Below are positions 1-44,514 of a stretch of 44,514 nt of DNA, piece by piece. Position numbers and translations under genes: made by a program. The stretch comes from an uncultured candidate division WPS-2 bacterium (lineage in GTDB: Bacteria; Vulcanimicrobiota; Vulcanimicrobiia; Vulcanimicrobiales; Vulcanimicrobiaceae). How positions within the stretch are numbered: position 1 is the stretch's first letter; the number at the start of each line of letters is the position of its first letter. The notes below the pieces were generated by a model, which was given only the letters and a program-made list of their open reading frames with translations, was not told the DNA's origin and made no database searches. Where the stretch lies: contig CALEOJ010000386.1 of assembly GCA_937910425.1 (NCBI GenBank), positions 1-44,514 on the forward strand, read 5' to 3'.

Positions 1-2
1 GG

Positions 3-902
3 ATCGCCGGAGTCGCCGGCGAGGCGCCGGTGCACGACGCCGGCGCGCTGCAGGCCGTCGCGACCGTGCGCCGGCTGCGTCCAAAGCTGCCTCAGATCGC
101 GATCGCCGACAGCGCGTTCCACCGCACGATGCCCGCGGCCGCGACGACGTACGCGCTGCCGCGCGAACTCACCCGGTCGGGATTGCGCCGGCTCGGCTAT
201 CACGGCTTGAGCCACGAGTACGCCGCGCATCGCGCCTGCGCGCTCGCGGGGATCGACGTCGCTCGCGCGCGCGTCGTCACGGCGCATCTCGGCGGCGGTT
301 CGTCGCTGTGCGCGATCCGCGACGGCGCGAGCGTCGATACGACGATGGGCTACACGCCGCTCGAAGGGCTGCCGATGGCGACGCGCAGCGGCTCCGTCGA
401 TCCGGGCTTGCTGCTACACCTGCTGCGCGGCGGCCTCACGGTGAGCGAGCTCGAGGATGTGCTCGAACGCCGGTCCGGTCTGCTCGGGATCTCGGGACGC
501 AGCGGCGACGTGCGGGAGCTGCTCGCCGCACGCGAGGACGGCGACGCCCGGCTCGCGCTCGACGTGCTCGCATGGCGGCTTCGCGCCGGGATCGGCGCGA
601 TGATCGGGGTCCTCGGCGGCGTCGACCTCATCGCGTTCACCGGCGGCGTGGGCGAGCACGCGGTCGAGATTCGCGCGGCCGGCGTGCAGGGCGCCGCCGC
701 CGCGGGAGCCCTGGTCGACGAAGGACGCAACGCCTCGCTGACAGGCGAGGGCCGCATCTCCGGCGATCGCTCGCGCGTCGCCGTTTACATCGTCGCCGCG
801 CGCGAGGGATGGCAGCTCGCGCGCGCCGCGTTCACGGCGGCGGAGAACGCCTTCGGCCATGCTGCCGAGGATCGCGTGCCGGATCCTCCTACCGCGCTGT
901 GA
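3..902 (+). CDS. ackA: Acetate kinase, C-terminal part (5' end outside window)
   Basis: Frame open to the window edge; IADSAFHRTMP, GYHGLSHEYAA, TAHLGGGSSLCAI, DTTMGYTPLEGLPMATRSGSVDPG, FTGGVGEHAVEIR are acetate kinase motifs. Confidence 0.95.
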   Translation: MAGVAGEAPVHDAGALQAVATVRRLRPKLPQIAIADSAFHRTMPAAATTYALPRELTRSGLRRLGYHGLSHEYAAHRACALAGIDVARARVVTAHLGGGSSLCAIRDGASVDTTMGYTPLEGLPMATRSGSVDPGLLLHLLRGGLTVSELEDVLERRSGLLGISGRSGDVRELLAAREDGDARLALDVLAWRLRAGIGAMIGVLGGVDLIAFTGGVGEHAVEIRAAGVQGAAAAGALVDEGRNASLTGEGRISGDRSRVAVYIVAAREGWQLARAAFTAAENAFGHAAEDRVPDPPTAL

Positions 903-940
903 CGAACGCGTGAAATGCTCTTCGCGAGTCGTTCACAGGG

Positions 941-1447
941 ATGCCGCACACTTCGGACATGGTCAGCGATATGGCGATCCGCGTTCGTCGCGCCGCCGCC
1001 GGTGACGCCGATCGGATCGACGCGCTGGTGCGTTCGCTCTCGCCCGGCTCCATCTTGAGGCGCTTCATGGGCGGCGTATCGCGCGAGGTCGCAGTTGCGG
1101 AACTGTCCCGCGAGGTCCGGGCCGGCGGCACCGACTTCGCGCTGATCGCGGAGAACTCGCGTGGCGAGCTCATCGGGGAGGCGTACGTCGCCATGCTGAC
1201 CCCGCACGATGCCGAGGCCGCCTTCGTCGTGCGGGATCGCGAGCAGCATCACGGCGTGGGGACGGCGCTCCTGACGGCGATCGTCGCCGAGCTGCGCGCG
1301 CGCGGGGTTCGCACGCTTCACGCTGACACGACGCCTGAAAACGTCGCGATGCTCGCGCTTCTGCACGAGGGCGGATTGGCGTCGCACGAACGGTATCTCA
1401 ACGGCATGATCCACGTCTCGGTCCAGATCGGCGAATCATCGACGTGA
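941..1447 (+). CDS. GNAT-family N-acetyltransferase
   Basis: IRVRRAAAGDADRIDALV at N-term and HHGVGTALLTAIVAELRARGVRTLHADTTPEN acetyl-CoA binding region. Confidence 0.85.
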   Translation: MPHTSDMVSDMAIRVRRAAAGDADRIDALVRSLSPGSILRRFMGGVSREVAVAELSREVRAGGTDFALIAENSRGELIGEAYVAMLTPHDAEAAFVVRDREQHHGVGTALLTAIVAELRARGVRTLHADTTPENVAMLALLHEGGLASHERYLNGMIHVSVQIGESST

Positions 1448-2264
1448 ACGGCGCTTGCGCCGGCCACGCGCCATAGATTAGATCCTCGCACGCAAAAAGG
1501 ATTCCGTCGCCCGGCGATGGGTGCTTCGCCGCACCGGCACCGCCCGCCGCGACGATGCGGGCGACGACTACGCCGATGTCGTCCGTCTGGCGCCCGCCTG
1601 CGTGAGCGCACGCCACGTCGAGCACACCTCGCGCGGGATCGCCCCCACGGCGCAACGATCGCGCGACCGCGCACGCGGTCCGTTCGGCGCCGAAAAAATC
1701 ATCCGAGCCGGCGGGGCGGCTGTCGGCGACGCCGTCGGTCACAATGACCAGCGTCTCGCCCGCGTCGAGGGAGAGTACCGCGTCGCAGACGTGGACCGCG
1801 TACGGCACGCCGAGCATCGGCGCGGTCGGTCCGAGGTGACGGAGACGGCCGTCCTCGGCGAGCGTGAAGGCGACGTCGTGGCCGGCCGATGCGTAGACGA
1901 CGGTCCGCAATGCGGGATGGACCAGCGCGACGAAGGCGACTGCGTACGGCGATTCGTCGGCGAACCTCCGCAGCCGGTCGTCCGCGCAGCCGAGCGCCGC
2001 AGCCGGCGATGCGCCGCCCAGGAGTTCCGCTGTGATCGCGCCGGCGATGGCGGATGCGAGCGGAGCACGGGTCGCGCCGTGGCCGGCGACGTCGACCATG
2101 ACGATCGCGGTGCGGCCGGAGCCGAGCGGCAGCGTGAAGGCCATGTCGCCACAGCGGCCGTCATGGGCGGACGCTGCGCGCACGACCTGCCACACCCGTA
2201 TGCTCGACGGTGGCGGCCGTGGTGTGAAGAATGCACCACGGACCCAAACCGCTGCGTTCGTCAT
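1398..2264 (-). CDS. SpoIIE/PP2C-family serine phosphatase
   Basis: GDMAFTLPLGSGRTAIVMVDVAGHGATRAPLA and GETLVIVTDGVADSRPA motifs of PP2C/SpoIIE phosphatases. Confidence 0.8.
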   Translation of the reverse strand: MTNAAVWVRGAFFTPRPPPSSIRVWQVVRAASAHDGRCGDMAFTLPLGSGRTAIVMVDVAGHGATRAPLASAIAGAITAELLGGASPAAALGCADDRLRRFADESPYAVAFVALVHPALRTVVYASAGHDVAFTLAEDGRLRHLGPTAPMLGVPYAVHVCDAVLSLDAGETLVIVTDGVADSRPAGSDDFFGAERTACAVARSLRRGGDPARGVLDVACAHAGGRQTDDIGVVVARIVAAGGAGAAKHPSPGDGILFACEDLIYGAWPAQAPFTSMIRRSGPRRGSCR

Positions 2265-2642
2265 GTGGCGATGCTACCGCGCGAGAATGAACATCATGTG
2301 AAGGGGCTGACGGCTTCTTTCACGTGCCGTTCTCAATTTGGCGATAGGCTGCGAGCGGGAAACGCACCGAGAGCGAGTGCATCGCTTACCTTGGGAAGCG
2401 GCGTTGCTGCGACCGAGGGTCGAGCGGCGGTGCTTTGACCGCGTTGGGATGCAGCTTCGGCGCATGCTGAGTCGTCTCGTGGTGGATTGCGCGCTCGAGG
2501 GTTTCGACTTCGAGACGGTGCTCCTCGTTAACGCCGTCCGGGCGCGGGGGGTTCGCTTTCCGTGATCTCATGGAGTTCCTCCGGATTGGGTGGCCCGTTC
2601 ATTCTCGCCGAGCCGTGAGAAGAGACGATGAAGAGACGCGGT

Positions 2643-5165
2643 TCACGACTCGGACGCCCTTTGCCCGAAGAACAGACGCTTCCCGAGCTCGATCAAGCCC
2701 AGATACGTGACGACCATCAGCCCGAGAACGGCGAAGAACGCCGGCGGCAAGGCGACGAACCCGAGCACGTGAGCGAGCGGCGTGAACGGCAATGCCAGCG
2801 CGACCGCGGCCACGCCCAGCGTCGCAACGGTGAGCTGCCGGCTCGCGCGGCTGGCAAAGAACGGAACGCGGCGCGTTCGGATGAGAAAGATGACCAGCGA
2901 CTGCGTCGCGAGCGACTCGACGAACCAGCCGGTCCGGAACAGCTCGGGACCCGCGTGAAAGAGGAAGATCATCACGCCGAAGGTGAGGAAATCGAAGATC
3001 GACGAGATCGGCCCGAAGACCATCATGAAGCGCCGGATGAACTGCATGTCCCAGTGCGCCGGGCGCTGGAGCTGCTCCTCATCGACCTTGTCGGTCGGAA
3101 TCGTCATCTCGCTCACGTCGTACAGCAGGTTGTTGAGCAAGATCTGCGATGGCAGCATCGGCAGGAACGGAAGGAAGAGCGATGCGCCCGCGGCGCTGAA
3201 CATGTTGCCGAAGTTCGACGACGTCCCCATCAGCACGTATTTGGTCGTGTTGGCGAAGATGCGGCGGCCCTCGACGACGCCGTCGGCGAGTATCCCAAGG
3301 TCTTTTTCGAGCAGGACGATGTCCGCGGCGTCTTTCGCGACGTCGGTCGCCGAGTCGACCGAGATTCCGACGTCCGCATCATGCAGCGCGACGGCGTCGT
3401 TGACGCCGTCGCCGAGAAAGCCGACCACGCTGTCGGCCGCGCGCTGAAGCTTGATGATGCGCGACTTCTGCTCCGGCGTCACGCGCGCGAAGATCGTCGT
3501 GCCTTCGAGCGCGCCGCTGAGCTCCTCGTCGCTCATCGCGGCGATCTCCTTGCCGGTGAGGACGCCCGCGACCGGCAGACCGAGCTCGCGGCAGACGACG
3601 CGCGCGGTGCGATCGCTGTCGCCCGTCACGATCTTCAGCCGTATCTCGAGCGCCTCGAGGCGCCGCAGGCTCGCCGCGGCGTCCGCCTTCGGCTCGTCGG
3701 CGAAGGCGAGCAAACCGGCAAGCGACAAATCGCGCTCTTCGGAGGGATGGAGCTCGGTCAACGACGGCGCGTCGCGCTGCGCGAGCGCGAGTATTCGGTT
3801 TCCGGCGTCGAGCTGCACGTCGACGAGCTGCTCGAACGCCGTGTCGATCGACCCGCACCGTGCCCCAATCGCTTCCGGCGCGCCTTTGGCGAGGAGCAGG
3901 CGCCGCCCGTCCGGCGCGTCGACCAAGACCGACATCATCTGCCGCTGATAATCGAACGGCGCGCGGTCGATGACGCGATAGCTCGCCGCCCCAGCGCGCC
4001 GCGCCGGCGTCGCGGCTTCCCACAGCGCGACATCGAGCGCGTTGCCGCCGACGACGCGGTCCCCGTCGAAGACGACGTCGGTGCACACCAAGCCCAGTAG
4101 CGCCGCGTCGTCGGAGACCGCCCCACCGGGATCGATCGCGTGGCGAAACGAGATCTTGCCGTTCGTGAGCGTCCCCGTCTTGTCGGTGAAGAGGACCTCG
4201 ACGTTGCCGAGGTCCTCGATTGCGACCAGCCGCTTCACGATCACCGAGCGCCGCGCGAGGCGGCGCGCGCCGACCGAGAGGCTGATCGTGACGATGGCGG
4301 GGAGCAGCTGCGGCGTGATGCCGATCGCGATCGCCAGCGCGAACAGCAGCGACTCCAGCAACGAATGGTGCAGGAGCGCGTTGCACGCGAAGATCGCGGC
4401 CGCCAGAACGACGGTGACGCGGACCAGCAGTAGCGAGAAGCTGCGCAGCCCCAGCTCGAACGCCGTCTGCGGCGGACGTTCCGAGAGCTGGTGCGCGATC
4501 GATCCGAATGCCGCGTCGCGGCCGGTCGCGACGACGACGCCGCTCGCTGCGCCGTTCTTGACGGCGGTGCCGAAGAAGGCGCAGGACGGGAGGTCGAGCG
4601 GCGAGTCGCTCTGCCCGCACGGCGAAGGTGATTTCGTCGCCGGCAGCGCCTCGCCGGTCAGCGCCGACTCGTCGCATTCGAGATCGTGCGCGTCGATGAG
4701 CCGCAGGTCGGCCGGGACGACGTCGCCGACCCCGAGCCGCACGACGTCGCCCGGGACGAGCTCCGTGACGTCGACCGTCTCGCGTCTCCCGCCGCGCACG
4801 ACCACGGCTTTGCGCCGGACGCGCGCGCGCAAGTCCGCGACCGCGTTCTCCGAGCCGAACTCGTTCGCGAAGCTCAATCCCGCGCTGAGGCAGACGATAG
4901 CCAGGATGATCAGCGCGTCGGAGCGGTCGTGCAACCAGAGCGAGACCAGTGCGGTGCTGACCAGCAGGATCAGAAACGGGTTCCCGAGCTGCCGGCCGAG
5001 GATCGCGAACGCGCTGGTGCGGCGCTGCTCGATCTCGTTCGGCCCGGTCCGCCGGAGACGCGCCTCGGCCTCGTCCGGCGCGAGTCCGCCGGGCGAGGTC
5101 CCGAGCCGAAGCAATACCTCGTCGAAGGTGAGTGCCGCGGCGGTCCGCAGGTCCAGGGACGGCAT
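2643..5165 (-). CDS. mgtA: P-type ATPase, magnesium-translocating (MgtA/MgtB-like)
   Basis: 840 aa; LFTDKTGTLTNGKISF phosphorylation site, GDGVNDAVALHDADVGISVDSATDVAKDAADIVLLEKDLGIL; overall MgtA-like. Confidence 0.88.
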   Translation of the reverse strand: MPSLDLRTAAALTFDEVLLRLGTSPGGLAPDEAEARLRRTGPNEIEQRRTSAFAILGRQLGNPFLILLVSTALVSLWLHDRSDALIILAIVCLSAGLSFANEFGSENAVADLRARVRRKAVVVRGGRRETVDVTELVPGDVVRLGVGDVVPADLRLIDAHDLECDESALTGEALPATKSPSPCGQSDSPLDLPSCAFFGTAVKNGAASGVVVATGRDAAFGSIAHQLSERPPQTAFELGLRSFSLLLVRVTVVLAAAIFACNALLHHSLLESLLFALAIAIGITPQLLPAIVTISLSVGARRLARRSVIVKRLVAIEDLGNVEVLFTDKTGTLTNGKISFRHAIDPGGAVSDDAALLGLVCTDVVFDGDRVVGGNALDVALWEAATPARRAGAASYRVIDRAPFDYQRQMMSVLVDAPDGRRLLLAKGAPEAIGARCGSIDTAFEQLVDVQLDAGNRILALAQRDAPSLTELHPSEERDLSLAGLLAFADEPKADAAASLRRLEALEIRLKIVTGDSDRTARVVCRELGLPVAGVLTGKEIAAMSDEELSGALEGTTIFARVTPEQKSRIIKLQRAADSVVGFLGDGVNDAVALHDADVGISVDSATDVAKDAADIVLLEKDLGILADGVVEGRRIFANTTKYVLMGTSSNFGNMFSAAGASLFLPFLPMLPSQILLNNLLYDVSEMTIPTDKVDEEQLQRPAHWDMQFIRRFMMVFGPISSIFDFLTFGVMIFLFHAGPELFRTGWFVESLATQSLVIFLIRTRRVPFFASRASRQLTVATLGVAAVALALPFTPLAHVLGFVALPPAFFAVLGLMVVTYLGLIELGKRLFFGQRASES

Positions 5166-5380
5166 ACCGATACTATGTGCCGCGCCGCGTGAACTCCCCG
5201 TCCGTGTACTCCGCCAGCGTTCGAAGCGTAGGGTCGCAGGACGCGTTCAGCAATAGCCGCGTCGACAGCCGCAGGGCTTCGGCGGCCTCCTCGGATCCCG
5301 GCCGGCGCGCGGCTCTTGCCCGGTGTTCTTGCCGCGGAAGCCGTATCGAGATAGATCGCCCGGGCGCTGGGAGGCGAGGG

Positions 5381-5856
5381 CTACTCGCTGCGGCGGCCTG
5401 CGCGATCCGCAGCATCCGATGTGTGCCCTACGTCGGCGACGACATCGGCGATAAGGCGGTCGAGGAGGTCCGCCAATGCGCGCGGCGCGATGCCGCGCGC
5501 GGCGGTCGCATCGATTGCGCGCCCGAGTATCCCGAGCGGGACCTCATACTCTCCGGACAGGGTGACCTTGGTTGCGGCGGTGCTCGCCTCGGCGAGGTCG
5601 AGGTCGCCTCGAAATCGCGGGTAGAGCGCCGGCCTGGTTCGTGCCGTGATCGTGAGCCCGAATCGGGGGGTTTTCGGCGCAAGATACCTCACGTGCAAGC
5701 GCACCGGCACAGCGACGCGCCCTCCCCCGGGGATCCACGCGGCCAGCACGACCGTCCCGTGCTCGGAGGCTTCCTCCAACGTCTCGAGCTGCCGCCGCAG
5801 CAGCGGCACGATCGCGTCGCAGTTCATCGGAATGCTTCGCACGATCGAGACGGGGG

Positions 5857-5872
<16 letters not shown>
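5381..5872 (-). CDS. SRPBCC-like (START-fold) hypothetical protein
   Basis: C-terminal LSGEYEVPLGILGRAIDATAARGIAPRALADLLDRLIADV resembles the SRPBCC C-terminal signature. Confidence 0.5.
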
Positions 5873-8235
<2,363 letters not shown>

Positions 8236-8239
8236 CGCC

Positions 8240-9088
8240 TCACGCCGAGGTCGTACGCCGGACGGTGACGACCGGGATGCGCGCGTGCTCGACGACGTGT
8301 GCGGCGACGCTGCCCAGCACGAGCCGCTGGAACGCCGGCCGGCCGTGCGTGCCCATCACGATCATGCAGCACTCGAGCTCGTCGGCCGCCGAGAGCAGCG
8401 TCTCGGGCGCGCGGCCTTCACGAACGATGACTTCGGCGCTCACGCCGCGCGCGTGAACGCGCTTCGCGGCGCCGGCCAGCAGGGCGTTCACGCGGCCGGG
8501 ATCCGGGCTCGGCGTATCGCAGGCGTGGATCAGGGCGATCGAAAGTCCGCGTGCGGACGCGATCCAAATCGCGGTTTCGAGCGCGGCGTGCGCCGCCGGC
8601 GACTCGTCGAACGCTACCGCGATGGGGCCTTCTCGCACGACGTCGTCTTCGTGCACCGAGACCACCGGGACGTCGCTGCGCCGAAGGAGTCCCTCCGCGA
8701 CGCTGCCGAGCACGCTGCGTGCCAGGCCGGTTCTGCCGTGCGTGCCGACGACGATCGCCTGGGACCCGCTCTGCCGGACCAGCGACTCGATCGCTTCGAC
8801 GCACTGTCCGTGCAGCACGCGCACCTCCGCCGCGATCCCCGCGCCGGCCGCTTCGACTTGGGCACGCCGGCAGAATTCCGCCGCGTCGTCTTCGAGCACG
8901 GCGAGCATCGGGCCGGGATCGACCGCGACGCCGTAGGTGGCCGGCAGACAGACCAGCATTGGGTCGACGACGCTGCAGAACGTGACCGATCCCCCGCCGC
9001 GCGCGAGCTCCAGCGCGAACGCGACGCCTCGTTCGCTAGTCGTCGAACCGTCGACCGGGACGGTGATGTGCCCAAACGCGGCGCTCAT
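8240..9088 (-). CDS. Universal stress protein, tandem UspA domains
   Basis: Two UspA units, e.g. IVVGTHGRTGLARSVLGSVAEGLLRRSDVPVVSV and IVMGTHGRPAFQRLVLGSVAAHVVEHARIPVVTV. Confidence 0.92.
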   Translation of the reverse strand: MSAAFGHITVPVDGSTTSERGVAFALELARGGGSVTFCSVVDPMLVCLPATYGVAVDPGPMLAVLEDDAAEFCRRAQVEAAGAGIAAEVRVLHGQCVEAIESLVRQSGSQAIVVGTHGRTGLARSVLGSVAEGLLRRSDVPVVSVHEDDVVREGPIAVAFDESPAAHAALETAIWIASARGLSIALIHACDTPSPDPGRVNALLAGAAKRVHARGVSAEVIVREGRAPETLLSAADELECCMIVMGTHGRPAFQRLVLGSVAAHVVEHARIPVVTVRRTTSA

Positions 9089-9194
9089 GTCCTCATCGTC
9101 GCGGCCTCGTAAGAAAGGGCCAAGAATGCGAAGCGTTGTGCGCGTTCACACCCTCTTCACCCGGCCGACCCGTCGCGCGGCGTAGAATACCAGC

Positions 9195-11570
9195 GTGACG
9201 ATCATGGACTCGGCGACGATCCCCTTGCCGGCGCGCCTCGCCGCGCTCGACCGCTACTGGCGGACGGCGAACTACCTCGGGGCCGCGCAGCTCTATCTTC
9301 GCGACAACGTGCTCTTGCGGCGCCCGCTCGAAGCCTCCGACTGCAAGGTCCGCGTGCTCGGGCACTGGGGGACGCAGCCCGGGCTGAATCTCGTGTACAC
9401 GCACCTGAATCGGATCGTGAGCGACCGCGATCTCGACATGCTGCTCGTGGTTGGCCCTGGGCACGGGGCGCCGGCGATCTACGCCAACCTCTTCCTCGAG
9501 GGAACGCTCGGTGACCTCGATCCCCGTTTTGCCCGCGATGAAGCCGGGGCATCGCGGCTGGTGCGAGAGTTCTCGTGGCCGGGCGGTATGCCGAGCCATT
9601 TGACCGCACACGCGCCCGGTGCGCTGCACGAAGGCGGAGAGCTCGGCTACGCGCTTTCGCACGCCTACGGCGTCGCGCTCGACGATCCCGAGCTGGTCGT
9701 TGCCTGCGTCATCGGCGACGGTGAAGCGGAGACCGGCCCGCTCGCCGCATCCTGGCTCTCGCACGCGTTCATCGATCCGACGATGTCGGGCGCCGTGCTG
9801 CCCATCCTTCACCTGAACGGCTATAAACTTTCCGGTCCGACGGTCCTGGCGCGCCTGACCGACGAGGGGCTTCGCGCCTATCTTCGCGGACTTGGCTACG
9901 AGCCGATCGTCGTGCGGGTTGACGACCGGCAGACGGCGGATGCAATGCACGAGAGCCTTTGGCGGGCGTTCGACGCCGCGTACGATCGCCTGGCGGAGCG
10001 CCGTGCCGCCGCGCAGCGGTGCGCCGCGCCGATCGCGCCGCCGGTCCTGGTCCTGCGGTCGCCGAAGGGGATGACCGGGCCTTCGTCGATCGACGGAAAG
10101 CCCGTGGTCGATACGCCACGTTCGCACGGCATCCCGATCAGCGATCCGGTCACGAATGCCGAGCACCGGCTCGCAGTGGAACGATGGTTGCGTTCCTATC
10201 GGCCGGAGGAACTGTTTGACGTGGCGGGCCGGCCGGAAGCGGATATCCTGGAGTGTCTTCCGCCGACCCCTCGGCTGATCGGCCGCAACTCGCGTGCCAA
10301 CGGCGGCACGCGCCGCGTGCCGCTCGTGCTGCCTGCGCTGGAGCCGCACGCATCCAAGTGTCCAGTACCGGGAGCGATCTCTGGCTCGGCGACGCACCGC
10401 CTCGGCGGCTGGCTGGCAGACGTGTTCTGGGCGAACGCGCACACCGCGAACTTCAGGCTCTTCTCCCCGGACGAGACCTCGTCGAACAAACTGGACGACG
10501 TCTTCTCGGTGACCGCGCGAGCATGGGTGTTGCCGCATGTGGCGACCGACGAGTCGCTGGCGCGCGACGGGCGCGTGATGGAGATGCTGAGCGAACATAC
10601 CTGCGAGGGCTGGATGGAAGGCTACGTCCTGTCCGGCCGCCACGGCATCTTTGCATCGTACGAGGGTTTCGTGCCGATCGTCGATTCGATGGTCGCGCAG
10701 TACGCGAAGTGGCTCAAGATGGCGCGAGAGACGCCGTGGCGCCGGCCGCTGTCAGGGTTGAACTTCCTGCTGACGTCCCATGTCTGGCGTCAGGAGCACA
10801 ACGGCTATTCGCACCAGGGTCCCGGATTCGTGAACACGGTGCTCAACAAGAAGCCGGAAGCCGTTCGCGTGTACTTCCCGCCGGATGCGAACACGCTGCT
10901 GTGCGTGATGGAGCACGTGCTGGCGAGCACCGATCGTATCAACGTCGTGGTCGCGCCGAAGCAGGAAGCGCCGCAGTGGTTCAGCCTCGAGCAGGCACGT
11001 GCCCAAAGCGCGGCCGGCGCCAGCCGCTGGACGTGGGCGGCGGACGACCCGAATCCGCATGTCGTGCTCGCCTGCGCCGGCGACGTCATGGCGCAAGAGA
11101 CGTTGGCCGCCGTCTCGCTACTGCGCGCTCACGCGCCGACGCTGCGCCTCAGGGTTGTAAACGTCCTGAACCTCTTCGCCCTCGCATCCCCGGAGATGCA
11201 TCCGAGCGGTACGGACGACCGCCGGTTCGTCGAGCTCTTCACCGGCGACCGTCCGGTCGTGTTTGCCTACCACGGCTATCCGCGCACAGTGCACGAACTG
11301 ATCTACCGGCGCCCGTCGCCGGGCCGTTTCCACGTCCACGGTTACGTCGAGGAAGGGACCACGACGACGCCGTTCGACATGGTCGTGCTGAATCGGGTCA
11401 GCCGCTATCACCTCGCGCTGGACGCGCTCCGGCGCGCCGAAGAGAGCGACGGATACCGCGTCCCGGAGGGCGCGCGCTGGTTCTGCGAAGATGCACTGGA
11501 GCGCCATGCGGCCTACATTCGCGAGTATGGACGCGACATGCCGGAGGTCGTGGATTGGGGCTGGCGCTGA
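9195..11570 (+). CDS. xfp: Xylulose-5-phosphate/fructose-6-phosphate phosphoketolase
   Basis: 791 aa; LGHWGTQPGLNLVYTHLNR, GPGHGAPAIYANLFLEG, GDGEAETGPLAASWLSHAFI, SHVWRQEHNGYSHQGPGFV. Confidence 0.96.
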   Translation: MTIMDSATIPLPARLAALDRYWRTANYLGAAQLYLRDNVLLRRPLEASDCKVRVLGHWGTQPGLNLVYTHLNRIVSDRDLDMLLVVGPGHGAPAIYANLFLEGTLGDLDPRFARDEAGASRLVREFSWPGGMPSHLTAHAPGALHEGGELGYALSHAYGVALDDPELVVACVIGDGEAETGPLAASWLSHAFIDPTMSGAVLPILHLNGYKLSGPTVLARLTDEGLRAYLRGLGYEPIVVRVDDRQTADAMHESLWRAFDAAYDRLAERRAAAQRCAAPIAPPVLVLRSPKGMTGPSSIDGKPVVDTPRSHGIPISDPVTNAEHRLAVERWLRSYRPEELFDVAGRPEADILECLPPTPRLIGRNSRANGGTRRVPLVLPALEPHASKCPVPGAISGSATHRLGGWLADVFWANAHTANFRLFSPDETSSNKLDDVFSVTARAWVLPHVATDESLARDGRVMEMLSEHTCEGWMEGYVLSGRHGIFASYEGFVPIVDSMVAQYAKWLKMARETPWRRPLSGLNFLLTSHVWRQEHNGYSHQGPGFVNTVLNKKPEAVRVYFPPDANTLLCVMEHVLASTDRINVVVAPKQEAPQWFSLEQARAQSAAGASRWTWAADDPNPHVVLACAGDVMAQETLAAVSLLRAHAPTLRLRVVNVLNLFALASPEMHPSGTDDRRFVELFTGDRPVVFAYHGYPRTVHELIYRRPSPGRFHVHGYVEEGTTTTPFDMVVLNRVSRYHLALDALRRAEESDGYRVPEGARWFCEDALERHAAYIREYGRDMPEVVDWGWR

Positions 11571-11579
11571 CTCCGATGC

Positions 11580-12317
11580 CTACCGCGCGGTCGGGTGCAC
11601 GGAAACCGGATAGCCGGCACTCAGCAGCGCGACGATCGAGGATGGGGTGAGCACGTCGACCGTGCCGCTCCGCGGTCGTCGCAGCCTCGCCGTATAGCCA
11701 CCGTCACTCCACGCGAGCAGCTCGTCTCGCCACACGAGCCACGCCGCCCCGTCGAGTGCGATGTAGGCACCGTCCGGCAACGCTGCGAGCGGCGCAGGAT
11801 ACGTGCGCTTCCGGCGGCCCTCGAGGCGCTCCGCCTGTAGCATTCGGTCCATCGAGTCCGCGTTTGCCGGCGCGCCGTGACACGCTTCCCAGAGCGCGCG
11901 AAAACGCTGATAGTCGGCGTACCGGCACTGCGCGCACGGACGATGTCCCGCTGCGAACGCCGTCGCTTCGTCGAGAAAGAACAGCTCGGTCCACCGCCGC
12001 GGCCGCATGACCATGCGGTACCGGCCGCGGAACTCCGTACGGCAAGCGATCCAGCGCCGCACCTGCCACGGGCGAACGATCCTGCGCGCGTCATCGTGCA
12101 GGACGCCGCGATTTCCCATCAGCAGGCCGCGTCCGGCGACCGCGACGAGATCGCCGAACGGCGTGACCCGATTCTGGAGCAGCATGAAGACGACGTTCAC
12201 GTTCCCAACGAGATGCGGCGCTATCAACCGAGCGTGCGCTTGTCGACGAGGACGCATGCGAAACGACGTCGAGCCGGGCGTGGTTGTACGGCGTACCATG
12301 AACAAGACGATGCGCAT
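11580..12317 (-). CDS. Conserved hypothetical protein with C-x2-C motif
   Basis: 245 aa ORF; RNRGVLHDD, GHRPCAQCRYADYQRFRALWE; family not identified. Confidence 0.6.
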   Translation of the reverse strand: MRIVLFMVRRTTTPGSTSFRMRPRRQAHARLIAPHLVGNVNVVFMLLQNRVTPFGDLVAVAGRGLLMGNRGVLHDDARRIVRPWQVRRWIACRTEFRGRYRMVMRPRRWTELFFLDEATAFAAGHRPCAQCRYADYQRFRALWEACHGAPANADSMDRMLQAERLEGRRKRTYPAPLAALPDGAYIALDGAAWLVWRDELLAWSDGGYTARLRRPRSGTVDVLTPSSIVALLSAGYPVSVHPTAR

Positions 12318-12702
12318 CGCGACGGCGACCGCGGGTCTGCTCGCCGCGTTCGCTCTGCCGCTGGTTGCGCAGGCAGCGACGACGACCAGCGCTCCTGCTC
12401 AGCATTTCAATCTGCAGACGCGGATGTTCGACCGTTACCACGCAGGCGAGTACGACGGTCAGCTCGTGCTCACGATCTATCCGAACGGGATCGTACAGGG
12501 CACCTACCGCCCTAGCGACGGCGGCGTGCGCACGGTGACGGGCGGCGTCGACGGCGAGAACATCTGGCTCGACATCGGACAGAGCCGCCCGCTTCACTGG
12601 ACCGGCACGTTCGTCAAGGGCGTCCTCGACATGGTCGCCGCGATCTCCGGTCCCGATACCTACTCGCTCCAGTCGGTCGGAAGCGTCACGACGGGCAAGT
12701 AG
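12298..12702 (+). CDS. Small secreted protein with signal peptide
   Basis: MNKTMRIATATAGLLAAFALPLVAQA signal peptide; starts inside the longer listed ORF 12007-12702. Confidence 0.65.
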   Translation: MNKTMRIATATAGLLAAFALPLVAQAATTTSAPAQHFNLQTRMFDRYHAGEYDGQLVLTIYPNGIVQGTYRPSDGGVRTVTGGVDGENIWLDIGQSRPLHWTGTFVKGVLDMVAAISGPDTYSLQSVGSVTTGK

Positions 12703-12765
12703 CGGATGTCGCCGCGCTAGGCGTTCGGGTCGGGACGGCCTTCGAGCGCGAGAAGACAGCCAATC

Positions 12766-13896
12766 TCAAGAACCACGGCTGGCTGCGAGCCAGCGCATCA
12801 CCGATTCCGGCGTCACCACGCCGACGGCCACTCCCTGTGGGTTCGTCAACGCGACGGCATGCGCTTTGTTCCGCGCCATGTGTCCGATCGCGTCGTCGGC
12901 GGATGTCGTCGTCGGGACCTCGTCGAGATCCTCGACGCGCGTCATGAGCACCGTCACGTAGTTCCGCTCGCGCTCGTCATCGGGGAGTTGGCTCAGCTGG
13001 TCGTACGAGACGAGGCCGAGGACCCGATCTCCGAGGAGCACCGGCAACGCGCGCATGCCCGCGTGCTGGAATGCTTCGAGCGCTCCGTTCGCGCGCGCAT
13101 CCGCGGGGATCGCGAATTCCGCCGAGATCGCCAGTTCGGCGGCGCTGTGACCTTGCATCGCTCGCGAGAGCGCGATCCGCGTCTGCTCGGCGCTGCCGGC
13201 TTGGAGTAAGAACCAGCCGATGAACGTCGTCCACAATCCGGCGCCGACGTTGTACGCAAGCGCCTCGAATATCCCGAAGGCGACGATCGTGCCGGCCAAG
13301 AAACGGCCCGTGATCACCGTGATCGAGGTCGCGCGCTCGCGGCTTCCACCGATGCGCCACACGAGCGAGTGGAGCACGCGACCACCGTCCAGCGGATACG
13401 CCGGGATGAGATTGAAGATGGCGAGCGCGACGTTGACGTACGCCAGATAGCCGAACAAGACGCCCAACGGCGAGTTCGGTCCGAGCGCCTCCGCGCATCC
13501 GAAGAAGACCGCGCCGACGACGAGGCTCGTCAACGGCCCGACCGCGGAGATCCACGCCTCGCCCGGTGCGTCGTTGACCTCGTCCTCGAACATCGAGACC
13601 CCGCCGAAGATGAAGAGCATGATCCCCCGGACGCGAATCCCCCGCGCGCGGGCGACGAGTGAGTGGGCGAGCTCGTGGACGAGCACGCTCGCAAAGAACA
13701 GCACCGAGCCGATCACCCCGAGGACGATCCTGCCCGGAATCCCGAGCTCCGTCCGATGCAGCGGCCCGGTCGGGTCTGCCAGCGACCACGCCACGAGGGC
13801 AAACACGAAGATCCAGCTCAGGCTTACGCTGATCTCGATCCCGAACACCGACCCGATGCGCAAAGCGATCCCTCCTGGGGTTGCCTGCCGCCTCAC
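12766..13896 (-). CDS. Site-2 protease (M50 family) with C-terminal CBS domains
   Basis: VLVHELAHSLVARARGI zinc motif, NLIPAYPLDGGRVLHSLVW, CBS-type C-terminus. Confidence 0.9.
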   Translation of the reverse strand: MRRQATPGGIALRIGSVFGIEISVSLSWIFVFALVAWSLADPTGPLHRTELGIPGRIVLGVIGSVLFFASVLVHELAHSLVARARGIRVRGIMLFIFGGVSMFEDEVNDAPGEAWISAVGPLTSLVVGAVFFGCAEALGPNSPLGVLFGYLAYVNVALAIFNLIPAYPLDGGRVLHSLVWRIGGSRERATSITVITGRFLAGTIVAFGIFEALAYNVGAGLWTTFIGWFLLQAGSAEQTRIALSRAMQGHSAAELAISAEFAIPADARANGALEAFQHAGMRALPVLLGDRVLGLVSYDQLSQLPDDERERNYVTVLMTRVEDLDEVPTTTSADDAIGHMARNKAHAVALTNPQGVAVGVVTPESVMRWLAASRGS

Positions 13897-13949
13897 GGGT
13901 GCGAGCGGTTACCGGCAAGTCCCATCCGCGAAGCTAACGAGCGTGCGGG

Positions 13950-14219
13950 TTACAGCGGTTTATAGCCGACCAGGGTGGGGCCAGTCTTGACGTGCTCGAT
14001 CGTAATTTCGCAGGAATCGCGAGGTCCAGCCCCATCGAGGCCGGCCTTGTCCGACGGTTCACGCAGGTTCACTGCGCCTAAGGAAATCGTCTGTCCATTA
14101 TCGAGAGTAAACTGGTACTCGTTGCGCTTGGCCTTATGGAGAAACTTCATCTCATCAAAGCGGGCGCGGTACGTACCTGCTTCAATGGCGGCTCGGGAAC
14201 GAGGATCAGGTCGGCTCAT
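13950..14219 (-). CDS. Hypothetical protein
   Basis: MSRPDPRSRAAIEAGTYRARFDEMKFLHKAKRNEYQF..., codon-plausible; no family recognised. Confidence 0.45.
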   Translation of the reverse strand: MSRPDPRSRAAIEAGTYRARFDEMKFLHKAKRNEYQFTLDNGQTISLGAVNLREPSDKAGLDGAGPRDSCEITIEHVKTGPTLVGYKPL

Positions 14220-14556
14220 CACGTCCTGTGAACCCCAAATCCGCCGCGGCCGTTGCAAGCCGCCCCTCCGGCGCCTGCCCACCAGTCCGCCTGCGCTGCT
14301 CGGCCTCTGTATCGTGATCGGCGTGATTCAGGCCGTGGTGCGCGCCCAAACGCACGCGCTACCGACGAGGGTAGTGCCGGTCGTTCCACAGTTCGCCTCG
14401 ACCATTGACGCGCAGTACCATGAGTGCGTCCCGCTGGGGTGGTTCCCCGACAGCCGTCCCTGGCGCGGCTACTTCCCCGGCTCCAACGCGGACGTGGCCG
14501 ATACGGGCGTTGGCGGGACGAACGGTCATCCCTCAGAGATCCGAGCGAGCGAATGA
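14185..14556 (+). CDS. Possible membrane-anchored small protein
   Basis: In-frame segment LLGLCIVIGVIQAVV then polar YHECVPLGWFPDSRPWRGYFPGSNADV; overlaps the start of the opposite-strand ORF. Confidence 0.3.
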   Translation: MAARERGSGRLITSCEPQIRRGRCKPPLRRLPTSPPALLGLCIVIGVIQAVVRAQTHALPTRVVPVVPQFASTIDAQYHECVPLGWFPDSRPWRGYFPGSNADVADTGVGGTNGHPSEIRASE

Positions 14557-14657
14557 CGGCAGTCTCATCCACGCCGTACCGATCCCAATTGGTGTCGGCG
14601 TCGCCTTTTGTATCATAACGATCGCCGATGCTTGCTCTAGCAAAGCGACACTCCTGG

Positions 14658-15758
14658 CTATAGCCGAACGCTGCGGCGCGGCTCGCTATCGAGATCGGCC
14701 ATCGCGCGCGCGGGGTAACGCTCGCCCGCCGCGGCGTCCTTTGGTACGGAGGCCTCGATAGCGGCGATCTCCGAAGAGTCGAGGGTGACGTCGAGGGCAT
14801 CGAGCGCCTCCGCGAGTTGCGCGCGCGTGCGCGAACCGACGAGCGGTACGATATCGTCGCCACGGTGCAATACCCAGGCGATCGCGACCTGCGCGACCGT
14901 GACGCCCTTTGATTCCGCGAGCGTGCGCAGGTGATCGACGAGCTGCAGATTGCGGTCGAGGTTCTCGCCTTGGAACCGCGGGCTCACTGCACGGAAATCC
15001 CCCTCTGTCGGGCGGTCTTTCGTCCAGTGTCCGCTGATCAAGCCTCGCGAGAGGACGCCGTAGGCAGTCACGCCGACGCCCAGCTCGCGGCACGCCGGCA
15101 GAATCGTCTCCTCGATCCCGCGCGAAATCAACGAGTACTCGATCTGCAGGTCGCAGATGGGGTGGACGGCAGAAGCCCGGCGAATCGTTTCGGCCGAAAC
15201 CTCCGAGAGCCCGATGTAGCGCACGTATCCGGCCTGCACCATCTCCGCGAGCGCGCCGACGGTTTCTTCGATCGGCACGTTCGGATCGAGGCGTGCCGGC
15301 CGGTAGATGTCGACGTGATCGGTCCCAAGCCGCACGAGGGTCTGGGCCAAGGAGTTCTTCACGGCTCCGGGCCGGGCGTCGTAACCGACCCAGGCGCCGG
15401 CGGGGTCGCGTAACGCCCCGAACTTCACGCTGATCACGACGTCGTCGCGGTTGCGGCCGGCAAGGGCCTCGTGGATCAAGAGTTCGTTGTGGCCGCTGCC
15501 GTAGAAATCTCCGGTGTCGAGCAGGGTGATCCCGGCATCCAGCGCGGCGTGGATCGTGGCGATGCTCTCGGCCCGGTCTGCGGGACCGTACATATGGGAC
15601 ATGCCCATGGTGCCCAAGCCGATCGTCGAGACCGTCGGGCCGTTGCTTCCAAGCGTGCGTGATTCAGTCAAGGACTCGTACCTTCGGAAGATGTGTGACA
15701 ATTGACGACGAATGTAAGCTATCACAAACGCGCAAATCACGATAACCCGCTCGGCCAC
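14658..15758 (-). CDS. Aldo/keto reductase
   Basis: STIGLGTMGMSHMYGP, GITLLDTGDFYGSGHNELLIHEAL, YIGLSEVSAETIRRA; true start likely downstream of the listed ATG. Confidence 0.92.
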   Translation of the reverse strand: MAERVIVICAFVIAYIRRQLSHIFRRYESLTESRTLGSNGPTVSTIGLGTMGMSHMYGPADRAESIATIHAALDAGITLLDTGDFYGSGHNELLIHEALAGRNRDDVVISVKFGALRDPAGAWVGYDARPGAVKNSLAQTLVRLGTDHVDIYRPARLDPNVPIEETVGALAEMVQAGYVRYIGLSEVSAETIRRASAVHPICDLQIEYSLISRGIEETILPACRELGVGVTAYGVLSRGLISGHWTKDRPTEGDFRAVSPRFQGENLDRNLQLVDHLRTLAESKGVTVAQVAIAWVLHRGDDIVPLVGSRTRAQLAEALDALDVTLDSSEIAAIEASVPKDAAAGERYPARAMADLDSEPRRSVRL

Positions 15759-15837
15759 AAGGGTACACGTTTAGAACCGGTTAGAAGGTTCCGGCTACGA
15801 GCTGGCCGAGCGGACGGCGAAAATCAACGGGTGGTCC

Positions 15838-16638
15838 TTGGATATGTTCTATTCATCCGTCACGGGCGTCGTGATACGTTCACAGGGCGCAATCCGGCGC
15901 GCCACGTTTGCGTTTGTCGTAACGGCGCTGGCGTTCGCCTGCGCCGGATGCAATAGCGGCAGAGCCGCGCAGCAAGGGCCCCCGCCGCCGCTCGTCCAGC
16001 GTGCGGAGCACGACTCCCCGGATTCGTTCTCGCCGGCGGAGACGCTCGCCGCGTCGAGCGTGGCGATAATTGGAAGCCCGACCAATACCGGCAGAGCAGA
16101 CGCGCTCGAACCGCGCTATCGAGTTGGGGCAGAGAAGGTCGTATTCAGCGTCGCGCCGCGAAACGTCTCGAGCTCCATCACGGTGTTCGGGAGCAACATT
16201 CTCCGCCTGCGCGACAATGAGAAAGTGCTGCTAGCGCTAAGCCCTTCGATCGAGGACGCCATTTCGTTCCAGTTCACGACGCGAGTGTCGGCGGTCGGGT
16301 TTCTTCGGGAACACGACGTCGACTTTCGTTCCATTGACGGAGGGCTTGTCACCTTTCCCATAGCGCCGGATTCGAGCGTCGGTTGCTTCGCAGCGGCGAA
16401 TCCCGCGAGCGGCTGTCGTGCGGCGCTCCTCGCCCGGTTCGGCATCCGGTCACCGCGGCAGCAGCGCGTTTACGACGAACTGCTGCGAGAGAGTCCGGCG
16501 GGCGGCGTCATGTGGATTCACGCTTACCGCCGGACGCACGCCGCCTTTCCCGATCGGCTTTGCTCACGAATCGTCACCGTCCATTGCGCATCTGCGCAGG
16601 CCTTTTTTAAGGCCGCTCACCTTGACCTCAAGGTGTGA
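15838..16638 (+). CDS. Putative lipoprotein
   Basis: Hydrophobic FAFVVTALAFACAGC leader with lipobox-like end; long continuous frame. Confidence 0.55.
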   Translation: MDMFYSSVTGVVIRSQGAIRRATFAFVVTALAFACAGCNSGRAAQQGPPPPLVQRAEHDSPDSFSPAETLAASSVAIIGSPTNTGRADALEPRYRVGAEKVVFSVAPRNVSSSITVFGSNILRLRDNEKVLLALSPSIEDAISFQFTTRVSAVGFLREHDVDFRSIDGGLVTFPIAPDSSVGCFAAANPASGCRAALLARFGIRSPRQQRVYDELLRESPAGGVMWIHAYRRTHAAFPDRLCSRIVTVHCASAQAFFKAAHLDLKV

Positions 16639-16653
16639 CACCGGAAGGAAAGT

Positions 16654-16788
16654 ATGTCGAACAAGCTTTGGTCCGCGGTGGCGATCTTGCTTTCGATCCC
16701 ATTGACCGGTTGCGGCCCGGTCGGGGGTGGCTCGAATCCAGGTCCGAATCGCCAATCGCCCTTCGAGAGTCGGCGCGTCCGATCATGA
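16654..16788 (+). CDS. Small (probably truncated) lipoprotein
   Basis: Strong RBS ggaagga before ATG; MSNKLWSAVAILLSIPLTGCGPVGGGSNPGPNRQ has an LTGC lipobox; ends just before the IS3 remnant. Confidence 0.5.
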   Translation: MSNKLWSAVAILLSIPLTGCGPVGGGSNPGPNRQSPFESRRVRS

Positions 16789-16879
16789 GGAGTTTGGCTC
16801 CGCCGAAGCGGAAGAAGCGCAGCGGTGTCCGCTAGCCGCTGCGGAGCGAAATCTGGCGCGCGACTAGGTGCCGCCTCTT

Positions 16880-17137
16880 CGAACCTGCGTGGCCGCTCTC
16901 CAACAGCCTCACCACTGATTTCTGCATCGACGCGGTCGAGGAAGCGATCGCGAAGTTCGGCTCGCCGGACATCTTCAACACCGATCAGGGCTCGCAGTTC
17001 ACGAGAGCGCCTCGGAGGCCAAGTACTTCATCGGGCGGTACATCAACTTCTACAATCAGCTACGACCGCATTCGTCTCTCGACGGCCGGGCGCCGGACGC
17101 GGCATATTTCGATCCGCCGACCGCAAAGGCGACGTAA
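16880..17137 (+). pseudogene. Decayed IS3-family transposase (OrfB/rve) remnant with internal deletion
   Basis: Conceptual PAWPLSNSLTTDFCIDAVEEAIAKFGSPDIFNTDQGSQFT, then frame change and deletion, then SEAKYFIGRYINFYNQLRPHSSLDGRAPDAAYFDPP. Confidence 0.85.
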
Positions 17138-17199
17138 CCGGGACGGTCATCACATAACGGGTGCCGATTTCGTGTCCGAATAACCGGCGCCACCTCTGG

Positions 17200-17322
17200 T
17201 CGGTGCGGTACACGGTCGCTCCGACACCGCGTAGTGTCGCAAGCGTCGTTGCCGCGGGGTGCCCGAACAGGTTGTGTCGGCCGACGCTAATGAGTGCGTA
17301 TCGCGGGTGGACGGCGGCCACG
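17200..17322 (-). pseudogene. Fragment of ComEC-like MBL-fold hydrolase (C-terminal part)
   Basis: AAVHPRYALISVGRHNLFGHPAATTLATLRGVGATVYRTD matches the intact copy at 43671-44514. Confidence 0.8.
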
Positions 17323-17411
17323 AAGCGTGGTATGCTACGCGCCGACAGCGGCTGCTTGGTTCAGACGGCGGCGTCGAAGCGGCGTGGATCGATGTCGATC
17401 TCTCCAAGCGC

Positions 17412-18263
17412 TTAGCGTGCACGTTTTACGTCGTCGGGACTGATGATCGGTGAGTTGTTTCCCCACGACGTGCGTTCATGATCGATGATCGCGGCGATGT
17501 CGTTATCGCTGAGTTGTGGAAACGCCGGCATCTGACTTGCATACGGCTTCCCGACGATCGTCTTACCATGAAGTCCGTGCAAGACTATGCCGATGTGCGA
17601 CTCCGGGTCCTTCGCGGTGACGACCGGATCGCCGGCGAGCGCAGGAAAAGCCCCCGGAACGCCCACGCCGTTCACCCCGTGGCATGCCGAGCAGTTGGTC
17701 GTGTACAGTTGCGGCCCGGTCGCCGCATAGTCGAAGCCGGCCGCGACGCCATGCCCGCTGTACGTCGTCGGAGCCTTTTCGCCCATCGGCATGTTTGCTG
17801 CCGCAACGGCATTAGGCGCGTCCCCTTGAAGGAACGCGGTCGGCTGCTGAAACTCGGTCAGTCCGTACCAGCCAGCCCACGCGGCGATGAGCGCCGACAT
17901 GACCCACGTCCACACGGGAATCGGCCCGCTGGACTCGGCACGCACCGGGTCGAACGGCTCATTGGCACTGAACGCGTTGAGGGCGAGCTCGAGCCGTCCG
18001 CTGACGCGCTCGTTCGCGCGCAGCCCCGTGACGGTAATTCCAGGACCGTTCTGAACGACGAAGGGAATCACTCGTACCCCGGCGTTGCCGAGCGCATCCT
18101 GTGCCCGGACACGTAACACATGGGGCCCGTCTTCAAGCGCGGTCGTGTCGAGTTCGGCCGTCGCCGGGGGATGATACGTCGCGAGCGGTTCCGTCGCATC
18201 GTCCAGATAGACGCTGAGGGAGACGGTCTCGCCGCTCTCCGGACGACCGTCCGGCGGCTGCAT
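17412..18263 (-). CDS. Ig-like domain-TM-cytochrome c (CcoP-position subunit of cbb3-type oxidase)
   Basis: N-terminal beta-rich Ig-like region, VWTWVMSALIAAWAGWYGL TM, one heme motif CSACH; last gene of the ccoNO operon. Confidence 0.8.
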   Translation of the reverse strand: MQPPDGRPESGETVSLSVYLDDATEPLATYHPPATAELDTTALEDGPHVLRVRAQDALGNAGVRVIPFVVQNGPGITVTGLRANERVSGRLELALNAFSANEPFDPVRAESSGPIPVWTWVMSALIAAWAGWYGLTEFQQPTAFLQGDAPNAVAAANMPMGEKAPTTYSGHGVAAGFDYAATGPQLYTTNCSACHGVNGVGVPGAFPALAGDPVVTAKDPESHIGIVLHGLHGKTIVGKPYASQMPAFPQLSDNDIAAIIDHERTSWGNNSPIISPDDVKRAR

Positions 18264-18439
18264 CAGCGGTCGTCCTTAAAGATGAGGTTTTTGGGGTGGT
18301 CGGGCGCAGTCTCGCCGGGCCAGAACGTTACGCGAAAGGCCAGCACGAACGCGAGCAGGGTGACGAGCGCGCCGGCGATCACGACGATCGTTCCCAAAAG
18401 GTCGCCGCCGGGCGGGGGCCCCATCTGCATACCGCTCAT
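18263..18439 (-). CDS. Small single-TM protein between ccoO and the cytochrome c gene (CcoQ-like position)
   Basis: MSGMQMGPPPGGDLLGTIVVIAGALVTLLAFVLAFRVTFWPGE; overlaps both neighbours (ATGA at 18436-18439). Confidence 0.65.
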   Translation of the reverse strand: MSGMQMGPPPGGDLLGTIVVIAGALVTLLAFVLAFRVTFWPGETAPDHPKNLIFKDDR

Positions 18440-19026
18440 GGTGATGGCGCGCGTGACGGAAGGGGCGGCTGCTTGAGTGACTTCAGGTAGGCCACGAGAT
18501 CTTGCTCCTCGTGCGTGGCGACGATGACTTTCCCCGGTGGCGCGTACTCCGGCGGAACGCTGACGACGACGTCGTCGGGCGCGGCGTGGTCCTTGGCGAC
18601 GAACATCCATGGATATGCCGGCATGATCGATCCGTGCACGAGCGCGCGCGGTTCGTAGAGGTGGATCGACTGCCAGACGTCGCTCGGCTGGCGTACTCCG
18701 ATGTTGCTCAAGTCGGGTCCCGTCCGCTCGGAACCGAGCAGCTGCGGCGTCGAGAACGCGTAGTCGCCCCCCCTCGAAGGTCGACCCCAGACCCGATCTT
18801 GCGCCAGCGGGCGGACCTGCTGCGTGTGGCAGTACGAACACCCCTCGCCGACGTACACATCGCGTCCGCGTGCGGCTGCCGCATCGAGCGGGACGAGCCC
18901 CGGGGTAGGTGGCGTCTTCGACAAGATCGTGCCGGGGATGACTCCCATGACGAGCGCCATAAAGGCATAGACGCCCGCGGCACTCAGCACAAGCACGCGT
19001 ACGTTGTCCATGCCGCGCCGTTTCAC
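18436..19026 (-). CDS. ccoO: cbb3-type cytochrome c oxidase subunit II
   Basis: GRDVYVGEGCSYCHTQQVRPLAQD, TGPDLSNIGVRQPSDVWQSIHLYEPRAL. Confidence 0.92.
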   Translation of the reverse strand: MKRRGMDNVRVLVLSAAGVYAFMALVMGVIPGTILSKTPPTPGLVPLDAAAARGRDVYVGEGCSYCHTQQVRPLAQDRVWGRPSRGGDYAFSTPQLLGSERTGPDLSNIGVRQPSDVWQSIHLYEPRALVHGSIMPAYPWMFVAKDHAAPDDVVVSVPPEYAPPGKVIVATHEEQDLVAYLKSLKQPPLPSRAPSP

Positions 19027-20453
19027 TCGTGAGCACTTTCCGCAGCGAGCGACATCGGCGAGGAGGACGTCGCCGTCGGCGTCGGAGCTAGCGTCATTCG
19101 CCAGACGTTATATGCGAAGATGACGTGGGCCAGCAACATCATCGTTCCGGAGACGGCGCGCCCGCTCCAATAGGGCGCCGCCGCCTCGACGGACGCGATG
19201 AACGGATCGCCGTTCGCCCACGTGATGCCTTGGACGGTGCCGGCGACCGACAGAACCAGCACGTAGATCGTCACGCCCAAGAACGCAAGCCAGAAGTGCA
19301 ATCCGACAAGGAGCAGGGGAGGGCGCTTCCCGGTCGCCATCGGCAAGAGTCCATAGATGCCGCCCCAAGCGATGAAGGTGATGAAGCCGTACATCGTAAG
19401 ATGCGAGTGCCCGACCGTGAAGTTCGTAAGGTGCCATATCGCTTGTAGACTGCGAAACGCCTCGACGGTGCCTTGTGTCGAACCCACGAAATAGTACAAC
19501 ACGCCGACGAAGAAGAACGGCAGCGCGTACGAGCGGCGGACCGTCGCCCATCGCCCGCGCATCGTCAGCCAAAAATTGCCGGTGCCGGCCCAGACCGGCA
19601 CGAGCATCCCTACGCTAAAGACGATTGCCAGCGTCTGAAACCACCACGGCAATGGCGAGAACTCGTAGTGGTGCGCGCCGATAACCGGGTAGAACACGAG
19701 GTTCGTCCAAAAGCCGAGGACGCCGAGCGCGTACGAATAGATCGGCCGATTCAGAAGTTTCGGAAGCGAGTAGTACGTGACACCCAGTGCGAGGAACGTG
19801 AACCACATTCCGACGGCGTTGTGCATGTAGAACCCTTGCACTGCCACTTGGCCAAGGCCGTACTGGTAGATCGGGATGGCCGCAGTAACGCCCAGGATCG
19901 TCGTGAAGATGAAGCCGCCGATCGTGTACCAGTTCGCAATGTAGATCTCGCGTTCGCGCCGCGCCATCACCGTGGCAACGACGACGACTCCGCTCAGAAC
20001 GACTGCGAGCAGGAAGAATGCGGCGACCCACCAGACCCATTCGCGATATTCTTGACTGCCGTTGCTGATGCCGAGATCGAGGGTGATGCCTCCAAGGACG
20101 GCGGCGATGTTGTAGGACCACAACGCCGCCCACGCGAGCCGCTTCTGGCGCAGATGGATACCCGACGATCGCGCGGCGATGTAGAACGCGAGGCCGGTGA
20201 GTGCGAGCGACGCCCAGCCGTAGAACGTGCCGTTCGTGTGGATCGCCCGCAGACGTCCGAACGAAAGGAACGGATTCGTCGCCAGATCCGGATACGTGAA
20301 CTTGAAGCTTAGGAGCAGCCCGATCGCGGTCGTGATCAACAGCCAAAGGGTCGCCGAAATCGTAAACGCACTGAAAATGGCGACGTCTTCGGCAACGGAA
20401 GCCTCATCGAACCGCTCACGGGAGCTCAGCCTGCCAACAGTCGCAGTTGACAT
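19023..20453 (-). CDS. ccoN: cbb3-type cytochrome c oxidase subunit I
   Basis: 476 aa polytopic; FGRLRAIHTNGTFYGWASL, VGAHHYEFSPLPWWFQ-type region, HLTNFTVGHSHLTMYGFI. Confidence 0.95.
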   Translation of the reverse strand: MSTATVGRLSSRERFDEASVAEDVAIFSAFTISATLWLLITTAIGLLLSFKFTYPDLATNPFLSFGRLRAIHTNGTFYGWASLALTGLAFYIAARSSGIHLRQKRLAWAALWSYNIAAVLGGITLDLGISNGSQEYREWVWWVAAFFLLAVVLSGVVVVATVMARREREIYIANWYTIGGFIFTTILGVTAAIPIYQYGLGQVAVQGFYMHNAVGMWFTFLALGVTYYSLPKLLNRPIYSYALGVLGFWTNLVFYPVIGAHHYEFSPLPWWFQTLAIVFSVGMLVPVWAGTGNFWLTMRGRWATVRRSYALPFFFVGVLYYFVGSTQGTVEAFRSLQAIWHLTNFTVGHSHLTMYGFITFIAWGGIYGLLPMATGKRPPLLLVGLHFWLAFLGVTIYVLVLSVAGTVQGITWANGDPFIASVEAAAPYWSGRAVSGTMMLLAHVIFAYNVWRMTLAPTPTATSSSPMSLAAESAHE

Positions 20454-20550
20454 CGTTCATTCATTTTCCAAAGAATGCCGGGTGGGGAAACAGATCATCG
20501 ACGCCGGCGCCCGGCGACGTGCGGTCCCCAAGTCTTGAGCACACGAGACC

Positions 20551-20790
20551 TTACTTGTAGTGGTCCGCGTTGATAGCGGAATAGTGTTTCCACTTGTCCG
20601 GGACGTCGGCATCGGCATAGATTGCTTCGACGGGGCAGGCGGACACACATGCGCCGCAATCAATGCACACCTCGGGGTCGATGTAGACTTGGGGGTCGGC
20701 GTCGCCACCGTGGATGCAATCGACGGGGCAGACATCGACGCAAGACTTGTCTTTCGTTCCGATGCACGGCTCGGTGATGACGTAGGGCAT
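20551..20790 (-). CDS. 4Fe-4S (7Fe-like) ferredoxin
   Basis: MPYVITEPCIGTKDKSCVDVCPVDCIHGG...CIDCGACVSACPVEAIYAD. Confidence 0.95.
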   Translation of the reverse strand: MPYVITEPCIGTKDKSCVDVCPVDCIHGGDADPQVYIDPEVCIDCGACVSACPVEAIYADADVPDKWKHYSAINADHYK

Positions 20791-20817
20791 GATGGCGAAA
20801 CGGATCCTTCTTGGGGG

Positions 20818-21150
20818 TTATGCCTCGGAGGTTGCGTTCTTCTCGCCGACGTAGACGTCAGCGCCGTCAACCCGGACCGGATACGTATCGAGCGGCAGGA
20901 GGGCCGGTAACCGCAGGACGGCTCCCGAGATGACGTCGAAGCGGGCTCCGTGGCGCGGGCACTCAATCTCCTTTCCGAAGAGCACGCCCTGATCAAGCGG
21001 CCATCCGTCATGCGTGCACACGTTCGCAATCGCATAAAACCGGCCCGCGACGTTGCACAAAAGAACGTCGTCGCCGTCCGCGCTGGTGACCGGCCGCGCA
21101 GTCCCGGCAGGAACGTCGGTGACTTTCCCGACCGGCCGGGCGTTTGGCAT
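20818..21150 (-). CDS. Rieske-type [2Fe-2S] ferredoxin
   Basis: ANVCTHDGWPLDQGVLFGKEIECPRHGARFDVISGAVLRLPALLPLDTYPVRVDGADVYV. Confidence 0.9.
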   Translation of the reverse strand: MPNARPVGKVTDVPAGTARPVTSADGDDVLLCNVAGRFYAIANVCTHDGWPLDQGVLFGKEIECPRHGARFDVISGAVLRLPALLPLDTYPVRVDGADVYVGEKNATSEA

Positions 21151-21224
21151 CGTGTCCTCCGCAGGACGATCGCGACGATTTCCCGATCCCTCCTGCATTG
21201 TAACGGCCGGCCTCGCCCGTCGTG

Positions 21225-21238
21225 TTGATTTTGATCAA
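21225..21238. promoter_or_regulatory. Perfect FNR-type palindrome TTGATTTTGATCAA
   Basis: TTGAT-N4-ATCAA in the divergent intergenic region between the Rieske gene and the Crp/Fnr regulator. Confidence 0.75.
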
Positions 21239-21282
21239 TGACGTGCGACAGCACGTAATCGCGGCGGAAGCGTAGAGCAGCG

Positions 21283-22224
21283 ATGCCTCCTGCCAAGCAA
21301 ACTCGGACGCTCGACGTGCGTCCGATCCCGACCTGGGAGCGTCACGGGCGCATCTTTTCGGCGTTCGCCGACCTGCGCGGTGATGCATCTCTGACGATCG
21401 TCACGGACCATGAACCCCGCCCGCTCCACCTGCAATTCCAGGAACGCCATCCTGACGAGTTCGTATGGGAACAACGCCAAGTGGGCAGCGGGCGATGGGA
21501 GGTAAAACTTCAATGGTCGCCGCGGGCCGAAAACGGCGTAGACGACCAGACCTTCTTTCAACGTTGTGCGGTCCTTTCCAACGCGAGTGAGGAGACGCTG
21601 CGTGCGTTCCAGCAGGTGGCCGGCGAACGAACCTTCGAGGAAGGCGCGTCGATCGTCGAGCAGGACGCCCAATGGCCGTATCTGGGCCTCGTCCGGAGCG
21701 GGACGCTATCCGCCATCATCGGTTCGAGCACGGGACGCGATCAGGGTCTTTTCGACTTCCTTCAGGGCGACACGTTCGGTGACGTCGAGACTCTCGACGG
21801 CGGCCGAACGCTTGCGCGCATCGTGGTGACGGCAGCGCCGGCACGAGTCGTCCTGATCCCGCGCGGTATCGTTATTTCAGCTATGATGGCGGATCCTACG
21901 TTTGGACGGCAGTTAGCGGCGGTCTGCGCACAACGAGTACGCGTTCTCGCAGCGCACTTCTCGGCACATGTCGCTCATCCCGCCATCGCGCGCGTTGCTG
22001 CCGCGCTCCTCCCTTACGCGTCGGCCGATGCTGGGCTTGCGCCCTCGTTAGGGCCCCTCCAACACATGACGCAGAATCAACTTGCCGTTGTCGCTGGAAC
22101 AGCGAAGGAAGTCGCAGCTCGTGCCATTGCGGAGCTCGAGGCGGCGGGGGCCCTGCAACGCACGCAGGGCCACATTTCCCGAATTGACCGCGCCAAGCTG
22201 CGGGCATTCATCCCGGAGCAATGA
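21283..22224 (+). CDS. DUF2249-Crp/Fnr family transcriptional regulator
   Basis: N-term LDVRPIPTWERHGRIFSAFADLRGDASLTIVTDHEPRPLHLQF (DUF2249-like); cNMP-binding core; HTH MTQNQLAVVAGTAKEVAARAIAELEAAGAL. Confidence 0.85.
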   Translation: MPPAKQTRTLDVRPIPTWERHGRIFSAFADLRGDASLTIVTDHEPRPLHLQFQERHPDEFVWEQRQVGSGRWEVKLQWSPRAENGVDDQTFFQRCAVLSNASEETLRAFQQVAGERTFEEGASIVEQDAQWPYLGLVRSGTLSAIIGSSTGRDQGLFDFLQGDTFGDVETLDGGRTLARIVVTAAPARVVLIPRGIVISAMMADPTFGRQLAAVCAQRVRVLAAHFSAHVAHPAIARVAAALLPYASADAGLAPSLGPLQHMTQNQLAVVAGTAKEVAARAIAELEAAGALQRTQGHISRIDRAKLRAFIPEQ

Positions 22225-22349
22225 GCCGTGAGAACGTGCAGCGGGCGTCTTGGGTCTCAGGGTTGCGATTTGCCGTTGCGCTTCACTCGAGAGCGACGGT
22301 ACCGGTCCGTGGCCGGTCTGGGTCTCGCATACGTGGCCGAGGAGTTCGT

Positions 22350-23225
22350 TCAGGAGTGACCCTTCCGCATTCGCTCCTCGCCCCGCTCGACGAACGAGGC
22401 CATCTCGTCCGCTAAGCGTTGAAGCGCGAGCTCCGCGACCTTCCGTCCTATGACAAAATCGAAGAAGCGCCCGAGAGCACCGAACGGCGGAACATATTGA
22501 CCATCAAGCGCGAGCCGGGTCAGCTGACCATTCGGTCGAACCGTAATGAAACCGTGAACCACTGGCAACGGCAGCCATCCGCTTGCGCGCCAAGTGAACG
22601 AGAAGGCTTCGTGCAGGCGCGAATGATCGCTGACGTCGCGGACTTGCGATGCCTCGCACCAGACATGTGCCCGTGCCCATCCGAAGGGCCCGATCCGGTG
22701 ATCCGGATTCGTCGCATGAAACAACTCGATGAGCTCGATCGTCCAGCTAAACGCAGATCGCACGTCTCGCTCGGCGTGGATAGCCGTCATGTTCGTGTCG
22801 AGACGCACAAGTTGCTGGCGAAGAGCCTTGAGCTCACGGAATCTCTTCGTTACGTCGCGCAGGATTGCCGCTACCCCAATGATGCTGCCGTCTGCGTCAC
22901 GCACCAGGAGAATCGTGAATTCGACGGAGATGCGCGCGCCGTCCTTACGCACCGCCGGAACAGCGAGCAGATCGCCGGCACCATAGCGCGTCTTCCCGGT
23001 CCGCATTGTCTCCGCATACCCGTTCCAGTGACGGCCCCGGAGATTTTCGGGGATCATGAGGTCGAGCGACTGTCCGAGCGCCTCCGCCTCCGAGAACCCG
23101 AAGATCCGCTCGGCGGCGTGGTTCCAGAATCGGATCAGTCCCCCGGTATCCGCGTAGATCAGCGCGTCGGGGGCATCTTGGACCAGGGTGCGGGAGAATC
23201 GATCGAGATCGAAGCCGACGTTCAT
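22350..23225 (-). CDS. PAS domain-SRPBCC fusion protein
   Basis: PAS: DAPDALIYADTGGLIRFWNHAAERIFGFSEAEALGQSL; C-term: VVHGFITVRPNGQLTRLALDGQYVPPFGALGRFFDFVIGRKVAELALQRLADEM. Confidence 0.75.
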   Translation of the reverse strand: MNVGFDLDRFSRTLVQDAPDALIYADTGGLIRFWNHAAERIFGFSEAEALGQSLDLMIPENLRGRHWNGYAETMRTGKTRYGAGDLLAVPAVRKDGARISVEFTILLVRDADGSIIGVAAILRDVTKRFRELKALRQQLVRLDTNMTAIHAERDVRSAFSWTIELIELFHATNPDHRIGPFGWARAHVWCEASQVRDVSDHSRLHEAFSFTWRASGWLPLPVVHGFITVRPNGQLTRLALDGQYVPPFGALGRFFDFVIGRKVAELALQRLADEMASFVERGEERMRKGHS

Positions 23226-23345
23226 GGCACTTTCCGTCGCCGCCGCGGATCGGCGGCAGACGCTATGACGAACCGGAGCTTAATATGTGGGAAGCGGGTG
23301 TGAAGCATGCGTAGGTGTCGCTTGAGTCGCTCCCGGCGCGGAATC

Positions 23346-23650
23346 GAGACCGGATGTACGGCAAAGGGTTGCCAAAGTCGTAGGGAGGAGCGATCACGGC
23401 CGGGATCCTCTTGAAGTTGTAGTAGGGTGGCGGCGAGCTGATCATCCACTCCAGTGTACGCGCTCCCCAGGGTTCGGGCCCGCCTTCTTCCCGTTCCTGA
23501 GACTCCACAGGATGTTGATGAACATCAGCAGGATGGCGAATGCCATCACATACGATGAGACCGATGCGAACTCGTTCCAGAAGCGGAATTGTGGGTCGTA
23601 GGTTGCTACGCGCCGTGGCATACCCAGCAGACCGAGCCAGTGCAGCCTGG
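23346..23650 (-). pseudogene. ctaD: Truncated, frameshifted cytochrome c oxidase subunit I (aa3-type) C-terminal remnant
   Basis: HWLGLLGMPRRVATYDPQFRFWNEFASVSSYVMAF...GPNP, frameshift, PWGARTLEWMISSPPPYYNFKRIPAV in the other frame. Confidence 0.85.
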
Positions 23651-23910
23651 CATCAAAATACCCATCCCGGCAGCAACCTCTGCGATGCATGTCGCAATGG
23701 GCTGCGCCCTCACGTGAAGATTCCTACCCTCGTCCATACTAGGACGGTCCCGAGTCGATCGCCTTGACATTAATCATTTGCAGACGGCGAATTCTTAGCG
23801 CGGACATTGCACTCGTCGCCGCGCACGCATGGAAGAGATCTCGAATGGCCAGCAGGATGACGCTCCGTGAAAGTCGCCTTCGGCGCTATGCAAAGATGGC
23901 GGCTCAGCAA

Positions 23911-24288
23911 TCATGGTTGACGGGCTGCTATCCGCTCGAACAAGCTGCGTAGGACGATAGCTTCATTGCGCTCGGTATCCTTCGCGCCATACACGAGGGT
24001 AATGGTCTTCGTCCGTTTTGCAACATCGAGAATCTCGCCGATGCTCCTGGAGGCACGAGATTGAGTAAGCTCCGCGCGATAACGCTTGCGAAATTCAGGC
24101 CATCTATCCGGATCGTGCCCAAACCATTTACGCAGCTCGGTGCTGGGAGCCAAGCCCTTCGCCCACGTATCGAGCTGGAGATCCGTCTTTTTTACGCCCC
24201 GCGGCCACAGGCGATCGACCAGGACTCGAAATCCGTCTCCTCTAGCTGGCTTGTCGTAGGCGCGTTTCAGCAGAATAGTGCGTGTCAT
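23911..24288 (-). CDS. DUF488 family protein (YeaO-like)
   Basis: LKRAYDKPARGDGFRVLVDRLWPRGVKKTDLQLDTWAKGLAPSTELRKWFGHDPDRWPEFRKRYRAEL. Confidence 0.9.
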   Translation of the reverse strand: MTRTILLKRAYDKPARGDGFRVLVDRLWPRGVKKTDLQLDTWAKGLAPSTELRKWFGHDPDRWPEFRKRYRAELTQSRASRSIGEILDVAKRTKTITLVYGAKDTERNEAIVLRSLFERIAARQP

Positions 24289-24289
24289 A

Positions 24290-25585
24290 CTATCTCCAAC
24301 GCATAAGCGCCGTTGCATTGATGCCGGGCCGCTTCGAAGCGTTCATGACCCTGTCCACCGGACTGCGAGATGTTTCCGCGACGGCGACATTCGCAAGCGA
24401 AAAGTCATCGTTCGCGAGATTTTCCACGGGAACGTTGATCTGCCCTAATAGTCGCTTGGCATTGCTCGTGTCACGCGAGCGGTTTACGCCACATACCGCC
24501 TCGATGCGACCACCCTTAAGGTAAAAAGCCATAAACGAATCTTGTGCAGGATGACCGCGCAGAACGACGTCGTCCCATTCCTTGGCACTTCCGTAATATT
24601 GCAGGCCCCAATCGTATTGGTCCGACCAGAAGAACGGTATCGGATCATACGGCGTCGTTTTGCCGCACATCGAATCTGCTGCGGCAGCGCCTTGCAATTG
24701 CGCGTTGTCGAAATGTTCCAAACGCACATGGCGATTCAGCCGCGGGCGCCAGGAACGCGCGATGTCGCCGGCGGCAAAGACGTTATCGATGCTCGTCCGG
24801 CAAAACTCGTCCGTCATCAGCCCATCCTTCGTGCCGACATCGCTCAGCATGCCCAGAGATGGGTCGATTCCAATGCCGATGACCGCTGTCGTGCAGGCAA
24901 CTGTGCGGCCGTCCGAGAGCACCGCTTCTTCGAGCGAACGCACACCGCGAAATTCCGTGACGGTCGGGCCGATCTTCACGTCAACGCCGTGGGCGCGGTG
25001 GTAATCCGCATAGAAGGCGCCCACCTCCGGACCCAAGGCATGCGCCATCGGAAGAGCGGGTGCAGCAATTATCACCTCGCAGCCCACCTTCTTGGCGGAC
25101 GCCGCTACCTCACATCCAATGAAGCCGCCGCCTACGACCAGGACGCGCGGATGCTGCTCAAAGTCTTTGCGTAGAGCCAGCGCCTGCGGTAGCGTGCGCA
25201 GATAGTGCACGCCTGGGAGACCGGCCCCCGGAATGAGGAGCTGTCGTGGTAGGCCTCCGGTGGCGATCAAGAGCTTGTCGTACTTGACGTGCGCACCGCT
25301 TGCGCACTCGACCAGACAAGCGTGCGGATCGATATGGACCGCACGATCGGCCATATGTAATTCGATTGCATTGCCTCGATAGAACTCCGGCGAACGCAGG
25401 AGCACGAAGTCGGAAGATACTTCGCCGCGCAACAACTGCTTCGAGAGCGGCGGCCGCTGATACGGCTGTTCAGGCTCTTTTCCGATGAGCACGATTCGAC
25501 CATCGAAGCCTGCGCCGCGAAGCGCTTCCGCAGCACTGACGCCGGCCACACCGGCCCCGACGATAACGTACGTGCGAGCTGTCAT
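24290..25585 (-). CDS. FAD-dependent NAD(P)H:ferredoxin reductase-like oxidoreductase
   Basis: YVIVGAGVAGVSAAEALRGAGFDGRIVLIGKEPEQPYQRPPLSKQLL; VLVVGGGFIGCEVAA; VFAAGDIARSW. Confidence 0.92.
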   Translation of the reverse strand: MTARTYVIVGAGVAGVSAAEALRGAGFDGRIVLIGKEPEQPYQRPPLSKQLLRGEVSSDFVLLRSPEFYRGNAIELHMADRAVHIDPHACLVECASGAHVKYDKLLIATGGLPRQLLIPGAGLPGVHYLRTLPQALALRKDFEQHPRVLVVGGGFIGCEVAASAKKVGCEVIIAAPALPMAHALGPEVGAFYADYHRAHGVDVKIGPTVTEFRGVRSLEEAVLSDGRTVACTTAVIGIGIDPSLGMLSDVGTKDGLMTDEFCRTSIDNVFAAGDIARSWRPRLNRHVRLEHFDNAQLQGAAAADSMCGKTTPYDPIPFFWSDQYDWGLQYYGSAKEWDDVVLRGHPAQDSFMAFYLKGGRIEAVCGVNRSRDTSNAKRLLGQINVPVENLANDDFSLANVAVAETSRSPVDRVMNASKRPGINATALMRWR

Positions 25586-25587
25586 GG

Positions 25588-25845
25588 CTACGCGGCGCCG
25601 AGCCCCTGTTTCGGTTTGGTCGCCGTCGCGTCGCCCTCGGTGGATTTGAACCCGATGCGCAAGTGCGAGTTATCGCAAAATGGCTTGTTGTTGGAGGCAC
25701 CGCAGCGACACAAGAAGATTGCGCCGCTACCATCGGCTTCGCCCTCCTGGGAGATCACATGGCCGCTTGGCCACAAAAGTTCGACAGCGCCGGTCACCAT
25801 GTTCGGACCATCGGCGGTTGCGGTAATTTGGATGGAAGCTGGCAT
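25588..25845 (-). CDS. CDGSH-type iron-sulfur protein
   Basis: AIFLCRCGASNNKPFCDNSHLRIGF, CxCx(n)CDxSH motif. Confidence 0.93.
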   Translation of the reverse strand: MPASIQITATADGPNMVTGAVELLWPSGHVISQEGEADGSGAIFLCRCGASNNKPFCDNSHLRIGFKSTEGDATATKPKQGLGAA

Positions 25846-26161
25846 TACGTATTCCTTTATGAGGTAGATTCTGCTCCGAATGTGTTTTTCTATGGAAAGC
25901 GTGCGACAAGGATTGCAATGTCGTCTTGCAGTTGCCCGGATCTGGCCGATCTCAATCTCGTGGGTGCCCGTCAGGAATCGGTACGCGCTCTTGCTCACGA
26001 ATTTGTACCGCGCCGATGACTCCGGTCATTGACAAATCGAGTTGCGCTACTTGCGCCACATCACATGGGCTCGCGGGTTAGAATGAGGAGGAGGATATTG
26101 AAGGGGCAGTTGACGTGTGGGCAAATGTTCAAAGTAATAAAGGCGCGCATTCGCCCCAGCG

Positions 26162-26800
26162 TCAACTGAGATGACGGCGTAAGAATGCTTGAACGTGATC
26201 CCAGCGATCGGCGATGACACGAGCAGGAAATGATTCCATGGTTACGCTGGTTTGCGACGCTGGGGCATCGTAGTGTTGGATTTCCACCATTTTGCCCGCC
26301 CCTTCAAGATCGCTACGGATCCCCTGAATCACGTCATCAGCATCGAGACGCGACGTCGCGAAGATAAGCAACACCGGACACTGGACGTCATGCGGATCAA
26401 ACGGTGCCGCCGGGTGCCAGTCCCCCGTCGGGCCGGTGCCCGCGTCTAAGTGAAGAATGATTGCAGCGGCGATGCCGGGGACGGTAGACGCGATCGCGCC
26501 ACAGCCTGCGCCCAATGACCACACTGCGATGCTCCCATGGCGGACATCGGGTCTATCGTTGAGAAAAATAATGGCTTCCGCGATACTGTGTTTGAGCTGT
26601 GCCCCATCAAACTGTTGCGCGAGCAATGGAAAAGCGAGCGTGACACGTGCTAGGCCCGAAAGCAGGTCTGCCACGTGGATTAACTCGGTAGCCGCGGTTG
26701 GCTCTTCCCCGATGACAATGACCGCCTGATGCTTTTCGGCGTCGCATGGGATTGCGAGATGAACCCGCACATCTCCAAGGAGAACCTCTTTAGTGTTCAT
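26162..26800 (-). CDS. Alpha/beta hydrolase (dienelactone hydrolase-like)
   Basis: QAVIVIGEEPTAATELIHVADLLSGLARVTLAFPLL; GSIAVWSLGAGCGAIAS; CPVLLIFATSRLDAD. Nucleophile context is unusual. Confidence 0.6.
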   Translation of the reverse strand: MNTKEVLLGDVRVHLAIPCDAEKHQAVIVIGEEPTAATELIHVADLLSGLARVTLAFPLLAQQFDGAQLKHSIAEAIIFLNDRPDVRHGSIAVWSLGAGCGAIASTVPGIAAAIILHLDAGTGPTGDWHPAAPFDPHDVQCPVLLIFATSRLDADDVIQGIRSDLEGAGKMVEIQHYDAPASQTSVTMESFPARVIADRWDHVQAFLRRHLS

Positions 26801-26988
26801 ACGGCGCCAAGCCGGCGGGCGATGAAGTCGACGACGTGCGCGCCGGCCGCATCCGGGCCCTGTTGCGCTTGCGGCTGTCCCCGCTGGCAACCGGCGATCG
26901 CTGCGGTTGCAACCGCGCCGGCGCCGACGTTGCGCCGAAATGCCGAACGTGGAAACGGCGCCTCGGGACTGTGCTCGGACTCGCTCAT
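26797..26988 (-). CDS. 63-aa protein with Tat/lipoprotein-like leader
   Basis: MSESEHSPEAPFPRSAFRRNVGAGAVATAAIAGCQRGQ; ATGA overlap with the downstream hydrolase gene. Confidence 0.5.
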   Translation of the reverse strand: MSESEHSPEAPFPRSAFRRNVGAGAVATAAIAGCQRGQPQAQQGPDAAGAHVVDFIARRLGAV

Positions 26989-27174
26989 CGTCACACTTTC
27001 CAAGCGACGAGCCCCTCGTCGCTGACATGCCGTTCCTCGATTAAGGAGAACCGTTTTCGCTTTCCGAGTGATTTTGGCGTCCGCGGAACTTACGCAAAGG
27101 ATCGTGCCTACGATACGACGGAACGACACCTGGTGAACGGTCGAAGAATTGGCATGGCGCCAAGAGGCGGCAAT

Positions 27175-27639
27175 ATGGATTTTGTGAGCACGATCTCGCC
27201 TACCGATCTGGTGGGCATCAAGTTGGTCGCCGAGTCGAACCAGTTCGCGATCTATGCCACCGGGCTCGAGACGTACCTCCTCATTCAACGCCACGAGAGC
27301 GTGCCGTGGACGGGTATCCTGCTCTCCGGTGACGGCCTGTTCCGCATTAGCGCCTTGCTCGGCGCGGCTACCCGAGATCTCTACCGGGAGGTAGCGGGGA
27401 AACTGTCGCCTACGAATCGCGAGCAGGCGGCCTTCGAGTCCCGGCCGATCGCGTCTGCCGCGACGAAGTCGGCTAGCGGGACGGAACGCCGAGATCTGTA
27501 TCAGGACGACCTGACCGAAGAACGCGAGATTTCGCCGATGCTCCGCGATACAATAGCGGCGACGTTGGTTCTCGATCCCGTCGACGGCGAGGAACATACG
27601 GGACAGCCATTGACGCGCCGGCCGTCAATTCAGCCGTAA
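27175..27639 (+). CDS. Hypothetical protein
   Basis: MDFVSTISPTDLVGIKLVAESNQFAIYATGLETYLLIQRHES...; codon-plausible. Confidence 0.45.
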   Translation: MDFVSTISPTDLVGIKLVAESNQFAIYATGLETYLLIQRHESVPWTGILLSGDGLFRISALLGAATRDLYREVAGKLSPTNREQAAFESRPIASAATKSASGTERRDLYQDDLTEEREISPMLRDTIAATLVLDPVDGEEHTGQPLTRRPSIQP

Positions 27640-27760
27640 GGGTCGACGGCGTCGGGGTCGATACTTTGCGCCCTCGGCGCACGGATCGAGGCCTGTTCGA
27701 GGATCGTTGGGGGACCAGGTTCTGGACGTAGAGCTAGAGTGAAGGGTCGCTCCGAACCAC

Positions 27761-27840
27761 GGATGAAGAAGCTGGTTCGAAAGAAGAAGCGGTAAACGGG
27801 GAGACTACGGCGATGCCGACGCGGCTTGAGCAGGTCCCGA
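27761..27840 (+). repeat. Diverged direct repeat, copy A
   Basis: gatgaagaagctggttcgaaagaagaagcggtaaacggggagactacggcgatgccgacgcggcttgagcaggtcccg; matches 30011-30090. Confidence 0.6.
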
Positions 27841-28298
27841 CCCGCGCAAGTGATGCAGCGAGGGTGCGTTTGACTGTTCGGTGCCGCCGAAGGTCGACAG
27901 CTCGAAGCCTTGTTGCTATTGGCTCCGATCGCCCGCGGCAAGACGACGCTCGCGGGCCGGTCGGCCGCGTCCGTGTGCGAACGAGGAACATGCGCTCTTC
28001 CGACGACGGAGCCTGCCGCGATGATAGCGCAGCTCCACAGCGTGTGTCGCCAACGCCCTCCAAGGTCTGCTGCAAGACGTAGCGGAATACGTCTACACGG
28101 TCTCGAGCCCGGCGGAAAAACTGTCCGACGGTCAAAGGTCGTCGAAGCGCAGCGCCAAGGCACGTTGCCCATGCTCGAACCGGGCGATTCGTGCGAATAC
28201 GAGCTGCAGTTCGACGTGCGAATTCTCTGGGCGATTGATTACTCATGTTCGTTTTTGACGAAGCGCATCGAAAAGTTCACGCGCCTGACGATCGTCGT

Positions 28299-29924
28299 AT
28301 GGTCGTCATCCTACGGCGGCGGTACATCATCTGGCTCGTCGTCGTCGTCGCCGTGCCGATCGTGCTCGCCTGGTCGCAAGTGCTCGTGCTCGGGATCCAC
28401 TCCGCCTCAGCGCCGCTCGCGGGCATCACAGCCAGCACGCCGAACGGCGAGCCGCGCGGCTTTCCGGTATGGATCCGGTGGACACACTATGCGAATCTGT
28501 TCTTCCTCTTTCTCGTGATGCGCAGTGGTCTATCGATCCTCATGGACCATCCACGACTCTATTGGCACAACGATTGCACCCCCGGAACAGAATGGTTACG
28601 CTTTACGCCGATCGACGTTCCGAAGGACCGCGCTTGGACTGCGAAGGACGATGCGCGTTATATCTCACCGTTCATCGCGCTGCCCGGTTACAGGCACACT
28701 CCCGGGATGGGCCGGTCCTGGCATTTCATCACTGATTATGGATTTATTCTAGTCGGTGTTATCTATGTCGCGATGCTCGTCGCTAGCGGGCAATGGCCGC
28801 GGCTTATTCCCACCTCGTGGGCGATCGTTCCATACGCATGGGAGACTTTCGTGCACTACGCGACCTTTCACTTTCCGGTCGAGCCGAACGGCTACTATGC
28901 GTACAACGCGATTCAACAGCTCGCGTACTTCGGCGTCGTTTTTATTATGGCGCCGCTCTCCATCTTGACGGGAATTGCGATGTCGCCGGCTGTCGATAGC
29001 GCCTTTCCTTGGTATCCGCGGATATTCGGTGGTCGGCAGGGCGGCCGCTCAATCCACTTTCTGCTTCTCTGCGGATACGTCGCTTTCACCATCGTGCACG
29101 TCAGCCTCGTATTCTGGACCGGAGCGCAGCGTAACTTCAACCACATCGTCTTGGGCACCGACGACACGCGCTTACTCGGACTGCTCCTCGGTTGCGCCGG
29201 TCTTGCCGTTGTGGTTGCCTCGTGGATCGTCGCGTACGTGGTCGCGTGGAGGTATCCGCGTCTGATTCAACGCTTGCACAAGGCGTTAGTCTTTCCGCTC
29301 GAACTCGGCGTGAGCGCCTCCACTCGCTTCAATCCGGCGGAGCGCTATACCCGAGCGGACGTTTCGCCATACTTTTGGGCGAACGGCAAGATGCCGGATT
29401 CCGATGAATGGAAACGCCTCGTGGCGGACGACTTCCGCGGGTACCGTTTGCGCGTCAGCGGCTGCGTCGAGAACTCCGTCGACTTGAGCCTCGACGAGAT
29501 TCGGGCGCTCGGACACGACGAACACGTGTCGTTGCATCACTGCATTCAAGGGTGGAGCGGAATCGCACAGTGGGGCGGCATCTCGATGGTGCGCCTTATC
29601 GGGTTGGTGAAGCCGTTGCCGGGCGCGCGCGTCGTCGAGTTCATCTCATTCGGCGAAGCGACGTTCGGTGGAGTCTATTACGATACGCAACGGGTCGAGG
29701 ACGTCGTCAAACCCGAGTGCCTTCTCGCCTACGAGATGAACGACGTGCCTCTTCCGCAGGTGCATGGTGCACCGATACGTTTGCGCGTGGAAAATCAGCT
29801 CGGCTTCAAAATGGTTAAATGGATTCGCGAGATTCGCTTTGTCGAGACGGAGAAGGCCATCGGTGAAGGTCACGGCGGGGCGAACGAAGATCAAGAATAC
29901 TTCGACCTATTGCCGTATATCTAG
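28299..29924 (+). CDS. Cytochrome b561-like membrane domain fused to sulfite-oxidase-family molybdopterin domain
   Basis: IRWTHYANLFFLFLVMRSGL, WETFVHYATFHFPVEPNGYYAYNAIQQLAYF; then VSLHHCIQGWSGIAQWGGISM, HGAPIRLRVENQLGFKMVKWIREIRFVE. Confidence 0.88.
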   Translation: MVVILRRRYIIWLVVVVAVPIVLAWSQVLVLGIHSASAPLAGITASTPNGEPRGFPVWIRWTHYANLFFLFLVMRSGLSILMDHPRLYWHNDCTPGTEWLRFTPIDVPKDRAWTAKDDARYISPFIALPGYRHTPGMGRSWHFITDYGFILVGVIYVAMLVASGQWPRLIPTSWAIVPYAWETFVHYATFHFPVEPNGYYAYNAIQQLAYFGVVFIMAPLSILTGIAMSPAVDSAFPWYPRIFGGRQGGRSIHFLLLCGYVAFTIVHVSLVFWTGAQRNFNHIVLGTDDTRLLGLLLGCAGLAVVVASWIVAYVVAWRYPRLIQRLHKALVFPLELGVSASTRFNPAERYTRADVSPYFWANGKMPDSDEWKRLVADDFRGYRLRVSGCVENSVDLSLDEIRALGHDEHVSLHHCIQGWSGIAQWGGISMVRLIGLVKPLPGARVVEFISFGEATFGGVYYDTQRVEDVVKPECLLAYEMNDVPLPQVHGAPIRLRVENQLGFKMVKWIREIRFVETEKAIGEGHGGANEDQEYFDLLPYI

Positions 29925-30010
29925 CTGGACGAAGACTGGGAGCCAGTCACGGGCTTGGGCACGATTGGGTACTTGACCCGAGCTTGCCGAACGGCTGCGG
30001 GAAAGCGAAC

Positions 30011-30090
30011 GCGGTGAAGAAGCGGGCTCGGCGGAAGAAGCGCTGACAGGGAGGTTGTCGCGATGCCGGCGCGGCTTGAGCGGATCCCGG
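30011..30090 (+). repeat. Diverged direct repeat, copy B
   Basis: gcggtgaagaagcgggctcggcggaagaagcgctgacagggaggttgtcgcgatgccggcgcggcttgagcggatcccg. Confidence 0.6.
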
Positions 30091-30114
30091 AGGCGTGAGC
30101 AAGTGTGCTGGATC

Positions 30115-30654
30115 TTACGCTTCGAAGAGCACGTCGTAGCGGAGTCTGCCCGCCTCGGTAACGCGGACGCCCACAGTCGGAATGTGTGAGCGAAGTTTGC
30201 CGTCGTGCATCAGGTGCTGGACCCGGACGCCGTGCAGCAGGAACGCGGCGTCGGATATCAGCCGGCGATGACAGCGCCACCAGAGGGTTTCCGAGCATAA
30301 GATCGCGACGCGCGCCGCCGCCGCCCGCGCAAGTAACGCGACGAGGGCGCGCGTGAAGGCGTCCGTTTCCATGTAGTCCGCGTACGCGCGGAATGAGGGG
30401 TGGCGCAGAGCGACGTTGTTGCTGGTGCGATCGACCTTACGAAAACCTCCGAGGGTCGGCTCCCAGAGATAGGCGCTTCCGGTCCTTTCGGGCACCCAGC
30501 GCTCCATCTCTTCGCGCCAGAATTGCGGATGACGGCGACTCTTGGGGACCGAGCGAACGTCGACAATCGACTCGATCGCGGCTTCGCGAATGAGCCGAGC
30601 GAGTTCGTCGGCAGTTGCAGTTCCGTGTCCAAGCGTGAGCAACTCTCGCGCCAT
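30115..30654 (-). CDS. DUF488 family protein
   Basis: LLTLGHGTATADELARLIREAAIESIVDVRSVPKSRRHPQFWREEM; ILCSETLWWRCHRRLISD. Confidence 0.9.
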   Translation of the reverse strand: MARELLTLGHGTATADELARLIREAAIESIVDVRSVPKSRRHPQFWREEMERWVPERTGSAYLWEPTLGGFRKVDRTSNNVALRHPSFRAYADYMETDAFTRALVALLARAAAARVAILCSETLWWRCHRRLISDAAFLLHGVRVQHLMHDGKLRSHIPTVGVRVTEAGRLRYDVLFEA

Positions 30655-30682
30655 CGAGCCCACTTCACGCACAACGTATTGC

Positions 30683-31021
30683 TTAGTCGGCCAGTCTTCT
30701 CAACGCCGAGGCCTTGTGCATCGCAATGTGATCGGTTTTATCACTTTTGATCTCGTATTGCGGTTCATCCTCGCTGGCATGAACTGTATACCCCTTGAAT
30801 TGGACCCTGGAGGTGACCACTCTCATGATCTTGCCGCGGACGCGGCCGGCTTCCGAATTCCAACTCACATGATCGCCCTTGCTAAACCGCCGCTTCGTCA
30901 TCATATGCCGCTTCTCGGACCCCACGCCCGACCGATGCTGGGTCTGCGCCATGACGCACGTCGAAGCGAGCACAAAAACAAGAGAGGCGGCGTAAGCACT
31001 CACCGCTGTTCGGAGCTTCAT
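30683..31021 (-). CDS. DUF2945-like (TUDOR-type) protein, possibly with signal peptide
   Basis: RRFSKGDHVSWNSEAGRVRGKIMRVVTSRVQFKGYTVHASEDEPQYEIKSDKTDHIAMHKASALRRL. Confidence 0.75.
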   Translation of the reverse strand: MKLRTAVSAYAASLVFVLASTCVMAQTQHRSGVGSEKRHMMTKRRFSKGDHVSWNSEAGRVRGKIMRVVTSRVQFKGYTVHASEDEPQYEIKSDKTDHIAMHKASALRRLAD

Positions 31022-31093
31022 TGCAGCAGCGTAGCAAGAGGTTGTTTAGGACCTATGAAGGGGGGGCGTCACGACTGTCGGCACCACCCCGGA

Positions 31094-31697
31094 CTAGCAC
31101 GTGAGGGTCGTTGTCGCGCCGACATCTCTGCTTGGTTCGACGGTGATGGCGCCGCAGAGGTCGGTGCGGTAGGTCATCGCTCCGGTGCCGTGCAGCGTCG
31201 CGAGCGTCGTTGCCGCGGGGTGTCCGAACAGATTGTGTCGGCCGACGCTGATGAGGGTGTATCTCGGATGGACGGCGGCAGCGAAAGCAGGCGCGGACGA
31301 ATATGCGGAGCCGTGGTGGCCTACTTTCAGGACGTCCGCGTGCAGATCTATGCCGGACTCGAGCAGCCGCTGCTCGGCCTGAAATCCGGCGTCGCCCATG
31401 AACAGCATCCGAAAATCCTGATAGGCCAGCATGATGACGACGGAGTTCTCGTTCACGTCATTCTTGCCGTCGGCGAAGAGCGCGCCGCAGGGCGAGAGCA
31501 CCGAAAGGGTCACGCCGTCGTCGGTTACCCACCGGTCACCGCACCGTGCGACACGGACTGGAACACGACGCAGCGTCGCCTCGCGCATGCCGACGTTGAA
31601 CGCGCGTCCGCCGTAAGTCTGCCCGCTGTCCGCGATCGCATCGACGCGCAGCGCGCGCACGATCGGCGCGAATCCGCCGACGTGATCGCCATGCGGA
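31094..31697 (-). pseudogene. 5'-truncated ComEC-like MBL-fold hydrolase
   Basis: Starts abruptly at NPHGDHVGGFAPIVRALRVDAIADSG and runs to the normal C-terminus; missing the N-terminal ~75 aa of the intact copy. Confidence 0.85.
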
Positions 31698-31842
31698 TTA
31701 TAAGCACATCACACGCTCGCTTGCTTGAGCGCAACGGCCGGGTCAAGCGGTCGGAGGGCCGGCGCTCCCGACCATCAGCAACGATCTCGCGCTGATGGAG
31801 AAGGAACACCACGACGTCCTCGTTGTGCTCGCGCGCTGAGCG

Positions 31843-32217
31843 TTAATCCCCGCAGCGTGGCGCCGATCTTGGAAGCGTCCACGTGAACCGCGATCCTCGC
31901 CCCGGCCGACACTCGACGCTGACGTTGCCGCCCTGCACTTCGACGAGGCTCTTGACGATCGCGAGGCCCAAACCGCTGCCTCCGGAAGCCCGATGGCGTG
32001 AGGGATCCGCGCGATAAAAGCGCTCGAAGATGAACGGCAGCTCTCCCGGTGCGATTCCGGGCCCGTCATCCTGCACGAAGCATCGGATGTGCTCATGATC
32101 TGCCGTCGCAACTACGACGACGTGGCCGCCGGCCGGCGTGTACCGCAGCGCGTTCGAGATCAGATTCTCAAGAACTTGCGCCACCCTCAACTCGTCACCA
32201 ACCGCCGCGGGGAGTTA
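31843..32217 (-). pseudogene. Truncated sensor histidine kinase (HATPase domain only)
   Basis: LPAAVGDELRVAQVLENLISNALRYTPAGGHVVVVA...GSGLGLAIVKSLVEVQGGNVSVECRPGRGSRFTWTLP; in-frame stop immediately upstream. Confidence 0.8.
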
Positions 32218-32427
32218 CTGCCTCATGGCTCGATCGGGATCTTACCGAACCCGTATAACCCCGCCGTGCCGGTGCCGCCGGATTCGGATTTCCGGGTCGT
32301 CTACCAAGACCATGACGGCGGCCGCACGGAGGACGTCACCGGTTGGCCTTCAGGGGACGTTCTGGCGCTCATCAAAGATCGCGCAGCCGCGGACGGGCTG
32401 CCCTTCCCGGAGCCCGCCGAGGGGTAG
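32089..32427 (+). CDS. Hypothetical protein (only the C-terminal part is convincing)
   Basis: LPHGSIGILPNPYNPAVPVPPDSDFRVVYQDHDGGRTEDVTGWPSGDVLALIKD; N-terminus overlaps the kinase fragment. Confidence 0.35.
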   Translation: MLMICRRNYDDVAAGRRVPQRVRDQILKNLRHPQLVTNRRGELLPHGSIGILPNPYNPAVPVPPDSDFRVVYQDHDGGRTEDVTGWPSGDVLALIKDRAAADGLPFPEPAEG

Positions 32428-32451
32428 CGCGACATCGCTGAGCGCCTTGGC

Positions 32452-32835
32452 TCACAGTGAATAGGGTACTGCCTCAAAAAGCAGCGCGCCCTGGCCGAGC
32501 ATCGTCGCATGGTCACGCGGAACGAGATACCCGCCAGAGCGCTCCGCTGGGATCGTGCATGTTGGCGCAGCGAGGTCAAGGACGAACCGCCGGTGCTTCT
32601 CGCACGGCGCCCAACGACTCGCCCGCATGGTGACAGACGACTCGCCGCGGGCATCGCATCCACACGGCCACGCGAGGCCCACGGGGACCATGGGGCGCTG
32701 TCCTTCCGGTCCGCGAGGAGCGAGTGCCTCACGCGGTTTCATCCACACCATTGTGAAGTCACCGATGCAACGCTCGACCTCGTCGATAGTGAACGGCCCG
32801 AAGTACGTCATGGCGCGTATTACTGCCTCACTCAC
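32452..32835 (-). CDS. Hypothetical protein, overlapping downstream partner of 32828-33466
   Basis: VSEAVIRAMTYFGPFTIDEVERCIGDFTMVWMKPREAL...; GTG start inside the stop region of the upstream ORF. Confidence 0.45.
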   Translation of the reverse strand: MSEAVIRAMTYFGPFTIDEVERCIGDFTMVWMKPREALAPRGPEGQRPMVPVGLAWPCGCDARGESSVTMRASRWAPCEKHRRFVLDLAAPTCTIPAERSGGYLVPRDHATMLGQGALLFEAVPYSL

Positions 32836-33466
32836 ACTGCCGAAAGCGTCCGAGACGGTAACCGATGTAGCCGTCCGGCTCACGATCTGACTCTTCGGCG
32901 ACGTGCTTGTTATGCTCGCAGACCGGGCACGCGTCTGCCCAGGGGTTGCGCAACGGGACGACTTCCAAACGTGGGCTACTCCGGTAGACGGGCGGTTCCG
33001 GGAACTTCGGTAGCGCCTTCGGGAGGTAGACGCTCGCGTGCTGCCCCATGAGCTTGGCGTAGGCCGAGGACGACAGAAGCGACATTTTCGTGATTCGATG
33101 GGCCTCGCGAGCGCTAGCCGAACCGATATCCATGTTACGCAATAGGGACGACATGTGGCTAATGCGCGTGACGTCGCGAACCCTGGCGAGCGACGCTGGC
33201 GAGGCGACAAACGACAATCCCGGGATCGGGTGCGCGTGGGAAGCGGCGCGCAGCGTCCGCATCGCACGTGTGACTTCGCGAGTCGCCGTGATTGACGCCG
33301 ATGAGGAGAGAAGCGACATCGCCGCGAGACGTCCCGCATGCGGAGCAATCCGCTGCGTCTGTACTATGCGGTTGATGGATGCGAGCGCCGAGGAGCTCGG
33401 CGCGAGTCCGCTCGCAAGAGAACGAGTGAATCGATCGAATTTGATGGCAGTTGGCGCTTCGTGCAC
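32828..33466 (-). CDS. Hypothetical protein with degenerate internal repeats
   Basis: MSLLSSSASITATREVTRAM / VRDVTRISHMSSLLRNM / REAHRITKMSLLSSSAYAKLMG; C-terminal CPVCEHNKH. Confidence 0.5.
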   Translation of the reverse strand: MHEAPTAIKFDRFTRSLASGLAPSSSALASINRIVQTQRIAPHAGRLAAMSLLSSSASITATREVTRAMRTLRAASHAHPIPGLSFVASPASLARVRDVTRISHMSSLLRNMDIGSASAREAHRITKMSLLSSSAYAKLMGQHASVYLPKALPKFPEPPVYRSSPRLEVVPLRNPWADACPVCEHNKHVAEESDREPDGYIGYRLGRFRQCE

Positions 33467-34061
33467 TTTCGCAATCCTCTAGTCTAAACTGTGCGCTGCA
33501 ACAGCGTCGTATCTAACCGACCGGCAACACGGGCCCTACTGACATTATATCACGGAGAAGCAGATTGCGGTCTTTACTGATGGCATCGGCGCCGCGGCCG
33601 TCCTTGGCTTCGACGCTTGAGCCACTGCCCTAGCCCGACAGGCCCCCTGGACTAATTCGCGAGGTTGGGCCTCACGGAAGCCAGCTTCATTCCGCAGCTT
33701 GGCCGATTCTAGGAGCCTCACGGCACCCCGCCGGCGCAAACTGCAAACACGCACACTAGGCCGTTACCGATTGCTGCGCGCCGGCCGCCCTTGCAGCGCT
33801 GACGCGTGTCGGTATAGACCCCGTATGAGCACGACTGACTGGCGGCGGTTCCCGCCTATCTTACAGGGCGTGAAAACTCTACAGCTTCAGCCACGCTGTC
33901 CGCAGCTCGTGCTGAACGCTCGCGCGCTGGCATACCCCATGAGGACGAGATCGAGACTCGCGCGGCTATGCGGAACCGGCGTCGAGTGGCAAAGGCGATC
34001 TTAAGAGTTGACCGAGGCAAGCATACTAGACACGACCCGAGCGATATCGCGCGGCGCACTC

Positions 34062-34349
34062 CTAACCGGCGTATCGCGGCAGCCGCAGCAGGTTATCACT
34101 GAGTACGCCGTCCGCCTTGGTACGCAGGTAACGGATGGAGCCATCAGTGACGACAACAACATCCGCAATGTCACCCTTCCAATCACGCGTGATGAACTTT
34201 GTGCCGGAGTCGATCGACTCGATGACTGCAGCGACCGTCCGCGTATAGGCCACGTATGGTTTGACGCCGTCATTGACGATGGCGCAGCCGGCGATGTGCT
34301 TGTGCTCGGCCCCGTCCGACATCCGGACGGCTACGATGTAGCGGGACAT
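34062..34349 (-). CDS. DUF3892-like protein
   Basis: MSRYIVAVRMSDGAEHKHIAGCAI...ITRDWKGDIADVVVVTDGSIRYLRTKADGVLSDNLLRLPRY. Confidence 0.75.
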   Translation of the reverse strand: MSRYIVAVRMSDGAEHKHIAGCAIVNDGVKPYVAYTRTVAAVIESIDSGTKFITRDWKGDIADVVVVTDGSIRYLRTKADGVLSDNLLRLPRYAG

Positions 34350-34443
34350 GCTGCTCCCTCCGAGCTTTGATCTTGCACTGCGTATGTGGCCGTTCGCGAG
34401 CAGATCGGAGCGCGGGCGACGTTTTCCCGGGCCCGCGCACGAT

Positions 34444-34725
34444 CTAGTAGCGCGGCAGCGCCATTAGGTTGTCGGTGTAGACTTGATCCCGGTAAGTCTG
34501 CACGTATTGGTTGCCCGCGCTGCTGACCCGCGCGGCGACGTACGCGACGTTGCCGGCGGCGTCGCGATCGAACCCGACGCCACCGCCTTTGATGAAGTCG
34601 TGCCAGGCAGCCCTGGTGTCCTCGTAGTTCTTGCCGGTGGAATCATCGGTTGCCTTGAGGCTCGCGATGTGCTCGTGACTCGTCCCCGGGTGGACCACGT
34701 GGACGGCTGTGAAGCGGACCGCCAT
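34444..34725 (-). CDS. DUF3892-like protein (paralog)
   Basis: MAVRFTAVHVVHPGTSHEHIASLKAT...DAAGNVAYVAARVSSAGNQYVQTYRDQVYTDNLMALPRY. Confidence 0.75.
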   Translation of the reverse strand: MAVRFTAVHVVHPGTSHEHIASLKATDDSTGKNYEDTRAAWHDFIKGGGVGFDRDAAGNVAYVAARVSSAGNQYVQTYRDQVYTDNLMALPRY

Positions 34726-34727
34726 GG

Positions 34728-34919
34728 TTATTTCCCCCGGCCGGCGCCGTTGCGCGCCGGGCGTGAGAGGACGTAGGAGGCGCCCTTCACGGGCGTCGGA
34801 GGAAGCGGCTCCCCGCGGACAACCGTCCGCTCGGGTCCGTTTTGCCCGCCGCGCGGGCCGATGATCTGGTATTCCCCGCTCTTGGGGGCTGTTTGTCCGG
34901 GTTTGTAATGGGGTTTCAC
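34728..34919 (-). CDS. YjzC-like small protein
   Basis: VKPHYKPGQTAPKSGEYQIIGPRGGQNGPERTVVRGEPLPPTPVKGASYVL; GTG start. Confidence 0.6.
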   Translation of the reverse strand: MKPHYKPGQTAPKSGEYQIIGPRGGQNGPERTVVRGEPLPPTPVKGASYVLSRPARNGAGRGK

Positions 34920-35190
34920 GAGACTGGGTCCTCGCTGTGGATAACCTGAGGATGTCTTGTGGACGTGTCCCAGGCTACGGTTTGCGAGTACCGAGGGGAG
35001 CGCCGGCTGGATTGAGGGAAAACCGTCAATGCCAAGGCGGTCGCTGCCCATCGGCATGCGCCCCCGGGGCCAGAAGGCGGCGGTTTCAGGCATCAATCTG
35101 TCCGCCGCTTTCGCGTTTCCTGGAGACGCTCGGGGTAGGTCGCATCCTCCCCTAGCCCGCCGCCGGGGTCCCGGCCAGCGGGAATTTCTG

Positions 35191-35679
35191 CTACGAGGCC
35201 GCCATGTCGGCCCCCGAGTCCGCCATCGCGTCGTCGAGGTCGTCCTGATCGATCGGGTCACTGATACCGGTGTCCTTGAAGATCAAGGCGATGACCCGGC
35301 CCGTGTCCGAGATCTTGAACGAGCAGATGACGCGCTTGGAGTAGTTCACGCTGCGGCGTGAGGTGAATTCCTCGATGAAACCCATGCGATCGAGCCAGTG
35401 GTAGGCCTGCCGACGCTCCTGCCATTCCTCGATGGAGAAGTCATGGAGGCACAGCTTGCTACCGTCTCCCTGGCGATCGATGATCGCCCGGAGCTCGGTT
35501 ACGTGCCTTTCCCAGCCGCGAAACCAATCCGGCTGCGTCACAAAGCGGAAGATCGCGTTGGTCACCGTCGACGGTCTCATGCCGAGATGGTGTGCCATCT
35601 CCTCGAGGGTCTGCCGCGAAGTCCGCGGCATCCGCAAGTAGACGGAGACCGACTCATCCGTTGCCTTCTTCGTCGCCAT
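35191..35679 (-). CDS. Hypothetical protein with RHH/HTH-like N-terminus
   Basis: MATKKATDESVSVYLRMPRTSRQTLEEMAHHLGMRPSTVTNAIFRFVTQPDWF... Confidence 0.5.
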   Translation of the reverse strand: MATKKATDESVSVYLRMPRTSRQTLEEMAHHLGMRPSTVTNAIFRFVTQPDWFRGWERHVTELRAIIDRQGDGSKLCLHDFSIEEWQERRQAYHWLDRMGFIEEFTSRRSVNYSKRVICSFKISDTGRVIALIFKDTGISDPIDQDDLDDAMADSGADMAAS

Positions 35680-35880
35680 GAGGGGCTGTACGAGAGGCCG
35701 CCCTGACGGTCCTGCCAGAAAATCGGCCAACCCATGACGCGTCTATGACAAACCAGACGCAAGAGCGAGCATGTGTTCGTATCGGACTGCAGAACCCAAC
35801 TGGAGGAGCTGCCGCCGGCGAAGGGATGCTCGGCTCAGTAGTATAAGCGAGCAATCACCTCCAGAAAGGACGGGTGTCCC

Positions 35881-36048
35881 ATGGCGAAAGTCGCTCCCTA
35901 CCACACAACTCGTCTCGAAGACCCGCCTGAGCGAAACGTCTATCACGACTACGACAACTGCCCCGCGGGGTCGCAGATCAAGCCCGAGCATAAGGCAAGT
36001 GGCACAGACGGTCGGCCGCGCTGCCTCGACTGCAAGGCGATGGACTAG
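35881..36048 (+). CDS. 55-aa Cys-containing small protein
   Basis: MAKVAPYHTTRLEDPPERNVYHDYDNCPAGSQIKPEHKASGTDGRPRCLDCKAMD; ATG after ccagaaagga RBS; too short for the ORF track. Confidence 0.6.
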   Translation: MAKVAPYHTTRLEDPPERNVYHDYDNCPAGSQIKPEHKASGTDGRPRCLDCKAMD

Positions 36049-36177
36049 CGAACCCGGCTCCTTGAACGACACCTGCCAGCGCGCGCCCGTCGGCTCGTCG
36101 GTCACGTATGGTGGCCCAAGTCGTCCTTTGAAATGGGCGATGAACAGAGCTCTGACCGGCTACCCGAGCGGGTTCGG

Positions 36178-36384
36178 CTAAGTGTGCGGCAGTCTATGCG
36201 AGCGAACGAGCTCATCGCCGATCTGGACGAGCTCGAAGACTCCGTCTCGTGTCCGTTCGAAGTAGCGTCCCGCCACCATGAAATGAGTGGAGTGGCCTGC
36301 GGCCACATCACGCTCGACTTTGCGCCGGATATAGTCGTTCGCCGCGGCGACCGCCACGCGCATTTCGTCGGTGAATTCCCCCAT
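36178..36384 (-). CDS. MGEFTDEM-family small protein, copy 1
   Basis: MGEFTDEMRVAVAAANDYIRRKVERDVAAGHSTHFMVAGRYFERTRDGVFELVQIGDELVRSHRLPHT, homologous to 38632-38871. Confidence 0.75.
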   Translation of the reverse strand: MGEFTDEMRVAVAAANDYIRRKVERDVAAGHSTHFMVAGRYFERTRDGVFELVQIGDELVRSHRLPHT

Positions 36385-36841
36385 TTTGCGCATAGTGTAC
36401 ACCCGGTACGCGAGGTGGCCAAGCATATCGTCCCCATGCGTTGTCGATTGCGCTAGGTCGGCGCGTCGGCTGCCAACTGCGCCGGCGTTTTGCCGCCTGG
36501 CAGCGGATCAACCACTCTCGCTCGCCGCTCGCTTTGGGGTCAGGGTACGGCGGCGGCTGTGTGAGTCCGAGAGGGTCTTTTGCGTATTTTGGATGATCGT
36601 GGGCGAACGCTTGAAGGTCGTCGTCATCCGAGCCTTCCGGCGGGCTCGCTACGGCGACGACTTGTTCGCGGTACTGCTCCCCGAAGGCTACTGTAATCGC
36701 CGTATCGTTTGTGACGCGCTGCGTGATGGCCGGGTCATCATCCGTTGAGAGTCGCTTCGCGTCCTTAAGCGCGCGATAGAGCTGACCGAAGGGCCTGGCG
36801 GCGCGTCGCATCCGGCTGCGGCGCTCGACGGCCGCGACGGT
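36308..36841 (-). CDS. Hypothetical protein
   Basis: MTVAAVERRSRMRRAARPFGQLYRALKDAKRLSTDDDPAITQRVTNDTAITVAFGEQYREQVVAVASPP...; overlaps copy 1, so the 3' end is uncertain. Confidence 0.35.
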   Translation of the reverse strand, partial: TVAAVERRSRMRRAARPFGQLYRALKDAKRLSTDDDPAITQRVTNDTAITVAFGEQYREQVVAVASPPEGSDDDDLQAFAHDHPKYAKDPLGLTQPPPYPDPKASGEREWLIRCQAAKRRRSWQPTRRPSAIDNAWGRYAWPPRVPGVHYAQNGGIHRRNARGGRRGERLYPAQSRA

Positions 36842-37120
36842 CATCGCCGCGCTGACAACAGAGCCATGCACGCGCCGCGCTTGACGAGCGCGCTAGCTTT
36901 GCGGTAGGCAAGCACGAGACGCGCCGCGCGTAGCGTCTTCGCTGTGATCGCCGCGCGATCGACGAGGTCATAGCGCTCCGCCCACTGCGCTTCCTGTACC
37001 CCCGCCCGCCGCACCCGCGCCAACGCCGCCACCCGGAGCGCCACCCGCGCCGAAGCCACGCCCTTAAGTTCGCCTGCGGTAGCCGCATGCTTGGGTCATC
37101 CGAAGTCGACGTCCCCATCG

Positions 37121-37717
37121 TCAATTCGACGATGTTGGCGGGTTCGGCTTCGGCGGCGGCGGTGCGACGGGCGGCGTTGCAGGACCAGACGTCTGTGCGG
37201 CTGGCGCGGCGGTCGTCGCTGCAGGTCCGACGTTGAGGCCCGGCTTCTTGGGATCTCCGACGGTAACTTTCGCGTTTGCATCCGGCGGAGTCAGTATCAG
37301 CATATAAAGGAGTCGGAGTAGAACCAGACGCTTGACGATGTGAAACACGAAAACGATGAGCGCTATGACGGTGATGATGAGCAGTACCGTACGATACGTG
37401 ACGACCCAACTCGACGAGGTTGTAACGATCGCGTAGTAAAACCCGACCGCGAGGAGAGCGAGCGTACAGTTCAGTACCAACGACCCGAGTTCGGCTCCAA
37501 TGTACGCTACCCCGGCGAGGACGTCTCCACGTGCCTTGTTTAGGATTGGAGCAAACTTCAGCATGTCGCTGAAGCCCGAGCCGATTCTTCGCGGTACAAA
37601 CATTACCACGGCGCGCAGAAGCCTCGCGACCGGGGACGTAAGGAGCGTCGCGGCGATGCCGATGGTGAGCGCGATCCATACGGCTGGATTTGTGAAGAAT
37701 TCTGTGATAGTCTGCAC
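37121..37717 (-). CDS. Membrane protein with proline-rich C-terminal tail
   Basis: Several hydrophobic helices then PAATTAAPAAQTSGPATPPVAPPPPKPNPPTSSN. Confidence 0.6.
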   Translation of the reverse strand: MQTITEFFTNPAVWIALTIGIAATLLTSPVARLLRAVVMFVPRRIGSGFSDMLKFAPILNKARGDVLAGVAYIGAELGSLVLNCTLALLAVGFYYAIVTTSSSWVVTYRTVLLIITVIALIVFVFHIVKRLVLLRLLYMLILTPPDANAKVTVGDPKKPGLNVGPAATTAAPAAQTSGPATPPVAPPPPKPNPPTSSN

Positions 37718-38465
37718 CGTTATTCCCCATCGGGTCGAGCACTAAGGTCGAGGGCGTCACGTTTTCGTCAGTGCGTTGTTGGCTACCCCATGACTCGAAG
37801 AGGTAAAAATCGGCCTAACGATCTCTAGTCCTGTGCCCCGTCGCTGAGCGGTCGCGCGGCGGCGGCTGCTTATTTCTTGCGCTTCGCTGCGATCTGGACG
37901 AACACCGGACTCGATGCGAGGCCGCGCGACAAAACCGCACGCCCAGCACCGGTCGGACCGCTAGCGGTGTACGCCGGAGCGCCAGCTCGGAGCGTCCCTG
38001 ATGAGGGACCACCCCATCGCGGTTATGCTCTCAGGGTTCCTCCGCGGCCGTCGGCGACGGGGCGGCGACGCCGGGTGTAGGCGCCCATGACAGGCGCGCG
38101 CCGCCGCCCCACGCCCATATTAGTACCTCCGCGGGGTCGGCGCTAGTCGGACCATCGACGCCAGTTGGCGCTGGTTCGACGATGTAAGACTTGCTTGAGA
38201 CTCTGTGCTCGCCAGGGACGGAAACGCCAAGGACCGGACGCGGGACCCGCGCCCTATACGACTGCACTCGGTCAGGTTAGCATTTGGGGATGCTGGAGCA
38301 TCGCGGCGTCCTGCAGTCGGCGTCCAATGTGCGATCGACGTCTTATTTGGAAGGCAGCGCACCGCTGTTCGAGGCTGGCTGACCTAGTCGGGCGAGGTGT
38401 CGATCTCGCCGACCCAGCAAGCAGCCAACTCCCGGCTGGGCGGGAGCCGCCAGCTTTACGAGTAG

Positions 38466-38520
38466 CGTGACAACCGTGACAACCGTGACAAACTCATTAT
38501 TTGGTGTCAACCGTGTCAAG
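38466..38520. repeat. Iteron-like array of ~9-bp units (cgtgacaac)
   Basis: cgtgacaac cgtgacaac cgtgacaaa, 10-nt gap, ggtgtcaac cgtgtcaag. Confidence 0.75.
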
Positions 38521-38631
38521 GTTGCTCTGTGAGCAACACAACCTAACTAGCTGTCGCTCCGAGCCGAAAGTCGACCCTTTCGTTTGAGCGCCCTCAAGCG
38601 CGCCTCCGGGATGCGTGCTACTCTCAAGGCG

Positions 38632-38871
38632 ATGGGAGAGTTCACCGACGAGATGCTGAAGGCAATGGCCGCGGCGAACGAGCTGATAAGACGCGAGGTC
38701 ACGCAAGCCCTAGCCGACGGGCACTCGACGCACTTTATGCGCGAGGGGCGAATCATCGAACGCACGCGCGACGGCGACTTTGAGCTGATTAAGGTTGGCG
38801 ATGAGCTGGTGCGCTCGCATAAGGTGGCAACCGATCAGGGCTCTTCCGAGCCCCTTAGACCTGATCCCTAA
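38632..38871 (+). CDS. MGEFTDEM-family small protein, copy 2
   Basis: MGEFTDEMLKAMAAANELIRREVTQALADGHSTHFMREGRIIERTRDGDFELIKVGDELVRSHKV. Confidence 0.75.
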   Translation: MGEFTDEMLKAMAAANELIRREVTQALADGHSTHFMREGRIIERTRDGDFELIKVGDELVRSHKVATDQGSSEPLRPDP

Positions 38872-38886
38872 TGCGCCTCACGACAG

Positions 38887-39258
38887 TTGACGTCTTTGTC
38901 ACCGCGAGAGGTTGGTCGTGATCAACCCACGCTGCGCGGCGGCGAGCGCCAGCGGCGGCGAGCTCTCTTGAACCTGCCGGCTAGTTCCATCATGGTTGCA
39001 GTGGCGGCTGCGCTGCTAGGCTCCTATGCCGCGTATCGCGGTGCGCGGATCGCGCGCTGCATGTCCGACCGTCGGCGGTCCGTGGCCGCGATTCGCGAGC
39101 ACGCCAAGCACCTGTACGTAGCCGCGCTTGGACTATTCGCCTGCGCATTTCTCATGCACTGGATCTCGTACTTGACAATGGTCGCCCTCTTTCTTGCGAG
39201 CTATCTTGGCTGGCGACTCATAGCGACGCGAACGCTCGACGGGTACAACAGCGGCTAA
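38887..39258 (+). CDS. Small membrane protein
   Basis: Hydrophobic MVAVAAALLGSYAAYRGARIA and LYVAALGLFACAFLMHWISYLTMVALFLASYLGW. Confidence 0.5.
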   Translation: MTSLSPREVGRDQPTLRGGERQRRRALLNLPASSIMVAVAAALLGSYAAYRGARIARCMSDRRRSVAAIREHAKHLYVAALGLFACAFLMHWISYLTMVALFLASYLGWRLIATRTLDGYNSG

Positions 39259-39631
39259 CCTGCGCGCCGCGCCGGTCGGTCTTTTTTGCGGCGTCGAAAG
39301 ACCTTGGCCACGCTCTTACGGCTGGGCTCGCTAAACCGAAGCGCAGCGGATTAATGCCGCGCCTGAGTTGCAGAGACTGGTGAGAGCCGTGTCGCAAGTA
39401 CCTTCGGAGCGACCAACTTTCGAGCTCTCGACACGGCTATCGCTCGCCTGTCCTTCTTCATTAGCAAAACGCGACGGTTCAAGGTGGCCCGCTATCGTCG
39501 CTGCCCCCAACCCCCAGCAGGGCAAGGGCGGTGCGACAGCAGAACCCTCCGCGCAGGTTCTGTCTTCCATGGCGGGCCGTGAAAGGGTGTTCACATGAAA
39601 ATCGTACCGGGCCTTTTGGCCCTGGTATTGT

Positions 39632-40093
39632 GTGGAGGATGCATGCGTCATAGAAGGAGGGGTGGTCGTAGGCGGCGCTGCGTTAGGCGTCGCCGAAGTA
39701 GCCGAACTTGTCGGCGACGTAGCACTAGCCGGGGCGATTCGCGGTGGCGTTGCAGCGAGTAGACGCGCGGCATGGCAGGCGCTTGAGAGCGCGGGGGGCT
39801 GGGTTAAAGGACGGTTCACGACTACAGCGGGGAGACTTCGCATTGCGGACCACCTGGACCCCGCTAAGAAAGTGCTCGGGGAAGCCAAGGACGTGGCGTA
39901 TCAGTCTCTAACCGCGCAGATTAAGGACGATATCGCATATGTTGAAGCAAACCCGGGGTACACGTTTATCCTGCGGCTTCGCGCCGGCGCGGACCCCACG
40001 AAGTTAAGCAAGCCCTTACAGAAGGTTATGGAAGACTTGATCGCTCGTGGTAGAGGTAGAATACAAGTGGGATCGGAGGATATACACCCGTGA
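39632..40093 (+). CDS. Putative REase-fold toxin (Tox-REase-like C-terminus)
   Basis: RIADHLDPAKKVLGEAKDVAYQSLTAQIKDDIAYVEANPGYTFILRLRAGADPTKLSKPLQKVMEDLIARGRGRIQV: D...ExK pattern of PD-(D/E)xK-type toxins; preceded by a Gly/Ala-rich hydrophobic segment. Confidence 0.7.
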   Translation: MEDACVIEGGVVVGGAALGVAEVAELVGDVALAGAIRGGVAASRRAAWQALESAGGWVKGRFTTTAGRLRIADHLDPAKKVLGEAKDVAYQSLTAQIKDDIAYVEANPGYTFILRLRAGADPTKLSKPLQKVMEDLIARGRGRIQVGSEDIHP

Positions 40094-40836
40094 CGCCATC
40101 ACGCGGTACGAAACCAGTGGCCGCGAGCCCTGACGTTGAGACGAAAGAATGGGCCCGCGTTCGTTCCTGGTCGCATTCGGCAAGGTCCGAACTTCAGAGC
40201 TCGCCGAGTACCGATGGTGCTCGCGAGCGCAATGAACTGGTGCGACGAAATCTTGCCGCTTCAGAGGGGCTTGTAGCTGAATTGCGGCAAGCCGGCGTTC
40301 CGCTAGAGGACATAGGTGAACTCTCGAATGTTCAATTGATGTACCCGAGCGCGGCACCCATCCTTTTGGCGCATCTTGAACGTCCCTATCCCGACGATAT
40401 TCGTATGGCGATCCTCCAGTCGTTACAGCGACCTTACGGAAGCGTTGTGTTCGAGCGACTTCGGGATCTGTTGAAGCATCACGCGGCGTCGCTTCCTCAG
40501 GACGTATCGGCCGGGTACGGCCATGCGATTGCAGCGAATGCGACGAAGGCGGACATTCCCGACCTCGTCGCCATGATCAAGGACCCCGCCCTCGGCATGG
40601 CACGCCTCTCCATCGCGCTACGAGCGGCGCGTTGGCGCGATGAACGCGTAGCGGAGGCAATTCGGCAACTTTTCCGGGAGCACTCGTTACCGTGGGCTGC
40701 CCTGCGCGCTGCACGACTGGCCAAGCTTTGGGACTTACGAGACGAGGTCCGTCCGTACCTCAACCATTCGACCGCCGATTTTCGGGAGGAGGCACGGGCA
40801 TACTTCCGGGCTTTGGATAAGGCTGCTGCGAAGTAG
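40090..40836 (+). CDS. HEAT-repeat-like protein, putative cognate immunity protein
   Basis: Helical repeats (ILLAHLERPYPDDIRMAILQSLQRP.., DIPDLVAMIKDPALGMARLSIALRAARW, ALRAARLAKLWDLRDEVRPYL); GTG start overlaps the toxin stop (GTGA). Confidence 0.65.
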   Translation: MTPSRGTKPVAASPDVETKEWARVRSWSHSARSELQSSPSTDGARERNELVRRNLAASEGLVAELRQAGVPLEDIGELSNVQLMYPSAAPILLAHLERPYPDDIRMAILQSLQRPYGSVVFERLRDLLKHHAASLPQDVSAGYGHAIAANATKADIPDLVAMIKDPALGMARLSIALRAARWRDERVAEAIRQLFREHSLPWAALRAARLAKLWDLRDEVRPYLNHSTADFREEARAYFRALDKAAAK

Positions 40837-40991
40837 ACGAAAGAAGCTCGTGGCATAGTCCGCCGTTTATCGTTTCGATGCAACGGCATTGCGACTGGAC
40901 CTGGTGTTGGGCGCATCAACTGCGCCTTCGCGAGTCCGCGCCGGGAGCCGGCGTGCGGGAGCGTTAGCCGCACGGGAGGGGATCAAAAATA

Positions 40992-41030
40992 AGAAGAGCC
41001 CGCTCCGGCCGAAGCCGAGCGGGCTCTTCT
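40992..41030 (-). terminator. Strong intrinsic-terminator-like hairpin
   Basis: Perfect 14-bp stem agaagagcccgctc/gagcgggctcttct; T-rich tract (TATTTTTGATC) follows on the minus strand. Confidence 0.65.
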
Positions 41031-41105
41031 CGGTAGCGCCAGGGAACGTGCCGCCTGTTACGGGTTCTTCGTACATGAGCTGATTGACATGCGGATCGGG
41101 TACAG

Positions 41106-41912
41106 ATGGACGAACGCTTGCCGACCAACCCCCTAATAGGTCTCGGACGAGAGCTGATCGCTCTCATCGAGAAAGCCGTCGATGTCCTGACGCCCGAGAC
41201 AGGCACGCCCTTGAGCCGACGAGACGTGGCGGCCCGACGGTGCGAGCTCCAGCTTGCGGTCCTTACGGTGAACGTCTCGGTTTCTGTGCTCTTGCTTTGC
41301 GAAGCTGGCGACGCACGCGGAGCGTACATTCTGCTGCGAAGCATCTACGAGTATCGCGTCAAAGCTGCTTACTTCCGAAAACACCCTAAGATCGCGTTCG
41401 AACAATACAAAAGCATCCAAGCTCGCCTGCATGCGCACCTCTCAAAGCTGAACCATCCAACACCGGGAATCACCGCGATCGTGGAAGCGGACCTTCGCGA
41501 ATGGCGCAAAACGGCTGGCGCAAGAGATGAGTATTCGGGTTCTGTGCAGTTTACGAAGATGGCGATGGACCTCGCCGACGACGCTCAGAAAAAGAAAGAT
41601 AAGCGTGGTCACGAGTACACAGCAGACAATCAGACACTCTATGGGATAGCTTCGCTCTACGCCCATGGTGACGTATCGCTTATGCACGAGGTGTTCCCTA
41701 ATTGGCGAGACGACAGCGATTGGACGATCGACGAATCTCGTGCAAATGTCAGTACGTCTACGGTCCTCTTCGGGCTGAACTCAATCCTAGCTTTGTATCT
41801 GAAGGAATTGGGAAGCGCTTACGGCCTGGACGTCACTGCCATACATGGGATCATGGGACGCATGCTCGCCTTGAACCAAAATCTTAGGATTACTGAGCCC
41901 GATACAGGGTAG
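41106..41912 (+). CDS. DUF5677-like hypothetical protein
   Basis: LLCEAGDARGAYILLRSIYEYRVKAAYFRKHPKIAFEQY...YGIASLYAHGDVSLM. Confidence 0.6.
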   Translation: MDERLPTNPLIGLGRELIALIEKAVDVLTPETGTPLSRRDVAARRCELQLAVLTVNVSVSVLLLCEAGDARGAYILLRSIYEYRVKAAYFRKHPKIAFEQYKSIQARLHAHLSKLNHPTPGITAIVEADLREWRKTAGARDEYSGSVQFTKMAMDLADDAQKKKDKRGHEYTADNQTLYGIASLYAHGDVSLMHEVFPNWRDDSDWTIDESRANVSTSTVLFGLNSILALYLKELGSAYGLDVTAIHGIMGRMLALNQNLRITEPDTG

Positions 41913-42101
41913 AACCTCCGGGAGGACAGCCTCCCGAACAGCCCCAGCGCTCTCGCACCGCAACTCGTATTCCCAGCCATTTCCCGACTCACGGCCTGGT
42001 GGTGCGCTCTCTCCTTGCGTCGCACGGACTGTCGGGTCAGGACCGACTTTGGGTGTCACGGATATTCACGGCGTAGACATCATCGCTAACGGATATTAAG
42101 A

Positions 42102-42490
42102 TTAAACGGTAAAGCGCGAGACGTCAGCGCGAAGGTCGGTACGCTCGCGCAAGAGTCGCTGCTCCGTCTCAAATCCTGCGTCGCCCGTGAACAGGATGCG
42201 GAACGCGGCATAGTGCAGCATAACGACGACCGAGTTCTCGTTGACGTCGTTTTTGCCGTCGGCGAGAAGCGTACCGCACGGCGAGAGCACCGACAGCACG
42301 ACGCCGTCATCTGTCGACAACCGATCGCCGCAGCGTGCGATCCGAATCGGTACGTGGTGCTCCGCGGCTTCGCGTAGGCCGTCGTTGAAGGCCCGTCCGC
42401 CATACCGCTGTCCGCTGTCCGCGATCGCATCCACACGAAGCGCGCGCACGATTGGGGCGAGACCACCGACATGATCGCAGTAGGGAATCG
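42102..42490 (-). pseudogene. Doubly truncated ComEC-like MBL-fold hydrolase fragment
   Basis: Begins PYCDHVGGLAPIVRALRVDAIADSGQRYGGRAF and stops after RTDLRADVSRFTV, before the GHHGS motif. Confidence 0.85.
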
Positions 42491-42741
42491 ACGCACACTA
42501 CAGTGCTTGCTTGCTTAGTGCGCCATTATGGGGCGACGGCGCCATGCGCTAGTGTCGGCCCCTCTACACTGGCCGTTGACACGGTCGCTGCGAATAATCA
42601 ATATTTAGACTCATGAGCATCGCCATGATCGAACGGCTCAATAACGATGTTTAGCGGACGCGGACAGCGCGCGAAGCCGTACGCTAACACGCGAACGCCA
42701 CGGGTCCTTCAGACTCAGGCGGACGCCTGGCTAGACGCGAA

Positions 42742-43524
42742 ATGCCCGAAATAATCCAAGCCTTCGTTGCTGCGGCCGTGGCACTCTTCGGCTTGCTGTG
42801 GCTCGCGTGGCCCCGGTTCGGAACCCTCGTCCCGGGAGGGTTGATTCTCGACGAGCGCGTTGCAACTCACCTCGGCCTGTCGAGCGATGCGTTGTCGCGC
42901 GTCCGCGACGCTGGTGGGATCTCGGGCCCTAGAGATATCGCGGAGGCTCGCATCCTCGGTTTCGCCCTCGCCTTTATCGGCATCTCGGCGCTCTTCAGCC
43001 ACACTTCCGCGATGGTGGTGCTCGTTGCAGTTGTGGTGGTCGACTATAGCGCCGTCCTAACGAGCGCAGGAGCGAAGCGCCTATCCGCGCGCGCGCTGCG
43101 GCCATCTGCCGAACGACGTGGGCGCTTCACCGTCGACAATGTAACGATGGTCGCAATGCTGGGGCCAATCGGCAACGCGGTGATCCTTGTCGCCGCGCCC
43201 TACTTTACCGCGCGCTGCCTCGCAATATTGGTGGGCGCGGTTGTCGCCATAGTGGCGTACGTGTACGCCGTCACGAATCTTAGCGCTGCGGCGTCGCCGC
43301 TTGAACGAGCATTGGCTGCCCGCCGGCGCTCCGCTTTGAGCTTTACCGCGATCGCCGCGGCGAACCTTGTCGCGTTCGCGTACGGCACTCTTGTGCTGGA
43401 CGTAGGTAACGGATTCGCCGTCGCTCTAACGGGATGGGGCGCAGTGTCCACTGCTCTGCTCGTCTATTACGCGCGGAAGCGTTTCTCAGCACTGAACGAA
43501 GCGTTACAGTCGGCGTTAAAGTAA
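42742..43524 (+). CDS. Polytopic membrane protein
   Basis: 260 aa with several hydrophobic segments; no family recognised. Confidence 0.6.
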   Translation: MPEIIQAFVAAAVALFGLLWLAWPRFGTLVPGGLILDERVATHLGLSSDALSRVRDAGGISGPRDIAEARILGFALAFIGISALFSHTSAMVVLVAVVVVDYSAVLTSAGAKRLSARALRPSAERRGRFTVDNVTMVAMLGPIGNAVILVAAPYFTARCLAILVGAVVAIVAYVYAVTNLSAAASPLERALAARRRSALSFTAIAAANLVAFAYGTLVLDVGNGFAVALTGWGAVSTALLVYYARKRFSALNEALQSALK

Positions 43525-43670
43525 ACCGTAGGATGGGCGAACGGCCGTAGCAGCATGAAGTGCGACCACCGGTCTACGTCGCGACCGCGTTCACCCTACC
43601 CACCACGGTTCACGAAAACCGCAAACCCCGGTTCGAACCGTTCGCACTTGCAGCACCTGTTGCACACGCG

Positions 43671-44514
43671 TCAACAGCGTAGCATAGTAGACGGACGGCG
43701 CCCGTTCGCCTCAACGATGATTGCGCCGCAGAGGTCGGTCCGGTACGCGATAGCGCCGGCGTCGCGGAGCGTCGCGAGCGTCTGCGCCGCGGGGTGTCCG
43801 AACAGGTTGTGCCGTCCGACGCTGATCAGTGCGGAGCGCGCATGAACCGCGGCGATGAACGCCGGCGTCGACGAGTATGCCGACCCGTGATGGCCTACTT
43901 TCAGGATGTCGGCGCGGACGTCGGCGCCTGACGCGAGCATGCGGGCCTCGGTCTGCGCGCCGGCGTCGCCGGTGAACAGCATGCGAAAGGGTGCGGCGCA
44001 GCCGACGCAGCGATAGGTCATCATCACGACGACCGAGTTTTCGTTGACGTCATTGCGGCCTTCTGCGAGCAGCGGCTCCTCCGGCGCAAGCGCGTCGAAC
44101 GCGACACCGTCACCCGTGGCGTAGTGCATCCCCTTGCGAACGAGGATGACTGGTACGTGATGGGCGTGTGCCGCGGCCAGACAGTCGCGGAACGCCCGCC
44201 CGCCGTAGTCCTGTCCCGAGTCGCCGATCGCGTCGACGCGTAGCGCGTTCACGATCGGAAAGCAACCGCCGACATGATCGCCGTGCGGGTGCGTGTTTAC
44301 CAGCAGGTCGACGTGCCGGACCCCTTCGCGCTTCAGATAGGCCAGGACGACTCGCTCGCCGACGAGCTCGGCGGGGGATCGGCCGTCCCTGGCTGGGCCG
44401 CGCTCGAGGCGGCCGCCGCTGTCGATCAGGATCACGTGGCCGCGCGGGGTTCGCACGACGATCCCGTCACCCTGGCCGACGTCGAGCATCGTAATAGTCA
44501 GCTTCCCGTCCGGG
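43671..44514 (-). CDS. ComEC/Rec2-like MBL-fold hydrolase (5' end outside window)
   Basis: PDGKLTITMLDVGQGDGIVVRTPRGHVILIDSGG; LLVNTHPHGDHVGGCFP; ILKVGHHGSAYSSTPAFIAAVHARSALISVGRHNLFGHP. Confidence 0.92.
   Translation of the reverse strand, partial: PDGKLTITMLDVGQGDGIVVRTPRGHVILIDSGGRLERGPARDGRSPAELVGERVVLAYLKREGVRHVDLLVNTHPHGDHVGGCFPIVNALRVDAIGDSGQDYGGRAFRDCLAAAHAHHVPVILVRKGMHYATGDGVAFDALAPEEPLLAEGRNDVNENSVVVMMTYRCVGCAAPFRMLFTGDAGAQTEARMLASGADVRADILKVGHHGSAYSSTPAFIAAVHARSALISVGRHNLFGHPAAQTLATLRDAGAIAYRTDLCGAIIVEANGRRPSTMLRC

What the first reader, a model, noticed from the sequence alone, without database searches (positions are those of the whole stretch)
39632..40836. Compact REase-fold toxin coupled to a HEAT-like putative immunity protein
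Seen: a 153-aa ORF ends in RIADHLD..VLGEAKDVAYQSL..QIKDDI..TFILRLRAGADPTKLSKPLQ. This has the D...ExK layout and the 'K-LSKPLQ' tail typical of polymorphic-toxin REase domains. Its TGA overlaps the GTG of a helical-repeat ORF (GTGA). Known: contact-dependent, Rhs and T6SS toxins are followed directly by immunity genes, and HEAT-like immunity proteins exist. Inference: a stand-alone toxin/immunity cassette without the usual large delivery protein, and so possibly a new type of short effector or a displaced cassette.
Basis: partly seen in the sequence, partly recalled or inferred. Interest (0 to 1): 0.75.

Follow-up and report, generated by a model that had tools for sequence, protein, structure and literature searches.

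The report
Orphan Rhs toxin tip with immunity
A small gene for a probable nucleic-acid-cutting antibacterial toxin, next to the gene for its likely antidote, has broken away from the large Rhs delivery protein it normally tips; both this pair and this kind of detachment are already known, so the finding is mostly ordinary.

Summary
ORF 39632-40093 (153 aa) matches Pfam Tox-REase-7 (PF15649, E=1.3e-10, above the gathering score) and keeps the IxD, ExK and Q motifs. Its TGA overlaps, as GTGA, the GTG of a 248-aa ORF (40090-40836) that belongs to a HEAT-repeat family. Zhang et al. 2012 already list Tox-REase-7 with HEAT immunity proteins. "New type of short effector" is not supported; "displaced cassette" is. 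In a genus-mate (G126, Candidatus Eremiobacterota) the same toxin domain is the C-terminal tip of an Rhs protein, followed directly by a HEAT homolog. In G127 the closest homolog of the pair still carries the last residues of the Rhs core (PYMWNRNNPYSYADPSGY) before a frameshifted toxin, while its HEAT gene is intact. The window copy has lost that remnant; its start codon has no visible Shine-Dalgarno, and the ATG upstream is out of frame. No Rhs core was found elsewhere in G000 or G127. HEAT homologs without this toxin occur in three further genomes. Best reading: an orphan rhs-CT/rhsI module in a variable locus, kept mainly for immunity or as a recombination reservoir. New member of a known kind.

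The parts
39632..40093 (+). Toxin ORF, 153 aa: detached Rhs C-terminal tip with a Tox-REase-7 nuclease domain (residues 63-129); IxD I71/D73, ExK E84/K86
   Evidence: PF15649 E=1.3e-10 above gathering score; homologs on an Rhs tip in G126 and behind an Rhs-core remnant in G127
40090..40836 (+). Likely cognate immunity ORF, 248 aa, HEAT-repeat family; GTG overlaps the toxin stop (GTGA); GGAGG about 10 bases upstream of the start
   Evidence: Homologs in five other genomes, HEAT_2 in homologs, profile hits to HEAT/alphaRep structures, all-helical model, start context
39585..39626 (+). 42-bp leader with ribosome site and ATG (39595), 90% identical to the start of an apparently secreted-protein ORF in G129; frame differs from the toxin's
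39632..39670 (+). Junction: VEDACVIEG corresponds to G127 LEDACVVEG, which there follows the Rhs-core end DPSGYC; the core itself is lost here
39240..39250 (.). Left end of synteny with G121 (95% identity up to about 39246); sequence beyond is different there

Best explanation
The two genes are an orphan rhs-CT/rhsI module. The first encodes a PD-(D/E)xK-type nuclease toxin domain of the Tox-REase-7 family, which in a relative is the C-terminal tip of an Rhs delivery protein. The second encodes its HEAT-repeat immunity protein, which would bind and block the nuclease in the producing cell. Here the tip and the immunity gene have separated from the Rhs core. On a full Rhs protein the tip would be delivered to neighbouring bacteria and would cut nucleic acid. 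In this genome the toxin has no delivery region and no clear translation start, so it is probably silent or barely made. The immunity gene has its own ribosome-binding site and an intact frame and is probably made, giving protection against related Rhs toxins, with the pair also available for recombination back onto an Rhs core. Shown by sequence: domain homology, the same pair on an Rhs protein in a relative, loss of the core here, and occurrence of the HEAT gene without this toxin elsewhere. Inferred: nuclease activity, neutralisation, expression state, and the reason it is kept.
For: Tox-REase-7 match above cut-off. G126: Rhs protein with QKPFMWNRNNPYVFSDPSGY, a PF15649 tip and a HEAT homolog directly behind. 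G127: nearest relative of the pair behind only PYMWNRNNPYSYADPSGYC, toxin frameshifted, HEAT intact. No Rhs core in G000 by TIGR03696 or the local profile A3, while the same searches ring in other genus members. HEAT homologs without this toxin in G124, G109, G098. Toxin GTG without visible Shine-Dalgarno, HEAT GTG with GGAGG. Published: Tox-REase-7 paired with HEAT immunity (PMC3482391); orphan modules that lack translation initiation and encode working pairs (PMC3150448; PMC3967940).
Against: The toxin frame is open over 153 codons in the window and nonsynonymous change against G127 is low, so the toxin may still be used. G000 is 92% complete in 408 contigs, so an Rhs gene could be missing from the assembly. 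Neutralisation of this toxin by this HEAT protein is not shown. The window HEAT ORF alone is below the HEAT_2 cut-off.
Confidence: 0.82

Rival explanations
1. The pair works inside its own cell as a type II toxin-antitoxin module: a little toxin is made from an internal promoter or weak start and is neutralised by the HEAT protein; growth slows when the HEAT protein is degraded.
For: Starsta et al. 2020 report that Rhs toxin-immunity pairs in Salmonella act as type II toxin-antitoxin loci with internal promoters; that strain carries an orphan rhs gene (PMC7043789). Both frames are open in the window.
Against: No promoter-like site by a simple scan (weak evidence in this phylum) and no visible Shine-Dalgarno for the toxin. 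In G127 the toxin is frameshifted while the HEAT gene is intact, and HEAT homologs occur without this toxin.
Confidence: 0.08
2. It is a free-standing exported effector: a Rhs tip fused to the start of a secreted-protein gene, which would give it a signal peptide of its own.
For: The 42 bp directly upstream are 90% identical to the start of an apparently secreted-protein ORF in G129 and supply an ATG and ribosome site.
Against: The leader ATG is in a different frame from the toxin, the leader was found in only one other of eleven genus genomes, in front of another ORF, and relatives carry the toxin on or beside Rhs core sequence.
Confidence: 0.05
3. It is a dead remnant under no selection; neither gene is used.
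For: No delivery gene found in the genome, broken junction, no promoter by simple scan, decayed toxin in G127.
Against: Both frames open in the window, HEAT frame without internal stops in all five relatives, low nonsynonymous change (synonymous sites near saturation), GGAGG before the HEAT start.
Confidence: 0.05

Closest known systems
Tox-REase-7 (PF15649) with Imm-HEAT in polymorphic toxin systems (Zhang et al. 2012, PMC3482391)
   Same: Same toxin family by Pfam; partner of the HEAT class that the paper lists for this toxin; adjacent genes
   Different: Window toxin is not attached to a delivery protein; G of the GxxxE motif is replaced by W48
Orphan rhs-CT/rhsI and cdiA-CT/cdiI modules (PMC3150448; PMC3967940)
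   Same: Detached C-terminal toxin tip plus immunity gene, weak or absent translation start for the toxin, related tips on full-length Rhs in other genomes
   Different: No main rhs gene found in this assembly; the core remnant and DPSGY junction kept by G127 are lost here
Orphan immunity genes (PMC12247911, PMC12483513, seen as titles and abstracts only)
   Same: HEAT gene kept without a usable cognate effector in several genomes
   Different: Protection not tested here; an open toxin frame is still present in the window
Rhs pairs as type II toxin-antitoxin loci (PMC7043789)
   Same: Toxin and neutraliser from an rhs tip, one of them an orphan
   Different: Internal expression of the toxin is not shown here

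Membership tests
Tox-REase-7 (PF15649) | Profile match above the curated cut-off | tested here: met
   41.8 bits against 25, E=1.3e-10
Tox-REase-7 (PF15649) | IxD, ExK and Q residues (motifs in PMC3482391) | tested here: met
   I71xD73, E84xK86, Q91/Q96 in the translation
Tox-REase-7 (PF15649) | GxxxE motif | tested here: inconclusive
   E52 present, but W48 in place of G; the Pfam match starts at model position 22
Tox-REase-7 (PF15649) | Restriction-endonuclease fold | tested here: inconclusive
   Single-sequence model too poor (pLDDT 51.6); Foldseek has no hit at E<=0.001, though weak top hits include XPF/Mus81 and XisH
Tox-REase-7 (PF15649) | Nuclease toxicity | not testable with these tools
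   Needs expression
Imm-HEAT immunity protein | HEAT-repeat alpha solenoid | tested here: met
   By family: HEAT_2 in homologs, PDB profile hits, all-helical model; the window ORF alone is below the HEAT_2 cut-off
Imm-HEAT immunity protein | Encoded directly after a toxin, recurrently | tested here: met
   Window, G126 and G127
Imm-HEAT immunity protein | Neutralises the cognate toxin | not testable with these tools
   Needs co-expression or binding
Orphan rhs-CT/rhsI module | Related tip found on a full Rhs protein elsewhere | tested here: met
   G126 Rhs open frame of 1311 aa with a PF15649 tip
Orphan rhs-CT/rhsI module | Lacks the Rhs core and a clear translation start | tested here: met
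   No core upstream, no visible Shine-Dalgarno at the GTG
Orphan rhs-CT/rhsI module | Lies beside a main rhs gene (usual position, not a requirement) | tested here: not met
   No Rhs core found in G000; assembly 92% complete

The most novel reading that the evidence does not exclude
A Rhs toxin tip that has become a free-standing exported effector by capturing the start of a secreted-protein gene (39585-39626), with the frame break being an assembly error or bypassed during translation.
Probability: 0.05. Interest if true: 0.55.

Novelty: new member of a known kind. Interest (0 to 1): 0.2.

Why it matters
It adds an Eremiobacterota example of the Tox-REase-7/HEAT pair and of orphan Rhs modules, including two genomes (G000, G127) that keep the immunity gene intact although no Rhs core was found elsewhere in them. 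That fits the idea that immunity genes are kept for protection from neighbours. It does not define a new system.

Tried and rejected
Stand-alone short effector: rejected as main reading because a relative carries the domain on Rhs and the leader is out of frame. A scan of species genomes with the toxin protein found no relative at that tool's sensitivity, and the immunity alignment was too diverse for the scan, so the Rhs junction alignment A3 was used. NCBIfam gave nothing for either protein. phmmer against the PDB gave nothing for the toxin. The toxin was folded without an alignment and the model is too poor to use. The HEAT model gave no significant Foldseek match, though the weak top hits are mostly alphaRep, HEAT and armadillo proteins.

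Full report
What is there. The first matches Pfam Tox-REase-7 well above its gathering score (E=1.3e-10). Its IxD (I71xD73), ExK (E84xK86) and Q residues are present; the G of the GxxxE motif given for the family is not (W48, with E52). The second ORF scores weakly on HEAT_2 alone, but five homologs in the phylum include two above the HEAT_2 gathering score, the family profile retrieves HEAT and alphaRep structures from the PDB, YibA among them, and AlphaFold2 gives an all-helical model (pLDDT 71). The toxin model was too poor to test the fold.

Where it comes from. The phylum is taken to be Candidatus Eremiobacterota: two genus-mates, G126 and G121, have contigs of exactly the same length as named records (JAQBPK010000170.1, 7328 bases; PLJL01000004.1, 2370584 bases), and most Rhs relatives carry that name. 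In G126 an Rhs protein (1311-aa open frame) has QKPFMWNRNNPYVFSDPSGY, then a tip that matches PF15649, followed within a few bases by the open frame of a HEAT homolog. In G127 the closest relative of the window pair follows only the remnant PYMWNRNNPYSYADPSGYC; its toxin is split between two frames, while its HEAT gene is intact. In the window the remnant too is gone: G127 'DPSGYCLEDACVVEG' corresponds to 'PWYCVEDACVIEG'. So the window copy is one step further from an Rhs gene.

No Rhs core found in the genome. TIGR03696 finds nothing in G000 at E<=1 but rings in six of eleven genus genomes. The local junction profile A3 finds nothing in G000, matches seven of eleven, and in G127 finds only the orphan's own remnant. 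G000 is 92% complete in 408 contigs, so absence is likely but not proven.

Upstream of the module. Synteny with G121 (95% identity) runs to 39246 and stops. From 39585 to 39626 there is a 42-bp stretch 90% identical to the start of an apparently secreted-protein ORF in G129. It supplies a ribosome site and an ATG (39595), but its frame differs from the toxin's. The toxin's GTG (39632) has no visible Shine-Dalgarno; the HEAT GTG has GGAGG about ten bases upstream. No sigma-70-like promoter was found by a simple scan, which is weak evidence in this phylum.

The neighbourhood is variable. Copies or fragments of a gene that looks like the metallo-beta-lactamase-fold part of ComEC (my reading of the sequence, no family search run) lie at 17198-17324, 31094-31660, 42102-42449 and 43671-44489. 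In G129 similar copies at C4:603-617 kb flank an Rhs gene at 611.3 kb, and in G127 one lies about 5 kb from the orphan pair. This suggests, but does not prove, that the window region is a former Rhs site.

Is it maintained? Between G000 and G127 the nonsynonymous/synonymous ratio is about 0.07-0.15 for the toxin pieces and 0.24 for the HEAT gene, with synonymous sites near saturation, so the values are rough and may mostly reflect time spent on an Rhs gene. The HEAT gene occurs without this toxin in G124 (behind a full Rhs with another tip and a small ORF), G109 and G098. Third-position GC of both genes (0.60, 0.61) is lower than in two core genes of the window (0.83, 0.80), as expected for acquired genes.

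How it most likely works. On an Rhs protein the domain would be carried into a neighbour and cut nucleic acid, with the HEAT protein protecting the producer. Detached as here, the toxin is probably not made in quantity, and the HEAT gene is probably what is useful. Activity, neutralisation and expression are inferred.

What is known. Zhang et al. 2012 (PMC3482391) define Tox-REase-7, list HEAT-repeat proteins among its immunity partners, and describe standalone toxin cassettes. PMC3150448 (2011) and PMC3967940 (2014) describe orphan CT/immunity modules that usually lack translation initiation yet encode working pairs. PMC7043789 (2020, abstract and outline only) reports Rhs pairs acting as toxin-antitoxin loci, which is the main rival. 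The window pair is a new member of these known kinds.

Noticed in passing
window 17198-17324, 31094-31660, 42102-42449, 43671-44489: Repeated copies or fragments of one gene (ComEC/metallo-beta-lactamase-like by eye); similar copies flank an Rhs gene in G129 and lie near the orphan pair in G127, which suggests a recombination hotspot.
   Followed up: partly
window 36178-36426 (-) and 38584-38871 (+): Two small ORFs on opposite strands that share a segment about 65% identical (MGEFTDEM...ERTRDG.FEL...GDELVRSHK); the second has a 95% identical copy in G121. No Pfam family above its cut-off for the second; the first was not scanned.
   Followed up: partly
window 34062-34349 (-) and 34444-34725 (-): Two neighbouring ORFs of about 95 aa, 35% identical to each other, apparently a tandem duplication; no family search was run.
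   Followed up: no
window 41106-41912 (+): DUF5677 protein (PF18928, E=1.6e-10); a 31% identical relative lies at G121:C4:604 kb, about 8 kb from the stretch syntenic with the window's left flank.
   Followed up: no
L012 (G109:C77) 1126-7708: About eight to nine copies of a 50-90-nt repeat spaced between small ORFs, one of them the HEAT homolog, with a tyrosine recombinase gene just beyond (8739-9905). It looks like a cassette array; whether the repeats are integron attC sites was not established.
   Followed up: partly
L037-L053: Seventeen Rhs-junction loci, most named Eremiobacterota, with varied tips after a QKP(Y/F)MWN...DP(S/T)G(Y/F) junction, many with a small ORF close behind; by eye only L040 shows the Tox-REase-7/HEAT pair.
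   Followed up: partly
window 39585-39626; L020 1394-2128: The leader in front of the toxin matches the start of an apparently secreted-protein ORF in G129, found in no other of the eleven genus genomes by pattern search.
   Followed up: partly
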